This document shows, in pieces, positions 1-37,548 of a stretch of DNA of 37,548 bases. Every line of letters begins with the position of its first letter. Positions within the stretch are counted from its first letter, which is position 1. Made by a program: the position numbers and the translations under genes. The notes beneath the pieces are model-generated. The model worked only from the letters and a program-made list of their open reading frames with translations. It was not told where the DNA came from and did no database searches. Origin of the DNA: Firmicutes bacterium HGW-Firmicutes-12 (GTDB taxonomy: Bacteria; Bacillota; Peptococcia; DRI-13; PHAD01). The stretch is from contig PHAD01000013.1 of assembly GCA_002841595.1 (NCBI GenBank), positions 1 through 37,548 on the forward strand, in the 5' to 3' direction.

Positions 1-505
1 CCGGAGTTTTCTTTTGTTCATAGTATGTCCTTTTAGGATTTTCGCCAAAAGCCACTTTCAATCCTGCCTGCGCTACCAAAACCATTTTCCTGAGGTCTTT
101 ACCTGCTGTTTTCATAACCAATGACGTTCCGGCAATCACATTACTACTACCAGGCCCCGTCATTACCGTCGTAATCCCACCCTGTACCGCATCATGAAAA
201 GCTAGATCATAAGGATTTACTGCATCTAGGGCACGCATCTGGGGGGTCACCGGATCAGTATCTTCATTTAGGTCATCACCTTCAATCTGATAGATTTCTT
301 CGAGAATTCCCAGATGAGTATGTGCATCGATAAACCCCGGTACAACAGTTTTTCCTTGTAGATCAGTTATCTCAGTGTTATCAGGGAGATTAAGATGTTC
401 CCCTACTGCTAGTATCTTCTCTTCTTGCCATAGAAGCGAAGCATTTTCTAGCGTTTCTTTAGACATCGTGTATATCCTAGCATTAATTATTGCTTTAGTA
501 TTCAT
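1..505 (-). CDS. Amidohydrolase, imidazolonepropionase-like (partial, 3' end outside window)
   Basis: The first 168 residues of a metal-dependent hydrolase of the amidohydrolase superfamily; the rest lies beyond base 1. The N-terminal composite beta-sandwich leads into GFIDAHTH (residues 57-64), whose His62 and His64 are the usual metal-binding H-x-H pair. This is followed by a Gly/Ser-rich stretch (residues 109-127) and GENPKRTY (154-161), both typical of the imidazolonepropionase-like group. There is no signal peptide, so it should be cytoplasmic. The ATG at 503-505 has AAGGAG at 515-520 at good spacing. It starts 13 bases after the stop of tex and is probably the last or a late gene of the same transcript. 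The substrate cannot be told from this fragment; cyclic amide or dipeptide hydrolysis is typical of the superfamily. Confidence 0.85.
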   Translation of the reverse strand, partial: MNTKAIINARIYTMSKETLENASLLWQEEKILAVGEHLNLPDNTEITDLQGKTVVPGFIDAHTHLGILEEIYQIEGDDLNEDTDPVTPQMRALDAVNPYDLAFHDAVQGGITTVMTGPGSSNVIAGTSLVMKTAGKDLRKMVLVAQAGLKVAFGENPKRTYYEQKKTP

Positions 506-518
506 ACTTTTCTTCTCC

Positions 519-2669
519 TTATTCTATTCCCTTCATTGTCAGGCTAATCCTGCCCCGCACCTTATCTACGCTTAGTACGGACACTTTCACCGTATCGCCA
601 AGCGCTACTGCTTCCATGGGATGTTTGATAAACCTGTCGCTCAACTGTGACAAGTGAACTAGCCCGTCCTGCTTTACACCAATATCCACAAAAGCTCCAA
701 AATCTACGACATTCCGAACTGTTCCTTGTAAGACCATTCCTTCATGGAGATCGTCTAAAGATAGTACATCCTGTCTAAACAATACCGGTGGTAAATCCTC
801 TCGCGGATCACGTCCCGGCCTTTTTAAAGCTTCTACAATATCTCGAACAGTAGGAACCCCTGCCTGAACCTCTTTGGCTAATGAAGTTATTTCTATCTTC
901 TCAAGGGCCAGCCTAATCTGTGCTCCTTTTATAGATAGATCCTCAACTCCAAAACCAATTTTTTCTAGTATAGAGCAAGCGATCTCATAGGATTCCGGAT
1001 GTACGGGGGTGTTTTCGAAGGGATTAAGACCTCCGGCTATGCGAATAAACCCAGCACACTGCTGGAAGGTACGCGCTCCTAATCGCGGTACTTTTAGAAG
1101 TTCTTTGCGCTCTTTAAACCTTCCCTTTTCTTCCCTTACAGTAAATATAGCCTCTGCTACTGCAGAGTTTAATCCAGCTACATGCTGTAGCAAAGCAGGA
1201 GAAGCAGTATTAATTTCTACTCCTACGGTATTAACGCAAGATTCAACTACTGCTCCCAGCGCTTGGTTTAGCTCCCGAGCATTTACATCATGCTGGTATT
1301 GACCAACTCCAATTGATTTAGGATCAATTTTGACAAGCTCTGCCAATGGGTCCTGCAAGCGCCGGGCAATAGAGACCGCACTGCGATAAGTAAGATCCAT
1401 GTCTGGGAATTCCCTAGCAGCCAAAGGTGAAGCTGAATAAACCGAAGCTCCCGCTTCACTGACTATTGTAAATTTTACAGGTAAGATGCCTTCCCCTATC
1501 AACTGACTGATAAAAGACTCTGTTTCACGTGATGCTGTGCCGTTTCCAATAGCGACTGCCGTCAAATCCCATTTTTCTGCTATCTTTTGTATAGTTTTGA
1601 TTGACTCAGCACTTTTTTGTTGCGGTTTGTGAGGAAATATTACTCCTATATCTAAGACTTTTCCTGTATCATCCACCACTGCTAGCTTGCATCCGCTTCG
1701 GAAACCCGGGTCTATACCTAATACAATCTGCTCCCTAACAGGGGGTTGCAATAGAAGGTTTCTCAAGTTATTAGAAAACACCTTTGTAGCCTGCAGTTCG
1801 GCAGTTTGAGTTAAACTGCTACGGACTTCCCTTTCTAAGCTGGGGAGAAGCAAGCGTTGACAGCCATCAGTAATAGCATGTTCAATATACTTGAGACCGA
1901 GAGCCTTAGGATTCGTAATCATTCGCTTTCCTATTTCAGCAATGATTTCCTCAGTGGGTACACTAATTTTCACCTGTAATATGCCTTCCTTTTCCCCTCG
2001 GTTGACCGCTAAGGTACGGTGCGGTGGTAAAGTACGTACAAATTCTTTATATTCATAATACATCTCATACGGTGTAGACTCTTTACTCTCACCTTTTACC
2101 ACTAATTGACCTTTGCTATAGTACACCTTTCTCACAAGATTGCGAATATCCGCATCATCTGCTACCTGTTCAGCAACGATATCACAAGCTCCCGATAGAG
2201 CAGCCTCAGCTGACTCAACTCCAGTGTCGGCATTTATATATTCTCCGGCGATTAGCAATAAGTCTCCTGCGAGTAGAGCTTGATCTAACAGAACTTGAGC
2301 TAACGGTTCCAAACCCTGCTGCCTGGCAATCCCTGCCCGAGTCCGCTTTTTTTGTCGGTAGGGTCGATATAAATCTTCTAACTTCTGTAAAGTAACAGCC
2401 TTTTTTATACTCTCCTCAAGCTCTGGTGTTAATTTTTCTTGTTCATTGATTAAGCGAAGTACCTCTTCTTTACGCTTAGCCATGTTCTTTAGGTATTCAA
2501 ACCTCTCTGCCAATCTCCGTAATGTTTCTTCATCCATTTCCCCGGTGGCTTCTTTGCGATAACGAGCAATAAAAGGGATGGTATTCCCTTCCTCTAACAG
2601 TTTCACCGCCTGCTCAGTTCCTTTGTAAGACCATTTCAGCTCCTGGCTGAGTATTTTTGTAAAATCCAT
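519..2669 (-). CDS. tex: Tex family RNA-binding transcription accessory protein
   Basis: A 716-residue, full-length Tex homologue. The helical Tex N-terminal region covers about residues 1-190. A YqgF/RNase H-like domain begins near residue 315 (VLGIDPGFRSG). Helix-hairpin-helix repeats lie around 480-570, and an S1 RNA-binding domain occupies 641-716 (VDFGAFVDIGVKQDGLVH). Tex proteins bind nucleic acid and associate with transcription in the cytoplasm; the YqgF domain usually lacks nuclease activity. The ATG at 2667-2669 lies inside the 3' end of the asparaginase gene (34-base overlap) with AAGGAGG at 2684-2690, so translation is probably coupled. The stop codon abuts the ribosome-binding site of the amidohydrolase downstream. 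Family assignment is certain; the precise cellular role is poorly defined in the family as a whole. Confidence 0.96.
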   Translation of the reverse strand: MDFTKILSQELKWSYKGTEQAVKLLEEGNTIPFIARYRKEATGEMDEETLRRLAERFEYLKNMAKRKEEVLRLINEQEKLTPELEESIKKAVTLQKLEDLYRPYRQKKRTRAGIARQQGLEPLAQVLLDQALLAGDLLLIAGEYINADTGVESAEAALSGACDIVAEQVADDADIRNLVRKVYYSKGQLVVKGESKESTPYEMYYEYKEFVRTLPPHRTLAVNRGEKEGILQVKISVPTEEIIAEIGKRMITNPKALGLKYIEHAITDGCQRLLLPSLEREVRSSLTQTAELQATKVFSNNLRNLLLQPPVREQIVLGIDPGFRSGCKLAVVDDTGKVLDIGVIFPHKPQQKSAESIKTIQKIAEKWDLTAVAIGNGTASRETESFISQLIGEGILPVKFTIVSEAGASVYSASPLAAREFPDMDLTYRSAVSIARRLQDPLAELVKIDPKSIGVGQYQHDVNARELNQALGAVVESCVNTVGVEINTASPALLQHVAGLNSAVAEAIFTVREEKGRFKERKELLKVPRLGARTFQQCAGFIRIAGGLNPFENTPVHPESYEIACSILEKIGFGVEDLSIKGAQIRLALEKIEITSLAKEVQAGVPTVRDIVEALKRPGRDPREDLPPVLFRQDVLSLDDLHEGMVLQGTVRNVVDFGAFVDIGVKQDGLVHLSQLSDRFIKHPMEAVALGDTVKVSVLSVDKVRGRISLTMKGIE

Positions 2670-3694
2670 TTCTGCTTCTCTTCCTCCTTGAAATTAAGCT
2701 TAAACACTGGTCTAGCTTCCCCTATCAACTCTCCACGATAGTTTTTTAATTCTATTCTAGAGTAAGAGGAAAGCTTTTTATACTCATCTTCTGTAAGAAT
2801 TCCCAACTGTCGTAAGGTCTCTATCACTACAGGTCCTACAGCTCGAGTATTGCCATCTTCTATCTTAATAGCAATCCCCCAGCCCTTCGAGGGAAGACCT
2901 ATACAAAATATACCCTCATTCCCATCCTTTGCCAATAGTTTTTTATCAGTAACCTTCATTAAATCACTGGCTAAACGACCAGTACCTGCCACTACTTCAG
3001 GATAAGTAGTTATTGCTTCCTGAAGAATGTTGCAGGCCTTTATTCTTTCGACACTTAAGTCTGAAGGATTAGCCCAGCGAGCATAAATATAGGCCATTCT
3101 TTCTACTGGCATAGCAAAAACCGGGACTCCGCATCCATCAGTCCCAACCTCAATTGACGCTATATTTAAATCAGCTAGTTCAGCTATCGTATTAAGCATC
3201 ATCTGCTGTACTTGGTGTTTTAATTGAAAATAATCATCCAAAGACAACTTTAAATACTTGGCTAAAGCAAGCATCCCCGCGTGCTTACCCGAACATGTAC
3301 AATGAAAAACACTGGGAGCTTGTCCTCTAGTAGCAAGCTCCTTTGCAGTAGCCTTATGTAATGGCGGATGGGTTCCGCACTGCAGATATTTAGCTTCAAG
3401 ACCTATTTTTTCCATTAGCTGCAGACCGATATGGACATGTCCTTGTTCCCCACTGTGAGAAGACATGATTAAAGCTATTTCCTCAACAGAAAAGCCAAAA
3501 TGCTCTGCCGCTCCTTTCTCTAGGACTGGCAAAGCCTGTATAGGTTTAGCCGCAGAACGGATAAAGGTATAATAGGTACTATCTCCCGCTGAGGCTATTT
3601 TTTTACCGTGTGAATCTATTACAACAATTACTCCCCGATGCAAGCTTTCTACAGTTTCTCCCCTAGTTACTTCCACCAACTTTACTGATTCCAT
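2636..3694 (-). CDS. Type-II (Rhizobium etli-type) L-asparaginase
   Basis: A 352-residue member of the Asparaginase_II family, unrelated to the E. coli AnsA/AnsB fold. It would hydrolyse L-asparagine to aspartate and ammonia in the cytoplasm. Family landmarks are visible: the SxxK tandem S47-A-A-K50, the SSHSGE motif at 78-83, HCTCSGKHAG at 131-140 with Cys134 and Lys137, and DGCGVP with Cys188. From memory of the R. etli enzyme, the Cys/Lys/Cys set corresponds to its zinc site. No signal peptide is seen. The ATG at 3692-3694 is preceded by a modest AGGGA. It follows the glutamine amidotransferase gene by 24 bases and overlaps tex by 34. The two amide-hydrolysing enzymes side by side suggest a nitrogen-salvage role, which is inference. 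Confidence 0.9.
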   Translation of the reverse strand: MESVKLVEVTRGETVESLHRGVIVVIDSHGKKIASAGDSTYYTFIRSAAKPIQALPVLEKGAAEHFGFSVEEIALIMSSHSGEQGHVHIGLQLMEKIGLEAKYLQCGTHPPLHKATAKELATRGQAPSVFHCTCSGKHAGMLALAKYLKLSLDDYFQLKHQVQQMMLNTIAELADLNIASIEVGTDGCGVPVFAMPVERMAYIYARWANPSDLSVERIKACNILQEAITTYPEVVAGTGRLASDLMKVTDKKLLAKDGNEGIFCIGLPSKGWGIAIKIEDGNTRAVGPVVIETLRQLGILTEDEYKKLSSYSRIELKNYRGELIGEARPVFKLNFKEEEKQKWILQKYSARS

Positions 3695-3718
3695 TTTAAT
3701 ATCCCTGCTTTCTAGTGG

Positions 3719-4435
3719 CTAAAGATTGAGTTTTTTAAGCTTACTCACTTCTTCAATAAATGAATTGAATAGTCTAATAGAAAACTCATCTTTACTATGA
3801 GAACACTCAGGGTGCCATTGTACACCAATAAAAAATCTAGAAGTGTCTCTTATTTCAACAGCCTCAACCAAACCATCCCTGCTCCAGGACACTGCCCGCA
3901 GCTTGCTACCAACAAAGTTTATGGCCTGGTGATGAAAGCTATTTACGCGTAGTGTATTTGTTCCAAGTATTCGATATAAACGGCTATCTCCATCAACCTT
4001 TATATGATGTGTTGGATACCAGCGGGGAGCTTTTTGACGATGCTGCTGATTAGATTTATCGTTCAAATCCTGGTGAACACTACCCTCGGCAGCAATATTA
4101 AGTACCTGTATGCCCCGACATATTCCCAACACAGGTTTATTCCCCTCTAGTGCTAATTTGGCCAGGGCTAACTCAAAACTATCACGTAGGGGAGTGGTCT
4201 CTCCCAATCCCCTCAGTGGTTCTTCTCCAAAGTAATGAGGATCTATATCATCCCCACCCGAAAATATTAAGCCATCAAATAGCTGATAATAGTTCTCCAC
4301 AAGAGACGGCTCCATAGTAGGTATTAAAACCGGAATTCCTCCAGCAATATATACGGCTCTCACGTATTCCTCATGAAGCAAGTGTTTTGCCTCACTTTCC
4401 CGCCAACCGCAGGTTATACCGACCAGACAAACCAT
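3719..4435 (-). CDS. Class-I glutamine amidotransferase-like hydrolase (peptidase C26, PuuD-like)
   Basis: A 238-residue single-domain class-I glutamine amidotransferase fold of the gamma-glutamyl-gamma-aminobutyrate hydrolase (PuuD) type. The nucleophile elbow is GICRG with Cys106; the rest of the triad is His208 and Glu210 in GVQWHPE. The FSGGDDIDP motif (58-66) is typical of this family. It would cleave gamma-glutamyl amide bonds in the cytoplasm; the natural substrate is not evident, and no other putrescine-pathway gene is nearby. The ATG at 4433-4435 has TAGGAG at good spacing. It is the first gene of the run with asparaginase, tex and the amidohydrolase. No clear sigma-A promoter was found upstream, only inverted repeats in the AT-rich gap. 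Confidence 0.9.
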   Translation of the reverse strand: MVCLVGITCGWRESEAKHLLHEEYVRAVYIAGGIPVLIPTMEPSLVENYYQLFDGLIFSGGDDIDPHYFGEEPLRGLGETTPLRDSFELALAKLALEGNKPVLGICRGIQVLNIAAEGSVHQDLNDKSNQQHRQKAPRWYPTHHIKVDGDSRLYRILGTNTLRVNSFHHQAINFVGSKLRAVSWSRDGLVEAVEIRDTSRFFIGVQWHPECSHSKDEFSIRLFNSFIEEVSKLKKLNL

Positions 4436-4504
4436 GAAACCAACTCCTAAAAATAGTATTTCCCAACTATTCTATTCGCTAGTATTTCAAAGTTGATATT
4501 GTTT

Positions 4505-4523
4505 TTAGATAAATACTATCTAA
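4505..4523. repeat. Perfect interrupted palindrome, 7-5-7
   Basis: TTAGATA (4505-4511) and its exact inverse TATCTAA (4517-4523) flank a 5-base spacer. It lies between the ndoA terminator hairpin and the start of the glutamine amidotransferase-asparaginase operon. Its symmetry and AT-rich make-up suit an operator, but it could also simply be part of the terminator region. A second, looser inverted repeat (AATAGT...ACTATT) lies at 4451-4470. Confidence 0.4.
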
Positions 4524-4529
4524 TAGACT

Positions 4530-4553
4530 AAAAAGAACGAGCTAATCTCGTCC
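4530..4553 (-). terminator. Intrinsic terminator after ndoAI-ndoA
   Basis: On the minus strand, stem GGACGAG (4553-4547) pairs with CTCGTTC (4541-4535) around a 5-base loop and runs into a T-rich tail. It sits 16 bases after the ndoA stop codon and separates the toxin-antitoxin operon from the amidotransferase operon. Confidence 0.75.
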
Positions 4554-4568
4554 TTAGAAAAATATGTA

Positions 4569-4919
4569 CTATAACTCAATTAAACCCAAACTAATTTCCA
4601 AGGCTTGATCTACCTTTTTCAACATTACTTCATCCAAGGAAGATACTTTTTCCTTTAGTCGGCGTTTATCAATAGTTCGTATCTGTTCTGCAAGTAGTAG
4701 GGAATCCTTCTCAAGCCCACAAAGCTCCCCAGATAGTTCAATATGGGTAGGCAGTTTGGCTTTAGCCACCTGACTAGTTATGGCTAGTACTATAGTTGTC
4801 GGACTATACTGATTGCCTATATCATTTTGGATCACAAGAACAGGGCGTATACCTCCCTGCTCCGAACCAATTACAGGGCTTAAATCAGCATAATAAATAT
4901 CGCCTCTTTTAATCGCCAT
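4569..4919 (-). CDS. ndoA: Type II toxin endoribonuclease NdoA/EndoA (MazF/PemK family)
   Basis: A 116-residue MazF-type mRNA interferase, very close in sequence to the Bacillus EndoA class: [20 protein letters not shown] at the N-terminus, then RPVLVIQND and ITSQ motifs and the [10 protein letters not shown] block. It is a cytoplasmic sequence-specific endoribonuclease neutralised by the upstream antitoxin. I place the start at the ATG at 4917-4919, which shares its A with the antitoxin stop (TAATG) and has GGAG 8 bases upstream. A GTG 9 bases earlier overlaps the GGAG and is less likely. The coupling matches the expected antitoxin-first order. The position next to alr is the conserved Bacillus arrangement, where the pair behaves as a core chromosomal stress module. 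Confidence 0.96.
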
Positions 4920-5194
4920 TAACAACACTCCACAAGTTTGCTTTCAATAGTAATTCGTACTTCCTCTTCGCATTCGAAAGCTTCTTGACATAATAATTCA
5001 TTGATGCTCGCCATTTCTAAATACCCTTTACGCATCTCTTCCCTTAAACGGCTTTTTCTTTTTTCTTTCAGGTAGAAGCGCATTGCTTCCCTGATTATTT
5101 CGCTCCGGTTCTTATTCTCTACACTTATGATATCGTTAACCTCTTCTAACAACGATATCGGTAAAGAAATTATGATGCGTTTGCTTTCCGCCAC
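4919..5194 (-). CDS. ndoAI: Antitoxin NdoAI/EndoAI (ribbon-helix-helix, MazE partner)
   Basis: A 91-residue antitoxin. The N-terminal ribbon-helix-helix is clear: strand KRIIISLP (5-12), helix [10 protein letters not shown], then [14 protein letters not shown]. The C-terminal acidic tail (about 60-88, ECEEEVRI) is where EndoA-binding residues lie in the family. It should neutralise NdoA and may autorepress through the N-terminal domain, although the Bacillus homologue is a weak DNA binder. The start is a GTG at 5192-5194 with GGAG 8 bases upstream. It is transcribed from a near-consensus promoter at 5293-5322, after the alr stop, so the pair can be expressed independently of the alr operon. 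Confidence 0.94.
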
Positions 5195-5292
5195 TTAATC
5201 CACTCCTATCAAGAAATAAAAAAGAAAAACCCCAGTATATTAACTTATGCACGATCTTTTAATGTTAATGCTTAAAATAGAAATACTACTTA

Positions 5293-5322
5293 ATTATATA
5301 TATAAGAAGTATATACAGTCAA
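5293..5322 (-). promoter_or_regulatory. Sigma-A-type promoter of ndoAI-ndoA
   Basis: On the minus strand, TTGACT (5322-5317) and TATAAT (5298-5293) are 18 bases apart, in the gap between the alr stop and the ndoAI start. The -10 box is perfect and the -35 has one mismatch. The leader would be about 90 bases. Confidence 0.75.
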
Positions 5323-5350
5323 TATAACTTCATCAGATAACATCGTTTTA

Positions 5351-6472
5351 TTAATAGTAAACTCTGGGAACTCGATTAGAAATCATACAAACTATCTCAT
5401 AGTTTATGCTTCCCAAAACCCGAGCTAATTCATCAACGGAAATAAAAATATCACCCTCTTCACCAACCAAGGTTACCGTATCTCCTTGTTTAACAGGAGC
5501 TTTTAGTGCTGTAGCATTTAGCATCATTTGATCCATACATATTCTGCCAACGAGTGGAATTCTTTGTCCATAACAGATAGCTTCTGTCTGACCGGATAAT
5601 AGACGAGAATAACCATCTGCATAGCCTAAAGGCAAACTGATAATTACCGAATCCTCAGGTGTAGTATAAATACCTCCGTAACTAATAGGTACATTGGCGG
5701 GTACTTCTTTTACTTGGGATATTAAAGCCCGCCAAGCTATAGCCTGACAAAGATCAACCTTCTTTAAGTTTACTTCTTCTGATGGTTGTAGTCCATACAG
5801 CATGATACCTGGACGTACCATGTCCATATAGGCTTCGGGACAATCAATCACTGCCGCACTATTGGCGGCATGTTTTATTTTAAACTTAAATTTCGTCTTC
5901 TCTTCTATCTCGGCTACAAATTCATTAAAAGTGTTTAACTGCATATTTGTGAATGTCTTATCCAATTCATCCGCCTTAGCTAGATGGGTGAAAATCCCTT
6001 CTATCTCCACACCAGGAAGTGAAATAATCCTAGCAATGTCTTGAAGCCCTTGTTCATCCGGTATTACTCCAATCCTTCCCATTCCTGTATCAACTTTTAT
6101 ATGCCCTATAGCATTCTTGCCTTTTACACATATTCGCGAAAGCTCTTCGGCTTCCTCCCGGGAGTATATGGTAAGGATTATATTATGCTTTAAGGCTAGT
6201 TGATACTCATCAATTGGCGTCCAACCCAATATATGTATGGGTTGTTCAATTCCCGCCTCACGCAACTGTATGGCCTCCGTCATAATAGCAACACCAAAAC
6301 GATCAGCACCAGCCTCAGCAAGGGCTTTCGCTACCTCAACCGCACCATGTCCATAAGCATCAGCTTTAACAACCGTCATAATTTGCACGTTTGCCCCAAC
6401 TAGTCGCCTTACCTCAGTATAATTATGTTTAATATTCTTTAAGCTTATTTCAACCCAAACAGGCCTCTGCAT
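5351..6472 (-). CDS. alr: Alanine racemase
   Basis: A 373-residue fold-type III PLP enzyme that interconverts L- and D-alanine for peptidoglycan. The PLP lysine is Lys36 in VVKADAYGHG (34-43). The second catalytic base is Tyr264 in ISYGGIYTT, matching Tyr265 of the Geobacillus enzyme. The substrate-binding Arg/Met block RPGIMLYGL (219-227) and the C-terminal beta domain with GRICMDQMM are present. The ATG at 6470-6472 is preceded by a G-rich ribosome-binding site. It lies 32 bases after nnr and is probably the last gene of the cdaA-to-alr run. No hairpin terminator is seen after it; the ndoAI promoter begins about 30 bases downstream. Confidence 0.97.
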   Translation of the reverse strand: MQRPVWVEISLKNIKHNYTEVRRLVGANVQIMTVVKADAYGHGAVEVAKALAEAGADRFGVAIMTEAIQLREAGIEQPIHILGWTPIDEYQLALKHNIILTIYSREEAEELSRICVKGKNAIGHIKVDTGMGRIGVIPDEQGLQDIARIISLPGVEIEGIFTHLAKADELDKTFTNMQLNTFNEFVAEIEEKTKFKFKIKHAANSAAVIDCPEAYMDMVRPGIMLYGLQPSEEVNLKKVDLCQAIAWRALISQVKEVPANVPISYGGIYTTPEDSVIISLPLGYADGYSRLLSGQTEAICYGQRIPLVGRICMDQMMLNATALKAPVKQGDTVTLVGEEGDIFISVDELARVLGSINYEIVCMISNRVPRVYY

Positions 6473-6504
6473 CGATAATCCCCCCAGTTAAGGACTCCCA
6501 TGGT

Positions 6505-8052
6505 TCACTCAATACCTTTTAGAGCGTACGGCACCATATCCAGAACATCTCTAGCCATAACCCCACGCATACCCTTTTCACCTGCTGCTAAATCACCCGC
6601 TAAGCCATGAATATATACCCCCAAATAAGCTGCCTCAACAGGACATATACCTTGGGCTAAAAAGCTCCCGATTATCCCTGCCAAAATATCGCCAGTACCT
6701 GCTGTAGCTAGTGCCGGACAGCCTGTAGAATTAATATAGGCAACTCCCTGCGGTATCGCGGTTATACTTGCTGCTCCTTTTAACACCACAATGGAATTCA
6801 ACTTAGCAGCTGCTTGAAGTGCTGTTCCTATACGATCGGATTGAACATCTTCAGTAGATATCCCCAATAACCTGGCCATTTCACCTGGATGTGGGGTTAG
6901 AATAACCGGTGTTTGAATATGTTGTAATACATCTATATTCTGTGCCAGAACATTTAAACCATCGGCATCTATAACAAGAGGTACTTTGATGTTCTCTAAA
7001 AGCTGCTGCAAAATATCTTTTATAGACTCCTCCGCAGAAAGCCCTGGTCCAAAAACCACAGATTTTTTATTTATCATCATCTCTTCTATTTCCAACCATG
7101 CGATCGCATCCAAAGAGCTAAAGACTGTCTCTTCGACTCCACGGGTAATAACTTCAGGAAAAGCTATATCAAAATTAACAGCTAAAGACTTGGGCAGACA
7201 AGCAGTTACTAGTCCAGCCCCAGAGCGAAGTGCCGCTTTACAAGTAAAATAACAAGCTCCTGTCATACCGGCTGACCCGGCTATAACCAATACATGACCA
7301 AAACTATTTTTGTGTCCCTGCCAATCTATCGGAGGTAGAACCTTGCAAGCAAAATCCTTATCCACATAATATTCTTCTCTCTCTAACTCTCTTATAGCCT
7401 CTTGGGGCAGGGAGATATTTGCTACTTCCAGCTGACCAACAAATTCTTTTCCTGGGAAAACAACCAATCCCCGCTTTACCCAAGCAAAAGTTACGGTATA
7501 ATCAGCTTTTATACAGTGTTCCTCGATCCTGCCTGTGTCAGCTTCAAGTCCCGAAGGGATGTCAATAGCCAGAACTGGGACCTTACTGTCATTAATTGCT
7601 TGTATAGCCCTACATACATTTTTTTGTGTTTTCCCTCGAAAACCAGTACCAAAAATACCATCAATTACGAGATCACACTGATTCAGACGCAGTCTAAGTA
7701 AATAAAAGCTGTTTTCATCACTTAAAATATGCCATTTCAAACCCAATTTCTCAACCATATGCCAGTTTTCTAAAGTGTCCCCACTTAAGTTTTCAGGAGA
7801 AAAGAGTAAAAACAGCCTAACTTCCGCCTTCAGTTCATGCAGACGTCTAGCTACAACCAAAGCATCACCACCATTGTTACCTTTGCCAGCTAAAATGATA
7901 ACCTGACGATCATATAACGTACCCATAACCTGCTCGGCTTTTTTTACAACCGCCCCTCCCGCATTCTCCATAAGAAGTAACGAGGGTACCCCATAAGCAT
8001 GAATAGCCCAGTTGTCAAGTTTTTTCATTTCGCTGCCGGTGATAAGCCTCAT
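6505..8052 (-). CDS. nnr: Bifunctional NAD(P)HX epimerase / ADP-dependent NAD(P)HX dehydratase
   Basis: A 515-residue fused metabolite-repair enzyme that returns hydrated NADH/NADPH to the usable form. The YjeF_N epimerase domain covers about 1-215 with GKGNNGGD (56-63) and DGIFGTG (131-137). The ribokinase-like dehydratase domain covers about 225-512 with DADGLN (362-367), HPGEM (388-392) and the anion-hole GTGDILAG (452-459). Length and both active sites are intact. It begins with ATG at 8050-8052, 8 bases after acpS, so the two are co-transcribed, as in many Firmicutes. The Bacillus gene order (acpS ... alr-ndoAI-ndoA) is kept, but no lipoprotein gene of the YdcC type lies between nnr and alr. 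Confidence 0.96.
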   Translation of the reverse strand: MRLITGSEMKKLDNWAIHAYGVPSLLLMENAGGAVVKKAEQVMGTLYDRQVIILAGKGNNGGDALVVARRLHELKAEVRLFLLFSPENLSGDTLENWHMVEKLGLKWHILSDENSFYLLRLRLNQCDLVIDGIFGTGFRGKTQKNVCRAIQAINDSKVPVLAIDIPSGLEADTGRIEEHCIKADYTVTFAWVKRGLVVFPGKEFVGQLEVANISLPQEAIRELEREEYYVDKDFACKVLPPIDWQGHKNSFGHVLVIAGSAGMTGACYFTCKAALRSGAGLVTACLPKSLAVNFDIAFPEVITRGVEETVFSSLDAIAWLEIEEMMINKKSVVFGPGLSAEESIKDILQQLLENIKVPLVIDADGLNVLAQNIDVLQHIQTPVILTPHPGEMARLLGISTEDVQSDRIGTALQAAAKLNSIVVLKGAASITAIPQGVAYINSTGCPALATAGTGDILAGIIGSFLAQGICPVEAAYLGVYIHGLAGDLAAGEKGMRGVMARDVLDMVPYALKGIE

Positions 8053-8060
8053 TTTGCTAC

Positions 8061-8426
8061 CTACTCTCCAATCGCTACAGCCACTGCATAGTCGCGGCTG
8101 TGAGATATACTTACTTTTATCGTACTTATACCCTTTTGTTCAAATAACCTTTCCATAACTTGATTAACTAGGACCTGTGGTGCGCCCATTTCATCAGGAA
8201 AAATTTCCATATCATGCCATGATAGTCCACGCATTCCGCAGCCAAGACATTTTATAATAGCTTCCTTAGCGGCAAAACGCCCGGCCAAAAAAGGGAAAGG
8301 GTCCTTCTTAACCATATAGTACTCCTTTTCTCGGTTAGACAAAACTCTATCATAAAAAGCCGGATGTCTTTTCACAGCATTTCTAATGCGTTCTATTTCA
8401 ATTATATCGGTACCCACATAAACCAT
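8061..8426 (-). CDS. acpS: Holo-[acyl-carrier-protein] synthase
   Basis: A 121-residue 4'-phosphopantetheinyl transferase of the AcpS type, which loads phosphopantetheine from CoA onto the fatty-acid carrier protein. The two magnesium-binding motifs are GTDIIEI with Asp7 and FAAKEAIIK with Glu55. The SISHSRDYAVA block (107-117) is typical. Length is normal for the family. ATG at 8424-8426 with a GGTGG just upstream. It sits between glmM (31-base gap) and nnr (8-base gap). Confidence 0.97.
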   Translation of the reverse strand: MVYVGTDIIEIERIRNAVKRHPAFYDRVLSNREKEYYMVKKDPFPFLAGRFAAKEAIIKCLGCGMRGLSWHDMEIFPDEMGAPQVLVNQVMERLFEQKGISTIKVSISHSRDYAVAVAIGE

Positions 8427-8457
8427 TAATCCACCAACTTTTTTAATGTGCTGTACT

Positions 8458-9795
8458 TTAGGTCATTTCCTGCCTGATAATCTCTGCAACTTGTTCTGCT
8501 AACTTTTCCAGTTCGGCTTTATCGGGGCCTTCTGCCATTACCCGAATTAGCGCTTCAGTGCCAGAGGCCCGTACGAATAGTCTTCCCTTGCCTTCTAAGC
8601 TTTCTTCACCTTTTAATATAGCACTTCTTATTCTCTCGTTGTTTTCCCATCCAAATTTGTCTTTCACTCGAATATTAACTAACACCTGGGGAAGATTCTG
8701 CATCTGATTGGCCAGTTCACTTAAGGGTTTTTTTGTTTCTTGAACTACCTGTAGAAGTTGCAGTACTGTTAAAATTCCATCCCCAGTGGTAGCATGTTTT
8801 AGAAAGATGATATGACCGGATTGCTCACCGCCAAGCACTGCGCCTGTTTCGAGCATTTTTTCAAGAACGTACCTATCGCCAACTTTTGTTTCAAATATGG
8901 TGACTCCAGCAGCTGCAAAGGCTTGTTTTAAACCCAAATTACTCATTACTGTTACTACTATCTTATCTTCTAACTGTTTCTTATACTGAAGTGCTAACCC
9001 ACATATCACCATTATTTGATCGCCATTAACTATATTGCCTTTTTCATCAACAGCTATAAGCCGGTCAGCATCTCCATCATGAGCTATTCCTAAATGTGCG
9101 TTATATTTAACAACTGCTTCTTGTAAAGATTCGGGATGAGTGGAACCGCAACAATGATTAATGTTAAGCCCATTCGGCTGATCATGCAGGCTGATAACTT
9201 GTACTCCTAGCTCACGCAAAAGCCTAGGTGCCACCTCATAGGCAGCACCATTAGCACAATCAACGACCACCCGAAGCCCTTGAAGGTTAGTCTCAATAGT
9301 CTTTTTAAGATATTCAACATATCGTTTCATAGCATCATCAAAAGGTATAACCCGTCCAAGCTCACTACCGGTTGGACGAGGTATTTCTTTCATATCACCC
9401 TGTATGATTTCTTCTATCTTCTCTTCAAGAGTATCATCGAGCTTATAGCCTTGATTATTGAAAAACTTAATACCATTGTCTGGTGCGGGGTTGTGGGAGG
9501 CCGATATAACAACACCTGCACACGCATCAAGTTCTCGTGTAAGATATGCAACTGCCGGAGTCGGAAGAATCCCAGCTGCCAATACGTCTATTCCTGACGA
9601 ACAAATTCCTGCTGTTAATGCGCTCTCAAGCATAGTGCCGGAAATACGAGAGTCCCTCCCCACAACCACTACGGACCGGGAATCGGTCTTTTTGAGGAGG
9701 TTTCCAGCAGCAAGTCCTAGCTTGAAGGCAAGTTCAGGAGTAAGTTCCTTGTTGGCCAAACCTCTAATTCCATCCGTTCCAAATAGTCGGCCCAT
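8458..9795 (-). CDS. glmM: Phosphoglucosamine mutase
   Basis: Converts glucosamine-6-P to glucosamine-1-P for UDP-GlcNAc and the cell wall. From the chosen ATG (9793-9795) the protein is 445 residues, with the phosphoserine at Ser100 in SASHNP, exactly the family position. The magnesium loop is DGDADR (240-245), and RASGTE, the phosphate-binding loop, lies near the C-terminus. An in-frame upstream start would add 11 residues inside cdaR and is rejected because GGGAG sits 8 bases before the ATG at 9795. The ATG is one base after the cdaR stop (TAATATG), which implies coupling. The cdaA-cdaR-glmM cluster is conserved; in other Firmicutes GlmM physically interacts with and restrains CdaA. Confidence 0.98.
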   Translation of the reverse strand: MGRLFGTDGIRGLANKELTPELAFKLGLAAGNLLKKTDSRSVVVVGRDSRISGTMLESALTAGICSSGIDVLAAGILPTPAVAYLTRELDACAGVVISASHNPAPDNGIKFFNNQGYKLDDTLEEKIEEIIQGDMKEIPRPTGSELGRVIPFDDAMKRYVEYLKKTIETNLQGLRVVVDCANGAAYEVAPRLLRELGVQVISLHDQPNGLNINHCCGSTHPESLQEAVVKYNAHLGIAHDGDADRLIAVDEKGNIVNGDQIMVICGLALQYKKQLEDKIVVTVMSNLGLKQAFAAAGVTIFETKVGDRYVLEKMLETGAVLGGEQSGHIIFLKHATTGDGILTVLQLLQVVQETKKPLSELANQMQNLPQVLVNIRVKDKFGWENNERIRSAILKGEESLEGKGRLFVRASGTEALIRVMAEGPDKAELEKLAEQVAEIIRQEMT

Positions 9796-9796
9796 A

Positions 9797-11017
9797 TTAA
9801 TAGCTCCCTTCCTTTTCGGAATTGACACTTATTATTACTTCAACTTTGCTTGGTTCAACTTTAGTAACATGGAAGTTGCTTGGTAGCTCAACCTTAACTT
9901 CCACCTGGTGCGTTCCCGATTTTTTATCCGTTAAATCTACTAATGCCTTAAGATTCTTCTCCAGAGCATCTATTTCTTGTCTTGCTCCCTGCACAGTCAA
10001 ATTTATTACCTCAGGTTTAATTTGTATTGTCGATCCGACAGGCTTGTTAACAGGATCAATAATCACTCCTTCAAAGGTTTTGGTTATAGGGGCTTCCTCT
10101 ATTTGCACCACTACTTTAACTGCCGGTTCATACAACAGACTGATCCCTTCTGGTGATATTAGTCCAACTTGGGTTACTAAGTCATTCTGCAATCCTGTTG
10201 TATCTATAGGTTGAGTCATAACATGATTAATACTCTCTAATCTTTCATAAGAACCAGTAATTTTTACGGTTTCAGGTTCAAGTACCACTCTATAGACCTG
10301 CCACTTATCTTTCGGGTTCCCTACCAGCGCTGCCTTGATGGGAACCGTTTTAGTGGGAATGTTCTGGATTACAGGAACAGAAACTTGTACTGTTATCGGA
10401 CTTACTTCTAAATACTCCGTTGATACCTTATTACCATCTTTATCAATAAGAACTACCGGTGAATTTAAGACTAAATTGTCTTTAGCCTGATTTAAATCAA
10501 TTGTGATTTGGGCTGTTTCCAGACTATCCAGTAGTTGTTGGGCACCACGAACTACAACGCGCGAGGGACTTATCTCCGGTATATAGCTTGAATAACCTGG
10601 AGCCACTGAATTTTCAGTCTGCACCTCTATAGCAAGTTGTCGCATTAGGATAGCATCTATTTGCAGTTCCACAGCATATCCAAGATTATTCCGAATAAGC
10701 TCTACACCCGTAGGTATGACAATATCAATCGGGAAATTATGTTCCCCAAGCTTAGCCTCACTGAGATCAACTGATGCTTTGATATCCTTTTCTGTCAGTG
10801 GAGCTAATGCTGAGCGTGTTCCCTTAAGCTTAACATCTATATTCTCAGGCTTCTCGCCGATCATCAAACCTTCCTTCAAGCCACTGTAAGAAATTGATAC
10901 ATTAATTGATTTCTCAATAGTAGGATTCTGGAGATTTGCAACATAAAACCATAAGAGAATTGCCAATAAAAGAGCTGCAATTTTATAAATCCAATCCTTT
11001 TTTAGGAATTCATACAT
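9797..11017 (-). CDS. cdaR: YbbR-domain regulator of diadenylate cyclase
   Basis: A 406-residue protein with one N-terminal membrane anchor (about residues 11-28, IAALLLAILLWFYVANL) and a long extracytoplasmic region of tandem YbbR repeats, each showing the beta-strand pattern ending in a PxxVxV-type motif (for example ISPSRVVVRG, LEPETVKITG and VEPSKVEVII). CdaR homologues bind CdaA and modulate c-di-AMP synthesis. The ATG at 11015-11017 follows the cdaA stop after one base. Length suits the multi-repeat clostridial version. Its C-terminal stop overlaps the glmM ribosome-binding region. Confidence 0.93.
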   Translation of the reverse strand: MYEFLKKDWIYKIAALLLAILLWFYVANLQNPTIEKSINVSISYSGLKEGLMIGEKPENIDVKLKGTRSALAPLTEKDIKASVDLSEAKLGEHNFPIDIVIPTGVELIRNNLGYAVELQIDAILMRQLAIEVQTENSVAPGYSSYIPEISPSRVVVRGAQQLLDSLETAQITIDLNQAKDNLVLNSPVVLIDKDGNKVSTEYLEVSPITVQVSVPVIQNIPTKTVPIKAALVGNPKDKWQVYRVVLEPETVKITGSYERLESINHVMTQPIDTTGLQNDLVTQVGLISPEGISLLYEPAVKVVVQIEEAPITKTFEGVIIDPVNKPVGSTIQIKPEVINLTVQGARQEIDALEKNLKALVDLTDKKSGTHQVEVKVELPSNFHVTKVEPSKVEVIISVNSEKEGSY

Positions 11018-11018
11018 G

Positions 11019-11834
11019 TTATGACCTCCAGTTAAATAATGATATGCCCGAAGTATCTTTTGTCTGGAGACGTTTATTTAGTATTTCTTTTAGAGTTGCT
11101 TCATCTAGGTAGCGGGTAAGCCTTCCTTCTTCAGCCACAGAAATAACGCCGGTCTCCTCAGATATTATAATAGCAATAGCATCGGACTGTTCTGTCAAAC
11201 CTAAGGCCGCACGATGCCTAGTACCTAATTCCTTACTTAAATTAGGGTTTTCAGAAAGTGGCAAAAAACAACTTGCCGCAATTATACGATCTCCACGTAT
11301 AATAACTGCTCCGTCATGAAGAGGACTTTTCGGAATAAATATGTTAACTAAAAACTCTGCTGAAACTAATCCATCAATTTTAATGCCTGTCTCAATGAAA
11401 TCATTAACGCCTATCTCCCGCTCCAGGATAATTAATGCTCCTAAACTATTTTTAGAAATTATTCTGATAGCTCGAATAACCTCATTTACCAGATTCTCTA
11501 ACGCTTCCCTATTTAACATAACCATCGGCTTGGCAAAAAATTTACCTCTGCCCAAGCGTTCCAGGGCACGCCGTAGTTCTGGCTGAAAAACAACCGGTAA
11601 TGCAACGACCAATACCGATTGCAAAATTGCCAAAATCCAAGCTATTGTTTTAAGACCCATCCAATTACTAATCAAAGAAACCAAAATCAATACAGCTAAT
11701 CCTTTAATTAGCTGTACCGCCCGGGTCCCTTTTATAATCATCATGGCCTTGTAGATTACATAGGCAACAAGCAGTATATCTATCACACTTATTACATTAA
11801 ATGCATTGAATTCTTCTCCCAACAAAAGCTGCAC
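11019..11834 (-). CDS. cdaA: Membrane diadenylate cyclase CdaA (DacA)
   Basis: A 271-residue c-di-AMP synthase. Three transmembrane helices lie at roughly 14-33, 43-58 and 63-82, followed by a DAC domain with the DGA motif (174-176 in PLHDGAVI) and the RHR motif (206-208 in GTRHRAALG). It condenses two ATP into c-di-AMP, the essential messenger for potassium, osmotic and cell-wall control. The GTG at 11832-11834 overlaps its own G-rich site, whereas the TTG at 11823-11825 has that site at normal spacing, so the true start may be three codons later. It is the first gene of the run to alr. A TATAAT at 11909-11914 lies upstream but lacks a convincing -35. Confidence 0.96.
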   Translation of the reverse strand: MQLLLGEEFNAFNVISVIDILLVAYVIYKAMMIIKGTRAVQLIKGLAVLILVSLISNWMGLKTIAWILAILQSVLVVALPVVFQPELRRALERLGRGKFFAKPMVMLNREALENLVNEVIRAIRIISKNSLGALIILEREIGVNDFIETGIKIDGLVSAEFLVNIFIPKSPLHDGAVIIRGDRIIAASCFLPLSENPNLSKELGTRHRAALGLTEQSDAIAIIISEETGVISVAEEGRLTRYLDEATLKEILNKRLQTKDTSGISLFNWRS

Positions 11835-12063
11835 CCCTTCACTTTACAGTTAACCTAAATTCATTTCGACAATTATTCAGCATATTCCTTTTTTCAGATA
11901 TGTATATAATTATACTCGTATTATCTTCTATTTTATGGTATCATTTCCCTGTTTAAAGTTACTGTTTATATTTCCCATTTAATGAAATTTTACTTTATGT
12001 AACAATATTAATTATATAGTATAATACAGCAAACAGTACTTTTAATATCATAATTGTACAATA

Positions 12064-12072
12064 TGATATAAT
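12064..12072 (+). promoter_or_regulatory. Extended -10 promoter of the DUF881-sbp-DUF881 operon
   Basis: TGATATAAT, a TGn-TATAAT extended -10, ends 33 bases before the ATG at 12105. No good -35 is visible, which is compatible with an extended -10. The rest of the divergent gap (11835-12063) is very AT-rich. It holds a second TATAAT at 12020-12025 and one on the minus strand at 11909-11914, with no hairpin or ORF that I can support. Confidence 0.5.
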
Positions 12073-12104
12073 GAATTGATAAGGTGAAGGAGGTCTTCGG
12101 GAAG

Positions 12105-12824
12105 ATGTCACGTAAATGGCTTGTTCCAATTACTATTGTTTGTATTATCTCCGGATTCTTTTTATCTTTTCAACTAAAGGTCCAGGCGAATAACAATAAT
12201 ACAAATCCTTTAAGCCAAAAGAATACTAACCTAGTTATGCTTATTAATGATTTAGAAGAAGAGATCAAGAACCAAGAAAATATAATTGAACAAATCCGCA
12301 ATGATCTCAGCAATTTAGAAAACCGTCCTTTACCCGGTAATCTTCCAGAACTGCAAGGCCAATTAAAAGATGCTAGAATAATAGCAGGGCTTACTTCTGT
12401 AATAGGTAAAGGAATAGTTATTACCATCGATGATAATAGTGATGGACTAAAAAATAATCCACAAGATGATCCTAATAAATATATAATTCATTATGCACAC
12501 ATTCTTAGTATTGTTAGTGAACTCAAAGTAGGCAACGCAGAGGCAATTTCAGTGAACGGACAAAGACTCATTACCAATTCAGAAATACGCTGTGTTGGAA
12601 ATGTTATTCTAATTAACACTACTCGAATTGCACCACCTTTTACAATTAGTGCAATTGGAAGCCCCAAACACCTAGCAGAAATAGTTACAAATGGAGAACT
12701 TGATATCATGAAATCAACGAACTATCCGGTAACTTTAGAAGAATTTGATGAAGTTATTATACCGGCTTATAAAAGTGATCTACAATTCCGCTATGCAAAA
12801 CCAGTAAAGGAGGAGGATGAATAG
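12105..12824 (+). CDS. DUF881 family membrane-anchored protein (first copy)
   Basis: A 239-residue protein with an N-terminal membrane anchor (about residues 4-24), a charged coiled-coil segment (about 38-75, LINDLEEEIKNQENIIEQIR) and a C-terminal DUF881 domain with the typical GxGIVITIDD, ISVNGQRL and IRCVGN patterns. Bacillus homologues (YlxW/YlxX) sit beside the division genes; the function is unknown and they are sometimes called division-initiation proteins. I chose the ATG at 12105 because AAGGAGG (12087-12093) precedes it; a GTG at 12084 lies upstream of that site. The sbp gene follows after 3 bases. Confidence 0.88.
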   Translation: MSRKWLVPITIVCIISGFFLSFQLKVQANNNNTNPLSQKNTNLVMLINDLEEEIKNQENIIEQIRNDLSNLENRPLPGNLPELQGQLKDARIIAGLTSVIGKGIVITIDDNSDGLKNNPQDDPNKYIIHYAHILSIVSELKVGNAEAISVNGQRLITNSEIRCVGNVILINTTRIAPPFTISAIGSPKHLAEIVTNGELDIMKSTNYPVTLEEFDEVIIPAYKSDLQFRYAKPVKEEDE

Positions 12825-12827
12825 TTT

Positions 12828-13190
12828 ATGTGGGTTCTGCCAGTATTCGGACTTTTAATTGGTATTGTACTAGGTTCTACTCTTACCTTTCAAATACCAC
12901 TAATTTATGTCAAATATATGTCTATTGCTGTATTAGCCTCTCTAGACTCGGTCTTTGGTGGCATACGAAGCGTTCTTGAAGAGCGTTTTGATGGGACAGT
13001 ATTATTATCCGGTTTTTTTACAAACGCTCTACTAGCTGCACTATTAGCTTATCTTGGCGACCGCCTAGGGGTAGACCTATATTACGCTGCAGTTTTCGCC
13101 TTTGGCGTTAGACTCTTCCAGAACCTTGCAGCCATTAGGCATAAACTCCTTTTACAGTATAGAAGTAAAAAGAATCGCCAGTTGAGGTGA
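12828..13190 (+). CDS. sbp: Small basic protein Sbp (DUF1290)
   Basis: A 120-residue, three-helix membrane protein: hydrophobic segments at about 3-22, 28-45 and 58-80, then a basic C-terminus (RHKLLLQYRSKKNRQLR). The segment VFGGIRSVLEERFDGTVLLS is diagnostic of DUF1290. Function unknown; the family is usually found between DUF881 genes near ftsA/ftsZ. ATG at 12828-12830 with AAAGGAGGAGG 10 bases upstream, within the end of the previous gene. Confidence 0.9.
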   Translation: MWVLPVFGLLIGIVLGSTLTFQIPLIYVKYMSIAVLASLDSVFGGIRSVLEERFDGTVLLSGFFTNALLAALLAYLGDRLGVDLYYAAVFAFGVRLFQNLAAIRHKLLLQYRSKKNRQLR

Positions 13191-13198
13191 ATTGTATT

Positions 13199-13936
13199 AT
13201 GTTAAAAAAGCAGCACTGGGCAATTCCCATAACCCTTGTCTTTTTGCTCATGGGGATCCTCTTTTCTCTGCAGTTTCAGGCACAGAACCGTATCTCCAGT
13301 GAGTTAAGCATGCAGAAAACTGAAAACCTAATTGCTATGGTACGCGACTTATCTGAGAAACGCCAAAAACTAGCAAGCGAAATTGTAGACCTGAATGGAA
13401 ACCTCCGTACACAAATGAAAAGTGTCCAGGACGAAAGTGAACTTTTTATTAGTCTTAACGAAGAGCTGACAAAAATACAAACCGTTACCGGAGCTAATAC
13501 TCTAGAGGGTCCAGGTTTAGAAATCTTAATTGATAAACAGATGCCTATCCTCTATGTAGATATTATTCATATTGTGAATGAACTATGGGCTTCAGGTGCT
13601 GAAGCTATAGCTATTAATGATTATAGGATTACACAAGATACTTCAATCTTTTACGCTGAGAATGAACAGAATATGTCCATTACAGTTGATAATAATAACC
13701 TTACTTATCCGATTATAATTAAAGCTATAGGTGATCCAAATAATCTAGATAAGGGTCTAACCATGCCTGGTGGTATAATGGATAACCTCTCTTTATATAG
13801 AGCATACCCTATCATCTCTAAGGTTGATCTTCTTACTATTAAGGGACGCAACCGTAGTTTTATGTACTACTTTTTAAATGAATATAAGCCGGCAGAAAAG
13901 CCGGCTGATACAGCTTCGCCAGCACTAAAAACATAA
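13199..13936 (+). CDS. DUF881 family membrane-anchored protein (second copy)
   Basis: A 245-residue paralogue of the gene at 12105: a membrane helix at about 7-25, a coiled coil at about 28-80 (LSEKRQKLASEIVDLNGNL) and the DUF881 domain (LEGPGLEILIDKQ, GAEAIAINDYRI). The start is the ATG at 13199-13201 with GAGGTG at 9 bases; a GTG overlapping the sbp stop is possible but has no site of its own. The last 20 codons contain a GC-rich perfect inverted repeat (AGCCGGC at 13887-13893, GCCGGCT at 13900-13906). It is the last gene of the trio and converges on the hypothetical gene at 14020. Confidence 0.87.
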   Translation: MLKKQHWAIPITLVFLLMGILFSLQFQAQNRISSELSMQKTENLIAMVRDLSEKRQKLASEIVDLNGNLRTQMKSVQDESELFISLNEELTKIQTVTGANTLEGPGLEILIDKQMPILYVDIIHIVNELWASGAEAIAINDYRITQDTSIFYAENEQNMSITVDNNNLTYPIIIKAIGDPNNLDKGLTMPGGIMDNLSLYRAYPIISKVDLLTIKGRNRSFMYYFLNEYKPAEKPADTASPALKT

Positions 13937-13942
13937 AGCGAA

Positions 13943-13986
13943 ACTAACATTAGAGATAGAGTTTTAACTCCACCTTTAGTGTTAGT
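13943..13986. terminator. Long hairpin between convergent genes
   Basis: ACTAACATTAGAG (13943-13955) pairs fully with CTTTAGTGTTAGT (13974-13986), with two G-U wobbles when read as RNA; GAG/CTC can extend the stem inside the loop. There is no U-run after it on the plus strand and a loose T-rich tail on the minus strand. It is probably a shared transcript end for the DUF881 operon and the gene at 14020. Confidence 0.5.
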
Positions 13987-14019
13987 TGAGCCATTCTCTA
14001 GGAGCTTAGCGGCGATTAG

Positions 14020-15651
14020 TTATCCTATTTTGGATGCTGTTTTGACTGCTCCATATATCCTCAAGACATCTTCTAGAACTGGTACTACTCCATATTTGGA
14101 AAGTTCATTTGCCTCATGGTAAAACCTTTGTAACACTCCATAAATGTACCATTTTCTCTGCTCTGTTATCGGTGGAATAAATAAATCATAATAATTTTCC
14201 AATTCAAAATCATATACGATGTCTTTAACAGACGCATTCATTAGTAATTGCTCAATACCTTTATCTACTTCTTCCCCATAAGTATATATTTTAAGCCAGT
14301 TTTTCGATAAATAGTATTCCTTGAAGCAGGGTACATTATTCTCTCCATTCTTTTTCTTCTCATAGAAATAGCTTACTTGCGCCCCTAAGCTTATCACTCC
14401 TTCTGATGAGCTTTTTATATATTCCAACAAAGGGCTGCTATCCGTGAAATGTATTAGTGCTGAGGTCCCAGAATACCGGTTTAGACACTTACCTTTAGTA
14501 ATAATATACTGATAAATCTTTTGTACCGGCATATAGTATTTTTTTTGCAGTTTGATACAGAAATTCATGTATTCAGCTGCTTTTTTTTCCGCCTTAATCA
14601 AATTATTGGGTTTTTTAGCAAAAATAAGGAGCTCATCTTTTGTTACAATATACTCTGCTAGTATTTTATCATTTATGTTAAATTCTTCGCCGGGCTTATC
14701 TGCTTCTTGAAGCCACTTATATATAGTACAATCTTGTAGCTCACCTGTAACTAAAACCTCCGGCTCATTATTGAGCCAACTCTTAATCTCACAGGCAGCT
14801 AATAAATGGTATGCAGTGCAGTATACTCTATAATTAAATGGATTGTCGGGGTGATCACCTTGCAAATTTTCTCTGCTTGTTTCTCTAAAAGCATCGACAC
14901 AATAATACCCATCCCTTTTTTGCATAACAATATTATATATAATTTTCATGATTTCTTCCTGAGCTGTAATAACTACAGCAAAAACATCTATAATGTATGC
15001 ATTACCTTCTATTAAGATATCCTTAATACCGCTTCGTAAAAAAGTATACCCACGATACTCTTTGCCATAATTAAGAATGAAACTATTCCTATCTCCGAGC
15101 TCCTCCTGCCATTGTACACTAGAACAGTCATATAACAACGCATTGTCCATTCTTCTTAAAGCAGATAAATATATATTAGTAAACTCATGTATTGTTAAAT
15201 CCTCTTGTAGTAATTTATTCATAAGGTATCTGCGGTTGATGTTGGTAGTATCATATTCCAACATATATTTATATTCTTCTAATTCTTCCGCAGGGCGGGT
15301 CTTAAAGCGGACATTCTGAGAATATGCATCTTGTATCAAGATAGCGGCTTCCAATAGGTTTATTTGAACATATCCTTGTAGCTTCTTTTTTAGGATACCC
15401 AGGTGTTGCTTTTTTATTATCTCAACAGAGTACTCTTGTACTCCTTCATGACTAAAAGACATACGAAGATAATGCACTATTAGTTTCTTTTTATATTTTC
15501 TGTTTTTCCATAATATAATAAGCTCACACATTCCTGCAATTCTTTTACGTGAAACATACGCTTTATAAAAAATGTTTTCCTGACACTGGATACCAAAAGA
15601 AACTGGATTTGTATTTATTTTCAATTGTTGCTTTGCTTCAATCAAGTCCAA
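14020..15651 (-). CDS. Hypothetical protein, 543 residues, family not recognised
   Basis: I do not recognise this protein. It is a soluble-looking, Lys/Glu/Tyr-rich sequence with no signal peptide, no clear membrane helix and no nucleotide-binding, zinc-finger or hydrolase motif. The N-terminal half contains basic segments (KNRKYKKKL, KKKLQGYV). The middle, about 230-300, has an alternating hydrophobic/charged stretch (IIDVFAVVITAQEEIMKII) that could be a helical-bundle or alpha/beta module. Composition looks more AT-rich than its neighbours. The start is a TTG at 15649-15651 after GGTGAGG; a TTG two codons later is equally possible. It stands alone, with its own possible promoter at 15727-15756 and a convergent hairpin at its 3' end. 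The intact 1.6-kb frame and ribosome-binding site support a real gene. Confidence 0.75.
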   Translation of the reverse strand: MDLIEAKQQLKINTNPVSFGIQCQENIFYKAYVSRKRIAGMCELIILWKNRKYKKKLIVHYLRMSFSHEGVQEYSVEIIKKQHLGILKKKLQGYVQINLLEAAILIQDAYSQNVRFKTRPAEELEEYKYMLEYDTTNINRRYLMNKLLQEDLTIHEFTNIYLSALRRMDNALLYDCSSVQWQEELGDRNSFILNYGKEYRGYTFLRSGIKDILIEGNAYIIDVFAVVITAQEEIMKIIYNIVMQKRDGYYCVDAFRETSRENLQGDHPDNPFNYRVYCTAYHLLAACEIKSWLNNEPEVLVTGELQDCTIYKWLQEADKPGEEFNINDKILAEYIVTKDELLIFAKKPNNLIKAEKKAAEYMNFCIKLQKKYYMPVQKIYQYIITKGKCLNRYSGTSALIHFTDSSPLLEYIKSSSEGVISLGAQVSYFYEKKKNGENNVPCFKEYYLSKNWLKIYTYGEEVDKGIEQLLMNASVKDIVYDFELENYYDLFIPPITEQRKWYIYGVLQRFYHEANELSKYGVVPVLEDVLRIYGAVKTASKIG

Positions 15652-15726
15652 TTTTCCTCACCCCAGTTAAAAGAATATATATATAATTTTTCGCTATAAC
15701 TATCAGCTTTCCTTTAGTTATTTTCC

Positions 15727-15756
15727 ACTATATTTCAACATATATCGTCATATCAA
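15727..15756 (-). promoter_or_regulatory. Possible promoter of the hypothetical gene
   Basis: On the minus strand, TTGATA (15756-15751) and TATAGT (15732-15727) are 18 bases apart, about 75 bases upstream of the TTG start at 15651. Both boxes are one or two mismatches from consensus in AT-rich DNA, so chance is possible. Confidence 0.4.
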
Positions 15757-15769
15757 GATACCACTTTTC

Positions 15770-15800
15770 AAATAATAATAAAAACCGCCATTCGGCGGTT
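15770..15800 (-). terminator. Intrinsic terminator of the deacylase gene
   Basis: On the minus strand, AACCGCC (15800-15794) and GGCGGTT (15789-15783) enclose a GAAT tetraloop and run into TTTATTATTATT. It starts 6 bases after the stop codon of the amidohydrolase. Confidence 0.85.
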
Positions 15801-15806
15801 CAGTTT

Positions 15807-17162
15807 TTATACGACTTGTCCCATGTTATCTTCCTGTACTCCAGCATCCCACGAAAGAGCCCCATTAACCCATACTTGTCGAATACCCTCGGAAAAAACT
15901 GCAGGTTTTTCTAGCATTGCTTTATCAATTATAGTTTTTGGATCTAACAGCACAATATCTGCTTTACAGCCTGTTTGTAACAATCCTCTATTTTTAAGTT
16001 TCAGTCTTTTGGCCGGTTGTGAAGTCATTTTAGCAATAGCTTCCTCAAGTGTAAGTAAACCTTTTTCTCTTACCATTCGACCCAAGACCCGTGGATATGT
16101 GCCATAAGCTCTAGGATGGTTAACCCTTCCTCCTGAATATATTCCGGTATCACTACCTATAAACACTAGTGGATGAGTAATTGCCCTATTCAAATTTTCC
16201 TCACTTATTGAGTGTTGCAAAGGTTTAGTTCCAATATCAGTGCTGGAAAAGGTATACGGATAGACATCAGCAGTAATGTCCACTCCTGAAGAACTGGCAC
16301 TCTCCATCATATTCAACAACTCAGGAAACTTTATCCAGTTTTCCTCATGTCCCGCTTTGATATGACTATATTGCACGGAAACACCAGTTGTCTGACCTAT
16401 TGCGATAGCTTCCTCTAATGCAGGTATTACTCCATTATATTCGCTGCGAATATGAGTAGCATAAAATCCCCCATATTGCTTAACAATATGACAAAGCGTC
16501 GTTAATTCTTCTGTTGTAGCTAAATGTTGCGGTGCATATTCAAGCCCTGTCGATAATCCCAAGGCTCCAGATTCTAGAGCCTTGGCGAGGTGTTTTTGCA
16601 TCTTAGTTAGTTCAGCAATACTAGCCCGTTTATTATTGTTGACACCGGCCATTTCCCGTAATGTCCTGTAACCCAATAAAAGACCATAGTTTATCGCCAA
16701 ACTAGGTACCGTACTAAAATAACCCGCTATATCCCGCGGGGATCGTCCGCAATTGCCGCCAACCTGAGTTGTGACTCCTTGTGTTAGAAAAGGAGCCATA
16801 CTTTCACCGCTATAGACATAATCTTCGGTGTGCGTATGTATGTCTATAAAACCAGGAGAAGCTACCAAACCTCTACCATCTATCACCTTAATTCCAGATG
16901 GATTTTGAAAGTCACCTATTGCTGCAATATTCTCTCCCTTTACAGCAATTTTTCCATAAATAGCGGGCTGTCCAGAGCCATCAACTATGAAAGTATTTTC
17001 GATAACCCAATCACAATCAGGAATAAAAACTTCAGGTTTTTCATTCATATCCGCAGGCATGCTATCTTTGGGAGATGCCACCTTGCTGTTTAAAGACAAT
17101 GAAAATATCGTTGATGCCGTTACGGCTCCCATCCCAATAAGAAATTGGCGTCTAGTTAACAT
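15807..17162 (-). CDS. Tat-exported N-acyl-D-amino-acid deacylase-like amidohydrolase
   Basis: A 451-residue amidohydrolase of the D-aminoacylase family, which removes acyl groups from N-acyl-D-amino acids. The N-terminus has a twin-arginine signal: TRRQFL at 3-8, then a hydrophobic stretch to about residue 25, suggesting export in folded form. Metal-site landmarks are present: HTH (His109, His111), GGNCG with Cys138, THIRSE with His237, SHIKAG with His267, and SD at Asp338, followed by HPRAYGTYPRVLGR. The stretch between His267 and Asp338 is about 45 residues shorter than in the Alcaligenes enzyme as I remember it, so the usual small inserted domain seems absent. I chose the ATG at 17160-17162 because it puts the Tat motif at the N-terminus; the open frame extends 25 codons further up. 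It is monocistronic, with its own terminator. Confidence 0.85.
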   Translation of the reverse strand: MLTRRQFLIGMGAVTASTIFSLSLNSKVASPKDSMPADMNEKPEVFIPDCDWVIENTFIVDGSGQPAIYGKIAVKGENIAAIGDFQNPSGIKVIDGRGLVASPGFIDIHTHTEDYVYSGESMAPFLTQGVTTQVGGNCGRSPRDIAGYFSTVPSLAINYGLLLGYRTLREMAGVNNNKRASIAELTKMQKHLAKALESGALGLSTGLEYAPQHLATTEELTTLCHIVKQYGGFYATHIRSEYNGVIPALEEAIAIGQTTGVSVQYSHIKAGHEENWIKFPELLNMMESASSSGVDITADVYPYTFSSTDIGTKPLQHSISEENLNRAITHPLVFIGSDTGIYSGGRVNHPRAYGTYPRVLGRMVREKGLLTLEEAIAKMTSQPAKRLKLKNRGLLQTGCKADIVLLDPKTIIDKAMLEKPAVFSEGIRQVWVNGALSWDAGVQEDNMGQVV

Positions 17163-17190
17163 GCTCCATTCGCGCCCCTTTGATGTTTTA

Positions 17191-17219
17191 GTAATACTTA
17201 TTTCGGCACGATACAGCAA
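17191..17219 (-). promoter_or_regulatory. Possible promoter of the deacylase gene
   Basis: On the minus strand, TTGCTG (17219-17214) and TATTAC (17196-17191) are separated by exactly 17 bases, about 30 bases before the ATG at 17162. This is an imperfect match but has good spacing and position. No clear plus-strand promoter was found for the divergent gene in the 157-base gap. Confidence 0.4.
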
Positions 17220-17319
17220 AATACCTCTTGTTTGCACGTTTTATTATCTTTTATTCGCAGGAAGTGGGCTAAATATGTAGAAAATAACATGTAAAGGAAA
17301 TATACATGGAGTGATGGTT

Positions 17320-18423
17320 GTGCAAGAGCAGGATTTTGTTATTAAACCGGGTGATGTCATACAGGTAAAGACCCTATCGCCTTTGTACCGCGAAGAATAT
17401 ACTGCTGAAATCCTATCTATTAGAGACTGTACACTGCAAACAAGCATGCCTGTACATCAAGGTAAACTTGCACTTTTAGGGGCCGGAATCCCTGTTGACC
17501 TGCTTTGTGTACGCAACGGGTTTAGTTTTGCTTCAGAGGTAGTAAGCCGTGTATTCAAACCTAATCCACATTTAATACTACGTTTACCCTATAGCTTATG
17601 TAAAAAGCAAAGACAAATGCCCCGTGTAATCACTGTAACTAGCGGTAAAGGCGGGGTGGGAAAGACTACTTTCACTATTAACTTGGCTATTAGCCTAGCG
17701 GAATTAGGTCAAAGGGTTTTTATCATTGATGCAGACCTAGGTACAGCTAATATTGATGTCTTGCTTAATTTGCATCCTAAATACAACCTTACCCATATAA
17801 TCAACAAAGAGAAAGAACTCCTCGACATTATTGTAGAAGGTCCTGGCGGTATTCATGTAATTCCAGGCGGTTCCGGATTACAATATCTGGCTAATATGGA
17901 AGACCGGCAGTTCGACTACTTAATCTCCAACCTACAAATGTTGGAACAGTATGCCGATATTATAATAATTGATACTGGAGCCGGGCTAAGCAAAAATGTT
18001 ATAAATTTTGTCCTAGCCGCCGACAGCGTTATCGTTGTTACAACACCTGAGCCTCATTCCATCACCGATGCTTATGCAATAATGAAAGTACTGGATGAAC
18101 ACAAGTTTAATACTTCTCCTTACCTTCTACTTAACAAGGTGGACTCATTGAAGGAGTATCAAGATATTTCCAGTAAAATAATTGAAGTCGCCAATCGTTT
18201 TTTGAGTTTAAAAATTAGTGCACTAGGGTATATACTTGAAGACCCGGTAGTGCCTAAAGCCAATCGTCGACTAGTACCTTTTTTTCTAGAGTATCCGGAT
18301 GCTGCAGCTACTCGTTGCGTAAAAAACATTGCCCAACAGCTACTCAATCCAGAAAAGGAATTGCAGCCTCTTGTTAATAATCGTAATTTTTTCTCTAAAA
18401 TAAAAGATCTTTTTAACAGATAA
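17320..18423 (+). CDS. FlhG/MinD-type ATPase with YcgR/PilZN-like N-terminal domain
   Basis: A 367-residue two-domain protein. Residues about 5-102 match the N-terminal domain of YcgR-type flagellar brake proteins: KPGDVIQV, the TSMPVHQGKLALL core, GFSFASEVVSRV, then PHLILRLPY and QRQMPR. That last block holds an R-x-x-x-R (Arg98, Arg102), the motif that in YcgR proteins leads into the PilZ barrel and binds c-di-GMP. Here no PilZ barrel follows; the next residues are a MinD/FlhG ATPase with deviant Walker A KGGVGKT (110-116), the DADLGTANIDVLL switch (137-149) and Walker B IIIIDTGAG (214-222). FlhG proteins set flagellar number and placement. GTG at 17320 has GGAG 8 bases upstream; GTG 17311 and ATG 17314 are alternatives. 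It converges with a diguanylate cyclase gene, 10 bases apart. The ATPase call is firm; the domain fusion is my reading of motifs. Confidence 0.88.
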   Translation: MQEQDFVIKPGDVIQVKTLSPLYREEYTAEILSIRDCTLQTSMPVHQGKLALLGAGIPVDLLCVRNGFSFASEVVSRVFKPNPHLILRLPYSLCKKQRQMPRVITVTSGKGGVGKTTFTINLAISLAELGQRVFIIDADLGTANIDVLLNLHPKYNLTHIINKEKELLDIIVEGPGGIHVIPGGSGLQYLANMEDRQFDYLISNLQMLEQYADIIIIDTGAGLSKNVINFVLAADSVIVVTTPEPHSITDAYAIMKVLDEHKFNTSPYLLLNKVDSLKEYQDISSKIIEVANRFLSLKISALGYILEDPVVPKANRRLVPFFLEYPDAAATRCVKNIAQQLLNPEKELQPLVNNRNFFSKIKDLFNR

Positions 18424-18433
18424 TCTTCTTTAT

Positions 18434-19333
18434 TTACTCTACTCTGCAAACCCTGTTCTTTCCTTGCTTCTTAGCAATATAAACTCCCTCATCTGCTTTA
18501 AAAACCTGGCGATCTATATTGCTCATATCCGTATTCTTATCAGCAATGGTATATCCGAAACTAGCTGTAACATTTATTTTCTTTTTGTCTTCATTATCTA
18601 AATAAATAGTCAATTTTTCTACACTTTTTCGTAACCGTTCCGCAATCTCTGCAGCTAAAGAGGCATCTACGCCAGGTAGGCAAACTATCAGTTCTTCTCC
18701 TCCATAACGCCCCACAAAGTCATATTTTCTTACAACTCTGTTTATTTCTGAGGAAACCTTCTGCAGTACAATATCCCCAACTTGATGGCCATAAGTGTCA
18801 TTAACACTTTTAAAATTATCTATGTCCAACATCATTATTGATAAAGGAAGATCAAAACGCTGACACCTCTGAACTTCACCTTCCAAACGTTCAAAAAAAG
18901 CCCTTCGGTTTAATAAACCGGTCAGGGTATCAGTCATTGCCATATGCATCAATTTATTTTCTAACTCTATGATCCTTCGGCCTATTTTTAACCGATACTT
19001 TAACTCGATTTCATTGAAAGGTTTTGCAACGTAATCGTCTGCCCCAGCTTCCAAACCTGATATTATATTCTCCTGCCCTGTCATATTAGTCAAAAGAATG
19101 ATATAGCGGTATTGGCGCTCTAAACTTGCACGAATTCTTCTGCATACTTCCAGCCCGTTCATCTCTGGCATGACCCAATCAAGTATGATTAACTGGGGAC
19201 TATTCACTTGTTCTATTCTCTCTAATGCTTGTATCCCGTTCTCGGCAACAACAACCTTATAGCCCCATTCCTCTAAGATTGTGCTCATAATTGTACGATA
19301 ATATTTACTATCTTCCGCAAGCAAAATCTGCAA
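18434..19333 (-). CDS. Response regulator with GGDEF diguanylate cyclase domain (PleD-like)
   Basis: A 299-residue protein that would make c-di-GMP from two GTP in response to phosphorylation. The receiver domain covers 1-120, with acidic pocket Glu7/Asp8, phosphoacceptor Asp52 (LDWVMPEMNG), Thr82 and Lys104-Pro105. A short helix leads to a GGDEF domain with TDTLTGLLNRR (134-144), LDIDNFKSVND, and the active-site variant GGEEL (211-215), an accepted catalytic form. The inhibitory I-site RxxD (Arg202, Asp205) sits five residues before it, so product feedback is expected. The start is a TTG at 19331-19333 with AAAGAGGG 7 bases upstream; an in-frame TTG six codons earlier lacks a site. No histidine kinase is adjacent. 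It faces the PilZN-MinD gene tail to tail. Confidence 0.93.
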   Translation of the reverse strand: MQILLAEDSKYYRTIMSTILEEWGYKVVVAENGIQALERIEQVNSPQLIILDWVMPEMNGLEVCRRIRASLERQYRYIILLTNMTGQENIISGLEAGADDYVAKPFNEIELKYRLKIGRRIIELENKLMHMAMTDTLTGLLNRRAFFERLEGEVQRCQRFDLPLSIMMLDIDNFKSVNDTYGHQVGDIVLQKVSSEINRVVRKYDFVGRYGGEELIVCLPGVDASLAAEIAERLRKSVEKLTIYLDNEDKKKINVTASFGYTIADKNTDMSNIDRQVFKADEGVYIAKKQGKNRVCRVE

Positions 19334-19420
19334 GGCCAATCCCTCTTTCAATTTTTATTCACTTACTTAAATTGCTTTCTCTTAATGCTAGATATTCCCT
19401 GCTATATTTATAAAATTTTT

Positions 19421-19466
19421 CAAATAAAGAAATCAGATGGTTTTAACAATCCCTCCATCTGATTTC
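19421..19466 (-). terminator. Intrinsic terminator of the ilv-leu operon
   Basis: GAAATCAGATGG (19429-19440) and CCATCTGATTTC (19455-19466) form a perfect 12-bp stem with a 14-base loop. On the minus strand it is followed by TTTATTTG; the plus-strand side is also T-rich. It lies about 45 bases after the leuB stop. Confidence 0.88.
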
Positions 19467-19509
19467 TTATTATTTCATTACTATAGAACTTATTAGATAC
19501 TATACTTCA

Positions 19510-20574
19510 CTATTTAATTTGTTCTGCTATAGCTTTACCCATCTCGCGAGTACCAACTAAACCCAACCCTTTGGTCCATATATCCGCCGTTCTCAAACCA
19601 GCTATAAGCACATTTTCAACGGCTTTTTCTACATCTTCAGCCGCCTGGCGATGATTGAATGATATGTCAAGCATCATCGCTACTGAAAGAATAGCTGCTA
19701 AGGGATTGGCCTTATTCTGGCCGGCAATGTCTGGAGCCGAACCATGAATCGGTTCGTACAGGGCAATGCCCTCCCCAATACTTGCTGAAGGTAGCATGCC
19801 AAGTGACGCACCGAGAACTGACGCTTGGTCAGAAAGAATATCTCCAAACATGTTTTCAGTAACAATAATATCAAACTGCGCTGGATTGAGACATAACTGC
19901 ATAGCACAGTTATCAACATATAGATGGTTAAGGGTTATTTTCGGGTAATTTAAGGCCTCTTCCTCTGCAATTTTGCGCCACAAACGCGATGTTTCCAGAA
20001 CATTGGCTTTGTCAACAGAGGTGATTCTATTTCTTCTTGTACCTGCAATATCCATAGCCTTTTTTATTATCCGGCGTATTTGCATGTCGTTATATTCAAT
20101 TGTATCAAAGGCAGCTGTACTCTCACCCTCATGGCTAGTGCCCTTTTTACCAAAATAGGCTCCACCAATCAGCTCCCGCACTATCAGGATATCTACACCT
20201 TCGACAACATGATTCTTAAACGGGGATTGCTCCAAAAGCTGGGGCCAACACTTTACAGGCCTAAGATTAGCGAATAGATCCGATCCTTTGCGCAACTCGA
20301 GCAAGCCTTTTTCCGGCCTTATATCTGATGGTAATGCATCCCACTTAGGACCACCAACTGATCCCAATATGATGACATCACTAGCTTGAACCTTCTTTAG
20401 TGTTTCTTGCGGCAAAGGCTTACCGGTAGCATCTATAGCTTGCCCGCCAATCATACCCTCACTGATGGTGTATTCCAGGGAATATTTGCTTTTTACAGCA
20501 TCTAGCACAATCATTGCCTGTTCTACAACCTCCGGTCCGACACCGTCACCCGGTAAGAGCAATATCTCAATCAC
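19510..20574 (-). CDS. leuB: 3-isopropylmalate dehydrogenase
   Basis: A 354-residue NAD-dependent decarboxylating dehydrogenase, the third leucine-specific step, which produces 2-oxoisocaproate. Family motifs are clear: LPGDGVGPEV near the start, the RELIGGAYFG block with the active-site Tyr, LYVDNCAMQL, and NMFGDILSDQASV with the metal-binding Asp residues. The GTG at 20572-20574 lies within the leuD 3' end (8-base overlap, GGTGATTGA), so it is translationally coupled. It is the last gene of the operon, before the terminator at 19421-19466. Confidence 0.98.
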   Translation of the reverse strand: MIEILLLPGDGVGPEVVEQAMIVLDAVKSKYSLEYTISEGMIGGQAIDATGKPLPQETLKKVQASDVIILGSVGGPKWDALPSDIRPEKGLLELRKGSDLFANLRPVKCWPQLLEQSPFKNHVVEGVDILIVRELIGGAYFGKKGTSHEGESTAAFDTIEYNDMQIRRIIKKAMDIAGTRRNRITSVDKANVLETSRLWRKIAEEEALNYPKITLNHLYVDNCAMQLCLNPAQFDIIVTENMFGDILSDQASVLGASLGMLPSASIGEGIALYEPIHGSAPDIAGQNKANPLAAILSVAMMLDISFNHRQAAEDVEKAVENVLIAGLRTADIWTKGLGLVGTREMGKAIAEQIK

Positions 20575-21070
20575 CTTTTTTCACCTTCTCTGCTACATGT
20601 GGGATCAACCCTCCGCTAAGCAATATTTCTAAAATAAACGGTGGAAAAGGTTCTCCCTTGTATTGCTCTGAAGTAGTATGATTAATAATCGTTCCTTCTC
20701 TAGGATCAACTTCGAGTTTATCTCCCTCTTTTATCGCACGACAAGCCTCCGGCGCTACAATGATAGGAAGTCCAATATTAATGGCATTACGATAAAAGAT
20801 ACGTGCATAGCTTTCAGCAAGCACGCAGCTAAAACCAGCGTATTTTATCGCGATCGGGGCATGTTCCCTGGAACTACCGCATCCGAAGTTCCTACCTGCG
20901 ACAAGAATATCCCCAGGATTTACTTTCTCATCGAGCTGTGGAATGAGGTCTTCCAAACAATGCGAAGCAAGATACTCCGGTTCGGAGCTATTTAGGTAAC
21001 GAGCAGCTATAATGAGATCTGTGTCAATATCATCGCCTAACTTAAAGACTCGACCTTTTAGAATCTGCAT
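20567..21070 (-). CDS. leuD: 3-isopropylmalate dehydratase small subunit
   Basis: A 167-residue swivel domain of isopropylmalate isomerase, partner of LeuC. GDDIDTDLI (12-20) and NFGCGSSREH (61-70) are the characteristic blocks. It is the short form paired with the 420-residue LeuC, as in archaea and many Clostridia. The ATG at 21068-21070 abuts the leuC stop (TAAATG) with AGGAGG 8 bases upstream, and the gene overlaps leuB. The complex isomerises 2- to 3-isopropylmalate in the cytoplasm. Confidence 0.97.
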   Translation of the reverse strand: MQILKGRVFKLGDDIDTDLIIAARYLNSSEPEYLASHCLEDLIPQLDEKVNPGDILVAGRNFGCGSSREHAPIAIKYAGFSCVLAESYARIFYRNAINIGLPIIVAPEACRAIKEGDKLEVDPREGTIINHTTSEQYKGEPFPPFILEILLSGGLIPHVAEKVKKGD

Positions 21071-22336
21071 TTATAAAACCTCCTCAGGTGAAGCAATACG
21101 TCCTAGGACGGCCGATGCGGCAGCAATTGCAGGATTAGATAGGTATACTTCACTTTCGGGATGTCCCATCCTACCTACAAAATTCCTATTCGTAGTCGAT
21201 ACAGCACGTTCGCCTTTAGCTAAAATCCCCATATAACCACCTAAGCATGGACCACAGGTAGGAGTACTGACAACAGCTCCTGCTTCAACAAATATTTGTA
21301 CTAATCCTGCGTTTACTGCCTGCATATATATCTGTTGAGTGCCTGGAATAACAATAGCCCTCAAATCAGGATGCACTTTTTTACCCTTCATGATTTGGGC
21401 TGCTATCTGTAAATCCTCAAACCTTCCATTAGTACACGATCCTATAACAACCTGATCAATCTTAACATGAGTGCTGTCCGCTACTGACCTGGTATTTGAT
21501 GGTAGGTGAGGAAAGGCAACCTGTGGTTCTAAATCAGTAACATCTATCTCTATTACTTCACTATATTTTGCATCAGCATCACTTTCATAGACTTTCCATG
21601 GTTTTTTGGCCCTGTCTTTGACATATTCAATAGTTTTGTCATCCGGTGCGATTAACCCTGCTTTCGCCCCTGCTTCAATGGCCATATTCGCCATAGTCAA
21701 ACGCCCATCAACAGAAAGATTGGTAACAGCTTCGCCCGTAAACTCCATTGCTTTATACTGAGCTCCATCAACACCTATTTTTCCTATGATCGCCAAAATA
21801 TAGTCTTTTCCACTTACCCATTTATTCTTTGGTTTACCAGTAAGAACAAATTTAATGCTTTCTGGTACTCTAAACCATATTTCACCCATGGCCATTCCTA
21901 CAGCCAAGTCAGTGCTTCCTACGCCGGTAGAAAAAGCTCCCAACCCGCCATATGTACAGGTATGTGAGTCTGCCCCTATTACCAAGTCACCAGGTACAAC
22001 TAATCCTTGCTCCGGCAAAAAGCAGTGCTCTATACCGTTTCTTCCAACCTCATAATAATGGGCTAAATCTTGTTCTCTCGAAAACTCCTTGATGTCTCTG
22101 CACTGCTCTGCTGACTTTATATCCTTAGCGGGTGCAAAATGATCTGGTATTAACACGACCTTGTTCTTATCAAAGACCAAATCTAAACCTATTTTTCGAA
22201 ATTCCTTTATGGCTAGCGGACCGGTGATATCATTTGCCAAAACTAAATCAAGCTTAGCATTGATAAGCTCTCCTGGGGTAACCTTTGAAAGCCCGGCATG
22301 GGCCGCCAGGATTTTCTCGGCGATGGTCATTCCCAT
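21071..22336 (-). CDS. leuC: 3-isopropylmalate dehydratase large subunit
   Basis: A 421-residue aconitase-family catalytic subunit carrying the 4Fe-4S cluster. The cluster cysteines are Cys301 (GSCTNGR), Cys361 and Cys364 ([10 protein letters not shown]). [11 protein letters not shown] (121-131) is also typical. Its length marks the shorter 3-isopropylmalate/homoaconitate group rather than the 466-residue enterobacterial LeuC. Leucine context makes isopropylmalate the sensible substrate, although related enzymes handle homoaconitate or citramalate derivatives. ATG at 22334-22336 with GGGAGG 9 bases upstream. The cluster is oxygen-sensitive, which suits an anaerobe. Confidence 0.96.
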
Positions 22337-22350
22337 AAATATCTTCCTCC

Positions 22351-23904
22351 CTATTCACTGACAACTGACACGTTTTTGAGGTCTGGATAAACCTTTATTA
22401 TTTTGTTAAGTGCATTTATATAAGCTCGGGCGCTAGCTTCGATAATATCTACGCTTAAGCCTCTTCCCATAAAGGTATTGCTACCCATACTTACACTTAC
22501 AACAACTTCGCCTTGTGCATCCGTTCCACCGGTAACAGCACTTATGCTATATGTTTCCAGTCTTACAGGAAGCTTAGTCATCTTATTTATGGCGCTGTAT
22601 GCAGCCTCAACAGGTCCATCGGCACAGGCTGCTTCTTCTAATAGTTTCCCGTTCATTCTTAGGCCTACCGTCGAGGTTGCAGCAATATTCGTTCCACTTG
22701 ATACCTGAAGATATTCTAAATGATAGTATTCTTCACTACTACCTAGAATCTGGCTATCCATCAGTATAATTAAATCTTCATCTAATATCTCTTTTTTACG
22801 ATCTGCAAGTTGTTTGAATTCAAAAAATGCTTTTTCTAAGGTTTCCCCTTCAAGGTTATATCCCAGACTTTTCAACTGCAATTTGAAGGCATGGCGTCCC
22901 GAGAGTTTACCCAACACCAGCTTCTTGCTAGTAATCCCTAACATCTCCGGATTCATGATTTCGTAGGTTTCCCGCTCTTTGATAACACCATCTTGATGTA
23001 TTCCTGATTCATGTGCAAATGCGTTCTTACCTACAATAGCCTTGTTGGGTTGTATCTGCATTCCTGTAAGTGTACTAGTCATACGACTAGTTCTATATAT
23101 CTCACGTATGTTAATATTTGTAGTGAAGCCCAAATAATTTCTTCTAGTATATAGGGCCATAACTACCTCTTCGAGAGAAGCATTACCGGCACGTTCACCA
23201 ATCCCGTTAACCGCGACCTCTACCTGTTGTGCTCCATTTCGTATGGCAGCCAGAGAATTAGCAACAGCTAATCCTAAATCATTATGACAATGGACACTGA
23301 TAATAGTCTTATCTATGTTTGGTACTCCCAAGCGGACGGCTTTAACAAATTCTCCAAACTCCCAAGGAGTAGCATAACCAACAGTATCAGGAATGTTAAT
23401 AACGGTAGCTCCTGCTTGAATTGCTATATCAAATACTTCACATAAAAAATCTAAATCACTGCGAAAAGCATCTTCAGCAGAAAACTCGACATCTTCTACT
23501 AAGCTTTTTGCTAGCTTAACACCCTCATAGGCCATCTCTTTGACTTGTTCGGTTGTCTTACAAAGTTTATGAGACATGTGTATCTGAGAAGTAGCTACAA
23601 ACGTGTGTATCCTAGGGCGATTGGCTCCTTTTACCGCCTCGTATGCTCTCTTGATATCAGCAGTTTCTGTTCGGGAAAGACCGCAGATAATAGGTCCTGT
23701 TACCTCTTTGGCTATTCGACTTACTGCGTTAAAATCACCCTCTGAGGCAATCGGAAAGCCTGCTTCAATAACATCTACACCCAAGCGTGCCAACTGCTGG
23801 GCAATAGCCAATTTTTCTTCAATATTTAAACTCACTCCTGGCGACTGCTCACCATCACGCAAGGTTGTATCAAAAATATAAACCCTTTTGTCATCTCCTG
23901 ACAC
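22351..23904 (-). CDS. leuA: 2-isopropylmalate synthase
   Basis: A 517-residue enzyme that condenses 2-oxoisovalerate with acetyl-CoA, the committed leucine step. The HMGL-like TIM barrel holds [10 protein letters not shown] (11-20; Arg16, Asp17) and [12 protein letters not shown] (203-214; His205 and His207 bind the metal), then [13 protein letters not shown]. The C-terminal dimer domain (about 390-517) is complete, so leucine feedback inhibition is expected. The start is a GTG at 23902-23904 with GGAGGG 10 bases upstream. It lies 16 bases after the second ilvB and 14 bases before leuC. Confidence 0.97.
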
Positions 23905-23920
23905 CGTTTTAATACCCTCC

Positions 23921-25612
23921 TTATTCCACTCCGGCTAACTGATCCAAACCACAACCAGCTAAAACCATGGGATAAACATTTTCTTTGCTGGAAGTAATTA
24001 CCTCTAAGACTACCATCCCTTTATGATTGATGAACTCTTTCATTTTCTCTTTAAGTTCATCTTTCTTCTGTACTTTTAAACTAAGGGCATTATAGGCAAG
24101 CGCCAGATAATGAAAATCTGGGTTCTTTTGAAAATGAACAGCAACATGTCTACCTTCACAGTAATGATCCTGTAATTGTTTAACCATGCCCAAGCTTTGG
24201 TTATTAAGTAAGAGAATTTTTAAAGGCAGGTCATTCTCCATTGCGGTGCCTAATTCCCCCATACCCATTTGGAAACTGCCATCGCCTGTTATTGCAACTA
24301 CGGTACAATCAGGACAAGCTACCTGAGCACCAACAGCTGCCGGTATCCCGTATCCCATCGTACCTAGGCCTCCTGAACTAATAAAAGTCCGTGGTTTCCT
24401 AGCGTCATACATCTGAGCTGCCCATATTTGATGCTGCCCAACGTCGGTAGTAACAATGGCTTTTGTAGGAAGGTATTGATTTAAAAGGACCATTACATCC
24501 CTTGGTGAAACACAGTCCTCCCCTTCACATTCAGGGTTCATTTCTTTTAAGACACAACAACGCTCTACTATTTTTTCAATTTCAGCCACCCAATCAGGGT
24601 TTTCTTTTTTATGCAAACGCTGATTTAACTGGTTTAGAACGATTTTAACGTCTCCAACCAAGGGTATATCAGCTCTAACATTTTTGCCAATTTCTGCGGT
24701 ATCTATGTCTATATGAATAATACTTGCATTAGGGGCAAACTTATTTACATTACCCGTAACTCTATCGGTAAAGCGAGTCCCCAACGCAATAAATAAATCA
24801 CAAGCTTGCACAGCTAAATTCGCTTTGGCTACACCATAGGTACCCAGCATTCCTAGAGCAAGAGGATGGGCGAGAGGAATGCTACCTATGCCATTTAAGG
24901 TGTTAACCACCGGTATTTGTAAGGTTTCGGCCAATTCTATAAGCTCTTTTGAAGCATCAGCTGATATTACTCCCCCACCCGCGCAAATAAGGGGTTTTTG
25001 AGCTTTCTGAAGTACTTCACTGATTTGTTTAATCTGTCCGGCATGTCCGGTAACCTTGGGTTTATAGCTACGTAGATCTATATTTAAGTTCTCATCCGCA
25101 GTATAATCCATTTGGGTCATCATGACATCCCTAGGCAAATCAACTATAACAGGTCCTGGGCGACCACTACTGGCTATATAAAAAGCCTCTTTAATAACGT
25201 GCGGCAAGTCCGCAATGTTTTTAACTAAATAGTTGTGCTTGGAAATAGGATCTGTTATCCCAGTTATATCTACTTCTTGAAAAGCATCTGTTCCTATCAT
25301 GCTCTGAGACACTTGTGCTGTAATGGCAATCATAGGAACAGAATCCATATACGCGGTGGCAATACCTGTCACCAAATTAGTTGCTCCGGGTCCTGAAGTG
25401 GCCAAGCAAACCCCGACTTTGCCACTCGCCCTGGCATAACTATTGGCAGCATGAGCCGCTCCTTGTTCATGCCGGACCAATATATGCCTGATTTGAGTGG
25501 AATCATTTAGGGAATCAAAGATTTCTAGGGTTGCTCCTCCCGGATAACCGAAGATTATTTCCACATCTTCTTTTTCCAGACATTTAATTAATATCTCAGC
25601 ACCCGGCAACAT
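23921..25612 (-). CDS. ilvB: Acetolactate synthase catalytic subunit, second copy (Leu at the substrate-specificity position)
   Basis: A 563-residue thiamine-diphosphate enzyme with all three domains. It has the catalytic Glu in [15 protein letters not shown], the FAD-class signature RFTDRVTG, which separates AHAS from catabolic acetolactate synthase, and the ThDP/Mg motif GDGSFQMG...LLLNN. In the MVxQWQ block, where biosynthetic enzymes carry a Trp that favours 2-ketobutyrate, this copy reads MVKQLQD with Leu480 (codon 24173-24175). By analogy with the Trp-to-Leu mutant of E. coli AHAS II it should prefer pyruvate, making acetolactate for valine and leucine. ATG at 25610-25612 with GGAGGTG. 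It lies between ilvC and leuA and has no small subunit of its own; the upstream ilvN may serve both copies. Confidence 0.95.
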
Positions 25613-25636
25613 ATTAACACCTCCAAAGGAATGTTG

Positions 25637-26650
<1,014 letters not shown>

Positions 26651-26658
26651 TTAAGTAA

Positions 26659-27138
26659 TTACTTTGTACCCCTAACCATTGCCACCTTACCGGTACGTAC
26701 TAATTCTTGGATACCGAAAGGTCTAAGTGATCTAATAATAGCCTCGATTTTTTCTTCGTCACCAGTTGCCTCGACGATTAGTGAACGCTTACCTATATCT
26801 ACAATACGGCAGCGAAAAATCTCAACTATCTGCATAATTTCCATACGAATAGCTGTATCAGCAGCTACTTTTAATAATAGGAGCTGTCTTTCCACAATTT
26901 TCTCATTTGTAATATCATTTACTTTTATTACTTCTACCTGTTTATTAAGCTGTTTACTAACCTGTTCAATGACTTTTTCATCACCTTCTACCACCAGGGT
27001 AATTCTAGATATACCTGGATCCTCCGTCTCACCAACAACAAGGCTATCAATGTTATACCCGCGTCGAGAGAAAAGTCCAGCTACATGGGATAATACACCT
27101 GGTTGGTTTTCAACCAATACGGCTAATGTGTGTCTCAC
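26659..27138 (-). CDS. ilvN: Acetolactate synthase regulatory subunit
   Basis: A 159-residue small subunit with an N-terminal ACT domain (about 3-75) and the C-terminal IlvH-type domain. It activates the catalytic subunit and confers valine feedback. Asn11, Gly14 and Asn29 (VENQPG, RRGYNIDS) match the valine-site residues of E. coli IlvH in both identity and number, so feedback sensitivity is expected. The start is a GTG at 27136-27138 with GGAGG 7 bases upstream, inside the 3' end of the first ilvB (29-base overlap), so translation is coupled. Confidence 0.97.
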   Translation of the reverse strand: MRHTLAVLVENQPGVLSHVAGLFSRRGYNIDSLVVGETEDPGISRITLVVEGDEKVIEQVSKQLNKQVEVIKVNDITNEKIVERQLLLLKVAADTAIRMEIMQIVEIFRCRIVDIGKRSLIVEATGDEEKIEAIIRSLRPFGIQELVRTGKVAMVRGTK

Positions 27139-28819
27139 CTTGCCACCTCCCTAGCATTTCATGAGGCCCGCCACCCGGAGGGATAATCGGGAAAACATTT
27201 TCTGACTGATCCACAATACATTCGATCAGCACCGGTCCCTCAGTATTAAGGGCCTGGACAATAATCCCCTTTGCTTCTTCAGGTTCGGAAATTCTTAGGG
27301 CTGTTATTCCATATGCTTCAGCCAATCGTATAAAGTCTGGATTATACGTAAATATAGTTTGTGCATAATGCTCTTTAAAAAATAACTCCTGCCATTGACG
27401 AACCATACCTAAACAAGAATTATTTAGAACGAATATCTTAATCGGCAGATTATTTTGCGCAATAGTTGCTAATTCTTGAATATTCATCTGAATACTGCCA
27501 TCACCTGAAAATAAAAGTATATTCTCTTTTGGTCGCCCAAAAGCAGCCCCTATCGCCGCAGGCAGGCCAAAGCCCATTGTCCCCAGTCCACCAGAAGTCA
27601 CAAAGTTACGGATACCTCCTAAGGGAAAGAACTGTGCAACAAACATTTGATGCTGTCCTACATCGGTAACCACCACAGCTTTTTCACCTGCTATACGGGC
27701 AGTTTCTTCTATAACATACTGAGGTTTTAATGTTTTTTCTTTATCGTATAAAAGAGGATACTTTTTCTCAAACTCATTAATCTGACTTAGCCACTCATCT
27801 AATTGGAATGTCTGTTTCTCCTTCTTGAAGCCCGTCATTATTGCGGTGAGAAATCTCCCAGCATCACAAACCACTGGAATTTCAGTATTAACGTTCTTAC
27901 ATAACTCAGCCGGGTCAATATCTACATGCACAATAGTTGTATCAAAAAGGAAGTTCTCCGGCTTCCCTGTTACTCTATCACTAAAACGAACTCCAATCGC
28001 CAATAAAAGATCGCATGAATTAAGCGCTAAGTTAGCTGCAGGTATTCCGTGCATCCCCACCATACCTAAAACATTTGTGTTCTTGTCTGGAATTGCCCCT
28101 TTGCCCATCAGTGTAGTAACTACCGGCATGCCTGTATATTTCACAAACTCCTCTAACTGTTCCCACGCACGGCTGGCAATTATACCACCACCTAACATTA
28201 ATAGCGGTTTTTTGGCCATTTTTATCGCTTCTAGTACCTTACTTATTTGTTCCTCTAAGCCATTTTTTCGAGGACCCTTTCGCGTTGTGATATTATGGGT
28301 TGTTGCAGAAAAATCAACAGTACCAGAAAAAATATCACTAGGAATATCCACCAAAACTGGCCCGGGACGACCAGTGGTTGCTACATTCCAGGCCTCTTCC
28401 AACACAGCCGGTAGCAGTTCAATGTCCTTTACCATGTAACTATGCTTAGTTATCGGCATTGTTATACCCATGATATCGGCCTCCTGAAAAGAGTCTCTAC
28501 CTATATCTGCCAAGCCAACCTGACCTGTAATGGCTATAAGTGGAACAGAATCCAAATATGCATTGGCTATACCTGTAACCAAGTTTGTAGCTCCTGGTCC
28601 CGAAGTAGCAAAGCATACTCCGGGCTTACCGGTTACACGAGCATAACCATCAGCCGCATGTACTGCACCCTGTTCATGTCTTGCTAGCACATGTTTAAGT
28701 GTGGATTTTCCCAATACATCATATAGAAATATAACTTTGCCACCTGGGTAGCCAAAAATATACTCCACGCCCTTATTTTCAAAAAACTTAATTAAATATT
28801 GAGCCCCATTCAATTTCAC
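27110..28819 (-). CDS. ilvB: Acetolactate synthase catalytic subunit, first copy (canonical Trp)
   Basis: A 569-residue AHAS catalytic subunit, first gene of the operon. Motifs are the FGYPGG block, RHEQGAVHAADGYAR with the catalytic Glu, RFSDRVTG (FAD-dependent AHAS class) and GDGSIQMN...FVLNN for ThDP/Mg. It keeps the Trp in GMVRQWQELFF (codon 27392-27394), which in E. coli AHAS II gives preference for 2-ketobutyrate and is a classic herbicide-resistance position. A short tail after the family end overlaps ilvN. I choose the GTG at 28817-28819 after GGAGG; a TTG two codons later has longer spacing, and a TTG at 28834 lies upstream of the site. It pairs directly with the overlapping ilvN. 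Confidence 0.96.
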   Translation of the reverse strand: MKLNGAQYLIKFFENKGVEYIFGYPGGKVIFLYDVLGKSTLKHVLARHEQGAVHAADGYARVTGKPGVCFATSGPGATNLVTGIANAYLDSVPLIAITGQVGLADIGRDSFQEADIMGITMPITKHSYMVKDIELLPAVLEEAWNVATTGRPGPVLVDIPSDIFSGTVDFSATTHNITTRKGPRKNGLEEQISKVLEAIKMAKKPLLMLGGGIIASRAWEQLEEFVKYTGMPVVTTLMGKGAIPDKNTNVLGMVGMHGIPAANLALNSCDLLLAIGVRFSDRVTGKPENFLFDTTIVHVDIDPAELCKNVNTEIPVVCDAGRFLTAIMTGFKKEKQTFQLDEWLSQINEFEKKYPLLYDKEKTLKPQYVIEETARIAGEKAVVVTDVGQHQMFVAQFFPLGGIRNFVTSGGLGTMGFGLPAAIGAAFGRPKENILLFSGDGSIQMNIQELATIAQNNLPIKIFVLNNSCLGMVRQWQELFFKEHYAQTIFTYNPDFIRLAEAYGITALRISEPEEAKGIIVQALNTEGPVLIECIVDQSENVFPIIPPGGGPHEMLGRWQGETHISRIG

Positions 28820-28894
28820 AACACCTCCGGACAATTGTACAAGAGTTAAGTAATTAGCTAGTTTAAAATAGGTTGGGTAACCTCATTGTATCTT

Positions 28895-28956
28895 GGATAT
28901 ATTGTAATATGATATCCTTGGTCAATAAAGATGTCAACAAGCAACAGCGCTTGCTT
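28895..28956. repeat. Two inverted repeats flanking and overlapping the proximal ilv promoter
   Basis: AAGCAA (28939-28944) and TTGCTT (28951-28956) form a perfect 6-6-6 interrupted palindrome directly upstream of the -35 box. GGATAT (28895-28900) and ATATCC (28912-28917) form a second one covering the -10 box and start region. Both are placed like operators. The owner is unknown; neither resembles a CodY box. Confidence 0.4.
28909..28937 (-). promoter_or_regulatory. Second (proximal) ilv-leu promoter, after the T-box terminator
   Basis: On the minus strand, TTGACA (28937-28932) and TATCAT (28914-28909) are 17 bases apart: a perfect -35 and a one-mismatch -10 at ideal spacing. It lies about 55 bases beyond the T-box terminator and about 85 bases before the ilvB start, so transcripts from here would bypass T-box control. 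Confidence 0.65.
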
Positions 28957-28992
28957 CTATCTATTATATATCTAAAACATCGTATAAATAAT

Positions 28993-29039
28993 AAAAACCC
29001 CTCGTCCATAACAGCTTAAATGCTGTCAGGGACGAGAGG
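28993..29039 (-). terminator. T-box regulated intrinsic terminator
   Basis: On the minus strand, CCTCTCGTCC (29039-29030) pairs with GGACGAGGGG (29007-28998). An inner ACAGC/GCTGT stem and a TTTTTATT tail complete it. The 5' arm also contains TCTCG and CCCT, which can pair with CGAGA and AGGG of the T-box to form the competing antiterminator. Confidence 0.93.
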
Positions 29040-29264
29040 AATATCTCGCGGTACCACCCTGCTTACCTTATATACTAGGTCACCTCTTTTAGTATTAACG
29101 GCTACCACCGGTTTACCCTACAATAATCAGGCAAACAGCTCCAAGACGACTCTTCTATATCAAACATACCGTTTCCCACCATTCCCGGCTCTCTGAAAAT
29201 GTTCAATATTTCCGCTTCTTTTCATTGCTTCTATATATATTAATTTATTATTGATCGAACTTAT
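28993..29264 (-). ncRNA. T-box leader riboswitch of the ilv-leu operon
   Basis: The minus strand carries AGGGTGGTACCGCG at 29060-29047, the conserved T-box/antiterminator sequence, followed by the terminator. Upstream are AGAGAG (Stem I, about 29193-29188), CTTGGAGC closing the specifier region (29145-29138), and a stem III-like GTAGG...CCGTTA segment. Uncharged tRNA binding would stabilise the antiterminator and let transcription into ilvB. By aligning to the usual 'specifier, three bases, TTGG' layout, GTC (Val) at 29150-29148 is my best specifier candidate, but I could not fold Stem I with certainty and Leu or Ile remain possible. The 5' end is estimated from the promoter at 29271-29300. 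Confidence 0.95.
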
Positions 29265-29270
29265 TAATTA

Positions 29271-29300
29271 AGTATAGTTGGAACTGACTGTAGTTGTCAA
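29271..29300 (-). promoter_or_regulatory. Distal ilv-leu promoter driving the T-box leader
   Basis: On the minus strand, TTGACA (29300-29295), 18 bases, TATACT (29276-29271). It is placed correctly for the T-box leader and lies between the stop of the LUD gene at 29328 and the leader. Confidence 0.8.
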
Positions 29301-29327
29301 TCAAAATTACATCAAAAAATCATTAAG

Positions 29328-29963
29328 TTAATAGCCAAGTTCTTCCCCAACTATTATTATATTTATATCAGTAAACATTGGCTTCTTTCTTAGTATTGTA
29401 GTCACGTTACAAATGCGGGTATCAGCTGTACAGTCCATACAAATACCGGCCTTGATACAAGGGTTAGCATACTTTAAGCGTTTATTATTCATTGGAGCAG
29501 CATACATCTCGATTCTTTCCATAGCTGCATCTATATCCTTAGTTATTTTATTAATACCAGCTACTACGATAACTTTTTTTGGTCCAAAAATCATCGCGCT
29601 AACTCTATTACCTGCTCCATCTACGTTTACCAGCTTGCCATCCATAGTTACGGCATTAGTACTGCAAATAAGACAATCACAGGTAAGTTGTTTGCGTCGT
29701 ACCGCCATTTTTTCATCGGGGCTTAGTGTTGCAAGTGCATGATTAAGGAGTTCCTTACCATCCTTCTCCATCTCTTCCAAAACTCCAAGTTCGACTACTG
29801 TCATAGACCCCACTATACCAATGCTATTACTACCTTCAATCAAATCAAGTATCTTTTGTTTTGCCGCCTCCTTGGTTGGCACATAATCTGCATTGAAATT
29901 GTTTTTCTTTAATGCATCCACAACCTTTTGAGCTAAGATTTCCTTATGCCAGTTCTTAGGCAT
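29328..29963 (-). CDS. LUD-domain protein (LutC/YkgG family, DUF162)
   Basis: A 211-residue single LUD-domain protein. Recognisable patterns are the SIGIVGSMTVVELGVLEEM helix-strand region (about 47-65), CLICSTNAVTMDGKLVN (96-112), a nucleotide-like VDGAGNRVSAMIFGPKKVIVV stretch, and a Cys-containing C-terminal segment (NPCIKAGICMDC, CNVTTILRKKP). LUD proteins include LutB/LutC of lactate oxidation, but single-domain homologues in Clostridia often stand alone and their role is unknown; lutA and lutB are absent here. ATG at 29961-29963 with AGGAGG 10 bases upstream. It stands alone; no hairpin separates it from the T-box promoter downstream. Confidence 0.88.
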   Translation of the reverse strand: MPKNWHKEILAQKVVDALKKNNFNADYVPTKEAAKQKILDLIEGSNSIGIVGSMTVVELGVLEEMEKDGKELLNHALATLSPDEKMAVRRKQLTCDCLICSTNAVTMDGKLVNVDGAGNRVSAMIFGPKKVIVVAGINKITKDIDAAMERIEMYAAPMNNKRLKYANPCIKAGICMDCTADTRICNVTTILRKKPMFTDINIIIVGEELGY

Positions 29964-30303
29964 GGTAAATTCCCCTCCTCTAGTAAAACTTATTTGTTTC
30001 TTTATATTATATAATATATTATTTATTTAGAAACTATCTAATATAAACTCTTTTTTCCCAACAATATATAACTTCTATTATATTATGCTTTGTTTCATTA
30101 TCGAAGACAAGAAAGGCGCGCCTTAATCGGTTCCCTTGGCGTGCGTCTTTTAAGTACTATATACCGCAGTATTTTGCCAGCATGGCAAAAGTTATACTTT
30201 CCTATAGTGTAAAAAAATTTGGTGCTGCAATAAATTACAGCACCTAAACATACTTTTTACTCTCTTTTATCCTGCTCCTAAATTAGTGAATAAGTGTTTA
30301 AGT
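29964..30303. other. 340-base non-coding stretch with hairpins
   Basis: The side next to the LUD gene (29985-30060) is very AT-rich, with a minus-strand TATAAT but no clear -35. From 30100 on there are three hairpins: a GC-rich one (GCGCGCC 30116-30122 with GGCGTGC 30138-30144, containing the 12-base palindrome AAGGCGCGCCTT at 30113-30124), a perfect 8-3-8 palindrome (TTTTGCCA 30172-30179, TGGCAAAA 30183-30190), and the DUF378 terminator at 30211-30244. I see no coding region with a ribosome-binding site. A small RNA or stacked terminators are both possible. Confidence 0.6.
30211..30244 (-). terminator. Intrinsic terminator of the DUF378 gene
   Basis: On the minus strand, GGTGCTG (30244-30238) and CAGCACC (30227-30221) enclose a 10-base loop, followed by AAATTTTTTT. 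It lies about 60 bases after the DUF378 stop. Confidence 0.85.
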
Positions 30304-30516
30304 TCACTGTTTGCGTTTATTGCGTTCACCCACACGATTACCTAAAAGAAAGGTGATTGAGTACAAGCCGGCTAACCCCACCAATGAGTAAACTATTCTG
30401 CTTAAGATTGCAGTTTGCCCACCAAAAATTGCGGCAACTAAATCAAAATTCAATAAGCCAATAAGTCCCCAATTTAATGCTCCAATAATAACCAATACAA
30501 GGGCAAGTGTATCCAT
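30304..30516 (-). CDS. DUF378 small membrane protein (YuzA-like)
   Basis: A 70-residue protein with two membrane helices (about 3-25 and 34-60) joined by the conserved IGALNWGLIGLLNFDLVAAI segment that defines DUF378, and a basic C-terminus (GERNKRKQ). Function unknown throughout the family. ATG at 30514-30516 with AGGAG 9 bases upstream. It is a single gene with its own terminator, divergent from the Nudix gene. Confidence 0.88.
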   Translation of the reverse strand: MDTLALVLVIIGALNWGLIGLLNFDLVAAIFGGQTAILSRIVYSLVGLAGLYSITFLLGNRVGERNKRKQ

Positions 30517-30639
30517 TCTTTTCCACTCCTTTTTAGGTTTTAATACATCAATAGCATTCTTAATTTCTATATTTTTTATACTCCTAAATCTGTAATTTTT
30601 TAGTATTTTATTAAATATCTACAAGTTGCGTTAGAAAGG

Positions 30640-31278
30640 ATGATTGATTTGCCAAAGATCAGTAATATCGCTGAAATTAAAAATATGCTTAAAAACAAGA
30701 AAACCAGTATTTTATTCGATCAGCAGTACAACCAATTTGCAGTATTACTACCCTTGGTTATGCATAAAAATGAACTTTGCCTGCTATTTGAAGTAAGAGC
30801 AAAAAATCTCACCTATCAACCAGGTGAGATATGCTTTCCAGGAGGTCAAATAGAAGTTGAAGACAGTAGTCCTGCAGCTGCTGCACTTAGAGAAACATCA
30901 GAGGAACTTGGCATTAATAAAAATAATATCGAGATGATTGGTCAACTCAACACATTATTGACACCTTTTCAGTATAGAATTTATCCCTTTGTTGCTCTTA
31001 TTAAAGAAAATACACTTCTTCAGCCCACAAAGGCGGAGGTGGACGAGCTTTTCTTTATCCCCTTAGATTATCTGTTAAGCTGCCAGCCGGAAATCAGCTA
31101 CCTGGATATCAACATGCAGCCGAACGAGAACTTCCCTTACCATCTCGTGCCCGGCGGGGAAAACTACCCTTGGAAAAGTGGTAAATACCCTATTTATTTC
31201 TACACTTATGAGCACTATACAGTTTGGGGTATAACAGCTCGTATCCTTCACCATTTCATAGAGTTAGTAAACAGATAG
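30640..31278 (+). CDS. Nudix hydrolase, CoA pyrophosphatase type (NudL/YeaB-like)
   Basis: A 212-residue Nudix protein. The upstream block LLFEVRAKNLTYQPGEICFP (48-67) followed by PGGQIEVED matches the CoA-specific subgroup, and the Nudix helix carries RETSEELG (84-91) with the metal-binding Glu residues. It would cleave CoA or its derivatives to 4'-phosphopantetheine and 3',5'-ADP. The ATG at 30640 almost touches an AAAGG, while a TTG at 30649 sits at normal distance, so the real start may be three codons later. It ends 6 bases from the convergent glnS stop. Confidence 0.9.
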   Translation: MIDLPKISNIAEIKNMLKNKKTSILFDQQYNQFAVLLPLVMHKNELCLLFEVRAKNLTYQPGEICFPGGQIEVEDSSPAAAALRETSEELGINKNNIEMIGQLNTLLTPFQYRIYPFVALIKENTLLQPTKAEVDELFFIPLDYLLSCQPEISYLDINMQPNENFPYHLVPGGENYPWKSGKYPIYFYTYEHYTVWGITARILHHFIELVNR

Positions 31279-31284
31279 ATGTTT

Positions 31285-32979
31285 TTATGATTTATTTGCT
31301 TTCTCAATTTTTGCCCAGGTATCACGAAGAGATACTACCCTGTTAAAAACTATTTTCTCACCACTTGTATCTTGGATATCAACACAGAAATAGCCTTGTC
31401 TTAGAAACTGGTATCCACTTCCCTTTTCCCCATCAGCCAGACTTGGTTCCACCACAGAATTAGTGAGTTTAACTAGAGATTTCGGATTTAAGTTAGCTAT
31501 AAAGCTATCTGCCTCGTCTCTTTCTTCATTTTCTCCTTCTTTTTCCTCATCCTGATCATCTAAGAGAAGATAATCATAAAGACGCACTTCAGCAGGCATT
31601 GCATGTTGTACTGATAACCAATGTATTGTTCCCTTCACCTTTTTGCCGCTGGTATCGTCTCCACTTCTAGTATTAGGATCATAAGTACAATGTATCTCTA
31701 GTATCTTACCGGTGCTTTCATCTTTTATTACCCTTTCACATTTAATTATGTAAGCATGCTTTAAGCGAACTTCATTTCCAGGAGAAAGACGAAAATATTT
31801 TTTTGTGGGTTCTTCCATGAAATCTTCATCTTCAATATATATTTCGCGGGAAAAAGGTAGCTGACGAGTCCCCATTTCAGGAAGTTGAGAGTTGTTCTCC
31901 GCTTCAAGCCATTCCACCTTATCTTCAGGATAGTTGTCAATTATTACTTTAATTGGTCTTAATACAGCCATAACACGCGGTGCCTTAGCATTTAAGTCTT
32001 CCCTGATACAGTGTTCCAATAAGCTTATATCTACGACACTATTACTCTTTGCTACCCCAATTCGCTCGCAAAAATCTCTAATAGCCTCAGGTGTATACCC
32101 ACGACGTCTTAATCCTGAAATAGTAGGCATACGCGGGTCATTCCAGCCTTGAACATGCCCTTCTTCGACAAGCTGACGTAACAAACGTTTACTCATTAGA
32201 GTGTTGGTAATATTTAAACGTGCAAATTCTATCTGCTGCGGGTGAAATATTTCCAAGCAATTAAGTAACCAATCATAAAGAGGTCGGTGATCTTCAAATT
32301 CCAGTGTACAAATGGAATGAGTAATGCCCTCTATTGAATCCGAAATAGGATGAGCAAAATCATACATAGGATAAATACACCACTTATCACCCGTCCGATG
32401 ATGTGCTGCTTTTATTATTCGATAAAGCACAGGATCACGCATGTTTATATTTGGTGATGCCATATCAATTTTGGCACGCAAGACGCGGGACCCGTCAGGA
32501 AAGGTACCCACTCTCATTTGCTCAAATAACTCTAAATTCTCTTCAATCGAACGATTCCGAAAAGGACTCTCTCTGCCGGGTTGAGTCAACGTACCCCTAT
32601 GTTCTCTAATCTCTTGAGGAGTAAGCTCACAAACATAGGCCTTACCCTTTTTAATCAATTGAACAGCATAGTCGTACATTTTCTCAAAGTAATCAGATGC
32701 ATAAAAAAGCCTATCATCCCAATCAAAACCTAGCCACTTAACATCCTTTTTTATTGAATCCACATATTCTGTATCCTCTTTACTGGGATTCGTATCATCA
32801 AAACGTAAATTACAAAGGCCTCCATTGGCTATAGCAATCCCAAAATTAAGACAAATTGACTTGGCATGTCCTATATGAAGGTAGCCATTAGGCTCTGGAG
32901 GAAACCTAGTATGTACTCTGTCCTCGTATTTATCGGTTTTTTTGTCTTCATTTATTATATTCTGGATAAAATTTATCAT
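31285..32979 (-). CDS. glnS: Glutaminyl-tRNA synthetase
   Basis: A 564-residue class I aminoacyl-tRNA synthetase. The HIGH motif is HIGH itself (35-38, in [12 protein letters not shown]). The KMSKS equivalent is LMSKR (261-265). [11 protein letters not shown] (59-69) and the GlnRS-type anticodon-binding beta barrels follow. The protein is slightly longer than E. coli GlnS, mainly through an acidic low-complexity segment at about 474-492 ([18 protein letters not shown]). The ATG at 32977-32979 has AGGAGG 10 bases upstream; the open frame extends eight codons further but through that site. Most Firmicutes make Gln-tRNA by GatCAB amidation, so a direct GlnRS is noteworthy. A minus-strand TATAAT lies at 33043-33048, with a poor -35. 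Confidence 0.96.
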
Positions 32980-33100
32980 TTTTAAAATACCTCCTTGCCA
33001 CATTTCTTTTAAGATGTTACTGCATCTATATTTTTATTATATATTATACCTAAAAATAAAGAATAAGTGTTTTCCAAACAGGAAACTCTACTTAAAGCTA

Positions 33101-33616
33101 CTACCTTTTAATGTACCTTCCTTCTCGCCTTGGTTTCCAGTCAATAAAACCTGGTGCATTAAACAATTCCCCTCTTTTTTTAGCATCACCTGGCATATTT
33201 TCTTCATTTTTGAACTTATGAGAGGCAATCCTTTTTATAACTCTTCTATGCTTCTTATTAATATATTCTTCAAGAAGCTGCAGCATTTTCTCGAGGTTGT
33301 GATAACACTCGATTGTAGAAATATTACTCTTTTTTTCATCACACAGTAAAAGTTCTCTCGCCTTCTGGGTAAAGGGCAAGTTTTTTATCTTATTCATATC
33401 TGTCATTACCATCCGGACAAGCGTCTTGACCTTTTCCTCAATTTCTTGTTTTTGCTTATTACCTGACATTACTAGCCAATAGTAATATCCATAAAGTTCA
33501 AACATATTCAAGTATAAATTAAAAATTAGTCTTTCCTTCCTTTTCCGAGCAATATATTTTTTTGTTAGAAGCGCTATAAATAGTAATAAGACTACTATAA
33601 TAACAAATATATTCAT
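33101..33616 (-). CDS. Small membrane-anchored protein of unknown function
   Basis: I do not recognise this family. The 171-residue product begins with one membrane helix (about residues 2-18, IFVIIVVLLLFIALL) and a basic flank (KKYIARKRKER), predicting a cytoplasmic C-terminal domain. That domain is helical and charged (KQEIEEKVKTLVRMV, ECYHNLEKMLQLLEEYI) and ends in a basic tail (WKPRREGRYIKR). The start is the ATG at 33614-33616 with AAGGTG upstream; an ATG six codons earlier lacks a site. It is divergent from pgcA and upstream of glnS. The ribosome-binding site and anchor topology argue for a real gene. Confidence 0.7.
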   Translation of the reverse strand: MNIFVIIVVLLLFIALLTKKYIARKRKERLIFNLYLNMFELYGYYYWLVMSGNKQKQEIEEKVKTLVRMVMTDMNKIKNLPFTQKARELLLCDEKKSNISTIECYHNLEKMLQLLEEYINKKHRRVIKRIASHKFKNEENMPGDAKKRGELFNAPGFIDWKPRREGRYIKR

Positions 33617-33715
33617 TCTATTCACCTTGTCCATTAATGTTGATTTTACTAATTAGGCAAAAGATGGTAAGTAATAGATTTTTATAGTAATATATGTATC
33701 GGAGGGATCAAACAT

Positions 33716-35455
33716 ATGAAAAACATCGAAAAAGACTATTATTATTGGAAAGAGATGGTCTCAGACACTACTTTACAAAAAGAACTCCAATCCATCGAAG
33801 GAAATCAAAACGCTATTAAAGAACGTTTTTATAAAGGTCTAGAATTTGGAACCGGTGGTATGAGGGGGCTTATTGGGGCTGGCTCAAACCGAATAAACAT
33901 TTATACTATTCGCAAAGTTACCCAAGGTCTAGCTATGTTTCTAAACAGTTCTCTTGTTACTACAAAAAATAGTGTTGCTATCGCTTATGATTCACGTCAT
34001 ATGTCCAAAGAGTTCGCTCTTGAAGCTGCCCTTGTTTTGGTTCAAAACGGAATAAAAGCCTATGTATTCGAAAACATTACTCCAACTCCTTTGCTATCCT
34101 ATGCTGTTCGAGAGCTTGGATGCACTGCCGGCATTGTTATAACTGCTAGCCACAACCCCAAGGAATATAATGGTTATAAGGTCTACAATCATCATGGGGG
34201 ACAAATCACTGAAGGCCTAGCCACGGCAGTAATCACTGAAATCGAGAAAATCAATGATCCTTTTGAAATAAAAGTTGCCGACCAATTAGAAGCTGAGAAA
34301 GCTGATATGCTTTTTTTCCTTAATGACGAATTTATGGATACCTTTTTAGATAAAACTTACGAGCTTATCTTGAACAAGGATTTATTGAGACAATCAGCTG
34401 GAGAACTTAAAATTATTTACTCACCTCTTCATGGCACAGGACTGGTTCCACTCACAAAATTATTTAATCGTTCCGGTTTTAGCAGCCTTTGCATCGTAGA
34501 ACAACAGGCTATTGCTGATCCAACCTTTCCCACTGTTATTTACCCTAATCCTGAAGATCAAGCTGCTTGTGTACTGGCCCTTCAAGATGCCAAAAAACAT
34601 GATGCCGATATTATCCTCTTAACAGACCCTGATGCAGACCGCCTTGGCATTGTAGTCAAAGATAATTGCGGTGAGTACATACAATTAACTGGAAATCAAA
34701 CAGGTGCTTTATTAATTGACTATATCCTGCAAATGCGCCAACAAAATAATACCCTTCCACCTAATGGTGTGATTATCAAAACTATTGTAACCTCAAATAT
34801 GGGCGTAGAAATCGCTAGCCGCTACGGTGTCAAATATATCGATGTTCTAACAGGCTTTAAATATATTGGCGAAAAAATTGCTGAATTCGAGTTATCTAAT
34901 GAATATAGTTTTCTTTTCGGATACGAGGAAAGCTACGGTTACCTAATTGGGACATATTCCCGTGACAAAGATGCTATACAAGTTGCTCTAGTTTTAGCTG
35001 AAATAGCCTTGTATCATAAGAAAAACGAAAGTAGCATCTATAATCGTCTATTACAGTTATTTGATGAAGTTGGATATTTTTCTGAAAAGATGATTAATAT
35101 ACAGCTAGATGGTTTGGAAGGTCAACAAAAAATTATTGATATTATGAATAACCTCCGCGGGGGTTCTTATGAATGGTTGAAGCCTTTCGGTATTTTGGCT
35201 ATGCGAGACTACTTATACAGCAAGGAATTGGATTTGTGTTCCGGTATCGAGACAAGAATTGATCTGCCCTCATCTAATGTCATATATTTTGTTTTAGAAG
35301 AAGGAACATGGTGTTGCATACGGCCTTCAGGAACAGAACCAAAGTTGAAAATATACTTAGGTGTAAAAGCTAAAACTTCCGAGGCCAGCAAAGAGCGGCT
35401 AGAGAAACTTCATGAAGCTGTTTTTGAGTTCACTAAGTCTTATATGGTGGTATAA
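33716..35455 (+). CDS. pgcA: Phospho-sugar mutase (PgcA-type phosphoglucomutase)
   Basis: A 579-residue alpha-D-phosphohexomutase of the Bacillus PgcA (YhxB) type, expected to interconvert glucose-1-P and glucose-6-P, with mannose phosphates possible. The phosphoserine is Ser145 in TASHNPKEYNG. The magnesium loop is DPDADRLG (304-311), the sugar-recognition loop GYEESYGYL, and the phosphate-binding loop RPSGTEPKLKIY near the end. Its N-terminal FGTGGMRG is typical. ATG at 33716 with GGAGG upstream. The 3' end overlaps that of the convergent pgi gene by 16 bases. With pgi and malQ it forms a glucan/glucose-phosphate group. Confidence 0.93.
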   Translation: MKNIEKDYYYWKEMVSDTTLQKELQSIEGNQNAIKERFYKGLEFGTGGMRGLIGAGSNRINIYTIRKVTQGLAMFLNSSLVTTKNSVAIAYDSRHMSKEFALEAALVLVQNGIKAYVFENITPTPLLSYAVRELGCTAGIVITASHNPKEYNGYKVYNHHGGQITEGLATAVITEIEKINDPFEIKVADQLEAEKADMLFFLNDEFMDTFLDKTYELILNKDLLRQSAGELKIIYSPLHGTGLVPLTKLFNRSGFSSLCIVEQQAIADPTFPTVIYPNPEDQAACVLALQDAKKHDADIILLTDPDADRLGIVVKDNCGEYIQLTGNQTGALLIDYILQMRQQNNTLPPNGVIIKTIVTSNMGVEIASRYGVKYIDVLTGFKYIGEKIAEFELSNEYSFLFGYEESYGYLIGTYSRDKDAIQVALVLAEIALYHKKNESSIYNRLLQLFDEVGYFSEKMINIQLDGLEGQQKIIDIMNNLRGGSYEWLKPFGILAMRDYLYSKELDLCSGIETRIDLPSSNVIYFVLEEGTWCCIRPSGTEPKLKIYLGVKAKTSEASKERLEKLHEAVFEFTKSYMVV

Positions 35456-37023
35456 CGTGATTTAAAAGGGTCAATACCACATATCTTCTTAACTCCACGA
35501 TTACTGTTTGCACTTAGATGCTCTAATATTTTGAAAAGCCTTTCTTCGTCCTCTGGATTTCCAATAGCAGCCGCTATTTCTTCAACTGAAAAAGTCTCAC
35601 CACTATTTTGCTGCAAATAGTCAAGGGATTTGGCCAACATGTCGATAATCATGTTGGCTCCTTTTTTGCCCAATTCGACTCCCGGCTGATGATAAGCGTT
35701 GATATTAATTAAGCTGGCATATATACCAATTGCTCGTTCAAACAAAGCAATCAGAACGCCTAGCGAGAAGGCATCTAAATGTTTAATTGTTATTGTTAAT
35801 GATTCCCTTCCCTGTTGGGTAAGAGCCTGTCGGGTTCCTAATAAAAATGCCTGCAAATAATCCCCACTAGTTATATTCCCGGTTATGTAGATATTATCCT
35901 TACGCTCATCTCCAAGAACTTCAATAAAGGTTACAAAAAAATTATTAACGCCCTCTATTAACTGTTGTACATAGGCATGCTGATCTGTTGATCCTTTGTT
36001 ACCATATACACTGATGCCTTGATTAACCTCTACGCCATTACGATCATATTTCTTCCCCAACGACTCCATTACCAGCTGTTGCATGTAGCATGCCAAATGC
36101 TGCAATCGATCTTTATAAGGAAGTATCACCATATCTTTGCTACCTTTCCCATCAGTAGCATGAAACCACATCAAAGCAAGTTGGGCCGCCGGATTAACGG
36201 ATGTATTGGGTTGCCGTGTTTGTTCATCGCAGCTCCTAGCTCCTTTTAAGAACGAAGTAATATCAATCCCCTGCAAAGCTGCTGGCAACAACCCTACCGC
36301 AGAAGTTACCGAAGTACGTCCACCAACCCAATCCCAAAGAGGAAAGCTTTCCAACCAACCCTCTTCTTTAGCTAAAAGATCAAGTTTACTGCCAGGCATC
36401 GTTATCGCCACTGCGTTATTAGTAAATGTTATCCCTTGCTTAGCAAAAGCAACCCTTACTTCCTGCATCCCATTATAGGTTTCAGTTGTCCCACCACTTT
36501 TTGATGCTACCATAATGAGGGTCTCTTCTAATTCCATCCCAATTTTGGCTAAGACCCGATCTATACCATCCGGATCTGTATTATCAATATAATATGGTTT
36601 AAGATAGTCATTTTTAGTCCATAATGCATCAGAAACCAGTTGTGGACCCAGGGCTGAGCCACCTATACCAATTAATATAAAGTTCTTAAACCTTTTTTCA
36701 TTTCCGGGGCCTATCATCCCCTGATGTACCGTCTTTGCAAAGACACTTATTCTTTCAATGCTATTGTTTATGGCAGCTGTTATTTCTTCGAAAGGGGCAA
36801 GCGCAGGGTTTCTGAGCCAATAATGTCCGACCATGCGGTTCTCATCGGGATTAGCAATAGCTCCATCTTCTAATTCAGTCATTTCTCTATAGGCTCTTTG
36901 TAATTGAGGTTCCACCAAATCAAATAAATTATCAGGGAAGTTCATTCGACTAGTATCTATACTTAAACCTAATTCTTTATTATCATAATAATAATCCTTA
37001 AAACGCTGCCAATATTTCGCCAA
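35440..37023 (-). CDS. pgi: Glucose-6-phosphate isomerase
   Basis: A 527-residue phosphoglucose isomerase, interconverting glucose-6-P and fructose-6-P. The signature blocks GIGGSALGPQLV (123-134), SKSGGTTET and WDWVGGRTSV are intact, as is GVEVNQGISVYGNKGSTDQH with the catalytic His region. The start is probably the TTG at 37021-37023, which has GGGGAG 7 bases upstream; a TTG two codons earlier is too close to that site. Its stop overlaps the pgcA 3' end (convergent). It follows malQ after 42 bases, so the two are probably co-transcribed. Confidence 0.95.
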   Translation of the reverse strand: MAKYWQRFKDYYYDNKELGLSIDTSRMNFPDNLFDLVEPQLQRAYREMTELEDGAIANPDENRMVGHYWLRNPALAPFEEITAAINNSIERISVFAKTVHQGMIGPGNEKRFKNFILIGIGGSALGPQLVSDALWTKNDYLKPYYIDNTDPDGIDRVLAKIGMELEETLIMVASKSGGTTETYNGMQEVRVAFAKQGITFTNNAVAITMPGSKLDLLAKEEGWLESFPLWDWVGGRTSVTSAVGLLPAALQGIDITSFLKGARSCDEQTRQPNTSVNPAAQLALMWFHATDGKGSKDMVILPYKDRLQHLACYMQQLVMESLGKKYDRNGVEVNQGISVYGNKGSTDQHAYVQQLIEGVNNFFVTFIEVLGDERKDNIYITGNITSGDYLQAFLLGTRQALTQQGRESLTITIKHLDAFSLGVLIALFERAIGIYASLININAYHQPGVELGKKGANMIIDMLAKSLDYLQQNSGETFSVEEIAAAIGNPEDEERLFKILEHLSANSNRGVKKICGIDPFKSRYTTI

Positions 37024-37065
37024 GTGCAATCTCCCCTTTATATTTCAAATCAATTATTGTTTGTA

Positions 37066-37548
37066 TTATCGTCCATTTTCCTCAGTTAACTTTAACAAAC
37101 GCTCTTCTAGCGCAGATGTCAAACTTCCTTTTTCATAACGCCATCGCCAATTTCTTCCTCCTACTGTTCCAGGTACATTCATTCTAGCCCAAGAATCAAG
37201 ACATAATATATCCTGTAATGGGAATATTGTCCATCTGCACTTGCTTTTCAATAGCAGCTTGATGAATTCCCAACATATCTTATCTTTTTTAATATCTTCT
37301 TCATTTCTTCGCAAACCAGATGAAACAACTTTCTTGTACCAGCCCAGCAAAGTATCATTATCATGTGTTCCCGTATAATAGATAGTATCCTCATCATCCG
37401 GATTCTGCAAGATATTTTCCTCGGAAATAAACTGCAAGACCTTCATACCCGGAAAATCAAAGGCATCTTTTAATTCCTTGACCTCAGGAGTAATATAACC
37501 TAAGTCTTCAGCAATTAAGGGCAATTCTCCTAGGTTTTCTTTTAATAC
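37066..37548 (-). CDS. malQ: 4-alpha-glucanotransferase, C-terminal part (5' end outside window)
   Basis: The last 160 codons of an amylomaltase (GH77), which transfers alpha-1,4-glucan segments and releases glucose. The reading frame is open to the window edge. Visible family blocks are LPLIAEDLGYITPEV (with the conserved Glu-Asp), GMKVLQFISE, YTGTHDNDTLLGWY with its His-Asp pair, and DSWARMNVPGT followed by NWRWR. An internal TTG near 37524 gives an apparent start but is inside the conserved region, so the gene clearly begins further right. It precedes pgi on the same strand. Confidence 0.93.
   Translation of the reverse strand, partial: VLKENLGELPLIAEDLGYITPEVKELKDAFDFPGMKVLQFISEENILQNPDDEDTIYYTGTHDNDTLLGWYKKVVSSGLRRNEEDIKKDKICWEFIKLLLKSKCRWTIFPLQDILCLDSWARMNVPGTVGGRNWRWRYEKGSLTSALEERLLKLTEENGR

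What the first reader, a model, noticed from the sequence alone, without database searches (positions are those of the whole stretch)
28895..29300. Bypass promoter downstream of the T-box terminator
The leader has a good sigma-A promoter (TTGACA-18-TATACT) feeding a T-box. About 55 bases beyond the T-box terminator lies an even better-spaced promoter (TTGACA-17-TATCAT) pointing into ilvB. Transcripts from it would not sense tRNA charging at all, giving the operon basal or separately regulated expression.
Basis: seen in the sequence. Interest (0 to 1): 0.6.

Follow-up and report, generated by a model that had tools for sequence, protein, structure and literature searches.

The report
Conserved second promoter behind a T-box
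The genes for making leucine, isoleucine and valine in this bacterium have two promoters, one feeding a tRNA-sensing RNA switch and one just beyond it that skips the switch; the second appears conserved in related bacteria, where it often feeds a different RNA switch that is gone here.

Summary
On the minus strand the order is P1 (TTGACA-18-TATACT), a complete T-box (108 bits), a strong terminator, then 55 nt further on P2 (TTGACA-17-TATCAT, 11/12), 89 nt before ilvB. A site this good arises in about 1.3% of shuffles of the gap. P2 also looks conserved: a profile built only from the matching promoters of four other families finds it as the single best site in the window (E = 0.0016; next 1.8).

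In relatives P2's counterpart is the promoter next to ilvD-ilvB. In two families it precedes a ykkC-type, probably ppGpp, riboswitch; in three an opposite-strand selenoprotein gene separates it from the T-box. In the window lineage that gene, the riboswitch and the operon's ilvD are absent, so T-box and bare P2 lie side by side. The window T-box carries a Val specifier (GUC); all 12 aligned relatives carry Leu (CUC).

Best reading: parallel inputs, (P1 and uncharged tRNA-Val) or P2, with P2 the older gene-proximal promoter rather than an add-on. P2 activity is inferred; there are no transcript data. What regulates P2 is unknown: no CodY box or significant operator was found. T-boxes, dual promoters and T-box/ppGpp tandems are known, so interest is moderate.

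The parts
29271..29300 (-). P1, sigma-A-type promoter TTGACA-18-TATACT feeding the T-box
   Evidence: the same hexamers at the same place in the aligned relatives (L122 has TATAAT) and in G005
29025..29234 (-). T-box leader (RF00230)
   Evidence: 108.1 bits, E 3.7e-23, full-length model match
29148..29150 (-). Specifier triplet GUC (Val); CUC (Leu) in all 12 aligned relatives
   Evidence: Rfam alignment and MAFFT alignment of 13 leaders
28993..29039 (-). Intrinsic terminator of the T-box with T run 28997-28993
   Evidence: -30.2 kcal/mol, z -7.6, 0 of 200 shuffles as stable
28909..28937 (-). P2, sigma-A-type promoter TTGACA-17-TATCAT, 55 nt after the T run; expected start about 28902
   Evidence: profile of four other families hits 28939-28879 at E 0.0016; pairwise tests
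28814..28902 (-). Expected leader of the P2 transcript, no stable structure, ribosome-binding site GGAGG at 28828-28824
   Evidence: fold no better than shuffles (z +1.0); no ykkC/ppGpp aptamer in an unfiltered model scan
27110..28813 (-). ilvB, acetolactate synthase large subunit (start TTG 28813 by comparison with relatives)
   Evidence: TIGR00118 740.5 bits; conserved start and ribosome-binding site with G001
19510..27138 (-). Rest of the operon: ilvN, ilvC, second ilvB, leuA, leuC, leuD, leuB; ilvD is not among them
   Evidence: NCBIfam matches; ilvD lies at G000:C59:13404-15029

Best explanation
The ilv-leu operon is fed by two sigma-A promoters acting in parallel. P1 transcripts enter the T-box and reach ilvB only when uncharged tRNA (probably tRNA-Val in this organism) prevents termination. 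P2 transcripts start beyond the terminator and reach ilvB regardless of tRNA charging, giving basal or separately regulated expression. P2 descends from the promoter that sits directly upstream of ilvD-ilvB in related families, in some of them ahead of a ppGpp-type riboswitch. In this lineage the opposite-strand selenoprotein gene that stands between T-box and P2 in relatives is absent, and so are the riboswitch and the operon copy of ilvD between P2 and ilvB (the genome's ilvD is a distant copy elsewhere), leaving P2 without an RNA switch. Shown by sequence: both promoter matches, T-box, terminator, gene order in relatives, absence of the riboswitch near the operon, similarity of P2 to its counterparts. 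Inferred: that P2 is active, its independence of tRNA charging in vivo, the order of losses, and the Val specificity.
For: P2 matches 11/12 with optimal spacing and is unlikely by chance in the gap (P = 0.013). A profile from families f2, f3, f5, f6 alone finds P2 as the top site in the window, E 0.0016 against 1.8 for the next, and P1 is not found. Outside the hexamers P2 resembles the f5 counterpart (p 0.0055; GACCAAG shared), f6 (p 0.024), f2 (p 0.044), f3 (p 0.051); the P1 controls are at p 0.29-0.88. The f2, f3, f5, f6 counterparts resemble one another at p up to 0.014. They lie upstream of ilvD (f2, f3, f5) or ilvB (f6), in f2 and f6 ahead of a ykkC-type aptamer. The -10 TATCAT is shared by window, f2, f3 and f6, though it is only about 5% of the TTGACA/TATNAT sites listed for G000-G002. 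No terminator between P2 and ilvB. ilvD of the genome is only 54-57% identical to the relatives' operon copies, which are about 69-78% identical between families.
Against: No transcript data. The 186-nt segment has no blastn relative at E below 0.001 in 60 relatives, so similarity is limited to the promoter block and its support is moderate (E 0.0016 includes the hexamers and a composition bias of 6.5 bits; the pairwise p values are correlated and not corrected for several comparisons). The nearest relative, G001, has no clear P2. Compact f8 genomes run the T-box straight into ilvB without a P2, so a second promoter is dispensable. Read-through from P1 could occlude P2.
Confidence: 0.72

Rival explanations
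1. P2 is a non-functional remnant: the promoter of a lost riboswitch-ilvD unit, decaying since the deletion, and all operon transcription comes from P1 through the T-box.
For: ilvD and the ykkC-type aptamer are absent from the operon, flanking sequence has diverged beyond blastn detection, and f8 relatives do without P2.
Against: Both hexamers and the 17-nt spacing remain near consensus (11/12) while the flanks diverged, which is not what decay gives; the operon would then have little expression whenever tRNA-Val is charged, including when leucine alone is short.
Confidence: 0.15
2. P2 is a chance match in AT-rich intergenic DNA.
For: Scans of AT-rich leaders give many weaker matches (12 found, 5.2 expected at 9/12), and the exact pattern occurs in the genome about as often as its reversed control.
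Against: 11/12 arises in 1.3% of shuffles of the gap; counterparts at the same place in four other families, with the profile hit at E 0.0016.
Confidence: 0.06
3. A refinement of the best explanation rather than an exclusive rival: P2 is a regulated promoter whose repressor or activator (for example CodY), or initiating-nucleotide control in the stringent response, replaces the lost ppGpp riboswitch as the starvation input.
For: CodY is encoded in this genome; the expected +1 is A, and in B. subtilis the +1 identity decides the response to amino-acid starvation (Krasny 2008, cited in PMC5912903); an imperfect palindrome overlaps the -10 (28895-28917).
Against: No CodY box better than chance near P2 (one 3-mismatch site at 28774); the palindrome is matched in 197 of 500 shuffles.
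Confidence: 0.3

Closest known systems
T-box leaders of ilv/leu operons (RF00230)
   Same: Complete T-box with Stem I, specifier, antiterminator and terminator before ilvB
   Different: Specifier GUC (Val) where the aligned relatives have CUC (Leu); a second promoter follows the terminator
Tandem T box(Leu)/ppGpp riboswitch AND gates (PMC9481103 Table 2; PMC5912903; Sherlock et al. 2018 PNAS, not readable here)
   Same: G001, of the same family as the window, has T-box then ykkC-type aptamer then ilvD without a strong promoter between
   Different: The window has no aptamer; in f2 the two RNAs are separated by an opposite-strand gene and a promoter, so there they may act independently rather than as an AND gate
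Genes with two mapped start sites, e.g. 83 genes in C. difficile (PMC7438776)
   Same: Two promoters for one gene, the second giving a shorter leader
   Different: Here the second promoter specifically bypasses a T-box terminator; I found no such published case in the searchable library

Membership tests
T-box leader (RF00230) | Full-length match above the curated score | tested here: met
   108.1 against 93 bits, positions 1-219
T-box leader (RF00230) | Specifier triplet at the standard place in Stem I | tested here: met
   GUC, same distance to GAGC as CUC in relatives
T-box leader (RF00230) | Conserved T-box sequence followed by a terminator before an amino-acid gene | tested here: met
   AGGGTGGTACCGCG, terminator -30.2 kcal/mol, ilvB
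T-box leader (RF00230) | Binding of, and antitermination by, uncharged cognate tRNA | not testable with these tools
   Needs an in vitro or reporter assay
Sigma-A promoter (P2) | -35/-10 hexamers with 16-18 nt spacing | tested here: met
   TTGACA-17-TATCAT
Sigma-A promoter (P2) | Transcript 5' end a few bases after the -10 | not testable with these tools
   No RNA data available
Sigma-A promoter (P2) | Conserved at the same place in related operons | tested here: met
   f2, f3, f5, f6; profile E 0.0016; not in G001, weak in f4
T-box/ppGpp tandem | ykkC-type aptamer in the same leader as the T-box | tested here: not met
   No match near the operon with filters off and none found in the genome, 99 of 152 candidates scored

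The most novel reading that the evidence does not exclude
In this bacterial order the branched-chain amino-acid operon was built from two separately promoted starvation sensors, a T-box under P1 and a ppGpp-type riboswitch under P2, with a selenoprotein gene on the opposite strand between them. Lineages have since rewired it: fused into a tandem AND gate (G001), reduced to the T-box alone (compact f8 genomes), or, in the window, reduced to a T-box retuned from Leu to Val beside a promoter freed of its riboswitch, changing the logic from two sensed inputs to one sensed input plus a tRNA-independent supply.
Probability: 0.4. Interest if true: 0.55.

Novelty: new variant of a known kind. Interest (0 to 1): 0.4.

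Why it matters
T-box operons are usually described as having one leader and one promoter, and T-box/ppGpp tandems as AND gates. If P2 works, the output of such operons has a tRNA-independent part, and in some relatives the two RNA sensors would add (OR) rather than multiply (AND). The family comparison gives a set of natural rearrangements in which this could be tested directly.

Tried and rejected
An operator at P2: the palindrome GGATATCATATTACAATATATCC and the hairpin AAGCAA/TTGCTT are no better than shuffles. A CodY box: only chance-level sites. A ppGpp or other riboswitch behind P2: none. A repeat or mobile-element origin of the P2 segment: no other significant copy in the genome or in 60 relatives. 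Ungapped comparison of P2 with its counterparts was not significant; gapped comparison and a profile were. P2-like promoters behind the other T-boxes of the genome: none found, but the script read only 9 of 17 loci including this one. Published T-box-bypass promoters: none found in the open library.

Full report
What is in the sequence. Reading the minus strand, P1 (TTGACA-18-TATACT, 29300-29271) is followed by a full T-box (29234-29025, 108.1 bits), a terminator of -30.2 kcal/mol, and 55 nt after its T run by P2 (TTGACA-17-TATCAT, 28937-28909). The ilvB start is TTG 28813, placed by comparison with relatives that start MNG after a similar GGAGGTGTTGT. The genes that follow are ilvB, ilvN, ilvC, a second ilvB, leuA, leuC, leuD and leuB.

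More than chance? A match of 11/12 arises in 1.3% of shuffles of the 183-nt gap; two such sites in the leader arise in 1 of 3000 shuffles. In 37.5 kb, both strands, there are three: P1, P2 and one at 5322 minus, upstream of a minus-strand ORF. The exact P2 pattern is found twice in the genome, close to the control count, so I did not rest on the match alone.

Relatives. The genome (G000, 189 contigs) has 24 order-level relatives on hand. Operon upstream regions were taken from 20 of them, plus the T-box/ilvD contig of G005. P1 and the T-box align in 13 leaders, and G005 has the same P1. The arrangements follow, with f labels being the family numbers. f2 (G002, G009): T-box, opposite-strand selenoprotein gene, a small membrane-protein-like ORF, P2, ykkC-type aptamer, ilvD, ilvB. 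f3 (G003, G010): T-box, selenoprotein gene, P2, ilvD, ilvB. f4 (G004): T-box, selenoprotein gene, aptamer, ilvD, ilvB, only a weak promoter match. f5 (G005): T-box, selenoprotein gene, P2, ilvD to the contig end; ilvB on another contig. f6 (G006): P2, aptamer, ilvB, no T-box nearby. f1 sister G001: T-box, aptamer, ilvD, ilvB, no clear P2. f8: T-box directly before ilvB (G008, G018, G020), with the selenoprotein gene between (G014, G016), or with repeats between (G012). f7: no T-box match near ilvD in the stretches read, but TTGACA promoters before it. The window has T-box, P2, ilvB.

The aptamers. The ykkC-type elements of G001, G004 and G006 score 40-41 bits with the guanidine-I model, below its cut-off of 63, as a variant subtype would. 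Subtype 2a, which senses ppGpp, is the one tied to branched-chain amino-acid genes (PMC5912903; PMC6031431). That these sense ppGpp is an inference from sequence and context. A model built from five of them recovers those five and finds none in G000 (99 of 152 candidates scored) or near the window operon with filters off.

Is P2 the same promoter? Ungapped flanks gave no signal. With gaps allowed and the hexamers left out, P2 resembles f5 (p 0.0055, spacer p 0.003), f6 (0.024), f2 (0.044) and f3 (0.051), while P1 promoters give 0.29-0.88. The stricter test is the profile made from f2, f3, f5 and f6 without the window: its best site in the window is 28939-28879 at E 0.0016, and the next E is 1.8. 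I take common descent of P2 as likely, not proven.

What was lost. The window genome's only ilvD match is on another contig. It is 54-57% identical to the operon copies of relatives, which are about 69-78% identical between families, and no T-box or riboswitch was found before it. It is probably a replacement from elsewhere. No HesB-like selenoprotein gene was found in G000 or G001.

Mechanism. P1 transcripts are conditional on uncharged tRNA; P2 transcripts are not. No terminator or stable structure lies between P2 and ilvB. The result is an OR arrangement: (P1 and uncharged tRNA) or P2. The specifier is GUC by both the Rfam alignment and the comparison with CUC leaders, so the tRNA is probably tRNA-Val. 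This would leave leucine shortage sensed only indirectly, which makes a second, independent promoter more useful; that is inference. What controls P2 is open: CodY is present but no CodY box stands out, and palindromes there are at chance level.

Known or new. T-boxes, dual promoters and T-box/ppGpp tandems are known. A conserved promoter placed to bypass a T-box terminator I did not find described, in a library that lacks most subscription journals.

Noticed in passing
window 29148-29150 (minus): T-box specifier GUC (Val) where all 12 aligned relatives have CUC (Leu): a one-base retuning of the leader.
   Followed up: partly
L112, L113, L114, L119, L120, L124, L125, L175 (between T-box and ilv genes, opposite strand): HesB/IscA-like gene with an in-frame TGA at a conserved G-x-G-U-G site, a likely selenoprotein; all 8 copies found in the order carry one TGA and all lie next to an ilv T-box. 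A reading-through T-box transcript would be antisense to it.
   Followed up: partly
G000:C59:13404-15029 (L132): The genome's only ilvD match, 54-57% identical to the relatives' operon copies, away from the operon and without a riboswitch; probably a foreign replacement.
   Followed up: partly
L112 and L119, before ilvD: ykkC-type aptamers of f2 carry a long insert of TAGTTG/CAACTA-like repeats in one arm.
   Followed up: no
window 28877-28890 and counterparts in L112, L113, L175: A short block like GATAyAATrAG recurs about 20-30 nt after the P2 -10 in window, f2, f3 and f5; meaning unknown.
   Followed up: no
L122 (G012), between T-box and ilvB: Several copies of a roughly 100-nt repeat (TTATCCGAATAGCTAACCGTCGCTAA...) fill the gap.
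   Followed up: no
G000:C77 (L155): Two T-box cores about 120 nt apart, possibly a tandem T-box.
   Followed up: no
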